The position numbers and the translations under genes are program-made. This document shows, in pieces, positions 1 through 64,000 of a stretch of 64,000 nt of DNA. The DNA comes from Akkermansia sp. (GTDB lineage: Bacteria > Verrucomicrobiota > Verrucomicrobiia > Verrucomicrobiales > Akkermansiaceae): contig JAFSFD010000027.1 of the NCBI GenBank assembly GCA_017435365.1, positions 1 through 64,000 on the forward strand, given 5' to 3'. A model generated the notes under the pieces. That model saw only the letters and a program-made list of their open reading frames with translations, was not told the DNA's origin and made no database searches. The first letter of the stretch is position 1, and each line of letters begins with the position of its first letter.

Positions 1-10
1 CCATTGGATG

Positions 11-199
11 TACCGCTGCTAATGCAGCGGTAACTAGTCGCTTCGCTCAATGAATTACACCGGCAGAGCCGGTGTATGTAAATACCACAGCTGCGCTGTG
101 GTATGAAAGCGCAGCTGGCGCTGCGCATGAAATACCGCCTGGCGGCGGTGCGAAAGCGGCACTACGTGCCGCATGGCTCTGGCGCACACGCCAGAGCCA
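11..199. repeat. Array of seven tandem perfect hairpins
   Basis: Seven consecutive perfect inverted repeats with 3-4 nt loops: 11-19/24-32, 56-64/68-76, 83-91/95-103, 109-115/120-126, 134-139/144-149, 156-162/166-172 and 174-184/189-199. Stems are 6-11 bp and differ in sequence, while most linkers are short and A-rich (TGAAA-like). Several stems start with TACC or TAC. No T-run follows any of them, so they are not ordinary terminators. The array may extend left of the window. No gene is seen in 1-350; bases 240-350 hold only a G-rich leader before the next gene. Confidence 0.85.
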
Positions 200-238
200 A
201 ATTCCAATTTATCGGGAGCAGGACTCAGACTTTGGGGG
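198..238 (-). repeat. Element R remnant (one end only)
   Basis: This stretch matches the left end of the repeat found complete at 63206 and 39732, in reverse orientation, including AAATTCCAATTTATCGGG and the terminal ACTTTGGGGG. The central palindrome is missing. It abuts the last hairpin of the array at 174-199. Confidence 0.6.
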
Positions 239-350
239 CCGTGCGCCGAAGCTTCTGCCCTACCCACTAGTTTTTTCGGGCGTGGGGCGCATCTATCTTC
301 TTCCCTACCCGGGGGGTTAGGGGTATAAGGGGAGAAAACCACCCGGAACC

Positions 351-2024
351 ATGAGCAAATCCTTTCTGCCCGAGCCCTACACGCCGACTTTTGAAATAGA
401 TGAGAAATACAGCCGCGCCGTGGCCTATTTCTGCATGGAATACGCTATCGACAACGTGTTCAAGATATATTCCGGCGGGCTGGGGTACCTGGCGGGCTCG
501 CACATGCGCTCGGCCTATGCCCTGCGGCAGAATCTGGTGGGCGTGGGCATTCTGTGGTCCTGCGGGTACTACAACCAGATCCGCGCCGAGGATGGCTCCA
601 TGGCGGTGCAATACCTGCGCAAGGAATACAGCTTCCTGGAAGACCACGGGCTCAAATTTCTCATCCGCATCTGCGGGGCCATGGTGTGGGTGAAAGCCTA
701 TTACCTGAGGCCGGAGACATTCGGCACTGCGCCCATGTTCTTCCTGAGCACCGACCTGCCGGAAAACGATGATATCTCGCGCTCCATCACCCAGCGGCTG
801 TACGATGCCAACCCCATGACGCGGCTCTCGCAATACATCGTACTGGGGCGGGGCGGTGCCCGGCTCTTCGATGAACTGGGGGTGGAGCCGGATATCTACC
901 ACATGAACGAGGCCCACGCCATCGGCGCGGCATTCCATGTGCTGTCGCGCAACGGGGGCAATGTGGAGGCCACCCGCCGGCGCTTCGTCTTTACCACCCA
1001 CACCCCGGAGGAAGCGGGCAACGAGAAGATGGATTTCTCCCTCATGAGCAGTTTCTCCTTCTTCGATGGCTTCTCCACCGGGCAGGTGCGAGCCATGCTC
1101 CGGCTGGCGCCGGATGAACCGGTGTTCAACTACACACTGGCAGCCCTGCGGCTCTCACACATGGCCAATGGCGTTTCCGCGCTGCATGGCGAAGTCTCCC
1201 GGCAGATGTGGCAGGCATATAGCGATATCTGCCCCATCACCCACATCACCAATGCCCAGAACAGGGCTTACTGGCAGGACCCGGAACTCGCAGCCGCCTA
1301 TGCGGCGGGAGATGTAAATGCATTCCGGCAGCGCAAGAGGGCCATGAAAAAAGAACTCTTCCGCGTGGTGGGGGAGCAGACCGGGCACCTCTTCGACCAG
1401 GATACGCTCACCATCGTGTGGGCGCGGCGCTTTGCCGCCTACAAGCGCCCGGCCCTCATCACCGAAGCGCCGGATTTATTTGAACGCATGCTGCAACGCA
1501 CCCGCCGCCCGGTGCAGATGATTTGGGCAGGCAAGCCCTATCCCACTGATTTCACAGCCGTGGAGATATTCAACCGTCTCAACCGGATGGGGGAAAAATA
1601 CCCACGGTGCGCGGTACTCACCGGCTACGAGCTGGGGCTGAGCCGCCTGCTCAAAAACGGTTCCGATATCTGGCTGAACAACCCGGTGGTCACGCGCGAG
1701 GCCTCCGGCACCTCCGGCATGAGTGCGGCCATGAACGGCTCCATCTCCGTTTCCACAAACGACGGCTGGATTCGGGAGTTCGCCCGCGATGGCGAAAATT
1801 GCTTCCTCATTCCGGAGGCTGATACCGGCTTATCCCCCGAAGCACGTGATGCCGCAGACTGCACCCACTTCTACAGCGTGCTGGAAAACAAGATTCTGCC
1901 GCTCTACTACGAAACGCCCGAACAATGGGACAAATTGGTCTTCAACGCCCTGCGCGATATCTGCCCCTTCTTTGATTCAGACCGCATGGCCGATGAATAC
2001 TACACGAAGATGTATGACCGCTGA
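351..2024 (+). CDS. Short alpha-glucan phosphorylase-like glycosyltransferase (GT35), PLP lysine missing
   Basis: 557 residues, matching the short alpha-glucan phosphorylase family rather than the roughly 800-residue GlgP. These enzymes release glucose-1-phosphate from alpha-1,4-glucans in the cytosol. Visible family features are SGGLGYLAG near residue 42, HMNEAHA near residue 184, TTHTPEEAGNEKMDF, and the C-terminal EASGTSGMSAAMNG block near residues 450-463. In the family the M of this block is followed by the lysine that binds pyridoxal phosphate; here that residue is Ser458 (codon 1722-1724). The protein may therefore be a non-PLP glycosyltransferase or inactive as a phosphorylase. The ATG at 351 gives the natural N-terminus. 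It stands alone, with element R after its stop. Family call is firm; activity is uncertain. Confidence 0.8.
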   Translation: MSKSFLPEPYTPTFEIDEKYSRAVAYFCMEYAIDNVFKIYSGGLGYLAGSHMRSAYALRQNLVGVGILWSCGYYNQIRAEDGSMAVQYLRKEYSFLEDHGLKFLIRICGAMVWVKAYYLRPETFGTAPMFFLSTDLPENDDISRSITQRLYDANPMTRLSQYIVLGRGGARLFDELGVEPDIYHMNEAHAIGAAFHVLSRNGGNVEATRRRFVFTTHTPEEAGNEKMDFSLMSSFSFFDGFSTGQVRAMLRLAPDEPVFNYTLAALRLSHMANGVSALHGEVSRQMWQAYSDICPITHITNAQNRAYWQDPELAAAYAAGDVNAFRQRKRAMKKELFRVVGEQTGHLFDQDTLTIVWARRFAAYKRPALITEAPDLFERMLQRTRRPVQMIWAGKPYPTDFTAVEIFNRLNRMGEKYPRCAVLTGYELGLSRLLKNGSDIWLNNPVVTREASGTSGMSAAMNGSISVSTNDGWIREFARDGENCFLIPEADTGLSPEARDAADCTHFYSVLENKILPLYYETPEQWDKLVFNALRDICPFFDSDRMADEYYTKMYDR

Positions 2025-2045
2025 CGAAACGCGGCATTGAAGGCA

Positions 2046-2190
2046 CACAAATGGGAATTTGTGGGGGAACTCTGTCGGAGCACGGGACTTCAGTCCCGAA
2101 ATAACGGTGCTTCCAATCGGGACTGAAGTCCCGTGCCCCGACAACGACAAATATCAATTTATCGGGCTCTGAGCTCAAACATTAGGACAC
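2046..2190 (+). repeat. Element R, copy 1 (central loop inverted)
   Basis: A non-coding repeat whose core is an 18-bp inverted repeat, CACGGGACTTCAGTCCCG and its complement, around a 19-nt loop. Each arm is itself a small palindrome (CGGGACT-TC-AGTCCCG). Its flanks run in the same direction as the copies at 39732 and 63206, but the loop reads AAATAACGG...CCAAT here and ATTGG...CCGTTATTT there. No ORF lies inside. Confidence 0.85.
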
Positions 2191-2228
2191 AGATGCAAAG
2201 TTCCGCGGAAAGAGAAAAAACTTGCGGC

Positions 2229-2257
2229 TTGCCAACGGGAAACAATTTTGCTAGAAT
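2229..2257 (+). promoter_or_regulatory. Promoter of the FHA gene
   Basis: TTGCCA (2229-2234), 17-bp spacer, TAGAAT (2252-2257). The predicted transcription start near 2264 lies 5 nt before the ATG at 2269, which supports that start over the ATG at 2248. Confidence 0.65.
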
Positions 2258-2268
2258 ACGCAGCGATT

Positions 2269-2964
2269 ATGAATTCCCCCTTGCAGGAAAACGAAACAGC
2301 CACTCTGCAGGAGCTGGAGGCCCGTGCGCGGGAACTTGAAAGCGAACTGGCGGGGGTGCAATCCGCCATCACGATTCTACGAGCCCGAATGTATAACGGC
2401 CACACTCCCGCCACCGGGCAGGAAGTTCCCCTGGCCCCGGCATGGGACACGCCCTTACCCATTTCCACGCCCCCGCAATCACGCCCTTCTGAAGAGGCAC
2501 AGGAGACCGGCGATATCTACCTTCAATCTCTGCCGCCCTATCATGCCCTGCGCGACAAGTGGGAGCTGGGAAGCGGGCTGGAAGATGCACAGACCACCCT
2601 GCCGCCGGAACAGATATACAGTGAACCCACCCCCGTGGCCACAGAACTGAGGCTCATCGCCCTGCTGCCGGACGGCTCCCCGTGGGAGCAGCGCATCCAC
2701 TTCTCCGAAATTGCAGCTGAGTGCGGAGTCATCCTGGGCCGCGACCCCAGCGTGGCCAATATCGTGCTGCCGGACACCGGGGTTTCCCGTGCGCACATTC
2801 GTTTTGCACTCAATGAACACGGCTTGACCGTCAGCGACATGGGCTCCACGAACGGCACCTTCGTCAACGATGTCCCCCTTTCCCCATACGACAATTGCCG
2901 CCCCCTGCAGGATGGTGATACCCTCACGCTCGGGCAGATTACCCTGCAGATTCAATTCAGCTGA
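2269..2964 (+). CDS. FHA-domain protein
   Basis: About 231 residues. The C-terminal third is a forkhead-associated domain, which binds phosphothreonine peptides: ILGRDPS, then VSRAHIRF, then MGSTNGTFVN and a final TLTLGQITLQIQFS strand. These give the canonical GR, SxxH-like and N-G positions. The N-terminus (about residues 4-45) is a Leu/Glu/Ala-rich coiled coil followed by a Pro-rich linker. There is no signal peptide or membrane segment, so it is probably cytosolic. I chose the ATG at 2269 because the promoter at 2229-2257 would start transcription after the upstream ATG at 2248. The partner kinase is not visible in the window. Confidence 0.85.
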   Translation: MNSPLQENETATLQELEARARELESELAGVQSAITILRARMYNGHTPATGQEVPLAPAWDTPLPISTPPQSRPSEEAQETGDIYLQSLPPYHALRDKWELGSGLEDAQTTLPPEQIYSEPTPVATELRLIALLPDGSPWEQRIHFSEIAAECGVILGRDPSVANIVLPDTGVSRAHIRFALNEHGLTVSDMGSTNGTFVNDVPLSPYDNCRPLQDGDTLTLGQITLQIQFS

Positions 2965-2974
2965 TTCACACTGC

Positions 2975-3283
2975 ATGAACCACTACATATACGCATCAGT
3001 CTCAGTGCTGAGCCTCATCCCGGTGCTGGCAAAAGACAGCGACAACCCACCCGGAATTACCTGTGGTACAAGCAGCCGACTGTAGTGCAACCGGCGGTGC
3101 TCCCCTGGGCTGAAGGTGAATCCGAAGCCGGCAATATGCCGGGCAAGAGCAATAAGGACCCATGGGAACCCCAGTCCCTGCCCGTGGGCAACGGGCGCGT
3201 GGGCGGTACCGTTTTCGGCGGCGACAAACGGGAACGCGTCAATCTCAACGAAGTCAGTCTCTGGTCCGGCGGCCCGAATCTGC
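2975..3283 (+). pseudogene. Remnant of a GH95 alpha-L-fucosidase gene (N-terminus only)
   Basis: Starts with an ATG and a signal-peptide-like stretch (YASVSVLSLIPVLA), changes frame near 3045-3060, and continues in the next frame as RNYLWYKQP, then LPVGNGRVGGTVFGG and NLNEVSLWSGGP. The LWYxxPA, GNGRxG and LNExxLWSGGP blocks are the N-terminal signature of glycoside hydrolase family 95, which removes fucose from glycans. Homology stops at about 3281, where a truncated element R begins. The gene is therefore frameshifted and has lost its catalytic domain. Confidence 0.75.
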
Positions 3284-3337
3284 CCCGACAACGACAAACA
3301 TCAATTTGTCGAGATTAGTACTCAAACTTTGGGACAC
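3281..3337 (+). repeat. Element R, copy 2 (right half only)
   Basis: Matches the right end of the repeat from TGCCCCGACAACGACAAAC through the CAAATTG-like segment to ACTCAAACTTTGGGACACG. The left half and the central palindrome are absent. The left edge is the point where the fucosidase pseudogene ends. Confidence 0.75.
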
Positions 3338-3347
3338 GTGTGCTTCC

Positions 3348-3378
3348 GCCACTCTCCCGCCCGGGAGAGTGGCTTTTT
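3348..3378 (+). terminator. Rho-independent terminator
   Basis: Perfect 12-bp stem GCCACTCTCCCG (3348-3359) with CGGGAGAGTGGC (3362-3373), followed by TTTTT. It probably once served the decayed fucosidase gene or ends read-through from the FHA gene. Confidence 0.8.
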
Positions 3379-3465
3379 ACACACGCCGGGCAAGCCGGAT
3401 AAATTGGAGACTGCGGAAACAGGTGCCAATATGCAAGGAAAGCAGTTGCGTGACCCGCTTTATGC

Positions 3466-3494
3466 TTGCATGGGCGGGGGCAACTTGGTAGGAT
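3466..3494 (+). promoter_or_regulatory. Promoter, leaderless type
   Basis: TTGCAT (3466-3471), 17-bp spacer, TAGGAT (3489-3494). The -10 box ends 6 nt before the ATG at 3501, so transcription should start on or next to the start codon. Confidence 0.65.
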
Positions 3495-3500
3495 GCATGC

Positions 3501-4079
3501 ATGCTTTTTGAGAGGGAGACAGTAACACCGCAAGGCCGCCTTGCCACTATGGAGGAGCTGTTCTCCCGCGTTGCCCGACGCGACAACGCAACACCCGGTG
3601 CGAACCATGTGCCGGTGGAGGCGCTGGAAGCGTTCCGCGACTTGGAAACGCCCTTGCGCTACATGCTGGAAGCCGCCGCTGCCGGCAGTAAGGACCGCAC
3701 CCGGCTGGCGCAACTGCGCAAGGTAGAGAAATGCCTCAATTCGCTGCCGGAGGCCCTGATGACGAGTCTCACCGCCGGGCCGGAGGAAAACTGGCTTTGC
3801 ATGTTCCGGCACCTGCTGCAGCTGCACACGCTGCTCACGGATGCGGGCATCGGCACAGATGCTGCGGAGTATGCCACCCTGCTGCAGAAGATGGTGCAGC
3901 TTGCGGAAAAAGTCTCGCAGGCTGCGGCGGTGGAAATCAGCCCGGCCTCGATGTTCACCCTGCTGCTCATGCAGGTGGAAATGCAGCGTATCAACCCCGG
4001 GCGGCAAAAGCGGGCCACCAGCCGCAAGCGCCGCCGTGCCCGCACCAGGCGCACAAAGACGGCTAAAAAGGAAGCCTGA
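3501..4079 (+). CDS. Hypothetical helical protein with very basic C-terminus
   Basis: 192 residues that I do not recognise. The body (about 20-165) is Leu/Ala/Glu-rich and looks all-helical. The last 25 residues are strongly basic (QKRATSRKRRRARTRRTKTAKK), a tail like those of nucleic-acid-binding proteins. There is no signal peptide. The ATG at 3501 sits exactly at the predicted transcription start of the promoter at 3466-3494, so the mRNA may be leaderless. It converges with the J-domain gene, the two stops being only 2 nt apart. Confidence 0.6.
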   Translation: MLFERETVTPQGRLATMEELFSRVARRDNATPGANHVPVEALEAFRDLETPLRYMLEAAAAGSKDRTRLAQLRKVEKCLNSLPEALMTSLTAGPEENWLCMFRHLLQLHTLLTDAGIGTDAAEYATLLQKMVQLAEKVSQAAAVEISPASMFTLLLMQVEMQRINPGRQKRATSRKRRRARTRRTKTAKKEA

Positions 4080-4081
4080 TA

Positions 4082-4837
4082 TCAGGGCTGCGGTGCGGCG
4101 GGGGATGGGCTTTCCTCCACTGGCGCGGGCTGGGTAAAATCACATTTCTCCAGGTAATAAGCCGCCGCCTTATTACCCTGCGCTGCCGCTTTCTGCCACA
4201 TTTCCTTTGCGGCGGGGCGATTCAGCTGCACCCCGGCACTGCCGGAATACATGAGAAGCCCCAGCCGCAACTGAGCGCGGGCATCCCCCGCAGCGGCGGC
4301 CTGCTCCAGCTCGCTCTGCATGCGGGCCAGCCGCTCGCGCACCACCTCGGCCGCCGGTTCCGGTTTTTCCTTCTTCTCCGGGTATTTTCCGTAGTTGAGG
4401 GCCACATTCCCGGTGCGCATGACGAAAGGCAGCAACGCGCTCACCCAGAGCACACCCATGCACCAGATGACCCAGCGGGGCATTTTCTTTCGCTCCGGCA
4501 AAATCGAGAAACGGCGGCGCAGGGAGCGGGGCTTTTCCTCGCGGCTGCGGGCACTGCGGACGGAAAACCGCACGCGGCGCTGCATGCCTGCCAGTTCGGG
4601 GGCATCCGCATAGCGCAAATCACGCTCGCGGGCTTCATCATACAGGCGGCGCTCCTGCGCATCGCCCAGTATCCGGTAGGCCTCAGCAATGAGCTTGAAT
4701 CGTTCCTCGGCAGCAGCATCCCCCACATTCAAATCCGGATGAAAACGCTTGGCCTGCCGGTAATAAGCAAGCTTCAGCTCTGCCTGGGAGACGGTAGGCT
4801 CCACATCCAGCAGTTCGTAGTAATCCGGGCGAGGCAT
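4082..4837 (-). CDS. Membrane J-domain protein with Sel1-like repeat
   Basis: 251 residues. Residues about 4-70 form a J domain (YYELLDVEP, then YRQAKRFHPDLN) with the intact HPD that stimulates Hsp70 ATPase. A basic linker is followed by one membrane segment (WVIWCMGVLWVSALLPFVM, about 120-138), then a helical C-terminus containing a Sel1-like repeat (AQLRLGLLMYSG and KEMWQKAAAQGN). By analogy with single-pass J proteins it may recruit DnaK to the membrane. It is the last gene of the minus-strand run yqeY-ispD-epimerase-J protein, 6 nt after the epimerase gene. The Hsp70 partner is probably the housekeeping DnaK, not seen here. Confidence 0.85.
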   Translation of the reverse strand: MPRPDYYELLDVEPTVSQAELKLAYYRQAKRFHPDLNVGDAAAEERFKLIAEAYRILGDAQERRLYDEARERDLRYADAPELAGMQRRVRFSVRSARSREEKPRSLRRRFSILPERKKMPRWVIWCMGVLWVSALLPFVMRTGNVALNYGKYPEKKEKPEPAAEVVRERLARMQSELEQAAAAGDARAQLRLGLLMYSGSAGVQLNRPAAKEMWQKAAAQGNKAAAYYLEKCDFTQPAPVEESPSPAAPQP

Positions 4838-4843
4838 ATCAAT

Positions 4844-5659
4844 TCAACGGGCTTTCCAATCACGGGCCAGCTCCGGCACCGAACAAATCGGCTCCCAGCC
4901 CAGTTCGCGGATGCGGGTGCAGTCCACGCGCATATCAGACATCCCACGCTGTGATGGTCCGGAGCATTCCGGCCCGGTCTCGATGCCGAATATCTCCTGC
5001 AGCTGAGCGTAGATTTCTTTTTTGGTGAAGCTTTCACCGCTCACATTGTAAACACCGTACTGAAGCCAGGGCTGTGTACCCAGCAGCAGCAACGCATCTG
5101 CGGCATCCTCCACATGCAGATAATTCAGCACGCGGTCATCCGCTCCCGGCAATGCCGGCAGCCCCTCCCTGAAGCGGCGGACCAGCTCGCAGCGCTCCTC
5201 TCCATAGAGCGGAGCAAGGCGCGCGACCACGCCACCACTATTGAGAATCACGGTTTCGGCGCGCAATAAGATACCGGCGCGTTCCGAATCAGCCTTGGGC
5301 GGGCTATCCTCCGTGATGATTTCGCCCCCGCGCCCGGCATACACCGAGGTGGACGAGCAGAACACCACGCGGGTTCCCTCCAGCAGGTGGTCCAGATTGA
5401 GCGCCGGCTCCAGATACGCCTTGCGGTAATCCTCCGCCGTGCCGCCATGCGTGGCGGTGCAGCAGAAAACGGTGTCCGGCACCATGCGTTCCAGTGCATG
5501 GCGCAGCACCTCCGCATCTGCCGCGCTGCCGCGAAGATTGGCCACAGCAGCGGGGTCAATGGTCAGCACATGCGCGCCTTCCTGGCGGCATGCCTCTGCC
5601 AGCGTAGAGCCCAGATACCCCGCGCCTATGACCCAGATTTTGTGTCCGCAGAGACTCAT
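4844..5659 (-). CDS. NAD-dependent epimerase/dehydratase (extended SDR)
   Basis: 271 residues with an N-terminal Rossmann fold: VIGAGYLGSTLAEA (GxGxxG) near residue 10, SSTSVYAGRGG near residue 104, and YLHVEDAADALLLL near 198. This is the pattern of atypical sugar-nucleotide epimerase-like SDR proteins, such as the YeeZ group. The usual catalytic YxxxK is not clear, so the substrate cannot be assigned. The start overlaps the ispD stop by 4 nt (ATGA at 5656-5659), showing translational coupling. Confidence 0.75.
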   Translation of the reverse strand: MSLCGHKIWVIGAGYLGSTLAEACRQEGAHVLTIDPAAVANLRGSAADAEVLRHALERMVPDTVFCCTATHGGTAEDYRKAYLEPALNLDHLLEGTRVVFCSSTSVYAGRGGEIITEDSPPKADSERAGILLRAETVILNSGGVVARLAPLYGEERCELVRRFREGLPALPGADDRVLNYLHVEDAADALLLLGTQPWLQYGVYNVSGESFTKKEIYAQLQEIFGIETGPECSGPSQRGMSDMRVDCTRIRELGWEPICSVPELARDWKAR

Positions 5660-6324
5660 GTACGGTGTTTCCAGATGAGTTCAGCCAGTTCCAGATCACC
5701 CGGCAGGGTTATCTTCAGGTTCGCCCCGCCCTGCACCAGGCGGGTTGCCACGCCCAGCGCCTCCACGGCGGATACCTCATCCGTCACCACCAGCTGGTGA
5801 GCCTTGACATAGTCATAGGCCTGCCTGAGCAAATCCAGGCGGAAAATCTGCGGAGTTTCCATACCCCAGAGGTTCTCGCGGCTCACCTTTTCCGGCAAGG
5901 CGCACCCATCGGCATCCGCCCGCTTGAGGGTATCCACCACGGGGTGGGCACATGCGGCCGCCCCGGTGCTGTCGGCGGCAGCCAGGCATGCTTGAATCCC
6001 CTGAGGGGTAATCAACGGGCGGGCACCATCGTGCACCGCCACCATGAGGGTTCCGGCAGGCAGCGCAGCCAACCCTGCCGCCACAGAATCCTGCCGCTCC
6101 GCGCCGCCATCAACCCGGCTCACCGGAACCGGGAACTCAGCCACAGCCAGCCCGGTTTCCTCCCAGCGGCTCTGCGGGCACACCACTACCACAGCCGCAG
6201 CACCGGCAGCCACAAAGGCATCCACACTGCGGCGCAGCACCGGCAGCCCGGCCAGCGGGGCGGCCAGCTTATCAAAACCGGCGCGGCGGGAACTGCCCGC
6301 CGCCACGATGACAGCACAGAACAT
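5656..6324 (-). CDS. ispD: 2-C-methyl-D-erythritol 4-phosphate cytidylyltransferase
   Basis: 222 residues, the family length. It joins CTP and methylerythritol phosphate in the MEP pathway of isoprenoid synthesis. Motifs are AVIVAAGSSRRAG (nucleotide-binding loop, with K near residue 19), GGAERQDSV, VHDGARPLIT, METPQIF, TDEVSAVE and LKITLPGDLELAE. It lies 10 nt downstream of yqeY and overlaps the epimerase gene, so it is probably expressed from the yqeY promoter. Confidence 0.93.
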   Translation of the reverse strand: MFCAVIVAAGSSRRAGFDKLAAPLAGLPVLRRSVDAFVAAGAAAVVVVCPQSRWEETGLAVAEFPVPVSRVDGGAERQDSVAAGLAALPAGTLMVAVHDGARPLITPQGIQACLAAADSTGAAACAHPVVDTLKRADADGCALPEKVSRENLWGMETPQIFRLDLLRQAYDYVKAHQLVVTDEVSAVEALGVATRLVQGGANLKITLPGDLELAELIWKHRT

Positions 6325-6334
6325 ATCCGCAATC

Positions 6335-6781
6335 TTAATTCAGGCGGGAACCCACCAGTGCGGAAAGCACCTTGCCGGGGGCGCGGCCCTCGGTGCGTGC
6401 CTGCATCTCCTTCATCACGCGGCCCATGTCCTTCTTGCTGGTGGCGCCAAGTTCAGCAATCACCGCATCCAGGATGGGCAGGATTTCCGCCTCAGTCATC
6501 TCCTGGGGCAGGAGAGCGGCCAGCACCTTGATTTCGGCCTGTTCCTTTTCCACCTGCTCAGTGCGGCCGGCCTGGGCATAGAGAGCAATAGCATCCTCGC
6601 GCTGCTTGATCTGCTTGCGGACCACGTTCTGCTGCTCGGCAGGGGTAAGCTCGGCATTCACGCTGCCCTTCGCCAGGCAGGCCGTCTGCAAAGCAGCCTT
6701 CAATCCACGCAATGCACCCAGGGCCACCGTGTCCTTGGCACGCATGGCAGTCTTCATTCCTTCGGTAATCAGGTTATTCAT
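6335..6781 (-). CDS. yqeY: GatB/YqeY family protein
   Basis: 148 residues, the length of the YqeY family. The domain is related to the tail of GatB and is often thought to bind tRNA, but its role is undefined. Typical features are the N-terminal LITEGMKTAMRAKD, then LRGLKAAL, an Ile/Ala/Glu helix region with KQIKQREDAI, and the C-terminal GRAPGKVLSALVGSRL. It heads the minus-strand operon. The promoter at 6790-6819 would leave only about 2 nt of leader. Confidence 0.88.
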   Translation of the reverse strand: MNNLITEGMKTAMRAKDTVALGALRGLKAALQTACLAKGSVNAELTPAEQQNVVRKQIKQREDAIALYAQAGRTEQVEKEQAEIKVLAALLPQEMTEAEILPILDAVIAELGATSKKDMGRVMKEMQARTEGRAPGKVLSALVGSRLN

Positions 6782-6789
6782 AGACCCCC

Positions 6790-6819
6790 ATTAAAACATG
6801 TACGCGCGCGTATATGCAA
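6790..6819 (-). promoter_or_regulatory. Promoter of the yqeY operon
   Basis: On the minus strand TTGCAT (6814-6819), 18-bp spacer, TTTAAT (6790-6795). The predicted start lies about 2 nt before the yqeY ATG. Confidence 0.5.
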
Positions 6820-6873
6820 GGCAGAAATGTGTCAGATTTCATTCACCCGCGCGGCAGATATGCACTAATTTCC

Positions 6874-6902
6874 TTGACCCGGCTCCATGCCGGAGTTAGA
6901 AT
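6874..6902 (+). promoter_or_regulatory. Promoter of the M16 peptidase gene
   Basis: TTGACC (6874-6879), 17-bp spacer, TAGAAT (6897-6902). Transcription starting near 6909 excludes the in-frame ATG at 6887 and supports the ATG at 6968, which opens a signal peptide. Confidence 0.7.
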
Positions 6903-6967
6903 ACGCAAGGAATTTTCAACGCTTGGCGCAGTTACTGTGTCCTAACATAAAATTTCAGCATTTTGAT

Positions 6968-9900
6968 ATGAAATACCGTTATTTACTCCCGCTCATGGCT
7001 ATTACCGTGGGCAGCACCATGCTGAGTGCCCAGGAAACACCTGAGGCAGAAGTGCTGCAGCAGGCTGCAGAAACCCAGGCAGAGTTGCAGATTGACCCGC
7101 AGATTGTGCAGGGGCAGCTGCCCAACGGCGTGAAGTACGTCATCCGCCCCACTGCAGAGCCCCAGGGCCGCGCCAGCGTGCGCCTGCACGTGAACGTAGG
7201 CTCGCTGGATGAGCAGGAGCATGAGAAAGGTATTTCCCACCTCCTCGAACACCTGGTGTTCAATGGCTCCCGCAATTTCAAGCGCGGTGAGCTCATCCCG
7301 ACCATGCAGCAGCTGGGCCTCGGCTTCGGCGGAGATGCCAATGCCTACACCAGCCTGCTGGAGACGGTATACATGCTCGACCTGCCCAACCTGAAGGATG
7401 AGACGGTAAACTTCGCCTTCACCATCATGCGCGACTTTGCAGACGGAGCCACGCTGGAAGACAGCGCCATTGACCACGAGCGAGGCATCGTGAAGAGCGA
7501 GCTCTACGCCCGCGACTCCGCCAGCTACCGCACCATGATTGCCATGCTGCGCCACGCCGCACCCGGCACCCGCCTGGCAGATTACCTTCCCATCGGCACG
7601 GAGGAAGTCATCATGGGTGCACCGTATGAGGTGTTCCGCAACTACTACAAGACGCACTATGTAGCCCGCAACATGACGGTAATTGTGACGGGCGATTTCG
7701 AGCCCTCCACCGCCCTGGGCTGGGTGGAAAAACACTTCGGCAGCATGGCGGATACCGAACCCGCCGCCCGCATTGCCCCCGGCACCCCGGATAACCTGGG
7801 CCCGGCCGAGCAGGTGATGGAGAACCCGGAAAATGCGCTCACGAATGTGCAGCTGACCGTGTCGGCCCCTTGGCAGTCACGGCCCGACACCACGGAGCAG
7901 CGCATCGAGGAGCTGCCGCTGCAACTGGCCTGCGCCATGCTCAACCAGCGGCTCAGCCGCATGGCCCGCGTGGAAGACTGTGCCTTCCAGGGCGCAGCAG
8001 TATCCACGGAAGAGCTGTTCCAGACAGCCGAGTTATTCAACATGGGCGTGACCGCCGCCCCGGAGAAATGGCAGCAGGCTATGGAAGCCGCCCTGCTGGA
8101 GCTGCGCCGCGCCTGCCGGTACGGATTCGCCCCGGCAGAACTGAATGAAATTGCAGCCCAGGTGCGAGCCTCGTACAAGAAACAGATCAACAGCTGGGAA
8201 ACCACCAACGCCGCCGACATGGCCGATAATCTGATTGCCTCCATCTCCGGGAATGAGCAGATGACCACCCCGGCAGAGGATTTGCGCGTGTTTGAACTGG
8301 GGCTGGCCCGCATCATGCAGAATCCGGAGCTCTGCCGCAAGGCGCTGGAGCAGGCCTTTGACAGTGCGCGCGCCAAGCTCATGCTCACCGGCGCCAACGT
8401 GGAGGGCATCACCGGCGAAACCCTGCGCGGGCTCTACGACAAAGTGATGCAGCAGGAAGTGACCGCACCGGTCATGGAAGAACTGCCGCCCTTTGCCTAC
8501 GAGGAGATAGGCGCCCCCGGCAGCATTGAGCAGCAGGCCATCCTCGAAGACATGGGAATCACCACCATCACGCTTTCCAACGGTATCCGCGTGAACCTGA
8601 AGCCCGTGGATTTCTCCAAGGGCAGCATCAGCGTCATTGCCAATATCGATGGCGGCTCCCTGCGCCTCTCCCACACCCCCGGCCTGGCTGCCATGGCCGG
8701 CAGCGTGATGCGTTATGGCGGCCTGGCTGCCCACAGCCTCACTGAGCTGGAGAAAATCCTCTCCGGGCACAATCTGGGACTCAACTTCGGCATCGGCTCC
8801 GACCGCTTCACCATGAGCGGCACCACCACCGCCGCAGATTTTGAGCTGCAGTGTAAGTTGCTGGCCGCCGGCATCATGCACCCCGGCTACCGCACAGATG
8901 GCGAGGTGCAGCTGCGCCGCCAGCTGCCCTCCCTCTACAACCGCTACCAGACCACCCCGAACGGCGCCTATAGTCTGCAGGCCCCCAGGCTCATGTATGG
9001 CAGCGATGCCCGCTTCACCACCCCGGAGCGCTCCCAGATTGAGGCCTGCACCGCAGAGCAGGTAAAGGAAGCCCTCTCCCCCTGGCTGCAGAGCGGCGCT
9101 ATGGAAATCAGCATCGTGGGTGATTTCAAGGTGGCGGACGTGCTGCCCGTGCTTGAACGCACCTTCGGCGCCATGCCGGAGCGCAAGCGCGAGTTCACCC
9201 CGCTCACCGAGGCGGAAACCACCGTGCGCAGTGCCAGGTGGGGCCAGCGTGCCTTCCTGCCCTACACCACCGACCTGGATAAGACCATCGTGGCGCAGGT
9301 GCGCCCCTGTGGCGATGGCATGGACCAGCGCCGCAACCGCCGGCTGGCCGTGCTCACCTCCATCACCCGCCACAAGTTGTTTGATGGTATCCGCGCCCAG
9401 CTGGGCGAAACCTACTCCCCCTCTGTGCGACTGGCAACCAATGCCAGCCTGAGCAACGCCGCCACTATCACCACCATCAGCGCCGGTGTGGTGGGCAACC
9501 GCGTGAAGGTGAACACCGCCATGGATGCCATCCTCATGGATCTCGGCCAGGGCAAGATTACCCAGGATGACCTGGATTGCGCCCTGCGGCCCTACATCGC
9601 CAGCACGCAGAAGAACCTGCGCACCACCGGCTACTGGGAAAGCGCCATGGCCCGCCTGCAGAGCGATGAACGCCAGCTGCCGCTCATCCGCGGCCAGGTG
9701 GAGGATGTGCAGAGCATCACGCTGGAGGAAATTCAGCAGCTCGCCCGCGAGGTGTTCGGCCCGCAGGATACGACCAACTATTTCTTCACCATGCCCGCCG
9801 GTGCCGTGCCGCAGGAACAGCCGGAGGCTGAACCGGCCCCTGCTGAGGCCGGGGGTGGCTACACCATCATCACCACCGAAAGCACCATGGCCGACCCCGC

Positions 9901-11257
9901 CTGGGCTGCCGTGACCGATTCCTTAAAAAAAAAGTACCCTGATGCAGTCATCTGCACCCTGCCGGAGCTGACGGAGGAAAGCCTTTCCGCCACGCTGCGC
10001 AACACGCAGGCCCGCTATGCCGCCTGCGTGCTGCGCCCGGAGGAAGTAAGCCGCACCCTGGTGAGCGACCTGCACCGCGCTGCCCGCAAGGTGGATGATG
10101 ACCCCTGGGGCGACTGCATCTGGGGTATCATCACCGGCCACAGTGCAGCAGATGCCCGGCGCATTGCCGAAGCAGACCAGCCGCTCACCATCAAACGCAT
10201 GCTGGCCACCACCAATGTGGATCACACCCGCTTCGAGCACAGCTGTTGCATCACCGACTGGGGCGGTGCGCCTGTACGCGAGCAGAGCGGCTACACAGAA
10301 CCCGTCACCACCACCTACCCGGCCTCCCCTGCGGAAGATAAGCTGCTGAGCATCTTCACGGAAAAACTGGAATCCGCCAGGCCTCAATTCATCATCACCT
10401 CCAGCCACGCCACGCAGTTCAACCTGGAAATGCCCTTCAGCCGCGGGCTCCTCTTCTCGCACGGCAACCGCTTCCACTCCCTGCCACCGCAGCGGCTGAA
10501 AGAATTCCGGAAGCCGCTGGAGCAAGCACTCCGTGGTGATTGCTCCACCCTTGAACAATGGGCCGCAGAATACCCGGCGGTGAAACCTGACGGCGAACCC
10601 CGTGTATGGATTGCGGCCGGCAACTGCCTGTTCGGCAATGCGCAGCGCAGCCCACACAGCATGGCCGCCACCGCGCTTTCCGCCTACACCTGCAACCAGG
10701 TGGTGGGCTACACCGTGCCCACCTGGTACGGCGAGGGCGGCTGGGGCACGCTGGGCACCTTCATGGGCAACACCTCCGGCACCAGCCTGGCAGAGGCCTG
10801 GTTCCTGAACAATCAGTTCATCCTGCACCGCACCGGGCAGCTGCACCCGGCCCTGCTCAGCGTGCGGTTCAACGGCCCGCGCTTCTCCCCGGATGAACTC
10901 GTCCCCCAGCTTATCGAGCACAGAATCCAGATTGGGGAAAACACGGCCAGAGATGCACTCGGCCTGGTGCACGACCGCGATGTAGTGGCTTTCTACGGCG
11001 ACCCCGCCTGGCGCGCTTCGGTAGATGAAAGCAACGCCAAGGCACCCTACACCCTGACCTGGGAATCGCCGAAGCGCTTCACCATCACCGCCAACTACGA
11101 CACGAAGGAACGCTGCGCGGTGTGGTTCCCCACGGCTGAAACCGGCCGCGGTGCAACGGGCTGCAGCGCACCCGGAGCCATCTTCACGAATGATTTCATC
11201 CTCTTCCCCACGCTGGAGCTCAAGCAGGGAGAAGCACTCAGCGTTGATATTCACTAA
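6968..11257 (+). CDS. Secreted M16 zinc peptidase, with C-terminal domain resembling clan CD peptidases
   Basis: About 1429 residues starting with a signal peptide (KYRYLLPLMAITVGSTMLSA). The first M16 domain carries H91-LL-E94-H95 and, at about the family distance, E171 and E178 in HERGIVKSE, so it should bind zinc. A second M16 repeat (about 510-930) lacks HxxEH and is the usual inactive half. Residues from about 950 are extra. This region contains a His in ITSSHAT (H1147) and a Cys in WIAAGNCLFG (C1220) after a hydrophobic strand, an arrangement recalling gingipain/caspase-type (clan CD) peptidases; that is inference. It is transcribed alone and is closed by the terminator at 11291. Confidence 0.85.
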   Translation: MKYRYLLPLMAITVGSTMLSAQETPEAEVLQQAAETQAELQIDPQIVQGQLPNGVKYVIRPTAEPQGRASVRLHVNVGSLDEQEHEKGISHLLEHLVFNGSRNFKRGELIPTMQQLGLGFGGDANAYTSLLETVYMLDLPNLKDETVNFAFTIMRDFADGATLEDSAIDHERGIVKSELYARDSASYRTMIAMLRHAAPGTRLADYLPIGTEEVIMGAPYEVFRNYYKTHYVARNMTVIVTGDFEPSTALGWVEKHFGSMADTEPAARIAPGTPDNLGPAEQVMENPENALTNVQLTVSAPWQSRPDTTEQRIEELPLQLACAMLNQRLSRMARVEDCAFQGAAVSTEELFQTAELFNMGVTAAPEKWQQAMEAALLELRRACRYGFAPAELNEIAAQVRASYKKQINSWETTNAADMADNLIASISGNEQMTTPAEDLRVFELGLARIMQNPELCRKALEQAFDSARAKLMLTGANVEGITGETLRGLYDKVMQQEVTAPVMEELPPFAYEEIGAPGSIEQQAILEDMGITTITLSNGIRVNLKPVDFSKGSISVIANIDGGSLRLSHTPGLAAMAGSVMRYGGLAAHSLTELEKILSGHNLGLNFGIGSDRFTMSGTTTAADFELQCKLLAAGIMHPGYRTDGEVQLRRQLPSLYNRYQTTPNGAYSLQAPRLMYGSDARFTTPERSQIEACTAEQVKEALSPWLQSGAMEISIVGDFKVADVLPVLERTFGAMPERKREFTPLTEAETTVRSARWGQRAFLPYTTDLDKTIVAQVRPCGDGMDQRRNRRLAVLTSITRHKLFDGIRAQLGETYSPSVRLATNASLSNAATITTISAGVVGNRVKVNTAMDAILMDLGQGKITQDDLDCALRPYIASTQKNLRTTGYWESAMARLQSDERQLPLIRGQVEDVQSITLEEIQQLAREVFGPQDTTNYFFTMPAGAVPQEQPEAEPAPAEAGGGYTIITTESTMADPAWAAVTDSLKKKYPDAVICTLPELTEESLSATLRNTQARYAACVLRPEEVSRTLVSDLHRAARKVDDDPWGDCIWGIITGHSAADARRIAEADQPLTIKRMLATTNVDHTRFEHSCCITDWGGAPVREQSGYTEPVTTTYPASPAEDKLLSIFTEKLESARPQFIITSSHATQFNLEMPFSRGLLFSHGNRFHSLPPQRLKEFRKPLEQALRGDCSTLEQWAAEYPAVKPDGEPRVWIAAGNCLFGNAQRSPHSMAATALSAYTCNQVVGYTVPTWYGEGGWGTLGTFMGNTSGTSLAEAWFLNNQFILHRTGQLHPALLSVRFNGPRFSPDELVPQLIEHRIQIGENTARDALGLVHDRDVVAFYGDPAWRASVDESNAKAPYTLTWESPKRFTITANYDTKERCAVWFPTAETGRGATGCSAPGAIFTNDFILFPTLELKQGEALSVDIH

Positions 11258-11290
11258 GTAAACATGAAGTCCGGCTCCGGCCGGAGCAGA

Positions 11291-11325
11291 AGCAGGTATG
11301 ATATTTCTGTATCATACCTGCTTTT
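11291..11325 (+). terminator. Rho-independent terminator after the M16 gene
   Basis: 13-bp perfect stem AGCAGGTATGATA (11291-11303) with TATCATACCTGCT (11310-11322), 6-nt loop, then a short T-run. It starts 34 nt after the peptidase stop. Confidence 0.85.
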
Positions 11326-11330
11326 TGCAC

Positions 11331-11480
11331 ACGTGCCCCCAAAGTTTGAATACAGAGCTCGATAAATTGATGTTTGTCGTTGTCGGGGCACGGGACTTCA
11401 GTCCCGAAATAACGGTGCTTCCAATCGGGACTGAAGTCCCGTGCTCCGACAGAGTTCCCCCACAAATTCCAATTTATCTG
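11331..11480 (-). repeat. Element R, copy 3
   Basis: Complete or nearly complete copy in reverse orientation, with the terminal CCCCCAAAGTTTG, the central 18-bp inverted repeat and the other end CACAAATTCCAATTTAT. Once reversed, its loop matches the copies at 36024, 39732 and 63206. It ends 7 nt before the left attachment repeat of the island, so it belongs to the original chromosome next to uvrA. Confidence 0.85.
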
Positions 11481-11487
11481 CCATTCC

Positions 11488-11590
11488 TTCACCGCTCCAG
11501 CTCGGCTTTGATGAAGGGGGCGGTGGGTGATTTGGCGCGGGCGAGCTGGCGCACGGTGCCCTGGGCGGTGATGGTGCCGCCGGCAGCACC
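11488..11590. repeat. Left attachment repeat (attL): copy of the uvrA 3' end
   Basis: 103 bp identical to 30429-30531, which are the last 34 codons of uvrA with its stop. The match begins TTCACCGCTCCAGC and ends CCGGCAGCACC; outside these limits the sequences differ at once. It lies 84 bp beyond the 3' end of a tyrosine recombinase gene. This is the signature of site-specific integration into the 3' end of a gene, the displaced native end being left at the far side. Confidence 0.92.
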
Positions 11591-11674
11591 AACAAACGGT
11601 AATCTCACCGAACAGATAGCCAGACTCATTCTTATACCCACCGGGCTAACAGGTTCATCCTACAGGCCCGGTTT

Positions 11675-12670
11675 TCACTTCCGTAGAATTCCACGCCAGA
11701 ATTCCTTCGCCGATTTTCGCAGGGCCGGGGCCATATAGCGGCTGCGGAGCAAGGAAACATCACGGTGCCCCATTTCCAGCTGCAGCTCAGGCAGGTTTCT
11801 GAAATAAGCCGCGTGGTACGTTGCAAAGGTATGCCGACACACATCCGGCACCCAGCGGGTAAAGCCGGCCGCGCGGCGCAGCGCCTGCCAGCGGTTCTGC
11901 CAATTCGGCGGCACGTAGCAATCCTGCTGCCGCAAACCGGGCAACAGCCTCAACGGCACCACTCTGCCGCCGCCGGTCTTGCTATTCCGGGCGCGGATAA
12001 TGACCTGCCGGTCCTCCCAGCACACGTCCTCGGCGGAAATACGCTCTACCTCGGCCGGGCGCACTCCGCTATATAACAGAAGGCTCAAAGAAAAGCGCAT
12101 ATCCTTGAATCTTCTTGTTGCCGCCGTTGATTTCAGTTTCATCACCTCTTCCTGATTCAGTGGAGCAACCGGCCGCTCCGCAACTTCTGGATTATCAATA
12201 CGGTCCACCGGATTGAAATCGCACCACTCCCGCCGCATGCCATAGGCAAAGATGCTGTGCAGGATAACCCTCCCCTTGCGGTAACTGTGAACACTCTGCC
12301 CAAACGCCTTTTGCAGAATCTCCCGACACTGAGCAGCCGTCATCCCGCGCAGCGGCATCTGCCCCACCCCCTCTACCCGCAGCATGCGCCGCACATAATG
12401 CCGCAAATCCCGCATTGTTGTGGGGCGCCTGTTTGCCCTCGCCGCCACACTCTCCCACGCCACCTTTTCAAAACACTCCGTCCGTTCCTCTGCCTGTATC
12501 GCAGCAATCCCTGCGGCAATTACCCGTCTGAGCAGGCATATCAACTCCCCACGGGATACTCCGGCGGCACGCGTGTTCAATCCCTCTATACACTCCATCG
12601 TCAATCGAACAGCATCCATTACCCGTAATGAATACTCCCTTAACAATTCTTTTTCCAATCTCTTATACAT
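11675..12670 (-). CDS. int: Tyrosine recombinase (island integrase)
   Basis: About 331 residues from the ATG at 12670; a TTG at 12703 would add 11. The N-terminal half holds a SAM-like core-binding domain (VRRMLRVEGVGQMPLRGM). The catalytic half shows SGVRPAEVERI (Arg204), RNSKTGGGRVVPL (Lys), VCRHTFATYH (second Arg), LEMGHRDV (His) and SRYMAP (Tyr312, the nucleophile). The His of the usual HxxR motif is Asp here (DVCR). It reads toward the adjacent attL, the normal position for an island integrase. A promoter with a palindrome in its spacer precedes it. Confidence 0.93.
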   Translation of the reverse strand: MYKRLEKELLREYSLRVMDAVRLTMECIEGLNTRAAGVSRGELICLLRRVIAAGIAAIQAEERTECFEKVAWESVAARANRRPTTMRDLRHYVRRMLRVEGVGQMPLRGMTAAQCREILQKAFGQSVHSYRKGRVILHSIFAYGMRREWCDFNPVDRIDNPEVAERPVAPLNQEEVMKLKSTAATRRFKDMRFSLSLLLYSGVRPAEVERISAEDVCWEDRQVIIRARNSKTGGGRVVPLRLLPGLRQQDCYVPPNWQNRWQALRRAAGFTRWVPDVCRHTFATYHAAYFRNLPELQLEMGHRDVSLLRSRYMAPALRKSAKEFWRGILRK

Positions 12671-12675
12671 ATCTG

Positions 12676-12703
12676 TTATTAAGCATTGCGAATGCTGTGT
12701 CAA
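12676..12703 (-). promoter_or_regulatory. Integrase promoter with operator palindrome in the spacer
   Basis: On the minus strand TTGACA (12698-12703), 16-bp spacer, TAATAA (12676-12681). The spacer is filled by the perfect palindrome AGCATT-GCG-AATGCT (12682-12696), a probable repressor site. Related sequences occur at 12913-12925 and 13092-13104. Confidence 0.6.
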
Positions 12704-12840
12704 GATAAATTGTTATTCATGACGGGTATTACAGGAGTGATAATATTATTTTTATTATGCAAAATTCTAGTATTTTGCTGGTATTAGTAATTGCTTCCCT
12801 CAGAATGGTGAAATGCGGCTTTACAATGACGCTGCTCATG

Positions 12841-13104
12841 TGCGACAGTTGATTTAATGCATTTCAAAAATAAACGGATTCAGATTGACTGTCGCAATGA
12901 AAGAGTGTTCATGCATTGCGGAATGGGTAAAATGAAGTTCGTTGCAGCAGAATGTGAATAGTGCAAGATTGGCCGGGGCTAATTCTCACAGAATGATGAA
13001 CTCACAAGGTAGTTGCTCTCTATAGTCCCAATTGTCAGATTCGGGAGGGTGGGCATGCCTCCAGCAGCTGGAGGGAGAGCTTCAACAACACAGCATTCGC
13101 AATG
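12841..13104 (+). promoter_or_regulatory. Control region between integrase and cargo operon
   Basis: The 476-bp stretch 12671-13146 has no convincing gene. It holds a 9-bp inverted repeat TGCGACAGT/ACTGTCGCA (12841-12849 and 12888-12896) and two relatives of the integrase operator: GCATTGCGGAATG (12913-12925) and AGCATTCGCAATG (13092-13104). These suggest shared control of integration and cargo, and possibly recombinase arm sites. I could not fix a clear -35/-10 pair for the operon. Confidence 0.4.
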
Positions 13105-13146
13105 ATGTACTCTTCAGGAAGAGAAAATCGGGATTTTATTGGTCAT

Positions 13147-14067
13147 ATGGCATCCTCTCCTTTAATCAAGTGCATTTGCAATGGAACACACTCCGGCGAA
13201 ATATGCCCGAATTGCGGCATGCCAAAGACTACGGCGCTGTACATGGGTCGCACGGCGCCTTTGCTGCCCGTCATCATCCTCGCCTGCATGGGGGGCGTGT
13301 TTGCCTTCCAGCACTATAACGCAGAGGGATACATCGCGGACATCGTTGATAAAACGAAGGCTGAGATAGAAACGGTTGTTCAAAAGACCACGTCTGAATC
13401 CGAACCGTTGCCCGAACAATCAGGTACGCTTACAGTCCAGCCCACCGGTACTCCCCGCACTTCAACCTCGCTGATTGAAAGGGATACAGAGGGCGTAGTG
13501 CCCCCACACACAGGAAACACGCCCGAAGTTTCTACAGACGACACGCCCGAAGTTTCTACAGACGACACGCCCGAAGTCACTGCGGATGACACAGAGCTCC
13601 CGGGTGTGGAACTCTCCGGCATAAGCGCCAAAGTGCTCGAAAAGAAAACATACGATATTCTCCACCTGTTAGTAGGTAAGTACCCGAAAGGCGAATCCCT
13701 TTCCAGCATGTTTACCGAGACAGTCGTAAACCTGACACAGAATAAGGAAACAGGCAGGAAAGCCATAGTCGACAGCATGAATCGTTTTATGTCCAATTTC
13801 CCAGTGAGGGCTGTAAAACTCACCTCTGTCGGCATAAATGGTTTGCGGCTGGAAATCAACACCAGGAGAATCTTTGTCCACCAGAATGGCGAACGCCTGG
13901 ATGCATACGGTAAAACAACCGTTCTTCTGGACGAGAAGCAGCGCATCACCTGCATCTCTGATGACGTGCAAGAGGGAGAGCCCACCACGCTCAGCCCTGG
14001 CTTCAAACCCATTTCCTATACACTCAAGTCAACCATCTCTAACAAAACAAAGAAAAAATCACGATGA
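13147..14067 (+). CDS. Zinc-ribbon single-pass membrane protein, first cargo gene
   Basis: About 306 residues of no recognised family. The N-terminus has a small zinc ribbon (Cys9, Cys11, Cys20, Cys23 in KCICNGTHSGEICPNCG), then one membrane segment (about 36-55, PLLPVIILACMGGVFAF). A Thr/Pro/Asp-rich linker with three 8-residue repeats (TPEVSTDD) follows, then a mixed alpha/beta C-terminal domain. An ATG at 13102 would add 15 residues, but it overlaps a putative operator; the ATG at 13147 puts the zinc ribbon at the N-terminus, as in the GTPase gene downstream. Its stop overlaps the next start by 4 nt. The ribbon-membrane layout suggests a sensor or anchor. Confidence 0.65.
   Translation: MASSPLIKCICNGTHSGEICPNCGMPKTTALYMGRTAPLLPVIILACMGGVFAFQHYNAEGYIADIVDKTKAEIETVVQKTTSESEPLPEQSGTLTVQPTGTPRTSTSLIERDTEGVVPPHTGNTPEVSTDDTPEVSTDDTPEVTADDTELPGVELSGISAKVLEKKTYDILHLLVGKYPKGESLSSMFTETVVNLTQNKETGRKAIVDSMNRFMSNFPVRAVKLTSVGINGLRLEINTRRIFVHQNGERLDAYGKTTVLLDEKQRITCISDDVQEGEPTTLSPGFKPISYTLKSTISNKTKKKSR
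13519..13590 (+). repeat. Three tandem 24-bp coding repeats
   Basis: Units at 13519-13542 and 13543-13566 are identical and the unit at 13567-13590 has diverged. They encode TPEVSTDD-type repeats in the linker of the zinc-ribbon membrane protein. Copy number may vary by slippage. Confidence 0.85.
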
Positions 14068-14648
14068 AAAAATATATTGCTATAGCCATCGCAGCCGGGC
14101 AACTGTGCTCATGCTCCAACATGTCCGATACCAGCAGAACCTATGCAGAGTCCATGGGGTTGTCCACCCTCGTCGCCACAGCAGCAGGCGCGGGATTAGG
14201 TAACTGGATTGGAGGAGACACAAAAGGAACACTCTGGGGAGCAGGCGCAGGTGCACTTACAGGGCTGGCCATCGGCTATCTCTGGGGAGACTATGTCGTG
14301 AAACAAAAACGAGAATACGCCAGTATTGAAGAGCAGATTCAGCACAGCAACCAAGTACTGGACGAACGCATTACCCAGGCGCAAAAAACGAACAGCAAGC
14401 TGAAAGGCACCATAGACCAGCTCAAATCCCAAAACAAGAAGCTGGCAGCCAATGATGCAAAAAAAGAAATTACAAACATTGACAAGTGCATTTCTCTGCT
14501 CTCTGAAGAAGCGACACTCGCTAACGCAGCCGCAAAGAAAGCCTCCGGCAGCCAGCGAAAGAAGCTGTTAGGCAAAATCAGCACGCTCAACGGCGAGATT
14601 TCAACGCTCAAAGCAAACAAAAGAACCCTTTCAACACTCAGCTTCTGA
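14064..14648 (+). CDS. Lipoprotein with glycine-zipper segment and coiled coil
   Basis: 194 residues. It has a short signal with lipobox (AGQLCSCSN, lipidated Cys at about 16). A glycine-rich hydrophobic stretch at about 36-75 (ATAAGAGLGNWIGG, GAGAGALTGLAIGY) resembles glycine-zipper segments of outer-membrane lipoproteins. The rest is a Lys/Gln/Glu coiled coil (about 80-190). It starts in the stop of the preceding gene (ATGA), so the two are translationally coupled. It is probably an envelope component of the island system. The exact function is unknown. Confidence 0.65.
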   Translation: MKKYIAIAIAAGQLCSCSNMSDTSRTYAESMGLSTLVATAAGAGLGNWIGGDTKGTLWGAGAGALTGLAIGYLWGDYVVKQKREYASIEEQIQHSNQVLDERITQAQKTNSKLKGTIDQLKSQNKKLAANDAKKEITNIDKCISLLSEEATLANAAAKKASGSQRKKLLGKISTLNGEISTLKANKRTLSTLSF

Positions 14649-14714
14649 CATAGAGAGAACGAAGGCAGCATACCACACCAGCAAAACACAACATAGCCCC
14701 AACAGACCACACAC

Positions 14715-15056
14715 ATGATCAAAATATCCCGCACCTGCCTGATTAGCACCAGCGCTGCCATTGCAGCCCTGATCACCGCCTGCGAAACCACCGGAAATCC
14801 TTACGAAGGAGGCATCTTCTGGTCTCCCGAGAAAGCCATGGAACGCCGCAACGCCATGCTGGCAGAACAAGCAGCCAGGCAGCAGTCTCTCGGTCAGTTA
14901 GCGCAGGAAACAGACCGTTACACCAGCGAGCGCAAGCGACTGCAACAGGAAAAGAAGAGATTGGAATCCCGGAAGAAGGCCGCCACTACGGTCCGGGATA
15001 AAGCTGACATTGATAAAGCGATAGACGACATAGAAGCCGAGCTTGAGAATATGTAA
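14715..15056 (+). CDS. Small coiled-coil lipoprotein
   Basis: 113 residues. The N-terminus is a lipoprotein signal (ISTSAAIAALITAC, lipidated Cys at about 23). The mature part is almost entirely charged helix (ERKRLQQEKKRLESRKKA) and probably a coiled coil. It has the same design as the preceding lipoprotein, so both may sit in the envelope and interact. It belongs to no family I recognise. It lies 66 nt after the preceding gene and 34 nt before the next. Confidence 0.6.
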   Translation: MIKISRTCLISTSAAIAALITACETTGNPYEGGIFWSPEKAMERRNAMLAEQAARQQSLGQLAQETDRYTSERKRLQQEKKRLESRKKAATTVRDKADIDKAIDDIEAELENM

Positions 15057-15090
15057 TAACACATAGACTCACCCACCATTTCCTCCCGCC

Positions 15091-16251
15091 ATGCGCACAA
15101 ATATCAACTTTACGCGCCTTGCCTACCTCATCCTGTTTGCAGGTGGTCTGCTGTACAGTTTCTTCATCTCCGACATGCTCACGTGGGAAATGCGAGAGAT
15201 GGTAGACACATCGCTTGAAGTTGGTTTCTACTTGGGCTACGGTCTGTGGGTACTGGGAATAGTCCTGGCAAACTCAAGCGTTGTCTACCGCATCACCCGG
15301 AGGAATCATGCCGGGAGCTCCGGTATAGTCACGGGGCTGCAAATCTGGTACCAGACCATCGTGGGAACCTTCAATGCCTGCGTGCGAGCCCCGATCAGGG
15401 CACGCAACCTTCTGGGCGCTTACGAAGGGTTGTTACAGAAATTGATTTCCAGTATTGAAATCTATCTGCTGCGCCCCGTGTTTTCCATCATCTGGCTGGT
15501 GATATACGCCGCACTCTCACCACTGGTAATACTGCCTGTGGCCTGCTTTGTGAAGGCCGGAGGAGCAGGCCCGGAAGAAGAGCAAAAGGATGGCGTAGGC
15601 CTGCTACCCGTAGCTTATGTGACAGGCTCCGACTCGGCACGCAAGAGCCTGCTGCAGGCCCTCACCTCTGCCATGGAATCAGTTTCCGTACCAAGGTGGC
15701 ACCAATACGATACACCGCGCATCAAGGCTTCTGCCGGCATGCCAAAGTACAGCTACGGAGAAGTGCTGCTGAGCCGTAATCGGAACAGCAAGCTCCCCAG
15801 CCACAGCCTTCAGATTTGTAATTTTGAAGGCTGCGATACTGCCGCCGTGAGCATGCTTGATTCCATGCCCTTCTATTCACACCTCAAGGCAGCCATTCTG
15901 GTCGTTGAAGAAAACACCTCACCGGCAACCTGGGCCCGGGCCTTTGACAAGTGGTACGAGCTCATGACCACCGCTCACAAGCCCGCACTGGGTAAGCTTA
16001 AATGCGCGGTCATCATCCAGCCGGCAGCAAAGCAATCCTCCACAGGAGATGACGAAGAGCTTTACGCCGGGGCAGACGCCGACAGCTGCAAACGCTTCCT
16101 GCGCGACCATCAGCTGGCAGATGTGCTTCAAAAAGCAGCCCTTTTCAAGAATACCAGATTCTTTGCCGTCACCGCCGATTCCCGGGAACTTAACGAGTGT
16201 CCAGGCATCCACGCCACGGCCAAATGGTTGCTTCAGGAAGCAACCCGCTGA
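15091..16251 (+). CDS. Membrane protein with degenerate P-loop GTPase-like domain
   Basis: 386 residues. Membrane segments are at about 10-30, 44-64 and 131-153. The soluble domain that follows opens with a strand and a Walker A-like loop, VTGSDSARKSLL (residues 177-188). Lys185 and Ser186 are kept, but the Gly before Lys is Arg184. Later strands (AAILVVEENTSP and KCAVIIQPA) look like the G3 and G4 positions of a P-loop GTPase without the DxxG and NKxD residues. It may be an inactive partner of the GTPase encoded at 23476; that pairing is inference. It is co-directional with the GrpE-like gene 46 nt downstream. Confidence 0.55.
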   Translation: MRTNINFTRLAYLILFAGGLLYSFFISDMLTWEMREMVDTSLEVGFYLGYGLWVLGIVLANSSVVYRITRRNHAGSSGIVTGLQIWYQTIVGTFNACVRAPIRARNLLGAYEGLLQKLISSIEIYLLRPVFSIIWLVIYAALSPLVILPVACFVKAGGAGPEEEQKDGVGLLPVAYVTGSDSARKSLLQALTSAMESVSVPRWHQYDTPRIKASAGMPKYSYGEVLLSRNRNSKLPSHSLQICNFEGCDTAAVSMLDSMPFYSHLKAAILVVEENTSPATWARAFDKWYELMTTAHKPALGKLKCAVIIQPAAKQSSTGDDEELYAGADADSCKRFLRDHQLADVLQKAALFKNTRFFAVTADSRELNECPGIHATAKWLLQEATR

Positions 16252-16297
16252 TTATTCACCCTATCATCCTACAACTTAAAACAACAAACTCACTCCC

Positions 16298-17188
16298 ATG
16301 ACCGACATCATAATAGACGAAGCAGAGATTTCCCCTGACGCGCCCGAGCCAACGCCCACCCCGGCGGTACCAGTAGAAGAGAGTCTTATCCCCGAATGCG
16401 ACCTGATTTCAGAAGCCGACACGGCACCTGAAGAAGAAACACTTCTGCCGGTAGAAGATGAACTTCCCTCTGAACCTGAAGCCGAGCCTCAGGCCACTGG
16501 CGAGCCTCTGCCCGAGGGCGAAGAATCTCCCGCCGAACCAGAAGAGGCCACCGCAGAGACGGAAGAAGTTCCTGCTCAGCCGAAAGAGGCCGCCGCAGAA
16601 CCGGAAACAGCTCCCGCGCAGACTGTTGACATGGCTCCGGTTCTCGAGGCGCTGAGCGCCCTGCAGACCCAGGTGACAGAACTGAGCGCAAGCCTTGGAA
16701 CCCTGCAGGCCCAGGCAACAAAGCTGAGCGAGGATTTTAATGCCAAGCTCCGCTACGATGCTTCCAAGAAGGAAATCATCGACAAGCAATTCCAGGAGCT
16801 TGACGCCTACCACCGCGAAGCTCATGAAAAGCTCAGCAAAGCTATCGTCATGGATCTCATTTCAGAGATTGATGGAGCCGAGCGAAGCGCAGAGCATTAT
16901 GAGACTCTCGCCCCGACACAGGAGAACTACGCCAAGCTCAAAAAGCTGATTATGTCGCATGCCGATGATCTGCGCGACGTTCTGGAAAATAACGAAATCG
17001 AATCCTACCGCACTGCACCGGGAGACCCCTTCGACCACAAGCGCCACAGCGTTCTCAAGACCATCCCTACAGATGATTCTACCCTGGCCAAGACCATTCA
17101 GGCCTCTCTGCGCTCGGGATATGTGAAGGCTGAGAAAGTAATCCGCCCTGAAAAGGTGGCTGTTTACGTGCTCAATGCCCAACAATAA
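16298..17188 (+). CDS. GrpE-like nucleotide exchange factor with acidic N-terminus
   Basis: 296 residues. The first 115 are highly acidic and Pro/Glu-rich. Then comes a long coiled coil (about 115-180, LEALSALQTQVTELSASL and YDASKKEIIDKQFQELDAY), and a C-terminal beta-rich end, SGYVKAEKVIRPEKVAVYV, matching the GrpE signature GYxxxxRVIRPAxVxV. Coiled coil followed by a small beta domain is GrpE architecture. GrpE opens Hsp70 to release ADP. It stands 116 nt before two Hsp70 genes, which supports the assignment. GrpE proteins are usually about 200 residues; the acidic extension is unusual. Confidence 0.75.
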   Translation: MTDIIIDEAEISPDAPEPTPTPAVPVEESLIPECDLISEADTAPEEETLLPVEDELPSEPEAEPQATGEPLPEGEESPAEPEEATAETEEVPAQPKEAAAEPETAPAQTVDMAPVLEALSALQTQVTELSASLGTLQAQATKLSEDFNAKLRYDASKKEIIDKQFQELDAYHREAHEKLSKAIVMDLISEIDGAERSAEHYETLAPTQENYAKLKKLIMSHADDLRDVLENNEIESYRTAPGDPFDHKRHSVLKTIPTDDSTLAKTIQASLRSGYVKAEKVIRPEKVAVYVLNAQQ

Positions 17189-17304
17189 GTGCCAAGAAAT
17201 CATCCTGCTCATCTTTTATACATTTGATACTCAGGAATCCCCCATTATGGAGGACTGTGCTTGATTGATTATCCCCCCTATATTTAATCTCACTAAAAAC
17301 AACT

Positions 17305-19014
17305 ATGAGCGACGACATTAAAAAGAAAGTATACGGTATCGACCTCGGTACGACCTATTCCGCAATCTCCCACGTTGGTGAGACCGGTAATGTGGAAATC
17401 ATCAACAATCCGGACGGGGGAGCCATCACTGCCTCTGCCGTTTTCTTTGAAGACGGCGGTATTGTAGTGGGCGATGGTGCAAAAGAATCTGCCTACACCG
17501 ATCCGGATAATTTCGTACACCTGATCAAGCGTGAAATGGGTACCACCTGGCGTAAGGAATTCCTGGGCAAGGAACACACGCCGGAATCCATCTCCTCTCT
17601 CATTTTAAAGTACATGGTAAAGGGAGCTGAAATGAGTGGGCATGAGGTGAAAGACGTGGTTATCACCTGCCCTGCCTATTTCAATGAAGCCGAACGACAG
17701 GCTACCAAGATTGCTGGCGAACTTACCGGACTGAATGTGCTTGCCGTGGTGGATGAACCCATCGCCGCAGCTATTTCCTACGGTATGGGAGCTGCCAACA
17801 GCGATACGGACGAAGCTCAGAAGACCAAGCAAATTATCGTATACGACCTGGGCGGCGGCACCTTCGACGTAACCGTGGTTCAGATTTCTCCCAAGGGGGT
17901 GAAGGTTGTATGTTCCGATGGCGACCACAAGCTGGGCGGCGCAGACTGGGATAACGCTTTGCGTGATTTATTACTGGATAAACTTGCCATAGAAAATCCG
18001 GATGCCGGTGACCTCATGGCAGACCCGGAAACCAGGGCTGCGCTGATTACCACGGTGGAAAAGACCAAGATGAGCCTCAGCCAGAAGGAAACGGCATCCG
18101 CCCGCATCACCTGCTGCGATGGCGGCAAGTGCAAGGTAAGCGTCACCCGCGCCGAGTTCGATGAAGCTACCAGATCGCAGCTGGAGCGTACGGCGGAATT
18201 CACCGATGCCATGATTGCCAAGGCTCGTAAAAAAACAGGCATTGAAAAGATTGATGAATTCCTGCTGGTGGGTGGTTCTACCCTTATGCCCCAGGTTATG
18301 GAAATGGTGAATGCCCGCTATAAGGATGCACTTGGCGTAGAACCCAAGCTGTTTGAACCCAACCATGCCGTATCCAAGGGCGCTGCTTTGTATGGCAACA
18401 ACAAAGCTATTAAGGATGCTTATCAAAAACTAATCGAGGATGAGATTGAAAAGCTTAAGCAACAGAACGGCAATCTCGATAATGATGAAGCTCGGAAAAA
18501 GGCCGAGGAGGCTGCTAAGGAACAAGTTGCAGATATATTCGAACTGGAGCCGGATTCCGTAGAGGACACTTTGGCTACGGAAATGGTCACCGTGGCCTCT
18601 AAGAGCATTGGTATCCGCGTAAAGAATAAGGAAGGCAGGCTCGTTTGCAACAACCTGATAGAAAAGCAGGCAGAAGTCCCCTGTAGTGTTACCAGGTCCT
18701 ATCCCGTTTCCAGTGCCAATGCCTCAACCTTGCCGCTGGCCGTCTATTCCAACAATATCGATGGTTCCATTGCTGAGTTGGATTGCTGCCTGGAGCTGGG
18801 CAAGGCCACTATGGAACTCACGCCCGGGCTACCCAAGGGAGCGTCCATTGAGGTAACCTTCTCGCTGGATGCAGAGGGGCGTCTCGTTCTCACTGCCCGC
18901 GATGTGACCAACGATAAGAAACTGACCGTTCCCTTCCAGGTAGAAGGTGTTCTGAGTGAAGAAGAACGCAAGAAGCTGGAAAAAGTAGTTGCGGACTTGG
19001 AACTTAACGACTAA
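17305..19014 (+). CDS. Hsp70-family chaperone, first paralog, lidless
   Basis: 569 residues versus about 640 for DnaK. The ATPase domain has GIDLGTTYSAIS (residues 11-22), VYDLGGGTFDVTVV (about 179-192) and FLLVGGSTLMPQV (about 320). An inserted Glu/Lys-rich helix (about 370-420) separates it from a substrate-binding beta domain (LELGKATMELTPGLPKGASI). It ends soon after VPFQVEGVLSEEERKKLEK, so the alpha-helical lid is absent. It is encoded 14 nt before a second Hsp70, after a GrpE-like gene and before a J-like scaffold, so it probably belongs to a dedicated chaperone set rather than housekeeping DnaK. Codon use resembles the neighbours. Confidence 0.88.
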   Translation: MSDDIKKKVYGIDLGTTYSAISHVGETGNVEIINNPDGGAITASAVFFEDGGIVVGDGAKESAYTDPDNFVHLIKREMGTTWRKEFLGKEHTPESISSLILKYMVKGAEMSGHEVKDVVITCPAYFNEAERQATKIAGELTGLNVLAVVDEPIAAAISYGMGAANSDTDEAQKTKQIIVYDLGGGTFDVTVVQISPKGVKVVCSDGDHKLGGADWDNALRDLLLDKLAIENPDAGDLMADPETRAALITTVEKTKMSLSQKETASARITCCDGGKCKVSVTRAEFDEATRSQLERTAEFTDAMIAKARKKTGIEKIDEFLLVGGSTLMPQVMEMVNARYKDALGVEPKLFEPNHAVSKGAALYGNNKAIKDAYQKLIEDEIEKLKQQNGNLDNDEARKKAEEAAKEQVADIFELEPDSVEDTLATEMVTVASKSIGIRVKNKEGRLVCNNLIEKQAEVPCSVTRSYPVSSANASTLPLAVYSNNIDGSIAELDCCLELGKATMELTPGLPKGASIEVTFSLDAEGRLVLTARDVTNDKKLTVPFQVEGVLSEEERKKLEKVVADLELND

Positions 19015-19028
19015 CCCAACTGACCAAC

Positions 19029-20702
19029 ATGAACAAGATGGCAGTAGGTATTGACCTGGGCACCACGTACAGCTGCGTGGCCTACGTCGGCAAGAATGGG
19101 CAGCCACAGGTATTACTGAACAGCGAAGGTGAGCGCACCACCCCCTCTGCTGTTTGGTTTGATGAAGATCGCATTGTCGTAGGCGATGAGGCTAAACAGG
19201 AAGCCTCCATGAGCCCCGGGGAGGTGTGTACCTTCATCAAGCGGGAAATGGGTTCATCCACCTACCGTTTCACTTGTTCGAAAGGTTCCTACCGGCCGGA
19301 GCAGGTATCGGCCTACATTCTGCGCAAACTGGTGAATGACGCCTCTGAGCGTCTGGGCCAGGAAGTGAAGGATGTGGTCATTACCTGCCCGGCCTATTTC
19401 TCTCACCAGGAACGCGAAGCCACCAAGACCGCAGGTCAGATTGCCGGTCTCAATGTGCTGGAAATTCTGAACGAACCCACCGCCGCTGCCATTGCATACG
19501 GTCTTAACCAGCGCCACGACAAGAGCGAACGCAACGTGCTCGTGTATGACCTGGGGGGCGGCACCTTCGACGTGACTGTCATCAACATCTCCTCCAGAGG
19601 GCTCAACGTGGTATGCACCGACGGCAACCACCACCTGGGCGGCAAGAATTGGGATGAGGTGATGCTCGGCATGCTGGTGGATCGTCTCCAGATGTCAGCC
19701 GATGGCGCTATCGATATCATGTCCGACCCGGCAGCCCGACAGGATATGCAGCTGCTGGCGGAAAAGACGAAAAAAACCCTCACCTCTCGCACAGAAGCCC
19801 AGGTTTCTTACAAGTTCGAAGGTGAAAAGCTCTATGCTCACATCACCCGCGAGGAATTTGATGCAGAAACCGAATCTCTTCTGTTGGATACGATAAGCGG
19901 CACGAAACGAGCCCTGGACATTGCACGGGGAAAGGGTGTAAACAAGGTGGACGAGATTATCCTGGTTGGTGGTTCCACCTACATGCCACAGGTAGCCAGA
20001 GTTGTTAAACAGGAATTCGGCCTGACCCCGGTAACCTATGACCCGGATGAATCCGTGGCCAAGGGGGCGGCCATCTCTGCCCTGGCCCACCTGATGCGCG
20101 AGCAGATTGGTGACGAATTCTCACTGGAAACTGATGATGCGGGCGAGTTCAGCCTGGAGACAGAGGAGAAGCTGCAGGAGCTGGCAGACGACAACGGATT
20201 GACCCTGGAAGTCCTCTCCGACATCATGACGCCGACTTCCAATGTGTGCAGCCGCAGTTTCGGGGAAATCCTCTACCGCGGTAGAGATGAAGTGCTCCGC
20301 ATCTTCAACCTCATCTACCGCAATACCAACCTGCCCACCGAAGCCACGCTGACCAGCTACACCATGTCTGACAACCAGAGCCATGTGCGCGTGCAGGTGG
20401 TAGATAACCTGGTGGAACACCCCACCAGCACAGAGGAAGCAAACAAGCTCGAGCGCGATGGCATTGACCCGGAAGCTGGTACTATTCTCTGGGAGGGCAA
20501 CCTGCCCATCAAATCGGGTCTGCCCAAGGGCTCTCCCATTGAAACTGTCTTCAAGCTGGATGAAAGCGGTTTGCTTACCATCTACTCCCGAGATCCAGCC
20601 TCCGGGAAGGAAATCAAGGGTGAAGTACGGACGGCCTGCACCATCACGAGCGATCAGCTCGACGCCATGAGAAAAGAGATGGAGCGAGACTGTATTGAAT
20701 AA
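19029..20702 (+). CDS. Hsp70-family chaperone, second paralog, lidless
   Basis: 557 residues. The ATPase domain has GIDLGTTYSCVAYVG (7-21), ITCPAYFSHQEREATK, NEPTAAAIAYG and VYDLGGGTFDVTVI (about 172-185). A long acidic insert (about 355-400, DEFSLETDDAGEFSLETE) follows. The substrate-binding beta domain includes ILWEGNLPIKSGLPKGSPI, and the helical lid is missing. It keeps more canonical DnaK residues than the preceding paralog. The 14-nt gap suggests co-translation and perhaps a heteromeric pair. A strong hairpin follows its stop. Confidence 0.88.
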   Translation: MNKMAVGIDLGTTYSCVAYVGKNGQPQVLLNSEGERTTPSAVWFDEDRIVVGDEAKQEASMSPGEVCTFIKREMGSSTYRFTCSKGSYRPEQVSAYILRKLVNDASERLGQEVKDVVITCPAYFSHQEREATKTAGQIAGLNVLEILNEPTAAAIAYGLNQRHDKSERNVLVYDLGGGTFDVTVINISSRGLNVVCTDGNHHLGGKNWDEVMLGMLVDRLQMSADGAIDIMSDPAARQDMQLLAEKTKKTLTSRTEAQVSYKFEGEKLYAHITREEFDAETESLLLDTISGTKRALDIARGKGVNKVDEIILVGGSTYMPQVARVVKQEFGLTPVTYDPDESVAKGAAISALAHLMREQIGDEFSLETDDAGEFSLETEEKLQELADDNGLTLEVLSDIMTPTSNVCSRSFGEILYRGRDEVLRIFNLIYRNTNLPTEATLTSYTMSDNQSHVRVQVVDNLVEHPTSTEEANKLERDGIDPEAGTILWEGNLPIKSGLPKGSPIETVFKLDESGLLTIYSRDPASGKEIKGEVRTACTITSDQLDAMRKEMERDCIE

Positions 20703-20718
20703 ATTAACCTCACTTAAC

Positions 20719-20754
20719 CCTGGCACCGTTCATGAGAACCGGAACGGTGCCAGG
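20719..20754 (+). promoter_or_regulatory. Strong intercistronic hairpin
   Basis: Perfect 13-bp inverted repeat CCTGGCACCGTTC (20719-20731) and GAACGGTGCCAGG (20742-20754) with a 10-nt loop and no T-run. It ends 7 nt before the ATG at 20762. It may protect the Hsp70 mRNA end or control translation of the next gene. An ATG inside the loop (20732) would be hidden by the stem. Confidence 0.7.
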
Positions 20755-20761
20755 TTCTCCT

Positions 20762-23470
20762 ATGTCCACTCCGCCAGGTATGAAGAAAAATTATTTTGAA
20801 ATTCTCAATCTTTCAGTCGACCCTCTGGAATTGAGTGTTGATGTTGCCCTTTCACGACTTAAACAGTGCACCAATGAATGGAAAAGCGCACCGCAGGATG
20901 ATGTATTGAAAAAGACCTGGCTGGAAGCGGCACCGGAGATAGAAAAAGCACTCAGTACCCCCTCGATTCTGTCATCTCTGGCCAAAGATGCCCTGATAAA
21001 AGAAAAGAAGCGGGTGCTACATTTTTTGAAAGCCGCTGCAATAGGCAATGAGATTCCTCAGGCTATTTTTCGCAACATTTGCAACAATGTTGAATTGAAG
21101 GCCGACACAATCGCACAATTGGCAGCAGAGGAAGGTTTGGTCATCAGCAAGCGGTCAACAGACCTACCGAGCAGAGAGATGCAGGTACCGGAAAAACCGG
21201 ACGCAAATCACCCGGTTCATCTGGTAGCCTCCCGTGATATTCAGAAATTACAATTATGTCTGGAAGCCGCTGGTAAAAAGAGCATTTACGAATACTTGAA
21301 CAGCAACAGCCGTCTTTCAAGTGAACAATTGCTTAAATGTAACACAGAAAAGCGAAACGAACCCAATAAGGGCGGCTCGGCCAATAATCCGGTTAACACC
21401 ATCAAAATCGAAATCACAGGCATTGGCGCCAAGTACTTCAAAAATGAAGACTCGAAGAAACGCTACGACTATGCCTGGCGCACTAAAGAAATTGCAGACC
21501 GGGCCTTATCCTCCTTCCCGAATTACGTGGAGGGTTCCCCTGGCAGCATCACGCCCTTCTACTACATAAAACTTTATGAGGCCCTTCTTGCAGAAGGGTT
21601 GGATCGCACAGATTCACAGTGGCTGGTATACCGGCGCTGCTGTCAGGGGAAGGACAAGGTCAGCTTCCCTTGGGAGGAGAAGTTTGAGGAATGCCCGAAA
21701 TGCAAGCATAGGAATGAGAACGGAAGTGCACGATGCTCCAAGTGCGGGGAGTTGCTCCGCGTCAATTGCCCGAGATGCGGTAAGGCTGTCACGCCGGCAG
21801 CAGGTAAGTGCCACTGCGGCGTAAAGTTTGATGCCGCACGCAAGATATACGAGACACTGGAGAATGCCAGCAAGGCCACCAGAGGCAACAGCGGGGAGCT
21901 GGAGAAAGCGCTCGGGGATATTCAGGGTATCATCCGCACCTACCCCGATTACGTACCGGCCAAAGCGCTGCTGGGTGAACTGCAGAAAGCGAAGCTAGCC
22001 TTGCTGCTGGATACGCTGGAAGCACCAGCCATCAGGATGGTGCAGGCGGTGGGGGATGACCTGCAGATTGTGTGGAGCAAGGCAAAGCAGAAAGGGCAGG
22101 AACTGGAGCGTCTTCCGGATGCCCAGGGCACGCCCATCAGCTATATGTTACGCCGCAAGATAGGGGGGATTCCCCGGAATGCAGAAGATGGTGAAGCCCT
22201 GCCCACCTGCTCTCAGAGTCCCTGTGTGGATAAGCAGGCAAGACCCGGGGTGGAATACGGATATGCAGTCTTTGCCACGGTGGGCAAGCGCATACTGGGG
22301 GGCGGCAGCGGCGGTAGCGGGATAGTGCTGCCGCCGGCGGAATTGGCCATGGCGGTGGGAGACGGCAAGATTGAGCTGAGCTGGTGCAATCTGCCGAACG
22401 GCTGGCGCGTAACGCTGATTCGCAAGGAAGGGAGTGAGCCCAGCTCACCCAGAGATGGCACGGTTCTTCCCGTATCCTCGGGGAATACATACACGGATAC
22501 CGGACTGACCAATGGTTCACTGTACGGTTACATGCTGGTGCTGAGCAATGGAAAATACAGCGTCACGACCCGAAGCACGGGTACACCGCAAAAACCACCG
22601 CCTGCGCTCACACCGGAGCAATGGAGTTATGAGCGCCGGGGTGCCGACCTGCACATCACCTGGGAATTACCCACAGGGGCTGATGAGGTACGCTGGCTAG
22701 TGACGGATAAAATGCCGGCTGCCCCCAGAAGCGTGGTGCCCGCAGCACGCTATGAAGGCACTGGAGAAACGGACAAGGAGCTCGGAACCACCATTCTGCG
22801 CGGGGTGAATCCCTGCGGAAAGCACATCGTGCCCCTGGTTATCAAGGGCGAAAGCGCCCTGGTGTGTGAGGGAGTACACGGGGGCTTGCAGAAACTGAGG
22901 CTCCGCCGCAATATCGAGCAGGTAGTGCTGGAGTGGGAATGGCCCGACGACTGCACGGAGGTGCAGGTAGTCTACAGCGATAAAGCCTTTGCCGACACCC
23001 CCGATGATGCAGGAAACGCAGAACCCCGGTCCTGCATCCGCCAAGGCTCCGAAAAGATGCACCAGCTGAAGCTCGCAAGAATGAAGCCTGATGCCGATTT
23101 CTATTTCTCTGTCTTCATGCGCACAGGGGCCAACAGCTGGTCGGCGCCGCGCCAGATTTATTCCCCCGGCACGAAGAGCCGCAGGGTGGTTTCTTGCCGA
23201 GTGGTCAGAAAGGGGAATGACTGGGTGTTCGAAGCCAGGAGCCAGCAGGGTGGCATTCCAGCCCTGGAGGTACGCTGTGCACGCAATGTGCTGCCGCTTT
23301 CCAGACAGGATGGCAAACTGGCGCTCAAAGTGGAAGCCAGTGCTCAACCGGTGGTGAGCACACCGATTCCGAATGCCCTGGCCATCCCCGGCACATGTTT
23401 CATGCCCTTTATTGCAGGCTTGGCAACGCACACGCTGCAACTTAACCGCAAATCACTTACAATAGCATAA
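20762..23470 (+). CDS. Large scaffold: J-like start without HPD, double zinc ribbon, Fn3-like repeats
   Basis: About 902 residues. It opens with KKNYFEILNLS, like the first J-domain helix (compare YYELLDVEP in the real J protein at 4082), followed by helices, but no HPD is present. At about 311-355 lies a double zinc ribbon (CPKCKHRN, ARCSKCGELL, NCPRCGKAV, KCHCGVKF). From about 400 to the end come several beta-rich repeats with W-x-L/W-x-W spacing (DLQIVWSKAK, KIELSWCNLP, DLHITWELPTGA, QVVLEWEWPDD), resembling fibronectin type III domains. I chose the ATG at 20762 because the one at 20732 lies inside a hairpin. It probably presents clients or partners to the Hsp70 pair; that is inference. 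Confidence 0.7.
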   Translation: MSTPPGMKKNYFEILNLSVDPLELSVDVALSRLKQCTNEWKSAPQDDVLKKTWLEAAPEIEKALSTPSILSSLAKDALIKEKKRVLHFLKAAAIGNEIPQAIFRNICNNVELKADTIAQLAAEEGLVISKRSTDLPSREMQVPEKPDANHPVHLVASRDIQKLQLCLEAAGKKSIYEYLNSNSRLSSEQLLKCNTEKRNEPNKGGSANNPVNTIKIEITGIGAKYFKNEDSKKRYDYAWRTKEIADRALSSFPNYVEGSPGSITPFYYIKLYEALLAEGLDRTDSQWLVYRRCCQGKDKVSFPWEEKFEECPKCKHRNENGSARCSKCGELLRVNCPRCGKAVTPAAGKCHCGVKFDAARKIYETLENASKATRGNSGELEKALGDIQGIIRTYPDYVPAKALLGELQKAKLALLLDTLEAPAIRMVQAVGDDLQIVWSKAKQKGQELERLPDAQGTPISYMLRRKIGGIPRNAEDGEALPTCSQSPCVDKQARPGVEYGYAVFATVGKRILGGGSGGSGIVLPPAELAMAVGDGKIELSWCNLPNGWRVTLIRKEGSEPSSPRDGTVLPVSSGNTYTDTGLTNGSLYGYMLVLSNGKYSVTTRSTGTPQKPPPALTPEQWSYERRGADLHITWELPTGADEVRWLVTDKMPAAPRSVVPAARYEGTGETDKELGTTILRGVNPCGKHIVPLVIKGESALVCEGVHGGLQKLRLRRNIEQVVLEWEWPDDCTEVQVVYSDKAFADTPDDAGNAEPRSCIRQGSEKMHQLKLARMKPDADFYFSVFMRTGANSWSAPRQIYSPGTKSRRVVSCRVVRKGNDWVFEARSQQGGIPALEVRCARNVLPLSRQDGKLALKVEASAQPVVSTPIPNALAIPGTCFMPFIAGLATHTLQLNRKSLTIA

Positions 23471-23475
23471 ATTTT

Positions 23476-24438
23476 ATGGCAAGCGAGTTTTACTGCCCCC
23501 ATTGTTACAAGCAGGTCCGAGCGCACGAACTGCTGTATTTCAAGCCCTCTTGCGGAGAAAAGCTGCCACCACCCACACCTACCCTGTTGCAGAAAATGGG
23601 AGTGTCGCCTGCTCCCGCCAGTATGACGTGCACCAAGAGCAATAAGGCTGGCTGCCAGAAGTGCAACCGTCGGCTGAACTTCCGGGCATGCCCCATCTGC
23701 AAAGGATCTATTCCCTCCGGCATGGAGGGAGCTCCCATCATCATCGCCGTCACTGGTGCGCCTGGTGCAGGAAAATCCAGCTATGTGCAGGCTGCAACGG
23801 AGCAGCTCCGGAAGCTGAGCGAAATATTCCACTGGACCCTCATGCAGTGCGATGCCGGAAATGGAAGGAACTCCCTGTTTCTGCTCCGCCGCAGCCACTC
23901 TGACAAGGGGCGTCTGATTGCGCTGGCAGAAATGGCAGAAGATGCACTTACCCCCAATGTAATGAGTGCGCTTTCCGGTATCATTGCCCTGGTAGACCCC
24001 CTGCAGGTCGAGCCCGCCAGAGAAGAAATTCAGGCATCCGGCAATATACCGCTGCCTGCATTTGCCGCAGCCGAGCCGCAGCGTCTCGTTACCCGGGTAG
24101 CGCGAGGTGCCGCCCCGCTCCCCCTGGCGATCACCCTCTCCAAACTGGATGCGCTGATTACCAGCGACGTCGGCCACACCGGGCGCTGGTTCCTGAAGAG
24201 TGATGAGCGCCTGGTATGCCGGGACAGTGCATCGCGTGGCAAGCTCGCGAAAGATGAGCTAGAGACGATTTCCTGCGAAATGGAAAGCTGGATTGCCACG
24301 GCGTACCCGGCGATTCTCCCAGCTTCCAAACCACTGGAGAAGTGCCGTTTCTTTGGCTGCAGCACAGCTGCACCCGCCCTCCGGGTGGAAGACCCCCTGC
24401 TCTGGATTCTTTCCGTCTGCAAAGTTGCCAACATTTAA
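23476..24438 (+). CDS. Zinc-ribbon P-loop GTPase (TRAFAC-like)
   Basis: 320 residues. The N-terminus has paired Cys motifs (FYCPHCYKQV and, near residues 58-77, CQKCNRRLNFRACPICKG), likely zinc ribbons. The NTPase domain has a perfect Walker A, VTGAPGAGKSSY (G94 to S102), a strand ending IIALVDPLQ in place of DxxG, SKLDAL (222-227) at the NKxD position, and FFGCSTAAP at the G5 position. That set points to a TRAFAC-class GTPase of the kind found in predicted bacterial conflict systems. There is no membrane segment. It is 5 nt after the scaffold gene and 12 nt before the VirD4-like gene, so all three should be co-expressed. Confidence 0.72.
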   Translation: MASEFYCPHCYKQVRAHELLYFKPSCGEKLPPPTPTLLQKMGVSPAPASMTCTKSNKAGCQKCNRRLNFRACPICKGSIPSGMEGAPIIIAVTGAPGAGKSSYVQAATEQLRKLSEIFHWTLMQCDAGNGRNSLFLLRRSHSDKGRLIALAEMAEDALTPNVMSALSGIIALVDPLQVEPAREEIQASGNIPLPAFAAAEPQRLVTRVARGAAPLPLAITLSKLDALITSDVGHTGRWFLKSDERLVCRDSASRGKLAKDELETISCEMESWIATAYPAILPASKPLEKCRFFGCSTAAPALRVEDPLLWILSVCKVANI

Positions 24439-24450
24439 CCAGAATCAACC

Positions 24451-26091
24451 ATGGCAAAGAACACAGATAGTTACGGCAGTGCACGCTGGGCAAACGCCCA
24501 GGACCTTGCCAGCGAAGGCTTGTTCACCTTCCCGAATTTCCAGCATTCGGCAGATTGCTTTACCAACAGCCGCATCCGGCGCGAATTCATCGCGCATGAC
24601 CAGGCGAATCGCTGCATGGTGCTGGGGCGCCTGGTGAATCCGGAAAAGCTGGTCTCAGGCATTCGCCAGGAGTATGAGGCTTCCATGGGCTCGCTTATGT
24701 CCGGTTTGTTCAGCCTCATCAGCAACGGTTCTGAGAACCAGTTGCTGGGCTGGGCGGGAGATGGTCACATTATCACGGTTGCACCCACCCGCTCCGGCAA
24801 AGGTGTGGGGCTGGTGGTGCCCAATCTGCTGCATTATCCCGGCTCGGTTCTGGTGATTGACCCCAAGGGGGAGAATTACGCCATCACCGCTGAATTCCGA
24901 CGCAAAATGCTCAGGCATGAAATCATCTGCCTGGATCCGTTCCGCGTGATGAGCAGCGAGACCGACAGCATTAACCCGCTGGATGGACTGGTAGATTACC
25001 GCAAACCCACTTCTACCTACCTGGATCAGAACCCCGAGCTGGGCGATATCGCTGCCAATATAGCCGATGCCATGATTGTGCGCGAAGCCGCAGCGAAAGA
25101 CCCGCACTGGGATGATAAGGCACGAACCTTCCTCCGTGGGCTTATCCTGGCCGTCATCTGCGGCAAAGGCCCCCGACGCCTGCGCCACCTTTCCGAGGTG
25201 CGAGAAATTCTGACCCAGCCTTTCCAAGTAATCGGCAACTTCATCCTGGATTCCATGTGCGCCGACAAAACGGCCGCCGGGGGGCTGCTGAGCCGCGCCG
25301 GCAATGAAATTCTCTCAACAGGCAACGAAGAGCTCAAGAGCATCATCTCCAATGCTCTCAAGCACACAGAATTCCTGGACTCCGGCCTGGCATGCAAATC
25401 CCTGGGTGACGTAAGCGATGGCGGCTCCGGAACATACGACCTGAATGACCTGAAAACCATTGGCGGGGTTTCCATCTATATGATTATCCCGCCCCAGCAC
25501 CTTACACGGTATGCGCGCCTTATCCGCCTTTGGGTGACCATGGCCATGGCCGCCATGACCAAGACCAGCGAGAAGCCGGCAGATGGCTGCCCGGTGCTGT
25601 TCATGCTGGACGAGATGGCCCAGCTTGGTACACTGCCTATGATGCGCCAGGCCGTGAGTCTGCTGGCCGGTTACGGCATGAGCATCTGGATGGTGTGGCA
25701 GGATTTATCCCAGCTCAAGGCACTGTATGAGCACGACTGGCCCACCTTCCTGGCCAATGCCAAAGTGCAGCAATTCTTCGGCATCAATGACCACGAAACC
25801 GCTAAGTACATTTCTGAAATGCTGGGAGCCGCCACCATCACTGCCAAATCTACTTCTCACGGTTCAAGCGGTAAGATGACGGATTTGATGAAAAACAAAA
25901 GTTCGACCGAATCATTCTCCGAAATCACGCGAAACCTCCTCAATCCTGACGAAGTGCGCCGCCTGAACCGCGAAGCGGTACTCACTTTTGTGCAGGGGAT
26001 ACCGCCTATTCTGGCAGAGCGCATCACCTATTTCCGCGACCATATGTTCGCCAGGAAGGCTGCTCCCAATCCCTATTTTGCCAAACGCTAA
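24451..26091 (+). CDS. Soluble VirD4/TraG-like coupling ATPase
   Basis: 546 residues. It starts with YGSARWANAQDL, typical of TraG/VirD4 proteins. Walker A is APTRSGKGVG (111-120), Walker B VLVIDPKGENY (about 133-143), the second acidic motif FMLDEMAQLGTLP (384-396), followed by WMVWQDLSQLK and a TraM-recognition-like C-terminus. Family members pump DNA or proteins into type IV secretion channels as membrane hexamers. Here the two N-terminal membrane helices are missing, and no relaxase or channel genes are near. It is embedded in the chaperone operon, suggesting a role in loading proteins rather than conjugation. Confidence 0.85.
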   Translation: MAKNTDSYGSARWANAQDLASEGLFTFPNFQHSADCFTNSRIRREFIAHDQANRCMVLGRLVNPEKLVSGIRQEYEASMGSLMSGLFSLISNGSENQLLGWAGDGHIITVAPTRSGKGVGLVVPNLLHYPGSVLVIDPKGENYAITAEFRRKMLRHEIICLDPFRVMSSETDSINPLDGLVDYRKPTSTYLDQNPELGDIAANIADAMIVREAAAKDPHWDDKARTFLRGLILAVICGKGPRRLRHLSEVREILTQPFQVIGNFILDSMCADKTAAGGLLSRAGNEILSTGNEELKSIISNALKHTEFLDSGLACKSLGDVSDGGSGTYDLNDLKTIGGVSIYMIIPPQHLTRYARLIRLWVTMAMAAMTKTSEKPADGCPVLFMLDEMAQLGTLPMMRQAVSLLAGYGMSIWMVWQDLSQLKALYEHDWPTFLANAKVQQFFGINDHETAKYISEMLGAATITAKSTSHGSSGKMTDLMKNKSSTESFSEITRNLLNPDEVRRLNREAVLTFVQGIPPILAERITYFRDHMFARKAAPNPYFAKR

Positions 26092-26112
26092 CCCACTAAT
26101 CCACACAACAAT

Positions 26113-26658
26113 ATGTCCACCAGAGAACAAGCAGAGGAACGTCTGCGCGAATGCGAGAAGGAACGCCAGCGTGCAGAGGCAGAGCGCAATGAACACCAAG
26201 GCAATTTCCCGGACGATGATCGTCCTTTTGAGGAGCGTCTGAATGAACACCAGAGAAAGCTGGATGAGCTCAATCAAAAAGCTGAAGAAGCCCGGCAACA
26301 GGAACATGAAGCACGCATGGAGCTCGACCGCGTGAAAAATCTGGAACGCCAGGCCAATGAACAGCGCATCGAAAACCGCCAGGAGATGAACCAGGGACGC
26401 GATGACGAGTACTCCGAAAAATGGCGCTGGGAGGAAGAGCAACGCAAAATCCAGGAGGCCAAAGAGGAACAATACCGCCAGATGGAGGAGGAAAACCGCC
26501 GCCAGAATCCTGAATTCTATGCTCAGCAGGAACGCTTCCGCGAAAACCGCGAGCGTTTCGAACGAGAGCAGAGAGAACGATTCCAACAGGATCAGCGGGA
26601 GAGATTCCAACAACAGCAGCAAGAACGCTTCCGCGATAATAACGAACGAAGCAGGTAA
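26113..26658 (+). CDS. Highly charged coiled-coil protein
   Basis: 181 residues, almost wholly Glu, Arg, Gln and Asn. Heptad-like helices run from the start (EQAEERLRECEKERQRAEAE) to the end, where RERFEREQ/RERFQQDQ/QERFRDNN units repeat. There is no signal peptide or membrane segment. It is probably a rod-like spacer or adaptor between the ATPase and the lipase encoded on either side (21 and 15 nt away). Low complexity makes homology searches unreliable. Confidence 0.65.
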   Translation: MSTREQAEERLRECEKERQRAEAERNEHQGNFPDDDRPFEERLNEHQRKLDELNQKAEEARQQEHEARMELDRVKNLERQANEQRIENRQEMNQGRDDEYSEKWRWEEEQRKIQEAKEEQYRQMEEENRRQNPEFYAQQERFRENRERFEREQRERFQQDQRERFQQQQQERFRDNNERSR

Positions 26659-26673
26659 GTTTCCATTCTGGTC

Positions 26674-27732
26674 ATGGGGATTCTATCCGTCATCGCAAGA
26701 CTGATTCAATTCACAGGTTCAGTAGTCTTCAAATTGCTCATTCTGCCTTACCAGATTATGGCTAAGGCATTTGGGCAGTTCGTGGCATTTTTCCTGTATC
26801 TGCCGGTTCTGGTGGTTCTCTTCGGTGTATTCATCCAGCTGTTTGAGCAGGAAGTGGTGAATAAGAGTCCATGGAAATCCATGACCTATTTCCACACTTT
26901 GCCGCATGCCGAACGGCAAAACCTGGTAGATATGGCGGAACTCGCCTCATTTGTATATCTGGGACCGGAGGTATGGGGCGAGCAGTTCCACAGCTTGCAG
27001 GATAAGGGATTCTACTTATATGAAAAACCCAGTATCAATGATGAAGGCTTAACCTACGCCGTGCTGGGTAAGACTCATTATTCCCACCACGCGCCCAATG
27101 CCGGGGAGCAAGAATTAAGTACGAAGGATATCTATATTGTCTTCCGCGGTTCGGAAACGGCCGCCGATTGGATTGATGACAGCCAGATGGTGCTTTCTGA
27201 TGAACACTTGCAACATATGGGGCGCTTTATCGTAGCGTTGGGCGTGGTCAAACACATCATGAGCCTTGTCCCACAGGAAACCAACATTATCCTGGTGGGG
27301 CATTCCCTGGGTGGTGCTACCGTTCAATACATATTGCAGAACATTTCATCAACCAGGCTCCGAGGGTTCACCATCAATCCCATCGGGCTTCCTGGCAAAG
27401 TCGGAATCACCAGAGACAATCGCTTGACCGACATTGTGCATGAAGCTGATATTGCCCAGACAATCATGCTGGATTCCCGACGGGTCGGCCGTGGCATTCT
27501 GGTACGAGGCAAATTCAGCAGGCAGAAAGATGGCACATGGACACCGGATTTCTCGCTGCTCAGTTCAGCCTCTCAGCACTCTATTGATAATACATTAAGC
27601 AACATGCTCAGCCAGCATACCGGACAATACGTCCCGCCGGCTGACAACCAAATTGCTAAACCAGAACCTGGAGGTCTCAATGCACCCGTGAAAAAGAATT
27701 TTCAACGCGAGTGGAATGACTCTATACTGTAA
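26674..27732 (+). CDS. Membrane-anchored class 3 lipase (alpha/beta hydrolase)
   Basis: 352 residues. Two closely spaced hydrophobic segments at about 8-25 and 34-55 (LLILPYQIMAKAFGQF and FFLYLPVLVVLFGVFI). The lipase domain has IYIVFRGSETAADWIDD, the oxyanion-side motif of Lipase_3, and ILVGHSLGGATVQ with nucleophile Ser211. The Asp is probably in RLTDIVHEAD and a His lies further on. Such enzymes hydrolyse acylglycerols or phospholipids. A phospholipase beside a coupling ATPase and chaperones could be a membrane-attacking effector, or could act on the host's own membrane; neither is shown. Confidence 0.82.
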   Translation: MGILSVIARLIQFTGSVVFKLLILPYQIMAKAFGQFVAFFLYLPVLVVLFGVFIQLFEQEVVNKSPWKSMTYFHTLPHAERQNLVDMAELASFVYLGPEVWGEQFHSLQDKGFYLYEKPSINDEGLTYAVLGKTHYSHHAPNAGEQELSTKDIYIVFRGSETAADWIDDSQMVLSDEHLQHMGRFIVALGVVKHIMSLVPQETNIILVGHSLGGATVQYILQNISSTRLRGFTINPIGLPGKVGITRDNRLTDIVHEADIAQTIMLDSRRVGRGILVRGKFSRQKDGTWTPDFSLLSSASQHSIDNTLSNMLSQHTGQYVPPADNQIAKPEPGGLNAPVKKNFQREWNDSIL

Positions 27733-27765
27733 AAATAACACTTACTAACCAACCCATATTATACC

Positions 27766-28776
27766 ATGAATACAAGTGAAACATACACAGCTTGGGATTT
27801 ATTCCGAGCAATTGACTGTCGAGACGCTGAAAGCGTATATAAAATCGTACACTCCGGAGATGTTGATATTGAATCAACAACTTCATTAAAGGCGAACGTT
27901 TTACATAAAACTTCCCCTAATTATTTCGGAAAGTTAGATTCAGCCTACACCTTAACCGGGCTTACACCTCTACATGAAGCCGTCAGAAGGGGATATTCTG
28001 ACATTACCGAATTGCTTATTCAGGCTGGAGCCAACATCCACGCAACAATAACCTGCTCCATGATAGAAAATGATGGCCGAACAGCATATAGCTATGGCCA
28101 TCGTTTCACACCTTTGCATTTCGCCGCTCATGTCGGCGATATCAGAAGTGCTGAGATGTTGCTGAAAGCAGGTGCTAACGCAGAGGAATTGGCCGTTTTC
28201 GATTCAACTCCTATGCATGTTGCTGGTAAAAATGGTCAAATTGTCCAATTATTACAATTTGCCGGCGCTAATATTGAAGCTCAGGACTCTTCTGGAGATA
28301 CTCCATTGTACAATGCTTCAGAACATGAGCAACCCGAAATCGTTGAGGCGCTGTTGCAAGCCGGAGCCCGCCCCAATTATAACAATCAGGCAGAAAGTCC
28401 TCTGCACCGAGCTGCCGTTCATGGAAATTACAGCATCACCAAATTGTTAATTGATGCTCATGCCGATATAAACGCTCAGAGTCGGCTCAATCGAACACCT
28501 CTTCATTGGGCTTCTCACAACGGGCACAAGGAGGTAGCCAAACTCTTAATCGACTCTGGTGCAGATGTTAATATACAAGATGAATATAACAAAACATCGT
28601 TAAATCTCGCACTTGAAAAAAATCAATTGGAAATAGCAGAAATTATTCGCAATGCAGGAGGCAAGCTTGGTACGAATCAAACATCAAATATGCATCAAGG
28701 AAATTCGATAAACTGGCGCAAAATCTGTCTGATTATTGCCGTTGTAATTATTATATTGAGATCTTGCTGCTCATAA
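27766..28776 (+). CDS. Tail-anchored ankyrin-repeat protein 1
   Basis: 336 residues. Six to eight ankyrin repeats between about 25 and 300, with clear units TPLHEAVRRGYSDITELLIQ, TPLHFAAHVGDIRSAEMLL, SPLHRAAVHGNYSITKLLI and TPLHWASHNGHKEVAKLLI. A C-terminal hydrophobic helix, ICLIIAVVIIILRSCC, forms a tail anchor. There is no signal peptide, so the repeats should face the cytosol. Base composition is AT-richer than upstream genes. It is a paralog of the protein at 29053, sharing the repeat array and a Cys/Ser-rich tail end. Ankyrin repeats bind proteins, and this one may bind the lipase or a secreted partner. Confidence 0.85.
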   Translation: MNTSETYTAWDLFRAIDCRDAESVYKIVHSGDVDIESTTSLKANVLHKTSPNYFGKLDSAYTLTGLTPLHEAVRRGYSDITELLIQAGANIHATITCSMIENDGRTAYSYGHRFTPLHFAAHVGDIRSAEMLLKAGANAEELAVFDSTPMHVAGKNGQIVQLLQFAGANIEAQDSSGDTPLYNASEHEQPEIVEALLQAGARPNYNNQAESPLHRAAVHGNYSITKLLIDAHADINAQSRLNRTPLHWASHNGHKEVAKLLIDSGADVNIQDEYNKTSLNLALEKNQLEIAEIIRNAGGKLGTNQTSNMHQGNSINWRKICLIIAVVIIILRSCCS

Positions 28777-28787
28777 TGTTCTTCTAG

Positions 28788-29018
28788 CGCCCGGTTGTAT
28801 TGCCGGATGCAGAGTCCTTATCCGGGGATTGCCGGGACTGCTACGCTCGCTGGCACTGCGCAGGCGGTTGCGTACACCAGCGAATCGTGTATACACCCGA
28901 ACAAATGCATGAAATATGTCGACACACTCGTCACATGCTCAGAATGATTCTCTTTGAAAAAATCGACAAAGAAGTGAAAGCGCAGCACAACTGCTCACTC
29001 AAACACATCCTGAATTAA
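28788..29018 (+). pseudogene. Remnant of a radical SAM peptide-maturase SPASM domain
   Basis: About 76 codons downstream of an in-frame stop at 28785. DCRDCYARWHCAGGCVHQ has the CxxCxxxxxCxGGC pattern of SPASM domains, which bind extra iron-sulfur clusters in radical SAM enzymes that modify peptides. A short helical tail follows. The radical SAM core is absent, so this is a stranded C-terminal fragment. It lies between the two ankyrin genes and has no clear start codon; a TTG at 28800 is possible. Confidence 0.65.
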
Positions 29019-29052
29019 TGGAATTAGATTATCTAAAATTTCATATTTACTC

Positions 29053-30360
29053 ATGAATACTCAAACTTTATCTCAGAGATATAACGTTAATGATGTCAAT
29101 GAACTCGGATTTGCGGTTCATCAAGGCAATTATGAAAAAACATTATCGCTTATCAAAAAAGGGATTGATATTAATTGCATCCCCTCACTTATTGAAAGAT
29201 TCGATATAGAGAAAAGCTCATGGCTGATTGAAAAAAATAAATATAATAAAACAATTTTGATGCTTGCTCTTAACTGTCGACTCGATTCTTTAAAATACAG
29301 AGAAAAAATAGTTACAACACTAGTTAAGCATGGTGCTAATGTTATGGCTTCAGACACTGCGGAAAACGACACACCTCTTCACTATGCAGCTCTAAGGAGT
29401 ATGTACTGGCGAAAATCTCATCTCCCGTTTAGATTACCGTGCAATAAAGCATTCTCTTTCAATTTTCACTATTCATATTGGGAATCGATAGATAATTGTA
29501 TAGAGATTTTATTAAAAGCTGGTTCAGACCCAAACATTAAAAATAAATACGGGAACACACCCCTCCATTGTGGTTGTCTGCTTGGAATGTCAGCTTCAAA
29601 CATTAAAAAACTTATAGAGCATGGTGCAAATATTCATGCTAAAAATAACTTTGGAGCGACCCCGTTACATATGTGTTTCTCCGGAGAAAACGGACCATGC
29701 TACTCTATGCATCATTCAGTAAATGACGGACTTTACATAGTCTCTCCTGAAAATTGTCATTTTAATCATGAACTATGTTGCTACTGGAAAGCCCTCTGTA
29801 CGACACTTATCGCATATGGTGCAAACATCAATGCACAAGATAATGACGGATATACACCATTATATCACTGGCTTTGTTCAAATTCTCAATTCTGCAGGAA
29901 CTCTTCTGATCGATACTCTAAAACGAGTATTCGATTTTTCCTAAAAAACAAAGCGGACATCAACATCCACAACAATAAAAAGGAAAGCCCTCTTCATTAC
30001 GCTTGTTGGTCTTGCCATACGGATGCAATAAAAATGTTAATAGAAGCAGGAGCTAACGTAAATTCGCTTACCTCCGACTATAAAACGCCCTTAGATTTAG
30101 CATTAGAAGATAGTGTCCCATGGGAGCACAACAAAGTTTATGACAGGCGATGGGGCAAGGCCCCAAAAGAAAAGAAAAAAGTTGAAAAAATATTAAGAAA
30201 AGCCGGCGGCAAACGGGGCTCTGAGTTAGCACAAAAAAATTTTGATTCTTCAGATTTTCAATCTATACACCAGCCTAAAAGTTTAAATTCGGACTTATAT
30301 TTAAACATCATTATCATCATCAGCATTGTTGCGTTAATTTTCAAATCTTGTTCTTCATGA
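29053..30360 (+). CDS. Tail-anchored ankyrin-repeat protein 2
   Basis: 435 residues. Ankyrin units include TPLHYAALRSMYW, TPLHCGCLLGMSASNIKKLI, TPLHMCFSGE, TPLYHWLCSNS and SPLHYACWSCHTDAIKMLI. Long insertions rich in Cys, His and aromatic residues separate several repeats. The C-terminal helix, YLNIIIIISIVALIFKSCSS, is a tail anchor resembling that of the ankyrin protein at 27766. The gene is strongly AT-rich compared with the rest of the window, pointing to a different origin. It is the last island gene, ending about 70 nt before the right attachment repeat. Confidence 0.82.
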   Translation: MNTQTLSQRYNVNDVNELGFAVHQGNYEKTLSLIKKGIDINCIPSLIERFDIEKSSWLIEKNKYNKTILMLALNCRLDSLKYREKIVTTLVKHGANVMASDTAENDTPLHYAALRSMYWRKSHLPFRLPCNKAFSFNFHYSYWESIDNCIEILLKAGSDPNIKNKYGNTPLHCGCLLGMSASNIKKLIEHGANIHAKNNFGATPLHMCFSGENGPCYSMHHSVNDGLYIVSPENCHFNHELCCYWKALCTTLIAYGANINAQDNDGYTPLYHWLCSNSQFCRNSSDRYSKTSIRFFLKNKADINIHNNKKESPLHYACWSCHTDAIKMLIEAGANVNSLTSDYKTPLDLALEDSVPWEHNKVYDRRWGKAPKEKKKVEKILRKAGGKRGSELAQKNFDSSDFQSIHQPKSLNSDLYLNIIIIISIVALIFKSCSS

Positions 30361-30428
30361 CTCCTCATGCGTTTACTTTCTCATTCATTATGGGGGAGAT
30401 AAATAATGGGGCCTCACAATCAGCCTGA

Positions 30429-30531
30429 TTCACCGCTCCAGCTCGGCTTTGATGAAGGGGGCGGTGGGTGATTTGGCGCGGGCGAGCTGGCGCACGGTGC
30501 CCTGGGCGGTGATGGTGCCGCCGGCAGCACC
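30429..30531. repeat. Right attachment repeat (attR) inside the uvrA 3' end
   Basis: 103 bp identical to 11488-11590. It comprises the uvrA stop and the preceding 34 codons. The copy here restores the uvrA reading frame after integration. The region to its left, 30361-30428, is a short AT-rich spacer with no gene. Confidence 0.92.
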
Positions 30532-33500
30532 GGCACCGGGACCTACATCGATGATGTAGTCGGCCTCGCAGATGAGCTCCAGGTTGTGCTCGATGACAAC
30601 GACGGTGTTGCCCATTTCGACCAGGCGGCGGAGCACCTGCACCAGCAGGCGCACATCGTGCGGGTGGAGGCCGATGGTGGGTTCCTCGATGATGTAGAGG
30701 TCCTGCGGCAGGGCCTTGCCCTTGCGGATGGCATTCAGCGCGGCGCGGCGGCCCTTGATGAGCTCGGCCACGAGCTTGATGCGCTGGGCTTCGCCACCGC
30801 TCAGCGTGTTGCTGGCCTGGCCCAGGGTCAGGTAGCCCAGACCGGTATCGCAGAGCAGGCGCAGCGGGTCGGCCAGGCGCGGCTGGCTGGCGAAGAACTC
30901 AGCAGCTTCCTCCATGTCCATGTTGAGCACCTCGGCAATGTTCTTCCCTTTGTAACGCACCTGGAGGGTGCGGGAGTTGTAACGTGCGCCGCGGCAGGTC
31001 TCGCAGGGCACGGTACACGGCGGGAGGAAATCCATCTCCTGCCGCTGGTAGCCGGTGCCTTTGCAGGCCTCGCAGTGGCCGGCAGCGGTGTTGAAGGAGA
31101 ATCGCCCGGCATCGAAACCGAGGCGGCGGGCATCGGCACTCTGCGCAAAAAGGGCGCGGATTTCGTTGAAGATGCCGATGTAGGTGGCGGGAGTACTGCG
31201 CGGGGTCTTGCCCAGGGGCGACTGGTCCACCTGGTACAGCGCACGCACGGAATCCAGCCCCCTGCTCTTTTTCCATGCGGCGCGTTCCTCGCGGGAGATT
31301 CTGCCGCCCAGAGCCTCGCGCACGGCGGGCCCCAGGGTTTCGGTGATGAGCGAGGTCTTGCCTGCGCCGCTGGGGCCGGTCACCACGGTGAAACGGGCGC
31401 GGGGGATGCGCAGGTTCACATTCTTCAGGTTATGCAGGGTGCATCCTTCGATTTCCAGCCACTCGGCATCCTTCATGGGCAGGTACTTGCCGCAGCAGGG
31501 GTGTTTCTCACGGCTCAGCAGGGCACGCCCGGTCACGGAGGCAGGGTTGTGCTCCACTTCATCGAAACTGCCCTGTGCCATAATCTCGCCGCCATGCACA
31601 CCGGCCGCCGGTCCCAGGTCGATGATGTGGTCGGCGGCGCGCATGGTATCCTCATCATGCTCCACCACCAGCAGGGTATTGCCGCGCTGCTTCAAATCGG
31701 CCAGGGTGTGCAGCAGGCGCTCGTTGTCCTGCGGATGCAGGCCGATGGTCGGTTCATCCAGCACATAGAGCACGCCGCGAAGCTCGGAGCCCAGCTGCGC
31801 CGCCAGGCGGATGCGCTGGGTTTCGCCCCCGGAAAGGGTGGTCGCGGCGCGGTCCAGCGAGAGATAGCCCAGACCCACGCGCTGCAGGAAACGCAGGCGC
31901 GGCGCAATCTCCGCCATCACATTGCGGGCAATCTCGGCATCGCGTCCCTCGAATTTCCAGCTTTCCACCACCGGCAGCGCATCGTCTGCCGCCAACTTGC
32001 CGATTTCCGCGATATTCTTCCCGAACAGGGTCACCCCCATGGCAAAGGGATTCAGCCGCGAGCCGTGGCACACCGGGCAGAGCACGCTTTCTTCCTCCCT
32101 GGCGGCAGCACGCTCCACATCACGGTCGTATTTGAGCTCCACCTCCAGCTGGCTGAGTTTTTCCTCCGGTTTGGCGCCGGCCTTCACCTTGCCCACGCGC
32201 CCGTGACCCAGGCAGTGAGGGCACCAGCCGCGCGGTGAGTTGAAGGAGAAGGTGGAAGGCTCCGGCTCGGCAAAGGATTCGCCGCACTGCGGGCAGGTGA
32301 GGCGCGTGCCGATGAGCTGCTCCTGCTTCCCTTTCAGCAGGCGGATAAAGCCATCCCCCATTTCCAGGGCGCGGGAAACGGTCTCCATGATGCCGGCGTA
32401 ATCCGCCTCGGCCCCGTTCACGGTGATGCGGTTGCCCTGCACGCAGATTTCCGCCAGCACCACATCCACATCGTGGTTGGCGTAGCGATCCAGCGGGGTG
32501 AAGGCATCCGCCGCCACCAGCACGCCATCTGCCCGCAGGTAGGGGTATTTCTTCTTCACCGCCCAGCGGGCCAGGTCGGCATAGTGGCCCTTGCGGTTGC
32601 GCACCACCGGGGCGGCAATCATGAGGCTGGCCGGGCGGGTGGCAATCTCCTGCTGCACCAGCTCCTGAATCTCCGCCGGGGAGCGGCGCCCCACCGGCAC
32701 CCGGCACTTCGGGCAGTGCGGCTGCCCCAGTTTCGCATAGAGCAGGCGCAGGAACTGCCACACCTCCGTCACCGTGCCCACGGTGGACTTGCAGCCGCCA
32801 CGGGAGCGGTTCTGCTCGATGGCCACGGTAGGCGGCAAGCCGGTCAGGCGGTCGATATCCGGCGTTTCCATCTGCTCGGTAAACTGGCGGGCGTAGGGGC
32901 TCATCACGTCCATGAACCGCTTCTGCCCCTCGGCAAAGATGATATCGAAAGCCAGCGTGCTCTTGCCGCTGCCGGAGAGCCCGGTCACCACGGTCATGGC
33001 ATCGCGGGGGATATCCACATCGATATTCTTCAGCTGGTGGTGGCGCGCACCGCGCAGGGCGATGACACCCTCCGGCACGCTGGAATCATGCTCCTCTGCG
33101 GCCATGAGCGGCAGCTCGTCATACTCCATCTGCAGCGCATCGGCCAGGAAATGGGCGGTGTAACCCGCGCCGGTAGCAGCCACTTCCTCGGGGGTGCCCT
33201 GCGCCACCAGCAGACCGCCGCCGGTGCCACCTTCCGGCCCCAGGTCAATCACGTGGTCGGCGCATTTGATGAGCTCCATGTTATGCTCGATGACCAGCAG
33301 GGTGTTCCCCTGCTCCACGAGGCGGTCAAACACACGCAGCAGCACCTCCAGGTCGCGGAAGTGGAGGCCGGTGCCGGGTTCATCCAGAATCAGCAGGCGG
33401 CCCTTGCCCTGTTTTTCGCCGGTGAGGGCATCCACCAGGATGTGCGCGAGCTTCAGTCGCTGGTTCTCGCCGCCGGAAAGCGTGTTCAGCGGCTGCCCGA

Positions 33501-35946
33501 GCCCCAGGTGGCCCAGCCCCACATCCACCAGCACCTGCAGGCGGGCGGCAATGCGGCGGGCGCGGGCATTCTTCTCGCGAGCAAAGATCCGCTGGGCGGT
33601 GGCGATATCCAGCGCGAGCATTTCAGCCATATTGTAGCCCAGCAGGGTGAGACTGAGGGCCTGCTCCGTATAGCGCGTGCCGTGGCACAGGGCGCAGGGC
33701 ACAAAGATATCGGAAAGGAACTGCATTTCCACCTTTTCCTGCCCCAGGCCGGCGCAGCGCGGGCAGCGGCCATCGCCGCTGTTGAAGGAGAAGTAGCCGG
33801 GCTTCAGCCCACGCGCCTGGGCAGCAGGCTCGGCCACAAACAGGGCGCGGATATCCTCGAACACACCGATATACACCGCCGGGGTGCTGCGTGGCGTGCG
33901 CACGATGGGGCTCTGGTCCACCAGCACCACTTCCTCCACCGCATCCAGCCCGGCAATGCGGCGCACCTTCACCTCGTCCTCGTCATCCAGCTCCTCCGGG
34001 TGCAGGGTGCCGAAGAGCACCTGGCAGGCCAGCGTGCTCTTGCCGCTGCCGGAAACACCGGTGAGGCAGTTGTACACCCCCAGCGGGATTTCCACCGTGA
34101 AATCGTGCAGGTTGTGGCATTCCGCCCCCTCGATGCGGATGGCTCCCTTTCCCTTGCGGCGGCGGGGCGGCACCGGTATGCAGCGGGTGCCGCTCAGGTA
34201 CTGGCCGGTGAGGGATTTCTGATCCGTCAGAATCCCGCGGGGTTCTCCGGCATACACCAGTTCACCACCGGAGGCACCGCTGCCGGGGCCCATGTCCACC
34301 AGGTAATCCGCCGCCCGCATCACAGCCTCCTCATGCTCCACCACCACCAAGGTGTTCCCGCGGTGCGCCAGGCGGCGCATGGCGGCTATCAGCCGGGCCG
34401 TATCGCGGGCATGCAGGCCGACGGTCGGTTCATCCAGCACAAAAAGCGTTTCTGTCAGTGCCGCGCCCAGACAGGTGGTGAGGCTCACGCGCTCAATCTC
34501 GCCACCGGAAAGCGAGCGGGTCAGGCGGCTGGCCGCAATATAGCCCAGCCCCACCTCGCAGAGGTAAGCCACGCGGCTGCGGAACTCCTTCACCGCCTGC
34601 TCCAGTGAGCGGTCGGCCCCGGTGTGCCCCAGCACATGCTCATCCAGCCAGGGCAGCAGCTCATCCATAGGCAATGCCTGCACCTGAGGCACCGTGAGCC
34701 CGCCAATCGTGAAGGCCAGAGCCTCCGGACGCAGACGCCCGCCGTGGCAATCCGGGCACACGCTGTACACGCGGTAATAGGCCAGGAACACACGCGCGCT
34801 GAGCTTGTGCGCATGCTTCTCCATGTCATCGAAAATCCCCTTGTACCCATACCACAGGCCGCGGTCGAACGCCTCCCACACGTCCATATCCCCGGCTTCG
34901 CCATAGAAAACCCAGTCCTGCTCCCGCTGCGAGAGCTCGCACCAGGGCACATTCATGCGCACCGCGCGGGCTCGCTTGTTGGCCCGCACCAGGTCTTTGT
35001 AGCAGGCGGAAAGCGTGGCGGAAGAGAGCATCTTCAGGGCACCATCGGCAATCGTCTTATCGGGAATGATGCCCTTGTTGTAATCGTAGGTGATGCTGCG
35101 GCCATAGCCCTTGCAGGACGGACAAGCCCCCAGCGGCGAATTGCCGCTGAACAGACCGGGGCGTGGCTCCTGCAGCGGGTACCAGTCGCTGCGGAACTGG
35201 CGGGGTTCCTGCCAGCGACCATCCGCACCTGCACGGGAAACCCAGGCCACATCCTGCCCCAGATGCAGGGCGGTCTCCAGCGCTTCCATCAGGCGGGCGC
35301 GGGAATCGACCACCAGCTTCACGCGGTCCTGCACCACCAGCCAGTTCTCCATGCCCAGCTCGGCCTCCGTGGCAGCCGAAAGGCGCAGCACTTCCCCGCC
35401 GGCCAGCACACGCAGATAGCCCTGCGCCTCCAGCGCCTGCCGCATTTCATCGAACGTGCCCACCGGGCGTACGGCAAAGCAGACCAGCGCAGACTCACCG
35501 GGATGTGCCGCAATAAGTTCATCCGCCACGCCCTGCGGGGTGGCCGGGCGCACCACGTTGCCTGCGGCATCGCGCCCCACGGCCATGCGCGAGAAGATAA
35601 GCTTCAGGTACTCATTCATCCCGGTCATGGTGCCCACGGTGCTGCGCGAGTTCTTCACCGAATTGCGCTGCCCCAGGGCAATCGCAGGCGGCACATTCTC
35701 CACCGCTTCCACTGCGGGGCGGTCCATGCGGTCCATGAACTGGCGCACGTAGGGCGAGAAGGTCTCTACATAGCGCCGCTGCCCCTCGGCATATAAGGTA
35801 CTCATGGCCAGAGATGTCTTGCCGCTGCCGCTCGGCCCGGTCACCACCGTGATGCCGCCCAGCGGTATATCCACATCCACCCCCTTCAGGTTGTGCTCCC
35901 GCGCTCCCCGTATGTGAATCTCTCTGTCCACGCCCTGTTGATTCAT
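30430..35946 (-). CDS. uvrA: Double-length excinuclease subunit A with four ABC modules
   Basis: 1838 residues, about twice normal UvrA (940). Four Walker A lysines are at about 43, 636, 995 and 1530 (GPSGSGKT, GVSGSGKS, GLSGSGKS, GPSGAGKT), with four LSGGE signatures and matching LDEPT/IEEPT motifs. Several zinc-type Cys pairs are present (CPSCKGYG, CPRCAGLG, CPHCLGHG, CEACKGTG). The protein is thus two UvrA units fused head to tail. UvrA finds bulky DNA damage and loads UvrB. The promoter at 35953-35981 predicts a leaderless mRNA from this ATG. The last 34 codons are the integration target of the neighbouring island. Confidence 0.95.
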   Translation of the reverse strand: MNQQGVDREIHIRGAREHNLKGVDVDIPLGGITVVTGPSGSGKTSLAMSTLYAEGQRRYVETFSPYVRQFMDRMDRPAVEAVENVPPAIALGQRNSVKNSRSTVGTMTGMNEYLKLIFSRMAVGRDAAGNVVRPATPQGVADELIAAHPGESALVCFAVRPVGTFDEMRQALEAQGYLRVLAGGEVLRLSAATEAELGMENWLVVQDRVKLVVDSRARLMEALETALHLGQDVAWVSRAGADGRWQEPRQFRSDWYPLQEPRPGLFSGNSPLGACPSCKGYGRSITYDYNKGIIPDKTIADGALKMLSSATLSACYKDLVRANKRARAVRMNVPWCELSQREQDWVFYGEAGDMDVWEAFDRGLWYGYKGIFDDMEKHAHKLSARVFLAYYRVYSVCPDCHGGRLRPEALAFTIGGLTVPQVQALPMDELLPWLDEHVLGHTGADRSLEQAVKEFRSRVAYLCEVGLGYIAASRLTRSLSGGEIERVSLTTCLGAALTETLFVLDEPTVGLHARDTARLIAAMRRLAHRGNTLVVVEHEEAVMRAADYLVDMGPGSGASGGELVYAGEPRGILTDQKSLTGQYLSGTRCIPVPPRRRKGKGAIRIEGAECHNLHDFTVEIPLGVYNCLTGVSGSGKSTLACQVLFGTLHPEELDDEDEVKVRRIAGLDAVEEVVLVDQSPIVRTPRSTPAVYIGVFEDIRALFVAEPAAQARGLKPGYFSFNSGDGRCPRCAGLGQEKVEMQFLSDIFVPCALCHGTRYTEQALSLTLLGYNMAEMLALDIATAQRIFAREKNARARRIAARLQVLVDVGLGHLGLGQPLNTLSGGENQRLKLAHILVDALTGEKQGKGRLLILDEPGTGLHFRDLEVLLRVFDRLVEQGNTLLVIEHNMELIKCADHVIDLGPEGGTGGGLLVAQGTPEEVAATGAGYTAHFLADALQMEYDELPLMAAEEHDSSVPEGVIALRGARHHQLKNIDVDIPRDAMTVVTGLSGSGKSTLAFDIIFAEGQKRFMDVMSPYARQFTEQMETPDIDRLTGLPPTVAIEQNRSRGGCKSTVGTVTEVWQFLRLLYAKLGQPHCPKCRVPVGRRSPAEIQELVQQEIATRPASLMIAAPVVRNRKGHYADLARWAVKKKYPYLRADGVLVAADAFTPLDRYANHDVDVVLAEICVQGNRITVNGAEADYAGIMETVSRALEMGDGFIRLLKGKQEQLIGTRLTCPQCGESFAEPEPSTFSFNSPRGWCPHCLGHGRVGKVKAGAKPEEKLSQLEVELKYDRDVERAAAREEESVLCPVCHGSRLNPFAMGVTLFGKNIAEIGKLAADDALPVVESWKFEGRDAEIARNVMAEIAPRLRFLQRVGLGYLSLDRAATTLSGGETQRIRLAAQLGSELRGVLYVLDEPTIGLHPQDNERLLHTLADLKQRGNTLLVVEHDEDTMRAADHIIDLGPAAGVHGGEIMAQGSFDEVEHNPASVTGRALLSREKHPCCGKYLPMKDAEWLEIEGCTLHNLKNVNLRIPRARFTVVTGPSGAGKTSLITETLGPAVREALGGRISREERAAWKKSRGLDSVRALYQVDQSPLGKTPRSTPATYIGIFNEIRALFAQSADARRLGFDAGRFSFNTAAGHCEACKGTGYQRQEMDFLPPCTVPCETCRGARYNSRTLQVRYKGKNIAEVLNMDMEEAAEFFASQPRLADPLRLLCDTGLGYLTLGQASNTLSGGEAQRIKLVAELIKGRRAALNAIRKGKALPQDLYIIEEPTIGLHPHDVRLLVQVLRRLVEMGNTVVVIEHNLELICEADYIIDVGPGAGAAGGTITAQGTVRQLARAKSPTAPFIKAELER

Positions 35947-35952
35947 AGAATT

Positions 35953-35981
35953 ATTCTAAACTAGCAAGCGAGCAAACGCAA
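35953..35981 (-). promoter_or_regulatory. uvrA promoter, leaderless type
   Basis: On the minus strand TTGCGT (35976-35981), 17-bp spacer, TAGAAT (35953-35958). The -10 box ends 6 nt before the ATG at 35946. I see no LexA-like box. Confidence 0.7.
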
Positions 35982-36023
35982 GCCGAATTTGTGTCTGCGC
36001 GCGCAGGGAAAACGATAATTCTT

Positions 36024-36115
36024 TGTCGAAGCACGGGACTTCAGTCCCGATTGGAAGCACCGTTATTTCGGGACTGAAGTCCCGTGCCCCGACAACGACA
36101 AACATCAATTTGTCC
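36024..36115 (+). repeat. Element R, copy 4 (left end missing)
   Basis: Contains the central inverted repeat with the common loop orientation and the right part to CAAACATCAATTTGTC. The left outer part is lost; homology begins at TTTGTCGAAGCACGGG. Confidence 0.85.
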
Positions 36116-36167
36116 GTCACCACCAATGCGGATAACGCATCAATCTTTAATTGCCTCATCAATAAGC

Positions 36168-36196
36168 TGGACTGCTGGCTGTAAACATGCTAGCTT
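36168..36196 (+). promoter_or_regulatory. Promoter of the two-gene membrane-protein unit
   Basis: TGGACT (36168-36173), 17-bp spacer, TAGCTT (36191-36196), followed 23 nt later by the ATG at 36219. The -35 is weak but the -10 fits the TAGnnT pattern seen elsewhere. Confidence 0.45.
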
Positions 36197-36218
36197 ATGA
36201 AGCGAACGGAGGCACACC

Positions 36219-36722
36219 ATGGCAGAACTGGACTGGCTGGAAAACAATGCATACACCAGGCAGCAGAACCGCAGCGCAAACCTGTGGGGAGCGCTGGGGT
36301 TCCTGCTGATTGCCCTGCTGTGGGGCGGGCCGGTATTCCACCTCTGGCAGGATACCTGCTACATTCTGCAGGCGGATGCCAATACCACCGTGGAGGGCTA
36401 TGTGGAGCGGATAACGGGCCGCGGCGCAAAACGAGGCAGCATCGAAGTTCACATCGAATACAAGGGCCAGAACTACACCGTGCGGCGCATGGGCCAAAGC
36501 TTCACCAACCCGATGTTCGAGGATGCCCGCGAGAGCCGCCGCGTAACTGTATACGTGAACCGGAATAATCCGAGCGAATCCGTGATGAGCCTGGAGATTT
36601 CTGCAGAGCATTGGATAGGAATCACCGTGTTCAGCCTTGCGGAACTGGGTCTGCTGGGAACCTCCCTGTATTTCTTCCGTTTTTATTGCCGCAACCGCCG
36701 GGAGGAAAAAGAAACTGAGTAA
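36219..36722 (+). CDS. DUF3592-like membrane protein
   Basis: 167 residues with two membrane helices: about 26-48 (LGFLLIALLWGGPVFHLW) and 128-150 (IGITVFSLAELGLLGTSLYFF). Between them is a beta-rich domain (TTVEGYVERITGR, VHIEYKGQNYTVRR, VTVYVNRNNPSESVM) like DUF3592 proteins of unknown function. It lies 8 nt upstream of the next gene, so they probably form one transcript. Confidence 0.7.
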   Translation: MAELDWLENNAYTRQQNRSANLWGALGFLLIALLWGGPVFHLWQDTCYILQADANTTVEGYVERITGRGAKRGSIEVHIEYKGQNYTVRRMGQSFTNPMFEDARESRRVTVYVNRNNPSESVMSLEISAEHWIGITVFSLAELGLLGTSLYFFRFYCRNRREEKETE

Positions 36723-36730
36723 GATATCTG

Positions 36731-37999
36731 ATGAAAGCAATGAAGAAGATTCTGCGTTATGCACTGGGCCGCAACTGGGTGATGCCGCTGGTTGCAGTGC
36801 TGGGGAACATCGCATGCACCGGCATGGCCGTTTTTCTGAGCGGGCTCACCGTTTCCGCAGCCGTGGAGGAACGCCACTGGCTCGGAAACATGCTCGATTA
36901 TGTGCTCGGGCCGCAACTGCTGCTGTTTCTGGGATTGCCGCTCTGGCTGCTGGCACTCACCATATTCCGACTGAGGAAGCGGCAGTACTATGTGGGCTGG
37001 GCCTGGTTCTGGTCATTCCTGGCGGGGCTGGCCATGCTGCCTTGCCTCATCATCAGTTCCTTCAGCATCTCATTTGGTTGTTACGATGATTTTACCCTGG
37101 GGATCAGGGTGCCCGATGAGCTTTCGCCGGAGCGCAAGCCGGGAATGGCCGTGCCGGTCAATATGCATTTCCAGCCGCCTTTGACCGAGGGAGATAATGC
37201 CACCCTGCCACCCATCGTGCAGCAATATGCCGACTTGTGCAAAACGGATAACGGCGTGGAAGTGAGCGGTGATGAAGCACTGCCGGACAATGCCCCGAAT
37301 GTGGAAAAACTGGCCGCTGAAGCCCCGGAGCTGCTGATGGAATACAAGCTGCGAGCCTTCTGCCACCGGGCCCTGACTCCCGGCGTGAAGGTGGCACCCC
37401 ACCTTTCGTTGCTGCAGCACCCGGATGAACCCGCCTTGCTCCGGGAGGAAGAAAGCTGGCACGGAGAAAAAGCAGAGGTCTGGCAGGTAGAGCTGCCGAA
37501 CCGTTGGAAAATCTATAACCACGCATACAGGTGGGGCAAGCATGAAATACCCTCCGCCTTTGAACGCAAAAAGCTGAAGCTGCTGGATGAAGTACTGGCT
37601 CCCCTGGCGGCTGAGCCCACACGCGAGAAACTGGATGCGCTGCTGCCCCCGCTGCCGGATAGGCCGGTGATTGTGCTGGCAGAGCATTTCCAGTCCGGTA
37701 TCTACCTGATGACACTGGTGGTGCCGCGCGACTACCCCGAGGGCAGTTTCAGCGTGACCGCCCGGGAATACACCAAAGGAAAGGAACTGAGCACCCATGT
37801 ACTGGACACCCTGCGACTGACGCCACGCCCCTGCGGGAGCATCTGCCAACTGGCCAGCACAGATTCATTCACCGTATACAGTGGCGAATGGGGTGAGTAT
37901 TACGCCTCTGTCTGGGAGCTGCATTTCACCCCGGCAGACGGGGGCGAATCCCGCTGCGTGAACAGCCAGCTCTACCTCATGCAGGGCTGGAGCCGGTGA
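36731..37999 (+). CDS. Membrane protein of unknown function
   Basis: 422 residues. Three hydrophobic segments in the first 115 residues (PLVAVLGNIACTGMAVFLSG, LGPQLLLFLGLPLWLLALTI, AWFWSFLAGLAMLPCLIISS) are followed by a large soluble domain of about 300 residues with several Trp/Tyr-rich strands near the C-terminus. I recognise no family. It shares a transcript with the DUF3592-like gene and converges with the next gene 4 nt away. Confidence 0.55.
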   Translation: MKAMKKILRYALGRNWVMPLVAVLGNIACTGMAVFLSGLTVSAAVEERHWLGNMLDYVLGPQLLLFLGLPLWLLALTIFRLRKRQYYVGWAWFWSFLAGLAMLPCLIISSFSISFGCYDDFTLGIRVPDELSPERKPGMAVPVNMHFQPPLTEGDNATLPPIVQQYADLCKTDNGVEVSGDEALPDNAPNVEKLAAEAPELLMEYKLRAFCHRALTPGVKVAPHLSLLQHPDEPALLREEESWHGEKAEVWQVELPNRWKIYNHAYRWGKHEIPSAFERKKLKLLDEVLAPLAAEPTREKLDALLPPLPDRPVIVLAEHFQSGIYLMTLVVPRDYPEGSFSVTAREYTKGKELSTHVLDTLRLTPRPCGSICQLASTDSFTVYSGEWGEYYASVWELHFTPADGGESRCVNSQLYLMQGWSR

Positions 38000-38003
38000 T
38001 GCA

Positions 38004-39068
38004 TCAGCGCGCCCCGGGCCGCTGCCCGAATTCCTGCAGAAGCGCGCAGATTTCGTCCCGGAAAACGGGATTCACGGGCAGGTTGCGTTCGGGTATCTCC
38101 ATGCACACACCAGCCTGCAGAGCCAGGCGGCAGCATGCCATGGCTCGCTGCCATTCTTCATCAGCCTCGATATATGCCAGGAACGGTTCCCATGAAGGGA
38201 TGGCCTGGTTCTGGTTCAGAATCCATTCCGCTTTCTGCACGCAGTCCTTATCCCAGAAACGAATACACCGCAATATGGATTCCTCGCCGCCGAAGACATG
38301 GGCGGGCAGCACCCCTGCCTGCTGCATCTGCCGCAAGCCGGGCAGCGTTCCATCCAGGCTCACCATCGTGCCCACGAACTCCCGGAGTTCCTCTGCGGTG
38401 AAGGGCTGTACGCGCGCGGCGGCCCAGGCCATCATGGCCCCGGCATCGCCACCATCACTCACGCAGGAAACCAAGGCAAACCGCAGGAGTGCATGGCGGG
38501 GGCTCTTGCGCACATCCACCCCGCGCTCCTCCACCACATAGTTCAGCAGCTCCAGTGCTTTTTCAACCGGGTGAGCAGGTGGTGCATACCTCACACGCCC
38601 CACAAGCGTAGCCATGACATCGGCATACATATCGCCCTCTTCCATATAAAACGGGTGAACAGGGTCTGCACCGCGCTCAGCAAAGGCCCGGGCGAGTTCG
38701 AACTGGTCATACACCACGGCATACCACATGGGCTGGAAACCCAGGGCGCTGTACACATCTCCCCGCCCGGTTTCAGCAGCCCTGCGGAACATCCGCAGCT
38801 CATCCAGGTTTGTCTTTTTCGCCTCGACACACCGCTGCCAGTACTCGCCCAGCTCCTCCACACACTCAGGCACGGGCACAGGCTCCAACCCACGCAGCAT
38901 CTCAGCCTCCACCTGCTGCAAAGCGGAGCGTTCCTGCGCAGACCAGCTTTCATGCAGCACCAGGTCGCTCCCCAGAAAGCGCCAGCCATGCAGATACCAC
39001 ACCACGCCCCCTGCCGCCAGCAGAAGCGCCACGATGATGCCGGCCAGAATATAGAGGGCCTTTTTCAT
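38004..39068 (-). CDS. Membrane-anchored protein with ankyrin-like helices
   Basis: 354 residues. One N-terminal membrane helix (LYILAGIIVALLLAAGGVVWYL, about 4-25), then an all-helical domain. The segment MWYAVVYDQFELARAFAERGADP resembles an ankyrin or similar helix-turn-helix repeat, and further pairs of helices follow. No other family is clear. Its ATG overlaps the stop of the upstream gene (39065-39068), so it is translated with the PH-like protein. Confidence 0.5.
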   Translation of the reverse strand: MKKALYILAGIIVALLLAAGGVVWYLHGWRFLGSDLVLHESWSAQERSALQQVEAEMLRGLEPVPVPECVEELGEYWQRCVEAKKTNLDELRMFRRAAETGRGDVYSALGFQPMWYAVVYDQFELARAFAERGADPVHPFYMEEGDMYADVMATLVGRVRYAPPAHPVEKALELLNYVVEERGVDVRKSPRHALLRFALVSCVSDGGDAGAMMAWAAARVQPFTAEELREFVGTMVSLDGTLPGLRQMQQAGVLPAHVFGGEESILRCIRFWDKDCVQKAEWILNQNQAIPSWEPFLAYIEADEEWQRAMACCRLALQAGVCMEIPERNLPVNPVFRDEICALLQEFGQRPGAR

Positions 39069-39616
39069 CCAATCTGATTCTCCAGTATTTTCTGCACCAC
39101 TTTCACGTTATCGATATCCATGAAGCCTATCTGCCGGATATCATCTACAATCTTCTCATTCCTCAGCGTCCAGGTATTCTGCGTGACAAAAACGATGTTG
39201 CCGGAGCCATCGCCGCGCACCGCCACGGCATCAATCATATCCCGATGGAGCGCAAAAGCATGAAGCCGGTGGCCGGTCAGACGGCCCTGCAACACTATCG
39301 CGCGGCGATTCGTGAGCAGATACAGGGTGCGGCGCGTGCAGCGCCATTTGCGCCACGGCTCACTGGCCACCCACAACAAAATGCCCCAGAACGGCAGGGT
39401 GAGCAGCGGTGCCAGTGGGTGCGCACGCCCCTGTTGCAGCATCAGTCCCAGCAGAATGACACTTACCAGCACAACCACAATCCACCTCAACCAGTCGCTG
39501 CGACAATCATGCTCTGCCCGGGGCTTGATGGCCAGCACCAGCTGCTCATCATCCTGCAGCACCTTGCGTGCCGCGGTGATATCCTCATCGCTCAATCCCC
39601 AATCCAGAATGCTCAT
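39065..39616 (-). CDS. Membrane protein with bacterial PH-like domain
   Basis: 183 residues. Two membrane helices at about 43-62 and 68-86 (WIVVVLVSVILLGLML, LLTLPFWGILLWVAS) precede YLLTNRRAIVLQGR, the signature strand of bacterial PH (bPH) domains, and a further beta-rich part. The promoter at 39626-39653 would leave a 3-nt leader. It heads a two-gene minus-strand unit with the ankyrin-like protein. Confidence 0.65.
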   Translation of the reverse strand: MSILDWGLSDEDITAARKVLQDDEQLVLAIKPRAEHDCRSDWLRWIVVVLVSVILLGLMLQQGRAHPLAPLLTLPFWGILLWVASEPWRKWRCTRRTLYLLTNRRAIVLQGRLTGHRLHAFALHRDMIDAVAVRGDGSGNIVFVTQNTWTLRNEKIVDDIRQIGFMDIDNVKVVQKILENQIG

Positions 39617-39625
39617 ACCGTTTCC

Positions 39626-39653
39626 ATACTAGCACAAACGCACAGGATTTCAA
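39626..39653 (-). promoter_or_regulatory. Promoter of the PH-like gene
   Basis: On the minus strand TTGAAA (39648-39653), 16-bp spacer, TAGTAT (39626-39631); predicted leader about 3 nt. Confidence 0.5.
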
Positions 39654-39731
39654 ACTTATTTTTATACAGATCTCCTCCGCGCCACACGCGTGTCCCATAG
39701 ATTTGGTAAGCAATAGAAACATCACTATCTG

Positions 39732-39880
39732 CCCGACAAATTGGAATTTGGCGGGGAACTCTGTCGGAGCACGGGACTTCAGTCCCGATTGGAAGCACCG
39801 TTATTTCGGGACTGAAGTCCCGTGCCCCGACAATGACAAACATCAATTTATCGAGTTCTGAACTCAAACTTTGGGTCACG
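39732..39880 (+). repeat. Element R, copy 5 (complete)
   Basis: Complete copy: left end CCGACAAATTGGAATTTG, central inverted repeat around the loop ATTGGAAGCACCGTTATTT, right end CATCAATTTATCGAG, and ACTCAAACTTTGGG at the edge. Used with the copy at 63206 as reference for the others. Confidence 0.88.
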
Positions 39881-39886
39881 TTTGAC

Positions 39887-40732
39887 CTACGACAGCATGC
39901 GCTCCAGCACCTCGCGCAGGGGGTAGCTACCATAAAAATCACACGCGCGCAACCGCTCCGCATGCTTCTTCAGCATGGGTAACAGCCCGGCATACATGGT
40001 ACGCAACTCGCCCACGGCATGCCCGGCGCCCTTCGGGTCATCCTCGCGGTACAGCCGAATGCGGGAGCTGAGCTCCATGTACCGGTTGCCCAGCTTGTTC
40101 AATTCTTCCGGAGCCGAGGCGGCAGAGCCGGCATCCGTGATGGAATCCAACACGCGACCGGCACGGAGCATCAGCTCGCGCTGCTCGTTGGCGGCATTCA
40201 TCAGTTGCCGGTCTGTATCAGCCCGGCGCTGTTCGTCCTCCTTGAATCCCAACTTAAGGTAAGCATGTAATTCGGGTGAATCCGGCACACCGGCTAACTT
40301 GCGGACTCTCTGAAAGACCTCCAGATGGCGTTTCTGCTGCTCCAGCGTCACGGCGCGGAACTCACTGAGCAATTCCACAAAGCCATCCACATCCATAAAG
40401 GTGCGCCCCTGTTCTCCCAGCTTCTGCTGCAGCTCACCCCGCAGGGCATTGATTGATTCCCGCTCGGCCTGGTTCTGCAATGTAATCTCCGCAACTGCGG
40501 CCATGCGGGCGGAAGGCGCCTCTATCTTCTCCAAATTCCGTACGCGTTCATACAGGGCATCATTATACGCGGCAGATGCCTGCAGGATTTCGCGCAACGC
40601 CGCATGCTCCTCAGTTTCCCGGGGCTCTCCCGGCAATTCCCGCCCCACTTTCCGGCGATGCACCACTGCCGCCCCTGCCACGCCCGCCAGCAGCAGGCCC
40701 GCACTCATCCATGCTATACTACGTAACTTCAT
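39887..40732 (-). CDS. Exported or membrane-anchored helical protein
   Basis: 281 residues. The N-terminus is a signal peptide or anchor (RSIAWMSAGLLLAGVAGAAVV). The rest is charged helix with long coiled-coil stretches (about 40-250), such as LEKIEAPSARMAAVAEITL and FQRVRKLAGVPDSPEL. I recognise no family. It has its own promoter and ends just before element R copy 5. Confidence 0.55.
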   Translation of the reverse strand: MKLRSIAWMSAGLLLAGVAGAAVVHRRKVGRELPGEPRETEEHAALREILQASAAYNDALYERVRNLEKIEAPSARMAAVAEITLQNQAERESINALRGELQQKLGEQGRTFMDVDGFVELLSEFRAVTLEQQKRHLEVFQRVRKLAGVPDSPELHAYLKLGFKEDEQRRADTDRQLMNAANEQRELMLRAGRVLDSITDAGSAASAPEELNKLGNRYMELSSRIRLYREDDPKGAGHAVGELRTMYAGLLPMLKKHAERLRACDFYGSYPLREVLERMLS

Positions 40733-40749
40733 ATCCGGAAAATCGGCCT

Positions 40750-40779
40750 AGTCTAACGCATGGTCCCCTGCACCGTCAA
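40750..40779 (-). promoter_or_regulatory. Promoter of the exported helical-protein gene
   Basis: On the minus strand TTGACG (40774-40779), 18-bp spacer, TAGACT (40750-40755), with the ATG about 11 nt after the predicted start. Confidence 0.6.
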
Positions 40780-40812
40780 GCTCATTTCCCGTTTCTCGGC
40801 ATCATGACAGAA

Positions 40813-40847
40813 AACCGGCTGGCGGGGCATCCACCAGCCGGTTGAAA
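40813..40847 (-). terminator. Terminator of the carboxynorspermidine synthase gene
   Basis: 10-bp stem AACCGGCTGG (40813-40822) with CCAGCCGGTT (40834-40843). On the minus strand it follows the stop at 40868 and is trailed by TTTTC; on the plus strand GAAAAAG follows. Confidence 0.75.
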
Positions 40848-40867
40848 AAGCGCTTCCTTATCTTGCC

Positions 40868-42094
40868 TTACTTCACCACGGTGAGGCTTTCGGCCTGTTC
40901 GCGGGTGAGCTCGATGCAGTTCCAGGGCAGGCCGTACTTGTTGAGGGCCTCCATGAAGGGATCGGGGTCATTCTGCTCCATGTTGAACACGCCGGCGCCG
41001 CTCCAGGTGCCGGTGAGAATCATGCGGCCACCGATGGCGGCAGGCACGCCGGTGGTGTAGGAAATGGCCTGGGAACCCACTTCCTTGAAGCATTCCTCGT
41101 GGTCGCAGATGTTGTAGATGTACACGGCCTTGTACTGGCCGTCCTTCTTACCCTGGATGACGCAGCCGATGCAGGTGCGGCCATGCGTGGTCTTGCCCAG
41201 GTCGCCGGGGTTCGGCAGCACCGCCTTCAGGAACTGCAGGGGGATAATCTCCACACCGTTGTACATGACCGGGTCGATGCGGGTCATGCCCACATTCTTG
41301 AGCACGGTGAGGTGGTTGATGTAGTTCGGGGAGAAGCTCATCCAGAACTGCGCACGCTTGATAGTGGGGATATGCTTCACGAGGGATTCCATCTCCTCGT
41401 GGTACATGCGGTAAATCTCATAGGTGCCCACGCCATCCGGGCAGGCAAAGGGCTGGTGCTTGCTCATGGCGGCGGTCTCCTGGAAGTCGCCGTCCTCCCA
41501 GTGGCGGCAGGGGGCGCTCACCTCGCGGATGTTGATTTCCGGGTTGAAGTTGGTGGCAAAAGCCTGGCCGTGGTCACCGCCGTTCACATCGATGATGTCG
41601 AGATATTCAATCTCATCAAAATGGTGCTTGAGGGCCCAGGCGGTGTACACATTGGTCACGCCCGGGTCGAAACCGGAACCCAGCAGGGCATACAGCCCGG
41701 CCTGCTTGAAGCGCTCCTGGTAGGCCCACTGCCAGCTGTACTCGAACTTCGCCACATCGCGGGGCTCGTAGTTGGCGGTGTCCATGTAATTCACACCGGC
41801 CTCAAGGCAGGCATCCATAAGGGGAAGGTCCTGATAGGGCAGCGCCACATTCAGCACCAGGTCAGCCTTCACCTCCTTGATGAGAGCCACCGTGGCAGCC
41901 ACATCATCGGCATCGACGGCATGCGTCGTAATCGTCACACCCTCGCGGGCGAGCACGTCTGCCGCAATGGCATCGCACTTGCTCCTGGTACGCGAGGCCA
42001 GATGGATGCTCTCATACACATCCGACATCTGGGCGCACTTGTGGGCCACCACGTGTCCCACACCACCGGCTCCGATAATGAGTACAGTTTTCAT
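40868..42094 (-). CDS. Carboxynorspermidine synthase (saccharopine dehydrogenase family)
   Basis: 408 residues from the ATG at 42094; the frame stays open upstream, but TVLIIGAGGVGHVVAH is the natural N-terminal Rossmann motif. Family blocks seen are HLASRTRSKCDAIA, MDTANYEPRD, LLGSGFDPGVTNVYTAW, VNGGDHGQ and YTTGVPAAIGGRM. The enzyme condenses aspartate semialdehyde with a diamine using NADPH, giving carboxynorspermidine or carboxyspermidine for polyamine synthesis. The usual decarboxylase partner (NspC) is not in the window. It is monocistronic and divergent from the moxR operon. Confidence 0.85.
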   Translation of the reverse strand: MKTVLIIGAGGVGHVVAHKCAQMSDVYESIHLASRTRSKCDAIAADVLAREGVTITTHAVDADDVAATVALIKEVKADLVLNVALPYQDLPLMDACLEAGVNYMDTANYEPRDVAKFEYSWQWAYQERFKQAGLYALLGSGFDPGVTNVYTAWALKHHFDEIEYLDIIDVNGGDHGQAFATNFNPEINIREVSAPCRHWEDGDFQETAAMSKHQPFACPDGVGTYEIYRMYHEEMESLVKHIPTIKRAQFWMSFSPNYINHLTVLKNVGMTRIDPVMYNGVEIIPLQFLKAVLPNPGDLGKTTHGRTCIGCVIQGKKDGQYKAVYIYNICDHEECFKEVGSQAISYTTGVPAAIGGRMILTGTWSGAGVFNMEQNDPDPFMEALNKYGLPWNCIELTREQAESLTVVK

Positions 42095-42241
42095 TGCACG
42101 CGCAGGATGCACTATAAGCACCCGCAAGTCAAGGATTTTTCTTTCGCAGCCTGAGATATGACTTACATACATCCGCATAGCAGTTTTGACATGGGATTGA
42201 ACGTGGAGTGGGTCATCTGCGTCAACTGACATTGAACAAAC

Positions 42242-42269
42242 TTGCCAAAGAGCGCGCAGCTGGTAGACT
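42242..42269 (+). promoter_or_regulatory. Promoter of the moxR-bat operon
   Basis: TTGCCA (42242-42247), 16-bp spacer, TAGACT (42264-42269), 18 nt before the moxR ATG at 42288. The region 42095-42241 holds nothing else I can name. Confidence 0.55.
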
Positions 42270-42287
42270 TGTGCGCAAACCACGACC

Positions 42288-43271
<984 letters not shown>

Positions 43272-43277
43272 ACCGCT

Positions 43278-44168
43278 ATGGATAAAACCCAGGAAATCAT
43301 GGAAAAAGTGCGCCGCATCGAGCTGCAGGCGCGCCGCATGTCCACTGCCACCTTTGCCGGGCAATACCGCTCCGGCTTCCGTGGTCAGGGGCTGGATTTC
43401 GATGATTTCCGGGAGTACCGCGCCGGGGATGAGCCCCGCTTCATCGACTGGAAAGTGACCGCCCGCACCGGCACGCCCTACGTGCGCACCTTCCACGAGG
43501 AACGCGAGCAAGTGCTGCTGCTGGCGGTGGATGTGAGCGGCAGCATGGACTACGCCAGCGCCGGCATTGCCGATACGAAACGCGAATATGCGGCCCAGAT
43601 TGCCGCCGTGCTGGCCTACAGTGCCGCGCTGAATGGCGACAAAGTGGGGCTGCTGCTTTTCGGGCACAAGCCGCACTTCTACCTGCCGCCCGCCAAGGGG
43701 ATGAAGCAGTGCCAGCGAGTGGTGCGCGAAATACTGAGCGCCCCCACCGCAGGGGCGGATGATACGGTGGACGAGGTGGCAGCCGAGATTCTGCGCACCC
43801 AGCGCAAGAGCGCCATGGTCTTCCTTATCAGCGATTTTCTGGCAGCAGTGGACAAGCAGGCCATAGGCAAGCTGAACTTCCGCCACGAGCTGATTCCCGT
43901 GCGCGTGAATGACCCGGCGGAACTCGAGCTCCCCGCAGCCGGGCGCATCAGCTTCCGCGACCCGGAAAGCGGCGAGCTCTTCGTAGGCGATTTGAGCGAC
44001 AAGCAGCTGCGCCAGTCACACAGCAACGCCATGCAGGCCCACCGCGTGGAATGGCAGCGCGTATTCAACCAGCTGGGTATTGACTCGCTCGACCTGCTCA
44101 CCACTCAGGATTTCATCCCCGCGCTGCGCAAGATGTTCAACCGCCGCAGTCGCGTATTCGCACACTGA
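43278..44168 (+). CDS. DUF58 / vWA-like protein
   Basis: 296 residues. SGFRGQGLDFDDFREYRAGD and IDWKVTARTGTPYVRTFHEE are the DUF58 signature. The region around LLLAVDVSGSMDYAS carries a full MIDAS motif (DxSxS) of a von Willebrand A domain, and MVFLISDFLA a later strand. DUF58 proteins pair with MoxR ATPases in bat-type operons. It has no membrane segment and starts 6 nt after moxR. Confidence 0.92.
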   Translation: MDKTQEIMEKVRRIELQARRMSTATFAGQYRSGFRGQGLDFDDFREYRAGDEPRFIDWKVTARTGTPYVRTFHEEREQVLLLAVDVSGSMDYASAGIADTKREYAAQIAAVLAYSAALNGDKVGLLLFGHKPHFYLPPAKGMKQCQRVVREILSAPTAGADDTVDEVAAEILRTQRKSAMVFLISDFLAAVDKQAIGKLNFRHELIPVRVNDPAELELPAAGRISFRDPESGELFVGDLSDKQLRQSHSNAMQAHRVEWQRVFNQLGIDSLDLLTTQDFIPALRKMFNRRSRVFAH

Positions 44169-44174
44169 CCGTAT

Positions 44175-44723
44175 ATGGGTAACGATATTTTACAGGCAAT
44201 TCCCACGCTGGAAAAGGATATTCCCGCAGACCAGTTCATGGTGCAGGAGTTCTGGATTCCTCTGGCCTGGGCATGCGGCGTGCTTATTCCCCTGGCGGCG
44301 CTGGCCGCCTGGTGGCTCTACCGCCGGAACGCGAAGAAAGCCGCCCCCGGCATCACGCCGCTGCAGGAAGCACTGTCAGCCCTGGATGAACTGGACGCGC
44401 AGCTGCCGCCCATGCGCGAATGCTCGCTGCGGCTATCCATGATTCTGCGTACCTTTCTGGCCGGGCAGACCCTGGATTCTGCCCTGTATGAGACCCACGA
44501 AGAGTTCTCCCAGCGCATGGATTCACTCTCCGGGGTACCACAGAGCTGCCAGCTGGAGACGCGCGACCTGCTGGATCACCTGGCAGAGTTCAAATACGCC
44601 GGGGCCACAGAGCATGATGTCACACGCGCCCACGGGCTCATTGTCCAGGCCCGCGACCTGGTGAGCCGCATCGATGCGACCCAGAAAAAAGAAGCCGAAC
44701 AGCAGAAGGAGGTGGCAGCATGA
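44175..44723 (+). CDS. DUF4381-like membrane protein of the bat operon
   Basis: 182 residues. One membrane helix (about 34-52, WIPLAWACGVLIPLAALAAWWL) followed by an Ala/Arg linker and a helical cytosolic domain (LDAQLPPMRECSLRLSMILR, TLDSALYETHEEFSQRM). This is the layout of the small protein that often sits between DUF58 and BatA genes. Its stop overlaps the next start by 4 nt (44720-44723). Confidence 0.75.
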   Translation: MGNDILQAIPTLEKDIPADQFMVQEFWIPLAWACGVLIPLAALAAWWLYRRNAKKAAPGITPLQEALSALDELDAQLPPMRECSLRLSMILRTFLAGQTLDSALYETHEEFSQRMDSLSGVPQSCQLETRDLLDHLAEFKYAGATEHDVTRAHGLIVQARDLVSRIDATQKKEAEQQKEVAA

Positions 44724-45781
44724 TGCTTGCCAGCACAGCCGCAGCCGTGGAAGCCACGCGGGAATTCACCTTTGCCCAGCCGCTCTGGCTCTGGGCCCTG
44801 CCGGCCCTGCTGCTGTTCCTTTTCCTGCGCCGCCGCCCGGGCACCACAGCCAGCCTGGTGCATCCCACCATCCGCTTTGCGGCGGCTCACCTGCACCGCC
44901 CCGCCACGCTGGCCGGCAGAATCGGGCCCCTTCTCATGGCTCTGGCCATGGCCGCCCTCATCATTGCACTGGCACGTCCGCAGTGGAAAAACCAGCACAC
45001 GGAGGAGACGGTGAGCGGCATTGATATCATGATTGCCTGCGACCTCTCCGGCTCCATGGCCAGCCAGGATATGCTTTTCACCGCCAAGGACCGCCTGGGC
45101 CGCAAGCAACGCGTGGTCATCGACCGACTCACCGCGGCCAAACACGTCATCAGTGAGTTCATCACCGGCCGCCCGAACGACCGCATCGGCCTGGTGGCCT
45201 TTGCCGGCAAGGCCAAGCTCTGCAGCCCGCTCACGCTCGACCACGGTATCGTGCGCTATATCATCCAGGAGTTTTACCTGGCGGATGACCGCCGCCCCGG
45301 TTACATAGCAGAGGATGGCACCGCCATCGGCACCGCCATTGCCTCGGCGGCGCTGCGCCTGAATGAGCGCAAAGAGACCAAGAGCAAAGTCATCATTCTG
45401 GTGACGGACGGCATGAGCAACCGCGGCAGCATCTCCCCCGTGGATGCCGCCAGGCAGGCCGCCGAGCTCGGCATCAAGATTTTCACCATCGCCATCGGCA
45501 AGGATGAACGCCTTTCCCGCTACACCGCCAATGTCGATACGTTCGATGAGAAAACGCTCAAAGAGATAGCCCGCATCACCGGCGGCCAGTTCTACCGAGC
45601 CAGCAGCGGCGCCCGCCTGCAGAAAGCCTTTGAGAGCATTGACAAACTGGAAAAGACTGAGGCTAAGAAGCGCACGCTCATCAGCTACGATGAACTCTTC
45701 ATCTGGCCGCTTGCCGCAGCCTTCATTTTCCTGGCACTGGGCATCGCCATCAACCTGGCACGCCCCAAGCCCGCACCGTAA
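44720..45781 (+). CDS. batA: BatA-like membrane vWA protein
   Basis: 353 residues. N-terminal AtpI/BatA-type helix (LWLWALPALLLFLFLRRR), a second helix near 70-90 (PLLMALAMAALIIALARPQW), a vWA domain with MIACDLSGSMASQD (MIDAS), ILVTDGMSNRGS and IFTIAIGKDE, then a C-terminal helix. The vWA domain lies in the periplasm or beside the membrane and is implicated in aerotolerance in Bacteroides. Order and spacing fit a bat operon. Confidence 0.92.
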   Translation: MMLASTAAAVEATREFTFAQPLWLWALPALLLFLFLRRRPGTTASLVHPTIRFAAAHLHRPATLAGRIGPLLMALAMAALIIALARPQWKNQHTEETVSGIDIMIACDLSGSMASQDMLFTAKDRLGRKQRVVIDRLTAAKHVISEFITGRPNDRIGLVAFAGKAKLCSPLTLDHGIVRYIIQEFYLADDRRPGYIAEDGTAIGTAIASAALRLNERKETKSKVIILVTDGMSNRGSISPVDAARQAAELGIKIFTIAIGKDERLSRYTANVDTFDEKTLKEIARITGGQFYRASSGARLQKAFESIDKLEKTEAKKRTLISYDELFIWPLAAAFIFLALGIAINLARPKPAP

Positions 45782-45790
45782 ATCACCACC

Positions 45791-47731
45791 ATGAGTTTCC
45801 TATATCCGAACGTCCTCTGGCTTCTTCTGCTTGTCCCCGCACTGGCAGTGCTGGTGGTGCTGGCCTGGCGCAGCACCGGCCAGGGCTGGCGCAAGCTCAT
45901 CTCCGCCCAGCATCAGGAACTGGTGCAGCGGCGCTCCCTCTGGCGCACCGCCCTGCCCGCCACCTTCGGCTTGCTGGCGCTTACCTGCATCATCATTGCC
46001 CTGGCGCGCCCCATCAACGGCTACCGCGAAGGCGGCGCCACCGCCACCGGCCGCAACCTGCTCATTGCACTGGATATCTCCCGCTCCATGGAGACGGAGG
46101 ACGTCAAGCCCTCGCGTCTGGACGAAGCCCGCGCCGCTGCCTACGAATTGATTGATGCCCTGCCCGGCGACAAAATCGGTCTGATTGTCTTCTCCGGCGA
46201 GGCCGACCTCGTTGTGCCGCTGACCTACGACCACACAGCGCTGCGTGACGCACTGGAGCAAGTCAACCGCAACTGGGCCGGCGTGGGCGGCACGAACTTC
46301 GGGCTTGTGCTCCGCAAGGCCATGCAGGATTTCAAGCGCAGCACCCCGGAGGGGAGCACCAATGCGCTGGTCATACTGAGCGATGGCGAGGACACCGTGA
46401 ACTCCTCGCTGGAAATTGCCGAAGAAGCGAAGGAAAGCAAGCTGCTGGTCATCACCGTAGGCATCGGCACAGCTGCAGGCGGCCCCATCCCCGATGCTCG
46501 GGGAGAAAACGGCCTGTGGCAGGATGCGCAGGGTAAGCATGTCATCAGCAAGCTCAACACGGAATCACTCATCAACTTTGCCAAGGCCACAGGCGGCGAT
46601 TATTTCGTGATGGACTCCAACGCTAATCTCACCGCTTTCACGCAGGCCGCCGTTCGCAAACTGGACAAGCACGAGGAGGCATTCTCCGTAAACAAGGTTC
46701 CGAACGACCTTTTCACTCCCTTTGCCGCAACAGCGCTCATCCTGCTGATTCTCACCATGCTCAGCAGCACCGAATGGAAACAGGCTAAGCGCTTTCTCAT
46801 CATCCTCTCACTCGGTGGCATGACACCCGGATTACAGGCTGCACCACAGGCAGAATCTGCCGCAGCCTACAGCCAGGGGCTTGCCTACATGAAGAGTATG
46901 GAGAAGGATAAAGCCAAGGAATCCTTCTCAACCGCCCTGTTGGATGAAGATACAGAGCTGCAGGCGGCCGCTCTTTACCAGATGGGCCAGGTCAATGCCA
47001 CGGCAACCTTCAATGAACTGCGCGCCTTGTACGGTGAAAATGCAGCAGAAGGCTTGAGCGAGGATGAGCCGGCCGCCCCGAACGTGACGCCGGAGGCCTT
47101 GCAGAAGATTGTCGATTCCCTGAAACAGGATATCATCCCCTACCAGGATGCCCTGAAGCTCCGCCCCTCCCTCACGCGCGCGCAGAAAAACATAGCCGGT
47201 ATCAACCAGCTCATCAAAAAGCTGGAAGAAGAAATCGAAAGGCTCAAACAACAGCAGCAGCAGCAACAAAACCCGCAGGACCAGCAGCAGCAGAATCAGG
47301 ACCAGCAGCAGGACAACAACCAGCAGCAGGACCAGCAGAAGGACGACCAGCAGAACCAGGACGCCGACAAGCAGGACAAAGACGACGAGCAGAAGGATTC
47401 TGACCAACAGGAAGATAAACAAGACCAGCAGCAGAACCAGGATAAGCAGGACGGCAAGCAGAACCAGAACAATCAGGACGATAAGAACGCTCAGCAGGAC
47501 AACAAGCAGCAGCAGCCTGAGCAAAAGGAACCTGAGCAGCCCGAGCAAAAGGAGCAGCAAGACCAGCAACAGAACGCAGAACAGCAGGAACAGCAGCAAG
47601 ACCAGCCCAGCGATGAGGAAAAGGCCCGCCAATATGCTGCCTCCGTGCTCCGCAGCCATTTGGATGAAGAGCAAGGCTCCCCGATTCCGCACGCGGATGT
47701 ACAGGTACGCCCGCCCGACAAAGACTACTAA
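45791..47731 (+). CDS. BatB-BatC fusion: vWA membrane protein with TPR and Gln/Asp-rich tail
   Basis: 646 residues. The BatB part (1-335) has N-terminal helices (VLWLLLLVPALAVLVVLAW), MIDAS LIALDISRSMETED, VILSDGEDTVNSS and a C-terminal helix. The BatC-like part has TPR-type helices (AAAYSQGLAYMKSMEKDKAK, LYQMGQVNA) to about 480. A tract of some 120 residues of Gln, Asp, Asn, Lys and Glu follows, ending in a conserved-looking DEEKARQYAASVLRSHLD. BatB and BatC are usually separate genes; here they are joined. Confidence 0.88.
   Translation: MSFLYPNVLWLLLLVPALAVLVVLAWRSTGQGWRKLISAQHQELVQRRSLWRTALPATFGLLALTCIIIALARPINGYREGGATATGRNLLIALDISRSMETEDVKPSRLDEARAAAYELIDALPGDKIGLIVFSGEADLVVPLTYDHTALRDALEQVNRNWAGVGGTNFGLVLRKAMQDFKRSTPEGSTNALVILSDGEDTVNSSLEIAEEAKESKLLVITVGIGTAAGGPIPDARGENGLWQDAQGKHVISKLNTESLINFAKATGGDYFVMDSNANLTAFTQAAVRKLDKHEEAFSVNKVPNDLFTPFAATALILLILTMLSSTEWKQAKRFLIILSLGGMTPGLQAAPQAESAAAYSQGLAYMKSMEKDKAKESFSTALLDEDTELQAAALYQMGQVNATATFNELRALYGENAAEGLSEDEPAAPNVTPEALQKIVDSLKQDIIPYQDALKLRPSLTRAQKNIAGINQLIKKLEEEIERLKQQQQQQQNPQDQQQQNQDQQQDNNQQQDQQKDDQQNQDADKQDKDDEQKDSDQQEDKQDQQQNQDKQDGKQNQNNQDDKNAQQDNKQQQPEQKEPEQPEQKEQQDQQQNAEQQEQQQDQPSDEEKARQYAASVLRSHLDEEQGSPIPHADVQVRPPDKDY
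47245..47610 (+). repeat. Low-complexity CAG/GAC-rich coding tract
   Basis: About 366 bp of near-repetitive CAG, GAC, AAC and AAG codons encoding the Gln/Asp-rich region of the BatB-BatC fusion. On the opposite strand it reads as a Leu/Val-rich artefact. Confidence 0.8.
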
Positions 47732-47751
47732 ACACCCAACATAACACTTTC

Positions 47752-50136
47752 ATGAAAAACGCAATAAAGCTTTTATACACCCTGATGTGTAGCATCACCG
47801 GCGCGGTGCTGGCAGACGTGGTACCCGTGTGGTCGGTGGATGTGGCCGTTCCCGGTGAAAAAGTGGCCCTGTACCTCGTGGATACCGAGGTAGGCGAGGA
47901 CTTATTCAGCATCCAGAAGCGGCCGGGAGTGGAAAATGCAGCCCTGGAAGTCATGCAGCACTATGCCGGAGCCAACCCGATGGATCCGAACCGTGCCGCC
48001 ATGGAGGTATACCCGTTGCAGATTATCCCGGATGCACCGGGAGAGGTCAAGGTGAAGAATCTGGAGGTGCAGTACAACTCCGGGCGCAAGGCCAGCATCG
48101 AAGTGCCGCCCCTCCCCGTGCTTTCGCAGAGCCAGATTCGCTGGATGAAAGCCCCGGTCAGCTTCGGTGTGCTCTGGCACACGAACATCAAGGACGGCTA
48201 TACGCACCAGCCGGTGAAGACCGCCATCAAGCTTCTGTTACCCGGCGGGATAGACACGGTGGGCGCCCCGCAGCTGAGCGCCGTAAACGTGAAGGTGGGC
48301 ACCTTTCAGCCGACCATGCAGGGCGTGCTGGCCATGATACACAACCAGGCCATGGGTACCACCACAGCCTATGCCAAGGGTCAGACCTGGCGCACTGTTG
48401 ATTTCAGCGGCACCCTCACCCCTTTCCGCGAAGGAAACTCTGATGTGGCCGGCAAAGTGATTCTGGAACAGCGGCAGGGTTTCTTCACCCTCATGCGCTC
48501 GGAAGCAGAGCTGCCCATCCTCACCATCGGCGCCCTGCCGCTGCCCCCCGGTGCCCCTGCCAATTTTGCCGACATGGTGGGTGAGTATACCATTTCCGCT
48601 ACCACCAATGCCAAAACACTGGCCATGCACGAAGCGGTGGAAGTGGAAATCACCGTGAAAGGCACCGGCAACCTGGAACAGCTCGATTGCCCCAAACCGA
48701 ATGATGCGGCCGATTGGAAACTGGTGCCCGCTACACGTAAACCCATAGTCGGCCCGAATGGAGAAACTCTCGGCATGGTGTTCAGCCAGTTGCTGCGCCC
48801 CACGGCAGAGGTAGGCGGCATTCCCTCCTTCTCCTTCTCCTATTTTGATCCGAAGCGCATGGAATACCGCCAGGCCGCCACAGCCCCCATCCCCCTGCAG
48901 TGGAAAAACACGGAGACCAATGGCAGCGGAATCCAGCACGTGGCTGCTGCCGAACCGCCCCCCGCCGGCACTGTGCCGGTGGCTGAGATGACGGATATCT
49001 ACGGCTACATGCCCCGCGCCATGTACGGCACGGTGTGGAATCTGCCGCGTTGGTTGTGGTACCTGCTCTATCTGCCGGCCGCCATCATCTTCCTCACCCT
49101 GGGTATCAATGCCCTGCGCCGCAGGATGGCCGCCGGCGCCGCAGGCCGCGCCCGGGATAAGGAGCTCAATGAACTTGCCGCCCGCAAAGATGGGCTCAGC
49201 TTCCTGAAAGGTGTGGGCGCCTACATCGAAACACACGTTGAGCCAGGCAGCATGACACCTGAACTCCAGCGTATTCTCGACCGACGGGACGAAGAAGTGT
49301 TCCGCCCGGATGCGCAGACCACCATTTCACCGCAGGAACGCAATATCATGATGAAGGCACTCCGCAGCATCGGCAGCAAGGTGGTTCTACTCCTGCTCTG
49401 CCTGGCGCCCCTCTGCCAGGCCAACACATCGCAGGAAAACTACAAGGGCGGGCAGTACAGCAAAGCCATCGCTCAGCTGGAGCAGAATGAAGCCTACCCG
49501 GAAGCGCTGCGCCAGTACAACATCGGCAACTGCTACTACAGGCTGGGACAGCCCGGTCAGGCTGCGCTCTGCTACGCACGCGCCCTGCAGAACGACCCCG
49601 GCCTGAAAGAAGCCCGCGCCAATCTTCAATTCATCCAGCGCAAGGAAGGTGCCCTGCTGCCCTCCGGCTCTGTCACGGATGACATCTTTACGCTGATTAC
49701 GCCCTCACAGCTCTGGGTTGCCACCGTGGTGAGCACAGCCATACTGGCGCTGTGCATAGCGCTGCTCATAGCCCGCCGGGGCGAGCAGAAGCCCTGGTTG
49801 CAGACCTGCACGGCCATTTCCCTGCTGGCCTCGCTGCTCTGCGCAGCCGACTGGGGATACTACACCACGCGCCAGACACCGGATTTATCTTCCCTGCCGC
49901 CGGATAACGTGGCCTACGTGCTCAACGCCACCGAGCTGCGCAACTCTGCTGATACCAAGGGAGCAGGCATCATGAAGCTGACGCCCTCCACCCCGCTGCA
50001 GCTGCTTGCCACCCGGGGCAGCATGAGCTACGTGGAGACCTTCACCGGTGTGCGCGGCTGGATAAATGCCGCAGACGCCGCCACGCTCATGCCGGGCGGA
50101 GCAGCACCGGAGCCCCCCGTCATCCTCCACTTCTGA
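47752..50136 (+). CDS. BatD-BatE fusion: oxygen-tolerance protein with TPR and SH3-like domain
   Basis: 794 residues. Signal peptide (LLYTLMCSITGAVLA), then BatD-type beta domains with IDTVGAPQLSAV and AVEVEITVKGTGNLEQLDCP, and a membrane helix near 435-452 (WYLLYLPAAIIFLTLGINAL). From about residue 530 a second signal-like helix (VVLLLLCLAPLCQA) opens a BatE-like part with TPR (QYNIGNCYYRLGQPGQAAL), two membrane helices and an SH3-like end (LNATELRNSADTKG). BatD and BatE are normally separate. It overlaps the next gene by 1 nt. Confidence 0.88.
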   Translation: MKNAIKLLYTLMCSITGAVLADVVPVWSVDVAVPGEKVALYLVDTEVGEDLFSIQKRPGVENAALEVMQHYAGANPMDPNRAAMEVYPLQIIPDAPGEVKVKNLEVQYNSGRKASIEVPPLPVLSQSQIRWMKAPVSFGVLWHTNIKDGYTHQPVKTAIKLLLPGGIDTVGAPQLSAVNVKVGTFQPTMQGVLAMIHNQAMGTTTAYAKGQTWRTVDFSGTLTPFREGNSDVAGKVILEQRQGFFTLMRSEAELPILTIGALPLPPGAPANFADMVGEYTISATTNAKTLAMHEAVEVEITVKGTGNLEQLDCPKPNDAADWKLVPATRKPIVGPNGETLGMVFSQLLRPTAEVGGIPSFSFSYFDPKRMEYRQAATAPIPLQWKNTETNGSGIQHVAAAEPPPAGTVPVAEMTDIYGYMPRAMYGTVWNLPRWLWYLLYLPAAIIFLTLGINALRRRMAAGAAGRARDKELNELAARKDGLSFLKGVGAYIETHVEPGSMTPELQRILDRRDEEVFRPDAQTTISPQERNIMMKALRSIGSKVVLLLLCLAPLCQANTSQENYKGGQYSKAIAQLEQNEAYPEALRQYNIGNCYYRLGQPGQAALCYARALQNDPGLKEARANLQFIQRKEGALLPSGSVTDDIFTLITPSQLWVATVVSTAILALCIALLIARRGEQKPWLQTCTAISLLASLLCAADWGYYTTRQTPDLSSLPPDNVAYVLNATELRNSADTKGAGIMKLTPSTPLQLLATRGSMSYVETFTGVRGWINAADAATLMPGGAAPEPPVILHF

Positions 50137-51110
50137 TGAAAAAGCCCCTGCTCATCGCTGCCGGAATCCTCTCTTCCCTCCTGCTGGTGCTCCCGCTGCT
50201 CTGGAGCATCGGGCTGTGGTACTACCAACCCGTCAGCATCATACCGGCGGGTCTGCTGCTGGCAGGCGCAGGGCTCTGGTGGCGGAAGCGCCGCCGCCCC
50301 TCCGCCCACCTGGTGCTCTGGCTGCTGGTGCTGGTAAACATCATCACCTACCACTGCATCCCGGGTCCCACCCCGGCACAGTGGCAGAAACCCTGGGCTG
50401 TGGCTCCGGCTTTTGAACAGCAGGGTGACTTGCTCACCATCCGCAATCTGCGCGATTTCCGATACCGCACCGAGGCAGACAGTGATGCCCGCTACCGAAC
50501 CGAAACATACGACCTGAATACCCTCATCGGCGTGGACTTCGCTGAATGCCACTGGGATGGCATGGAAGCCATCTGCCACACGATGCTCAGCTTCCGCTTT
50601 GCCGATGGGCGCAGCTTTGCCGTTTCCGCCGAAACACGTCTGCCGGAAGGGGTGGAGCAAGGCGCCATTCCCGGGCTCTATAAACAATACGGCATTCTTT
50701 ACCTGTTCGGCACAGAGGAAGACCTTTTCGGGCTGCGCACCAACATCCGCCACGAGGACCTGAGCATCTACCCCCTCCGCATGAAGCAGAGCGGCGCCCG
50801 CAAGCTGCTGCAGCACTACATCGACCTCGCCCGGCATGCAGAAGCCACCCACCAGGCATACAACACCATCACCGGCAACTGCTCCACCGGTCTCGTGAGC
50901 GGATTCCGCGTGCTGGTACCCACCATGCCCCGCCAATACGATTTCCTGCCCCTGCACAACGGCAGCATCGCCGGGCTCCTCATCCGCTACGGCGCCGTGC
51001 AGTGCCGCCCCGGTGAAACGGATGAGCAAATCCGCAAGCGCTGCTACGTAGGCTACGACCTGCCCATGGATAACTACTCCGCCGCCATCCGCGCCAAAAT
51101 CATGCCCTGA
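50136..51110 (+). CDS. DUF4105-like membrane protein
   Basis: 324 residues. Three hydrophobic N-terminal segments (about 5-25, 31-47, 58-75), then a soluble domain with FAECHWDGMEAICHTMLSF, LFGTEEDLFGLRTNIRHED and ITGNCSTGLVSGF. The last contains the conserved Asn-Cys of DUF4105 (LnsB-like) proteins, some of which act in lipoprotein N-acylation in other phyla. It is the last gene of the bat operon, and any link to lipoproteins is inference. Confidence 0.7.
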   Translation: MKKPLLIAAGILSSLLLVLPLLWSIGLWYYQPVSIIPAGLLLAGAGLWWRKRRRPSAHLVLWLLVLVNIITYHCIPGPTPAQWQKPWAVAPAFEQQGDLLTIRNLRDFRYRTEADSDARYRTETYDLNTLIGVDFAECHWDGMEAICHTMLSFRFADGRSFAVSAETRLPEGVEQGAIPGLYKQYGILYLFGTEEDLFGLRTNIRHEDLSIYPLRMKQSGARKLLQHYIDLARHAEATHQAYNTITGNCSTGLVSGFRVLVPTMPRQYDFLPLHNGSIAGLLIRYGAVQCRPGETDEQIRKRCYVGYDLPMDNYSAAIRAKIMP

Positions 51111-51287
51111 TGCAGGGCAAAGCACCTGCCCCCGCATCATTTCCGGCCCCTCTCTGAAGCATCCGCCCTCTGACAGCTTGATATCCCATCGGGCAGATGT
51201 TTTTCCGGTACTCCTGTTAATGTTTCCATTGCTTACGAAATATTGAGGAAACACGAGCGAATTCGAGGGCTTTTTGTGTCCGGTTCC

Positions 51288-51316
51288 TTGCAATGAGGCA
51301 CAGAATATGCTAGAGT
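51288..51316 (+). promoter_or_regulatory. Promoter of the addB-like/addA-like pair
   Basis: TTGCAA (51288-51293), 17-bp spacer, TAGAGT (51311-51316), with a predicted leader of about 6 nt before the ATG at 51329. Confidence 0.65.
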
Positions 51317-51328
51317 CTCACCACCCCC

Positions 51329-54300
51329 ATGAATACACCTGAACGCATCTTCCTGGGCTGGGACAGGCCCGCCATTGAACTCGTTGCAGAGAAACTTCTC
51401 GAAGGACTGAGCAACCCGCAGACCGCTGCGCAATACCGCCGCGCTACCGTGGTAGTGCCGACCGAAGGCAGCGGCCGCCGCCTTCGTGAATATCTGGCAG
51501 AAAAGGCAGGCAAGGCGCTTCTGATGCCCAGAATCACGCTGGCAGGGCAATTATTAACAACGGGAGATTCCAGGATTGCCACAGAAGAAGAAACACTTGC
51601 CGCCTGGCTCAAGGTACTTGGAGCCTCCATGAGAGACAAGTCACTCTCCTGGTTGCTGGATGTTGCCACCCAAATGCAGCGAGTCAGAAAACAACTGGAG
51701 CAGGAAGCCCGTTCCCCTGAGTGGGATGATGCTGCCGCCCGCGACTTTGTGCGCGAATACCTGCACGAACCGGATGAGGCCTGGGAACGCACCCTTCTCT
51801 ATGAACAGGAGCGCTGGCAGACCCTGCGGGCCGCCTTCGCCGGTGTAGATGCCCAACTTGCACAATGGGAGCGAATCCCGGCAGAACAGGCGCGAGCAGA
51901 TGAACTGGAGAAGCCACGCGCCCGTGGGTTACTCATCATCGCCTGCATACCGGAGCTCTCCCCCCTCAATCGCCTGTATCTGCAACGCCTTACCGACACC
52001 AACCGAGCACAGGTCGAAATCTGGGTCAACGCGCCATCAGCCGAATCCACGCGCTTCGACACCTACGGTCAGCCGCTTCCCGTCATAACCGTGGGGCCAT
52101 CTGCCGGCATGGGTTGGTGCGAATGCCCGATTACCATTCCCCGCCAACCGCATGCAGACGAATCCGCAGCCAGCATCAGCGCAACAGAGGTTATCCATAC
52201 CACGGGCAGTCCCGCAGCCTTCGGGCTCAAAGTGCGGGAACTGGCTGGCGGCTGTGATTCCGATGAGGTAGTGCTGGCGTCCTGCGATAGTTCTCTTTCC
52301 CCCATGCTGGTGAGCGCATTCCAGCCAGAATGGCAAATCAACATGCCGGAGGGGCGCTCCCTGCTGGCAACCGAGGCGGGGCGGCTCCCCCTGCAGCTCC
52401 GTGATGCCTGCTCTGCGCTTCATTCAGAAGAACCTTTCACGAGCAGCATGATGGAGGATTTTCTCACTCTGCTGCGGAACCACACGCTCCAATCTATCCT
52501 GGCGCCTGCAAGAAAGCTGCGCTCCTTCAACAGATTCCTCACTGAGCTGTGTTTTCAACACCTGCCCGGCAGCCCCGGTCACTTGTGCCACCTGATGCAG
52601 CGCATGAAAGGAACTGCCCATTCCCCATCCACACCGTGGACTCGCTCTCAAATTCGTGATTTCCTGCGCTACACAGAATGTGTCACGGCCCTCGTTCAGG
52701 ATTGCAACTCAACGAAACAGCTACCCTTTTACCTGAAAAAGCTGGCAGATGCGCTTCAGTACCAGCTTTCTGCCCCTGAGGTGAGCCAAGCCGGACAGCA
52801 CCTTGCGCAACTGCTGCGCCGCATCGCGGCTCTGGTGGAGTCTCCGGTTATTTCCTGCTCGCCGCCGGCAGCTCTGGCCCTCCTGTCCTACCTGACCGAA
52901 AAACAAGCCGGTGGCCTGCTCGAAGGTGCGGGTGAACGCGGCAAAGCCATCGACCTGCGCGGCTGGCGTGAGCTCAGCTTTGCGGGAGAGTCTCGATTGA
53001 TTATTGCCGGCATGCACGATGGATGCGTCCCCGAGCGTCTGCCGGCAGATGCCTATCTGCCCCAGGCCTACCGAGCCTTCCAGGGCATGACGAGCGATAC
53101 AACCCGCACGGCGAGGGATAGCTTTCTGCTCACAGCCCTGCTGCACAGCCGCCCGGCGAGGGCTGTACACTTTGTGCTGGCATCCAGCTCAGCAGATGGC
53201 ACCCCCATTGCCCCTTCCCCCCTTCTGCTACGCTGCAACACCCCGGCAGAAACCGCAGAACGTGTCAACTGGCTCTTTGCCGATCCTCAGAAACTCAGCA
53301 GCAGCGCGGCCTATGACCAGCTTCCCTTCATCACCCCAGAACACAGCATCCTGCCAGGTGTGGGCATGGAACCGGCAGACCTCATCGCTCCGGGGATACC
53401 CAATCCTTACGCCAATCCGGAGAAGACGTTTTCGCCCTCTGCCATCAAGGACTTCCTGACCTGTCCACTGCGTTTCTGGCTTAAGAAGCTTTTGAAAGTA
53501 TCTCCAGGCGATGCTTTGGAGGACAGCAAATCGGAGCCGGACGCAGCTGAATACGGCACCCTGCTTCACGCCATTCTGCAAGACATCACCACCCGCTATG
53601 CCCACGCAGAAGAGGGCGTACCCCCCGATGCCCTGTCCAGGGAAATCGAGCTCTACGCCGCAGAATGCACCGCAGAACGGGTTTCTGAACAATATAGGTA
53701 CGAAACCTCCTCGCTTCCTGCCCCTATCAGCATTCTGCAAAAGAACCTGCTCAAAACCACCCAGGCATTCGCCCGCATACACGCTGCCGATATATGCGCC
53801 GGCTGGGAAGTCATCATGCGCGAGGAACAGCTGGTCTTTGAGCTGCCCATGGAAAACGGAGCCCCGCCCCTGCGTTTCGATATGCGGGTGGATCGTGTGG
53901 ACCACCACCGCGATGGACGAATGCGTGTGATTGATTACAAGACCAACACCGCTGACCCTCGCAAAACCCACTGGGAGAAACTTTCTGAAGCCGCTGCCGG
54001 CTTGTACCATCGTTATATGCCTGAAGCGCTGATATTGAGGAACCAGGAGGAAGAGATGCTCCGCTGGAGCAGTGTACAGCTGCCCCTCTATGCCGAGGCC
54101 CTCTGCCACCAGTTCCACCTGCAGGAGCTTCCGGAGACAGCGTTCTACAATATGCCACGTACCAACCCAGGAGAGGTCAGCTACAACATCATGTCCGGCG
54201 TGGATGCCAAATCCTGCATGACTCCGGCACTTCACCGCCAGGCAATGGAATGCGTGAAAGCCGCCGCCGAACTCATGCGTGCCGGTCTCTGCCTGTATTC

Positions 54301-54424
54301 AGCGGAATCACTCGGAAGAAACCTGAGTTACGATAGCTTCGGCTCCCTCTGTATCTACAAGGATCCGGACCCCCGAGTAATGTGCTCCCTGCCTCCCCTC
54401 AATATGCCCGGTTCAGATAACTGA
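51329..54424 (+). CDS. AddB-like helicase-fold protein with PD-(D/E)XK nuclease
   Basis: 1031 residues. The N-terminus resembles a UvrD/AddB fold without a functional Walker A (VVVPTEGSGRRLREYLAEKA). LIIAGMHDGCVPERLPADAYLP is typical of AddB proteins. The C-terminus has SPSAIKDFLTCPLRFWL and the nuclease core RVDRVDHHRDGRMRVIDYKT. In AddB three more Cys near the end complete an iron-sulfur cluster; here several C-terminal Cys occur but not in the usual close pattern. With the next gene it forms a RecBCD-type enzyme for double-strand break repair. Confidence 0.85.
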   Translation: MNTPERIFLGWDRPAIELVAEKLLEGLSNPQTAAQYRRATVVVPTEGSGRRLREYLAEKAGKALLMPRITLAGQLLTTGDSRIATEEETLAAWLKVLGASMRDKSLSWLLDVATQMQRVRKQLEQEARSPEWDDAAARDFVREYLHEPDEAWERTLLYEQERWQTLRAAFAGVDAQLAQWERIPAEQARADELEKPRARGLLIIACIPELSPLNRLYLQRLTDTNRAQVEIWVNAPSAESTRFDTYGQPLPVITVGPSAGMGWCECPITIPRQPHADESAASISATEVIHTTGSPAAFGLKVRELAGGCDSDEVVLASCDSSLSPMLVSAFQPEWQINMPEGRSLLATEAGRLPLQLRDACSALHSEEPFTSSMMEDFLTLLRNHTLQSILAPARKLRSFNRFLTELCFQHLPGSPGHLCHLMQRMKGTAHSPSTPWTRSQIRDFLRYTECVTALVQDCNSTKQLPFYLKKLADALQYQLSAPEVSQAGQHLAQLLRRIAALVESPVISCSPPAALALLSYLTEKQAGGLLEGAGERGKAIDLRGWRELSFAGESRLIIAGMHDGCVPERLPADAYLPQAYRAFQGMTSDTTRTARDSFLLTALLHSRPARAVHFVLASSSADGTPIAPSPLLLRCNTPAETAERVNWLFADPQKLSSSAAYDQLPFITPEHSILPGVGMEPADLIAPGIPNPYANPEKTFSPSAIKDFLTCPLRFWLKKLLKVSPGDALEDSKSEPDAAEYGTLLHAILQDITTRYAHAEEGVPPDALSREIELYAAECTAERVSEQYRYETSSLPAPISILQKNLLKTTQAFARIHAADICAGWEVIMREEQLVFELPMENGAPPLRFDMRVDRVDHHRDGRMRVIDYKTNTADPRKTHWEKLSEAAAGLYHRYMPEALILRNQEEEMLRWSSVQLPLYAEALCHQFHLQELPETAFYNMPRTNPGEVSYNIMSGVDAKSCMTPALHRQAMECVKAAAELMRAGLCLYSAESLGRNLSYDSFGSLCIYKDPDPRVMCSLPPLNMPGSDN

Positions 54425-54440
54425 TTCCCGATATCCCCCC

Positions 54441-57400
54441 ATGAGTGCCACTTCCTCCAAACATATCACCGGCAACCTCATCGCCGCTTCGGCCGGTACC
54501 GGCAAAACCTACCAACTCACCTCGCGGTACGTAGCACTGCTGGCCCTGGGCGTACGGCCGGAAAAGATGATTGCTCTCACCTTCACCAAAAAGGCCGCAG
54601 GTGAATTCCGCAACCGCATTTTCCAGGCACTGTCCGATGGAGCCTTAGGCAAGCCTGACCACGAAAACCCGGAGCGCAACGGGCTGGCGGCCCGCATCTG
54701 GGAGACCTGGACTGGCCTGCATCTCCGTGCGGATGGGAGACTCATCCCCTCATCGAATCCGGTAGCACTTTTCCCGGCAGCCATCCCCATGCTGGAGCGG
54801 GCGTGTTCCATGAACTGCTACCCAGAGCAACTCACCCCCCAGCCTGGAGAGCCAGTTCTGCCGCAGCTCACCACGTCATTCTTTGCGGAATTGCTGGTGC
54901 AGGTGCTGAGCAAAATTGCAGAGCTCCAACTCTCCACGCTGGACAGTTTCTTCAACAGGGTCGTGGCGGCAGACCTGCACCGTGCAGGGCTGAGTAGTGT
55001 CACCCCTATGAATGCCCTGCAGCAGAAGCGAGCCACACGCACCGCCCTGCTGGCTATGCTGGCGGAAAGCGAAAAGTCATCGCACCACGAATCCGCCCTC
55101 ATCACCCTGCTCTCCAGCATTGCGGAGGAAAAAGGCGGGGCCCTGCTCAATTTGCTGGAGCAGAACGTCAACACCTACCTTAGCCTGTACAAGGATTTTC
55201 CCCAGAAGCAGCCCTGGGGGCGCACCCAGCCCTTCGGGCTTCCTGATTGCAGTGAAGCCAGACTGATTTCCGATGACGAGGTCGCAGCCTGCCAGCTCGA
55301 AATCAACGAGTTGGTAGACAGCATCAGCTGGAAAAAGCCCCGTAGCTACGTCAAGAAAACGCTGACCACAGCAGCGGCAAACATCAGGAGCGGTTCCTTC
55401 AAGCCCTCGCCCTCGTTCTGCTCCTGGCTTACCGGTGAGGAAGGCTATCTGGCCCCAGCGGATGAGCTGACAGCAGACAACCGCCTGCGCAATATTATTC
55501 AAACCTTGCAACAGCAGTGCAATGAGCTGTTTCTGCGCAATGTGCAGGAACGTTCCGCCGCCATGCACGAGATGCTGAGGAAATACTACACAGCCTACCG
55601 GGAATGCGTGCTGGCAGAGGGACTTTGCACCTTCGACGATATCAAGCAGGGCGCCCGTCAGGTGCTGGGCAGCAATGCAGAGGGCGATGAATCCGGCATG
55701 GCGCTTCACCTCATCACCCGGCTGAACCACTGGATGCTCGATGAATTCCAGGACACGGACCCCGTGCAGTGGGAAATCCTCAGTAACCTATTGAAGGAAA
55801 ATGCTCAGTATCCGGAAAAGTCACTTTTTGTGGTAGGCGATAAGAAACAGAGCATCTACAGTTTCCGCGGGGCTTCGTCAGAATTGTTCGAGGAGCTGCG
55901 CGGCACCCAGCCGGGCAAGGATGGTTACGACTGGCAGAAACAGGTGCTCACCAATTCCACCCTGGACGAAAGCCGCCGTTCCGTGCCTGAAATCATGAAT
56001 TTCACAAACATGGTGTTTGCCTCCCTGCCCGAGGCCGATTCCGAATTCTCCCGGCAAAAAACTCACCCGGAAAATGGTAAGAAGAAGGGCTACGTGCGAG
56101 TACAATTCTTGCCAGAAGGTAAAGCCGCAGAAACATTGCAGCGCACTTGTGAATCCATTGGCAACATACTGGAGGAACTCACCACCCCGGCAGGCTCCCA
56201 CTTGCGGCAGCTGCGCAACGGCATCAGTGTGGCCATTCTCCTGCGCAAGGGAGCTCATGCCCGCGAAATAGTGGCATGGCTTCGCCGCTACAAGCCGGAA
56301 ATTCCTGTACAACTGGTTGAGGACTCCCCCATTGTCGAAGCCTCTCCGCTGGGGGAAATGCTGCTCTCATTCTTCATGTGGCTCAAGGAACCGGCTGACC
56401 AGTACCGATTCCATGTGTGGAAAGTCTCGCCCCTCGGTTGCAATCAGGCAAAAGGCAAAACAGACCAGGGCAAGCTCTGGGACACCTGGCGACAATTGCT
56501 GAATGACCAGGGCTACGCGGCCACTATCCTCAGACTCGCCGGGAACCTGCAGCAAGCGCAGTCCCGGCGCATGCTCGATGAATGGCTGGAGGAAGCCGTC
56601 GCGTTCGATGCCGCAGGCGGTTCGCTAGATGAATGGGTGCTGCACATGCGCACCTGCTGCCGCAAGGAAAACGGCTCCGCCCAATTTGTGCAAGTGATGA
56701 CCATGCACAAGAGCAAAGGTGCTGAGTTCGATGCCGTCATTCTGCCCTTCCTGGGCTCCAAAGCTGTTGACCAGCCCCGCTCTGAGGGAATTCCCTATTT
56801 CATTTCCGACAACCGGGAAGGGCTGCTCATCCATCCAGGCAAGGCAGAAGAGCGCAAAAGTTGGCCCCAGCTTCTGGAATACGAGGAAAAATGGAAACAC
56901 GACCGCCGGGTAGACAGCTACAACCTCCTGTACGTGGCGCTCACCCGGGCACGCTATGCAAACTATATCCTCGTTCCTGAATCGGAAAAACTGATTGATA
57001 AGGAAGGCGACTGGATTCAGAACGCCCTGCTTCAAAACAACTACGCCGCTGATGGTGGACAGGTGGATTTCGGTCACGCTGACTGGTACCTCTCAAAACA
57101 CACAAACACGACACCTGATATACAAGAGCCCCCCCTGTTACCGCTCGGCTCGGCTCGCCGGAATCGAGTCCGAGTCTCCCCATCTGCCATGTCCGCTCAG
57201 AGTCTCACGGCCCCCCCGGTGGAACAGCGGCATCAAGGAAACGCCGCAGGTGCCGACTTTGGCACCAGGGTGCATGCCTGCTGGGAAGAAATAACATGGC
57301 TGAATTCTACGCTGCCAACCTGGGTTGCACAACCTGAAACCGATGAGCAGAAAGTGGTGGCAGCCGCCCTGCAGCAGCCGGAAATAGCCGCACTCTTCAC

Positions 57401-57728
57401 CCGCAGGCCCGGCCAGGAGGTCTACAATGAGCAGCCACTCGAAGCCATTACCGATAAGAATGAATGGCTCTCCGGCACCATCGACAGGCTTGTGCTCACC
57501 GTCGATGCAGGCGGCACGACCACTGCCGCCCACATCATCGACTTCAAGACCAACCAGCTCGACCCCACAAAAGAGGAATCATACGACGCACTGAAGGCGG
57601 AATACTTGCCCCAGATGACAGAATACCGCAAGCATGTGGCCAAGGCTCTCAACCTCCCCGAATCAGTCATCGCCGCATCCCTGCTTTCCTGTCCCCTGGG
57701 CATAAAAGCCAGGATTGTCCCCAGCTGA
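54441..57728 (+). CDS. AddA-like UvrD-family helicase-nuclease
   Basis: 1095 residues. Walker A AASAGTGKTYQL (15-26), then KMIALTFTKKAAGEFRNR (motif Ia), MLDEFQDTDPVQWE (Walker B/II), VVGDKKQSIYSFRGA (III), VMTMHKSKGAEFDAVILP and LLYVALTRARYA (V-VI). The C-terminal nuclease has LSGTIDRLVLTVD and HIIDFKTNQ. It is the motor and one nuclease of an AddAB-type end-resection enzyme, encoded 16 nt after the partner gene. Confidence 0.9.
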   Translation: MSATSSKHITGNLIAASAGTGKTYQLTSRYVALLALGVRPEKMIALTFTKKAAGEFRNRIFQALSDGALGKPDHENPERNGLAARIWETWTGLHLRADGRLIPSSNPVALFPAAIPMLERACSMNCYPEQLTPQPGEPVLPQLTTSFFAELLVQVLSKIAELQLSTLDSFFNRVVAADLHRAGLSSVTPMNALQQKRATRTALLAMLAESEKSSHHESALITLLSSIAEEKGGALLNLLEQNVNTYLSLYKDFPQKQPWGRTQPFGLPDCSEARLISDDEVAACQLEINELVDSISWKKPRSYVKKTLTTAAANIRSGSFKPSPSFCSWLTGEEGYLAPADELTADNRLRNIIQTLQQQCNELFLRNVQERSAAMHEMLRKYYTAYRECVLAEGLCTFDDIKQGARQVLGSNAEGDESGMALHLITRLNHWMLDEFQDTDPVQWEILSNLLKENAQYPEKSLFVVGDKKQSIYSFRGASSELFEELRGTQPGKDGYDWQKQVLTNSTLDESRRSVPEIMNFTNMVFASLPEADSEFSRQKTHPENGKKKGYVRVQFLPEGKAAETLQRTCESIGNILEELTTPAGSHLRQLRNGISVAILLRKGAHAREIVAWLRRYKPEIPVQLVEDSPIVEASPLGEMLLSFFMWLKEPADQYRFHVWKVSPLGCNQAKGKTDQGKLWDTWRQLLNDQGYAATILRLAGNLQQAQSRRMLDEWLEEAVAFDAAGGSLDEWVLHMRTCCRKENGSAQFVQVMTMHKSKGAEFDAVILPFLGSKAVDQPRSEGIPYFISDNREGLLIHPGKAEERKSWPQLLEYEEKWKHDRRVDSYNLLYVALTRARYANYILVPESEKLIDKEGDWIQNALLQNNYAADGGQVDFGHADWYLSKHTNTTPDIQEPPLLPLGSARRNRVRVSPSAMSAQSLTAPPVEQRHQGNAAGADFGTRVHACWEEITWLNSTLPTWVAQPETDEQKVVAAALQQPEIAALFTRRPGQEVYNEQPLEAITDKNEWLSGTIDRLVLTVDAGGTTTAAHIIDFKTNQLDPTKEESYDALKAEYLPQMTEYRKHVAKALNLPESVIAASLLSCPLGIKARIVPS

Positions 57729-57819
57729 TAAAGCACACCCGCGCCCGGAAGCTCATCCAAGCTAAAAAAAAGCCCTAATTGTGATGGACAGCGGCCGCCG
57801 CATCTGCGATGATGGCAGC

Positions 57820-58104
57820 ATGACTACCCACGCTGAATTATGGCATGCCGTACACACGGCCTACGAGGAGCACAACCCGGAGGAAGCCCGCCGCCTGCTG
57901 CACACAGGGGGCACCGCGCCGGATTGCAGTCTGGTCTTGCGCTGTGGCGATGAGGATTACATCCGCTGGCTGCTCAGCAATGACTTGATATCACCGCCGC
58001 CCGCTGCCGATGTGTGGCCGGAACTGCAGGAGCTGCAACTGCAATGCCCGGCTCTGGCGGAATCTGCCCGGCCCGGCTGCATTCTGAATGGAGATTTGGA
58101 ATAA
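57820..58104 (+). CDS. Small protein, possibly ankyrin-like
   Basis: About 94 residues from the ATG at 57820; an in-frame GTG at 57781 would add 13. TTHAELWHAVHTAYEEHNPE is helical, and RRLLHTGGTAPDCSLVLRCG with IRWLLSNDLI resembles degenerate ankyrin helices. There is no signal peptide. It lies 64 nt before the M23 gene, which has its own promoter. Function unknown. Confidence 0.5.
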   Translation: MTTHAELWHAVHTAYEEHNPEEARRLLHTGGTAPDCSLVLRCGDEDYIRWLLSNDLISPPPAADVWPELQELQLQCPALAESARPGCILNGDLE

Positions 58105-58132
58105 TTATGCCCATGCATGGCAATTTTGAAGC

Positions 58133-58162
58133 TTGCCAGAGTGGGGGGACGTATGCTAGCAT
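58133..58162 (+). promoter_or_regulatory. Promoter of the M23 gene, leaderless type
   Basis: TTGCCA (58133-58138), 18-bp spacer, TAGCAT (58157-58162); the ATG at 58169 is 6 nt after the -10 box. Confidence 0.6.
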
Positions 58163-58168
58163 GCTGCC

Positions 58169-58852
58169 ATGTTGCGATTGCTCCACCTTCTGTTTCTGAT
58201 GACGGCTCTGCTTGTGGCATTTACCGGTTCGCAGGCCGAGGCAATCGTGATGGCCAAAAAGACACCGGATGGCAAGTGGGCGTTCGTGCCTCTGGCAGAT
58301 GGTTTTGATTTCCCCGTGGGTAAGCCGGACGGCAAGGGCTATTACAAGTCCCGCGGGCTGCGCCTGGCCACGCCCCGCCACCTTGGCGAAGACTGGAACG
58401 GCAACGGCGGCGGCAATTCCGACCTGGGCGACCCGGTCTATTCCATCGGCATGGGGCTCGTGACCTACGCAGCCGATGCCCGCGGACGCTGGGGCAAGGT
58501 AGTCATCGTGCGCCATGCTTTCCGCGAGCCGAAGAGCGGCAGGGTGCTCTGCTGCCAGTCACTTTATTCCCACCTCGACCGCATCGATGTGCGCCTGGGT
58601 CAGCTGGTGGGGCGCGGTGCCCAGGTGGGCACCATCGGCACCAACAACGGCATGTTCACCGCCCACCTGCATGCCGAGCTCCACTTCAACGTGCTGGTCA
58701 ACTGCGGCCACCAGGGCATCCCGAAGAATGCGGCCAACTACGGCAACCTGAGCGAGTTCATCAAGCACTACCGCCGTCTCCCGGTCGAGAAGAAGTTTGT
58801 GAAACTGCCCATCGGCGGCTTCCTGCCCTACAAGAACACTGAGGGTCTGTAA
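58169..58852 (+). CDS. Exported M23-family (LytM) peptidase
   Basis: 227 residues with a signal peptide (LLHLLFLMTALLVAFTGSQAEA). The peptidase core has HLGEDWNGNGGG (His and Asp zinc ligands), GNSDLGDPVYSIGMG, then LYSHLDRIDV and TAHLHAELHFN with the HxH ligand. This is the LAS/M23 fold that cuts peptidoglycan cross-links. The zinc residues look intact, so it is probably active. nadD starts directly after its stop codon. Confidence 0.85.
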   Translation: MLRLLHLLFLMTALLVAFTGSQAEAIVMAKKTPDGKWAFVPLADGFDFPVGKPDGKGYYKSRGLRLATPRHLGEDWNGNGGGNSDLGDPVYSIGMGLVTYAADARGRWGKVVIVRHAFREPKSGRVLCCQSLYSHLDRIDVRLGQLVGRGAQVGTIGTNNGMFTAHLHAELHFNVLVNCGHQGIPKNAANYGNLSEFIKHYRRLPVEKKFVKLPIGGFLPYKNTEGL

Positions 58853-59425
58853 ATGAAAACGTGTCTGTTCGGCGGCTCGTTTGACCCGGTGCATGCCGGG
58901 CACCTCACCATTGCCGCAGCCGCACAGAAGCACTGCGGGCTGAACGAGGTCGTATTCCTCCCAGCCGCCTGCTCCCCGTTCAAACAAGGGAAAAGCACGT
59001 ATTTTACTGATGCACAGCGGCTACACATGCTGCACCTGGCCACGGCTGATTTACCCTGGGCCAGCGTGAGCGGGCTGGATCTGCAGCTCCCCCCACCCAG
59101 CTGGAGCTGGCGCCTCGCCGAGCACTGGCACCGGCAGCACCCGGGGGCAGAACTGTACTGGCTCATGGGCACCGACCAGTGGGAGCAGCTGCACCGCTGG
59201 GCGCGCTTCGATTATCTCTGCGAGCTGCTCCACTTCATCGTCTACCACCGGGAGGAAGCCCCCCGGCCCCGCCCCGGTGTGCGCAGCACCTTCATCTGCT
59301 CCGGCATGCACCCGGCCTCCTCCTCCGTCATCCGCGCGGCCCTGAAAAACAACAGCCCCATTCCGGAAGGCTGGCTCCCCCCTGCTGTGGCGGATTACAT
59401 AGTCTCCGCCTCAGCCGGGGAATGA
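58853..59425 (+). CDS. nadD: Nicotinate-nucleotide adenylyltransferase
   Basis: 190 residues, family length. It adenylates nicotinate mononucleotide in NAD synthesis. The first strand and loop, LFGGSFDPVHAGHL, carry the (H/T)xGH nucleotidyltransferase motif; VFLPAACSPFKQGK and YWLMGTDQWEQL follow, then the SSSVIRAAL (ISSTxIR-like) motif. Its start abuts the M23 stop and its 3' end overlaps the convergent lipoprotein gene by 31 bp. Confidence 0.93.
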   Translation: MKTCLFGGSFDPVHAGHLTIAAAAQKHCGLNEVVFLPAACSPFKQGKSTYFTDAQRLHMLHLATADLPWASVSGLDLQLPPPSWSWRLAEHWHRQHPGAELYWLMGTDQWEQLHRWARFDYLCELLHFIVYHREEAPRPRPGVRSTFICSGMHPASSSVIRAALKNNSPIPEGWLPPAVADYIVSASAGE

Positions 59426-60003
59426 TGAAAGCCCGCTCCGCCCACTGCGCTATACAGCATCTGAAAAGGGTAAACCAGCAGCTCCCCTGCCAGCAGCGTG
59501 GCATTACCCCCCACAGTCAGCAGCGGGTCGATTACGTAATCAAACGGCGCGGCCAACACCGAGCGGAGCCCCTTGCTTCCAACCACGCGGGTCGCATATG
59601 GTTTCAGCCTGTATGCACTTGTCGGGACGGTGGGGGTGTTTTTCAACAGCACTGGTTTCCAGGCAGCAGAAGGCGGTCCCTCCAGCAACGAATACTCCCC
59701 ATCGGGGCTTTTCCTCACCCACAGCTGCCGGCCCGTGTCCTTCACCTCGGGGCAACAGAGGTAGCAATCATGCACAAAGACATCATACAGCATGCCATCG
59801 CGCCCGTGATATACCACTTCGGGCGCCTGCATCACTTCCGATGCGTACTTCCGGTTCTGATAGACAACGCCACCAACCGGGCGCCCTGTATCGACCGCCA
59901 CCTGCTCCACGGCTCCATCACGAATGACACCGCCGATATTGCTGACACAGCTGCTCAGAATCAGCGCTGCCACCGCCAGCAAGACCAGTCTCACCTTCAT
60001 CAT
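59395..60003 (-). CDS. Lipoprotein of unknown function
   Basis: 202 residues. Lipoprotein signal (VRLVLLAVAALILSSC, lipidated Cys at about 19). The mature part has a short Cys-containing motif (HDCYLCCPEVKD) and a hydrophobic region near the C-terminus (APFDYVIDPLLTVGG, LLVYPFQMLYSAVGG) that may contact the membrane. I know no family. The promoter at 60010-60038 predicts a leaderless mRNA from this ATG. Its last 31 bp overlap nadD on the other strand. Confidence 0.6.
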   Translation of the reverse strand: MMKVRLVLLAVAALILSSCVSNIGGVIRDGAVEQVAVDTGRPVGGVVYQNRKYASEVMQAPEVVYHGRDGMLYDVFVHDCYLCCPEVKDTGRQLWVRKSPDGEYSLLEGPPSAAWKPVLLKNTPTVPTSAYRLKPYATRVVGSKGLRSVLAAPFDYVIDPLLTVGGNATLLAGELLVYPFQMLYSAVGGAGFHHSPAEAETM

Positions 60004-60009
60004 CCCGAC

Positions 60010-60038
60010 ACTCTACCGTACAGTGGCTCTACTGTCAA
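60010..60038 (-). promoter_or_regulatory. Promoter of the lipoprotein gene, leaderless type
   Basis: On the minus strand TTGACA (60033-60038), 17-bp spacer, TAGAGT (60010-60015); the ATG at 60003 is 6 nt after the -10 box. Confidence 0.7.
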
Positions 60039-60041
60039 CTG

Positions 60042-60077
60042 AAAAAAGACCGCCGGAACCTCCTCCGGCGGTCTTTT
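60042..60077 (-). terminator. Bidirectional terminator after tpl
   Basis: 10-bp stem GACCGCCGGA (60048-60057) with TCCGGCGGTC (60064-60073), flanked by A6 on the left and T4 on the right. On the minus strand it follows the tpl stop (60116) and ends in T6. Confidence 0.88.
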
Positions 60078-60115
60078 GTTGCAGGCATTGCCTGCGGAAT
60101 GTTTACATCGTACTA

Positions 60116-61567
60116 TTACAGGCTTTCGCCGAAGTCCTCGCGGAACTTGGCAGCGAGCTTCTCCTGCCAGTCGCTCAGCGGCTGCAGGCGCCCGAAGAAG
60201 AAGCGGAGCACCTCGGGCTCTTCCACCCACTTCAGGCCACCGATAAGCTCGCGGTTGTCATACAACCACTTCACGCGGTCGGCGCAGTACTTCACCTGGG
60301 AAAGGGTGAACACGCGGCGCGGGCAGGCCAGACGCACGAGCTCCAGCTCGGCATAGTTCTCAGAGCCATCGGGGTTGCGCTGCTCGGAAAGGGAGCCGCG
60401 CTCCATGCCGCGGATACCGCCGGCGATGTACAGAGCCGTGGCAAGGGCACCGGCGGGGTACTGCTCGTGCGGGATGTTGGGCAGGAATTCAGAAGCGTTG
60501 ATGTGGGCACCCAGGCCACCGGCGGGCTTCACCATGGGCACGCCGTAGTCGGAAAGCTCCTTCACCAGGTACTCGATGAAGATGGGGCCCTGGTTGATGA
60601 TTTCCTCATCGAGGGTCTCCATGAGGCCCACGGCCATGGCTTCCATGGCACGCACTTCCATACCGCCGTAGGTCAGGAAGCCCTCGTACAGCGGGATGAA
60701 TGCCTTCATCTTGAGGATGAGGCTCTCGTTGTTGGAGATGATGGCACCACCGCGGGCGAAACCGAGCTTGCGGCTGGAGAAGTAGATGAGATCCATCTGA
60801 TCCGCAATCTTGCGGATGATTTCAGCCACCGTCATATCCTTTGCGGCTTCCTCGCGGGTCTTGATGAAGTACAGGTTATCCTGCAGCAGAGAGGCATCCA
60901 GCACGGACATGATGCCGTATTCCTTACACACGGCGGCCACATCCAGCATGTTCTGCATGGAAAGCGGCTGACCGCCAATCAGGTTGGTACCGGCTTCGAT
61001 GCGCACAAAGGGAACATGGTCAGCCCCCACCTCTTCGATAAGGGCGCGCAGACGGGCGATATCGAAGTTGCCCTTGAAGGGGTATTCCAGGTTCGGGTCG
61101 AGGCCCTCGGGGATGATGAGCTCCTCCACGCGGCCACCCTTGCGGGTGATGTGGGCCTTCGTGGTGGTGAAGTGGAAGTTCATGGGCACCACATCGCCTT
61201 CCTTCACGAAGGTCTCGGCCAGGATGTTCTCGCAGGCGCGGCCCTGGTGGGCAGGCAGGAAATACTTGGTACCGAACACATGCTCAATCACGCGGGAAAG
61301 ACGGTTGAAGGTCTCGGAACCGGCGTAGGAGTCGTCAGCCTGCATGGAGGCGGCAATCTGGTTGTCGCTCATGGCGTTCACACCGGAGTCGGTGAGCATA
61401 TCCATGAACACATCCTTATTCTGCAGCAGGAACGTGTTGTTGCCGGCCTCGCGCAGCTTCTGCACACGCTCTTCGACTGTGGGCAGGAACAGCTTCTGCA
61501 CCACACGCACCTTGTGCATTTCCAACGGCACCTGGTGCTCTTCCTTATAGAACTTGACAATAGACAT
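60116..61567 (-). CDS. tpl: Tyrosine phenol-lyase (beta-tyrosinase)
   Basis: 483 residues from the ATG at 61567. It belongs to the tryptophanase/tyrosine phenol-lyase family of PLP enzymes. The PLP lysine is K267 in SSRKLGFARGG. Two positions that separate the enzymes match tyrosine phenol-lyase: F-T134 in HFTTTKAH (tryptophanase has Asp) and R390 in GIRGMERGS (tryptophanase has Ile). PRRVFT near the C-terminus also fits. The reaction splits tyrosine into phenol, pyruvate and ammonia. A strong promoter and a terminator make it a single-gene unit. The residue comparison is from memory of the Citrobacter and E. coli enzymes. Confidence 0.85.
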   Translation of the reverse strand: MSIVKFYKEEHQVPLEMHKVRVVQKLFLPTVEERVQKLREAGNNTFLLQNKDVFMDMLTDSGVNAMSDNQIAASMQADDSYAGSETFNRLSRVIEHVFGTKYFLPAHQGRACENILAETFVKEGDVVPMNFHFTTTKAHITRKGGRVEELIIPEGLDPNLEYPFKGNFDIARLRALIEEVGADHVPFVRIEAGTNLIGGQPLSMQNMLDVAAVCKEYGIMSVLDASLLQDNLYFIKTREEAAKDMTVAEIIRKIADQMDLIYFSSRKLGFARGGAIISNNESLILKMKAFIPLYEGFLTYGGMEVRAMEAMAVGLMETLDEEIINQGPIFIEYLVKELSDYGVPMVKPAGGLGAHINASEFLPNIPHEQYPAGALATALYIAGGIRGMERGSLSEQRNPDGSENYAELELVRLACPRRVFTLSQVKYCADRVKWLYDNRELIGGLKWVEEPEVLRFFFGRLQPLSDWQEKLAAKFREDFGESL

Positions 61568-61628
61568 GATGAATGTTTCGGTAAGTGGTATTTGCCGCTT
61601 CCGGGCCATGGCACAGAAACGCGGGCGG

Positions 61629-61658
61629 ATTCTACCATGCGCACCGCCTGATTGTCAA
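61629..61658 (-). promoter_or_regulatory. tpl promoter
   Basis: On the minus strand TTGACA (61653-61658), 18-bp spacer, TAGAAT (61629-61634), with about 55 nt of leader before the ATG at 61567, longer than for most genes here and so able to hold regulation. Confidence 0.7.
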
Positions 61659-61730
61659 CGCTTATGTTGGGCATTTTCAGCAGACTCAACGGTTTTGGCA
61701 TTTTTGCGTTCAAGAGCGAGCATTGAGTGA

Positions 61731-61759
61731 TTGACAAGGGGGCCACCATCATGTAGGAT
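61731..61759 (+). promoter_or_regulatory. Promoter of the four-helix membrane-protein gene
   Basis: TTGACA (61731-61736), 17-bp spacer, TAGGAT (61754-61759). It shows that translation starts at 61785, not at an upstream in-frame codon. Confidence 0.7.
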
Positions 61760-61784
61760 GGGAGAGTTCCCCCATTTTCTGCAC

Positions 61785-62324
61785 ATGAAATCCACCCTGC
61801 TCTTCATCTGCTCTCTGCTCTGCCTGCTCTTCTTTGCGGTGCATATCACTATCTCCGGGCTCAATCTCACCATCCCGCCGGATGAGGCCTGGGTGCAGGT
61901 CGTGAATCCGGCCGAGGCTCGCGAATACCTGAGCGGGCAGGAAAAGTTCAACTTCCTCATGGGCACTGTGGTCACCGGGGTGGCCGGCATTGCACTGACA
62001 GCAGCCATCATCAGTCTTCTCTTCCTGCGCAAGCAGCAGATTCTGCGCTGGTTCCGCGCCGGGCTCCTGCTGGCCAACATCATCATCCTGCTGACCTGCG
62101 CCGGGCTCTTCTGCATCACACTTGCAGAAAATATGAAAGCCGAGCCCGACTGCATGCAGCTCTGCCATCCCTGGATGAACTCCTACTGGTCATCAGCCGT
62201 GAAGCACACCCAGCAGGCCGCCATGTTCCTGAGCCTCTGCTGCGGCATGCTCAGCGGGGTGAACTGCATGGCGTTCTACCTGTTCTATCGCCGCCGCGCC
62301 CAGTACGGAGGATTCGACAGTTAA
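61785..62324 (+). CDS. Small four-helix membrane protein
   Basis: 179 residues. Hydrophobic helices lie at about 3-21 (LLFICSLLCLLFFAVHI), 59-82 (TVVTGVAGIALTAAIISLLF), 91-113 (AGLLLANIIILLTCAGLFCI) and 140-162 (AAMFLSLCCGMLSGVNCMA). The loop after helix 1 carries several acidic residues. There is no known family. Its stop overlaps the convergent tatD stop by 4 bp (TTAA at 62321-62324). Confidence 0.6.
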   Translation: MKSTLLFICSLLCLLFFAVHITISGLNLTIPPDEAWVQVVNPAEAREYLSGQEKFNFLMGTVVTGVAGIALTAAIISLLFLRKQQILRWFRAGLLLANIIILLTCAGLFCITLAENMKAEPDCMQLCHPWMNSYWSSAVKHTQQAAMFLSLCCGMLSGVNCMAFYLFYRRRAQYGGFDS

Positions 62325-63133
62325 TCTGCCAGCGCGGGCAGACGGAAGAAGCGGCACGCATTGGCAGTGGTGGCAGCGGCCACTTCATCCAGCGTGATGC
62401 CGCGGAGCGCCGCCAGTTTCTCGGCCACAAAACGGGTGCGACCAGGGATGTTGAGCTTGCCACGGTGCGGCTCGGGGGAAAGGTAGGGGGAATCCGTCTC
62501 CACCATCAGGCGCTCAAGCGGTGCCCAGGCCGCTACTTCCTGCACTGCATTCGTCTTCTTGAACGTGATAATGCCGGTGAAGGAGACCATGCCATCCAGC
62601 TGTTCAAACACAGCATCGGCCTGCTCTTTCGAGCCGATGAAGCAGTGGAACACCGGCCGGACTTTCGGGAAATTCCGGGCAATGGCAAAGGCATCGTCAA
62701 AACAGGCGCTGCCTTCCTTATCACGCGTATGCAGTGAGATATTCAGTCCCAGTTCCTCGGCCAGTGCAAAGTGCTTCTCCAGCAGCTCACGCTGGCGAGC
62801 ATGGTACACAGCCTCATCCCACCCTTCAGGAGCATCCCAGAAATAATCCAGCCCGGCCTCACCTATAGCGGCCTGCGGGTACTGGCGGCACAGATTGGCC
62901 ATGTACTCAAAATCCGCATCGCTCACGTTCGTGACCTCTGAAGGATGCGCGGCCAGGCAGGACGTGATGAAATCCGGCATGCGGCGCGCCAGCTCCAGCT
63001 GCGGCAGCCAGTCCTGCGGGTGCGTGCCCTGCGATATGCAATGCCCCACCCCCAGCGCCAGTGAATCCGCGCGAATCTGCTCAATATCGTCGTACTTCTC
63101 GTGCACCAGGTGGCAATGCGTATCAATAATCAT
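62321..63133 (-). CDS. tatD: TatD-family metal-dependent hydrolase
   Basis: 270 residues from the ATG at 63133. MIIDTHCHL (HxH metal ligands), AIGEAGLDYFW (Glu ligand), ISLHTRDKEG, VFHCFIGSKEQAD and VETDSPYLSPEPHRG (final Asp) are the TatD signature. These enzymes are DNA exonucleases or D-aminoacyl-tRNA-type deacylases. The promoter at 63140-63168 supports this start because the -10 box ends 6 nt before it. Confidence 0.93.
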   Translation of the reverse strand: MIIDTHCHLVHEKYDDIEQIRADSLALGVGHCISQGTHPQDWLPQLELARRMPDFITSCLAAHPSEVTNVSDADFEYMANLCRQYPQAAIGEAGLDYFWDAPEGWDEAVYHARQRELLEKHFALAEELGLNISLHTRDKEGSACFDDAFAIARNFPKVRPVFHCFIGSKEQADAVFEQLDGMVSFTGIITFKKTNAVQEVAAWAPLERLMVETDSPYLSPEPHRGKLNIPGRTRFVAEKLAALRGITLDEVAAATTANACRFFRLPALAD

Positions 63134-63139
63134 GCGCCC

Positions 63140-63168
63140 CGTATACACCAGCCTCCCCGAATTGTCAA
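63140..63168 (-). promoter_or_regulatory. tatD promoter, leaderless type
   Basis: On the minus strand TTGACA (63163-63168), 17-bp spacer, TATACG (63140-63145). The ATG follows after 6 nt. Confidence 0.65.
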
Positions 63169-63205
63169 GGAGAACCTGCTACAGAAGCCTCGCGCATCCC
63201 TCAGG

Positions 63206-63348
63206 CCCCAAAGTTCAATCACAGAGCCCGACAAATGGGAATTTGTGGGGGAACTCTGTCGGAGCACGGGACTTCAGTCCCGATTGGAAGCACCGTTATT
63301 TCGGGACTGAAGTCCCGTGCCCCGACAACGACAAACATCAATTTGTTG
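63206..63348 (+). repeat. Element R, copy 6 (complete)
   Basis: Complete copy. The left edge CCCCAAAGTTCAATCACAG is the inverse of the right-edge sequence of other copies, revealing imperfect terminal inverted repeats. The central inverted repeat and loop match copy 5. It lies between tatD and ftsK. Confidence 0.88.
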
Positions 63349-63384
63349 ATTAGTTTCGAGTTATCAGAGGTTCCCGAAATGTAA

Positions 63385-64000
63385 TCACGCATCCACCAGC
63401 ACCTCACGGGCGCGGGTTGCACCGGAGGGGGGAGAGATGATACCATTCTTCTCCATCTGGTCCATAATCTTGGCGGCGCGGCCATAGCCGATGCTGAAGC
63501 GGCGCTGCAGGAGGGAGGTGCTGGCCTTGCGCTCCGTGACCACCAGCTGCACACAGCGGGTGTAGAGTTCGGCATCCTCATCGTTCATATTCTTGGTGCC
63601 GATTCGGCCGCCGTTGTCAGCGTTCGGGGAGCCGCCTTCGGCATTATCCATCTCAGCAGCCACGCCCTGCTCGAACTTCTGCTTGGCATGAGCAGCGCAA
63701 TGGGCGATAATCCTGGCAATTTCAGCATCGCTCACAAAGGCGCCCTGCACGCGGGTCATCTTAGTGATACCACCCGGGGGCAGGAACAGGCTGTCGCCCT
63801 TGCCCAGCAGGTTTTCAGCACCTGCCGTATCCAGGATAATGCGGGAATCCAGCGGGCTGGCCACGCGGAAGGCGATGCGGCTGGGGATATTGGCCTTGAT
63901 GGTGCCGGTCACCACATTGGCACGCGGGGTCTGCGTGGCAGCCACCAGGTGAATACCGGCGGCTCGGGCCTTCTGGGTCAGGCGCGCAATGTAGTTTTCC
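63385..64000 (-). CDS. ftsK: DNA translocase FtsK, C-terminal part (cut by window edge)
   Basis: About 205 residues visible; the gene continues past the right edge. IHLVAATQTPRANVVTG and IKANIPSRIAFRVAS belong to the RecA-like motor, GAENLLGKGDSLFLPPG to its end, and LQRRFSIGYGRAAKIMDQM to the winged-helix gamma domain that reads KOPS sites. FtsK pumps DNA at the division septum and activates chromosome-dimer resolution. Stop at 63385. Confidence 0.93.
   Translation of the reverse strand, partial: ENYIARLTQKARAAGIHLVAATQTPRANVVTGTIKANIPSRIAFRVASPLDSRIILDTAGAENLLGKGDSLFLPPGGITKMTRVQGAFVSDAEIARIIAHCAAHAKQKFEQGVAAEMDNAEGGSPNADNGGRIGTKNMNDEDAELYTRCVQLVVTERKASTSLLQRRFSIGYGRAAKIMDQMEKNGIISPPSGATRAREVLVDA

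Follow-up and report, generated by a model that had tools for sequence, protein, structure and literature searches.

We are close to certain that the hairpin array at the start of the window (the whole 64-kb stretch of Akkermansia DNA that was analysed) is one arm of a multicopy family of mirror-image hairpin arrays, and that it lies in a MITE. The explanation that we favour, and that we hold to be probable though far from secure, is that the family is a mirror-image hairpin-array DNA element with an optional gene for a 23S rRNA-intervening sequence protein (IVP), carried here by the MITE; the same degree of belief applies, jointly, to our placing of the window array as the right arm in a copy, lacking the gene, of one family, which we call family A. 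As an earlier note on this DNA had claimed, positions 11–199 hold seven perfect hairpins (stems of 6–11 bp, loops of 3–4 nt), and dinucleotide shuffles of positions 1–220 (n=2000) never gave more than three (0–3 hairpins each); the claim that the stems differ while the linkers are similar was also upheld (linkers TGTAAA, TGAAA and ATGAAA). No other cluster of at least four hairpins was found in the 64 kb, and the single-strand fold of the array reached z = −9.0 as DNA and −9.1 as RNA. A search of the whole window against Rfam at gathering thresholds, rRNA families included, returned no match, and neither did searches of plasmid and phage collections. The features of the array are as follows:

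1–10, no strand: contig end and edge of the element core
11–32, forward: hairpin H1, TACCGCTGC-TAAT-GCAGCGGTA, closest to the element core
33–39, forward: linker ACTAGTC, read in aligned copies, with variants ACTTGTC, ACCAGTC and ACTGGTC
40–46, forward: mini-hairpin H2, GC-TTC-GC, an eighth hairpin, longer in other copies (e.g. GCCGCTGCGCGGC)
47–55, forward: linker TCAATGAAT, with TCAATGAA invariant in 23 aligned arms
48–138, forward: weak match to the Rfam Gut-1 RNA (27.2 bits, E 0.0025; gathering 50)
56–76, forward: hairpin H3, TACACCGGC-AGA-GCCGGTGTA
77–81, forward: linker TGTAA(A), kept in the 23 arms
82–104, forward: hairpin H4, ATACCACAGC-TGC-GCTGTGGTAT, paired changes counted
109–126, forward: hairpin H5, GCGCAGC-TGGC-GCTGCGC, paired changes counted
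134–149, forward: hairpin H6, ACCGCC-TGGC-GGCGGT
156–172, forward: hairpin H7, GCGGCAC-TAC-GTGCCGC
174–199, forward: hairpin H8, TGGCTCTGGCG-CACA-CGCCAGAGCCA, outermost
196–243, reverse: right terminal inverted repeat of the carrier MITE, consensus CACACGTGTCCCAAAGTTTGAGTACTGAGCCCGATAAATTGGAATTTGG, 85% identity over 48 bp

The source genome is assembled as 2.5 Mb in 78 contigs, and base 1 of the window is a contig end (C35) that falls inside the element. Positions 1–240 have ~30 matches within the same genome, many at contig ends and many arranged as a minus copy followed ~90–150 bp farther by a plus copy, from which we conclude that the window array is one arm of an assembly-breaking repeat; positions 1–89 of the window recur without a mismatch at the end of contig C62, and 1–104 at the start of C57 in reverse complement. 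The scan of relatives suggested in the earlier note recovered the array in 7 of 39 genomes (its own included), all of one genus. The array is thus not alone, as the note had allowed it might be; its assertion that the array was not copied from one unit is borne out by a multicopy family with differing stems, and the mirror-image layout of that family supports its suggestion that inverted repeats are maintained or generated by some process. Conservation at this particular locus, on the other hand, did not materialise: at the orthologous sites in 76 same-genus genomes, a comparison whose top matches seem to belong to a different paralogue of this gene, the gene-adjacent array is not conserved, and we attribute this to the array being a mobile insertion.

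A complete copy is a mirror image, consisting of a hairpin array, a core and an inverted hairpin array. From the centre outward, the arm of family A runs through the TACCGCTGC hairpin, ACTAGTC, the small GC hairpin, TCAATGAA, a hairpin, TGTAAA, a hairpin, TGAAA, a hairpin, ATGAAA, a hairpin and so on, the left arm being mirrored, and the core carries CATTGGGAA...TTCCCAATG. The position and stem of H1 are shared by nearly all family A copies; the H3 stem is TACTTGC, TACACGC or ACACTGGC in other copies. A gene-less whole copy (L045) folds at −306 kcal/mol vs. −160 kcal/mol for shuffles (z = −22.6), forming a long stem built by linker-linker pairing, from which hairpins protrude in opposed pairs. 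At another locus (L027, 2590–2800), a transposase-like frame, ISAs1-like by eye, starts directly behind a family A array.

Most array copies of this genome, including that of the window, ride inside a MITE with inverted ends CACACGTGTCCCAAAG, terminal repeats of 16–48 bp, a length of ~200–570 bp and dozens of copies; 83 ends in the genome lie within two mismatches of CACACGTGTCCCAAAG vs. 3 for a control pattern. The copy on contig C40 is flanked by a duplicated GGAAAGAAA and is missing from the relatives G005 and G011, where a clean empty site is left, and nine MITEs had target duplications of ~9 bp, some of which differ by a single mismatch or are a base shorter. Like other MITEs, the carrier has terminal inverted repeats, 9-bp duplications and no transposase (no autonomous full-length transposon or transposase was recognised among the 83 ends); what sets it apart is its cargo, a swappable mirror-image hairpin array, which elsewhere occurs without MITE ends. 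Such stand-alone arrays occupy the guaA-clpB and prfB sites in several species and are lacking from the same sites in others. The transposition evident from the terminal repeats and duplications is that of the MITE, and no enzyme moving the array itself was identified. The MITE family has spread the gene-less version, and would likewise have placed the window copy, one end of which is visible (196–243, its outer part decayed), upstream of the glycogen phosphorylase-like gene at 351.

The window holds more members of this terminal-repeat family, as MITE ends or whole MITEs, at 2148–2190, 3295–3342, 11328–11478, 39685–39884 and 63207–63340, here with a REP-like palindrome pair (GGGACTTCAGTCCCG ... 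CGGGACTGAAGTCCC) in place of the hairpin array. The same MITE at L186, L188, L193, L200 and L168 (in G000 and G011) holds at least two further mirror-array types (CGACATATCCATAGCGAG and GAACACTAGCCGGGGGTAAG), and an IVP gene was seen in neither. Upstream of prfB in G005 (L175) sits a chimaera with a left arm of the ATATCGTC family, a right arm of the TGAAA family and the core lost.

Given their short tags, intergenic positions and many copies, the hairpins could also be REP/REPIN-like palindromes mobilised in trans by a Y1 (HUH) transposase, in the manner of RAYTs; both kinds of element are interspersed palindromes arranged as inverted pairs, and Y1_Tnp genes are present in 12 of the 13 array-bearing genomes. 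We nevertheless regard this as improbable, since an arm here has 6–8 different hairpins and not a single palindrome pair, the gene linked to the arrays is PF05635 and not Y1, and the carrier makes 9-bp duplications, which Y1 elements are not known to make. In G221, at least, Y1 is dispensable: this genome bears arrays and has no Y1_Tnp match.

The optional gene of the favoured DNA element was found in the family A copy on contig C51, which encloses a PF05635 frame whose product matches PF05635 (E=1.3e-14) and TIGR02436 (E=1.4e-18); named relatives of this gene-bearing form are Akkermansia from ruminant guts. The window copy and most of the others showed no such frame. The genus has many IVP genes, a good part of them between mirrored hairpin arrays, and the IVP subfamilies each come with their own linker (TGAAA/TGTAAA, AATCTCACT, AACTTATCTC or ATATCGTC). 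The modelled IVP protein is predicted to be a four-helix bundle (pLDDT 94) that resembles BT_0352 (2RLD), XCC0516 (2GSC, a pentamer) and Avd of diversity-generating retroelements (4DWL, TM ~0.84), and the model also fold-matches the ribonucleoprotein of those retroelements. Since PF05635-Avd homology has already been noted (PMC10053308) and the predicted fold is the same, one could envisage kin of diversity-generating retroelements in which an Avd-like protein works in trans with a reverse transcriptase. This is the least probable of the readings weighed here, because RVT_1 is missing from 8 of the 13 array-bearing genomes, G000, G182 and G010 among them, and a reverse transcriptase in trans was accordingly rejected as a requirement.

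Weighing against the favoured element, many PF05635 genes outside Akkermansia and Clostridia lack hairpins and have at most short-motif arrays; in other Verrucomicrobiota, many hairpin-free IVP genes lie between inverted short-motif arrays (e.g. GGGAGTGA). At L094, L099, L102, L056 and L066, IVP genes with few or no hairpins are flanked by short-motif arrays with the motifs GCTTAAA, TTTCAACC, GGGAGTGA, ACATGGTCC and TTTCACG, and at L071 (G011:C139) an IVP gene lies between two long terminator-like hairpins (AAAAAAAGCCTGAGC...GCTCAGGCTTTTTTT) within ~110-bp inverted repeats. Direct-repeat arrays were tried as a general rule and dismissed, direct motif scores at IVP genes being equal to those of controls and inverted scores above them.

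Comparing copies for compensatory changes, as the earlier note had advised, revealed how the stems change. Across 23 aligned arms, 9 of 16 base pairs were changed on both sides (46 cells) and none on one side, with linkers invariant, and the observed pairing was reached by 0 of 500 shuffles. Stems were perfect in 135 of 137 cases, and single mismatches of the G-T and A-C types (9:6, 0:2 and 1:4) showed A-C to be about as frequent. Between G000 and G182, whose guaA-clpB flanks are 97.8–100% identical, the left-arm hairpins of G182 are the right-arm hairpins of G000, and the IVP cassette, which lies between inner repeats of 14 bp, has opposite orientations in the two. As this is one locus in two draft metagenome assemblies, the inversion could be an assembly error, a possibility to which we give less weight because the inner repeat is only 14 bp. 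Loops, too, are found either way round (AGA in the window but TCT in L010; GA and TC elsewhere). A switch from one arm to the other during replication, or recombination of the two, would account for the paired changes, the exchange of arms, the inversion and the flipped loops alike. It is therefore likely, judging from these patterns, that the arrays function as DNA, with strand switching preserving the palindromes, although selection on DNA or RNA could instead maintain the perfection of the stems.

The same template switching would explain the perfect stems and flipped loops if the arrays were a pure by-product, that is, functionless passengers in which replication slippage perfects long inverted repeats, the IVP gene being another passenger of the MITE or the locus; the absence of the gene from most copies agrees with this. 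We think such an account rather unlikely, since passengers would not be expected to keep constant linkers, to be tied to terminators or to accompany PF05635 in two phyla whose linkers differ.

Both the second phylum and the terminators emerged when thirteen Akkermansia IVP proteins used as queries returned more than 580 relatives, Clostridia making up most of the best 80. As the Clostridia genomes were chosen for holding an IVP gene, several of them for clear-looking arrays, the counts that follow describe these genomes and not Clostridia at large. Perfect hairpins of at least 7 bp were enriched 13-fold upstream of the IVP gene (2.70 vs. 0.20 per 330 nt in controls, p=4.6e-22), the array lying on the gene strand with linkers that are again TGAAA and TTTCA. 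A perfect GAAAA...TTTTC terminator directly preceded the array at 47 of 64 loci (controls, 0 of 64), with a tRNA gene just before the terminator in about four fifths of 60 loci. One Clostridia arm is matched by Rfam Gut-1 (RF01706) over the gathering score of 50, at up to 90 bits; arrays of G182 and G010 also reach it, and the window, at 27.2 bits, falls below. Each of nine Clostridia has 2–34 Gut-1 matches, and neighbouring matches at most 60 nt apart were opposed in 29 of 29 cases and convergent (plus then minus) in 27 of 29, the motif occurring on both strands of one locus as opposed arms. IVP genes lay within 400 nt of a listed Gut-1 match in 17 of 33 cases (0.19 expected), and 73 of 92 arrays had no IVP gene nearby.

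At L240 (1820–1960), L226 (2242–2314) and L250 (just past the gene), the first part of the upstream array recurs as a direct repeat downstream of the IVP gene, at L240 together with half of the tRNA terminator; these repeats may mark the true ends of the element or a target duplication. L306 (G223:C49:102000–103700) has a ~510-bp module of terminator plus array as a tandem duplicate, with a second array type (ATGATAT linkers) between the modules.

The 2010 account of Gut-1 (Weinberg et al., 2010, PMC2864571) drew on human gut sequences alone and presented it as a likely noncoding RNA. Under the strongest competitor to a DNA element, the arrays would be noncoding RNAs with a structure, or elements of 5' UTRs, maintained by selection at the RNA level, with the IVP protein perhaps binding its own leader. 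The Gut-1 matches in Clostridia, the position of those arrays upstream on the gene strand and the strong covariation all speak for this. We consider it unlikely all the same: G-U is not clearly in excess of A-C mismatches and one-sided changes are absent, the motif is found on both strands of one locus, the gene is missing from most copies, and little RNA is expected from arrays that follow strong terminators. The near-absence of G·U intermediates, the matching of both strands, the copying from arm to arm and the inverted cassette lead us to prefer a DNA element. Among the three functions guessed at in the earlier note, a recombination substrate or a single-stranded DNA signal fits better, and a structured RNA is disfavoured, the Gut-1 model itself describing one strand and one arm of what is here a two-arm inverted element with an IVP gene and tRNA terminators.

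The location between genes and behind terminators would also suit a role in separating operons, the hairpin clusters being maintained as insulators or as terminators of transcription from both sides, and clusters of hairpins have been reported to act as terminators (PMC8355165). This, too, seems improbable, as it leaves the gene, the mirror order, the inversion and the insertion polymorphism unexplained.

We therefore return to the DNA element. In full, it comprises a hairpin array, a core, an optional four-helix-bundle gene, a core and an inverted array, the encoded protein being a putative pentamer-forming member of the 23S-rRNA-IVP/Avd fold. For its workings we propose the following. When single-stranded, the arms would fold into hairpins and the two arms would pair through their linkers; strand switching or arm recombination would then copy hairpins between arms, invert the centre and restore perfect palindromes, yielding fast paired changes in the stems with constant linkers. 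The protein would bind the repeated linkers or the hairpins and help the element insert, preferentially at positions that immediately follow a transcription terminator (that of a tRNA in Clostridia), and gene-less copies would be parasites of gene-bearing ones. That the IVP protein recognises the linkers and aids movement is a reasonable guess.

The closest precedent is the 23S rRNA intervening sequence (IVS) with an S23p/IVP gene, e.g. in Coxiella burnetii, which has been called selfish, transposition being among the hypotheses (PMC4990558). There, as here, a PF05635/TIGR02436 gene lies between fold-back inverted repeats and mobility is hypothesised; the IVS, however, sits in rRNA, whereas the copies described here are intergenic, between protein genes or behind tRNA terminators and not in rRNA genes, are numerous in each genome, have hairpin arrays for arms and mostly lack the gene. 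Integron attC arrays differ in that the hairpins here are a few nucleotides apart with no genes between them. In the literature searched, mostly without subscription journals, we found no description of hairpin arrays or mirror repeats beside IVP or four-helix-bundle genes, and no text joining the IVS, Gut-1 and PF05635-Avd homology to hairpin arrays.

We suggest, tentatively and with less confidence than we place in the element itself, that these elements, with dozens of copies among gut bacteria from two phyla, represent a new class of invertible, self-maintaining DNA element that combines an Avd-like pentameric protein with mirror-image hairpin arrays, its stems rewritten by template switching and its family-specific linkers fixed, spreading behind terminators in several phyla. 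On this view, 23S rRNA IVSs would be those members that ended up in rRNA, and the Gut-1 'RNA' would be one arm. Three loose ends would thereby be joined, namely the role of the PF05635/S23p proteins, which are very common yet uncharacterised, the movement of 23S rRNA intervening sequences and the nature of the Gut-1 RNA, a 16-year-old candidate of unknown function that gains a genetic context. With its own protein for each linker family, the system offers a ready test of specificity, and the arrays constitute a natural record of palindrome rewriting, in two-sided changes almost without intermediates, flipped loops and inverted centres.
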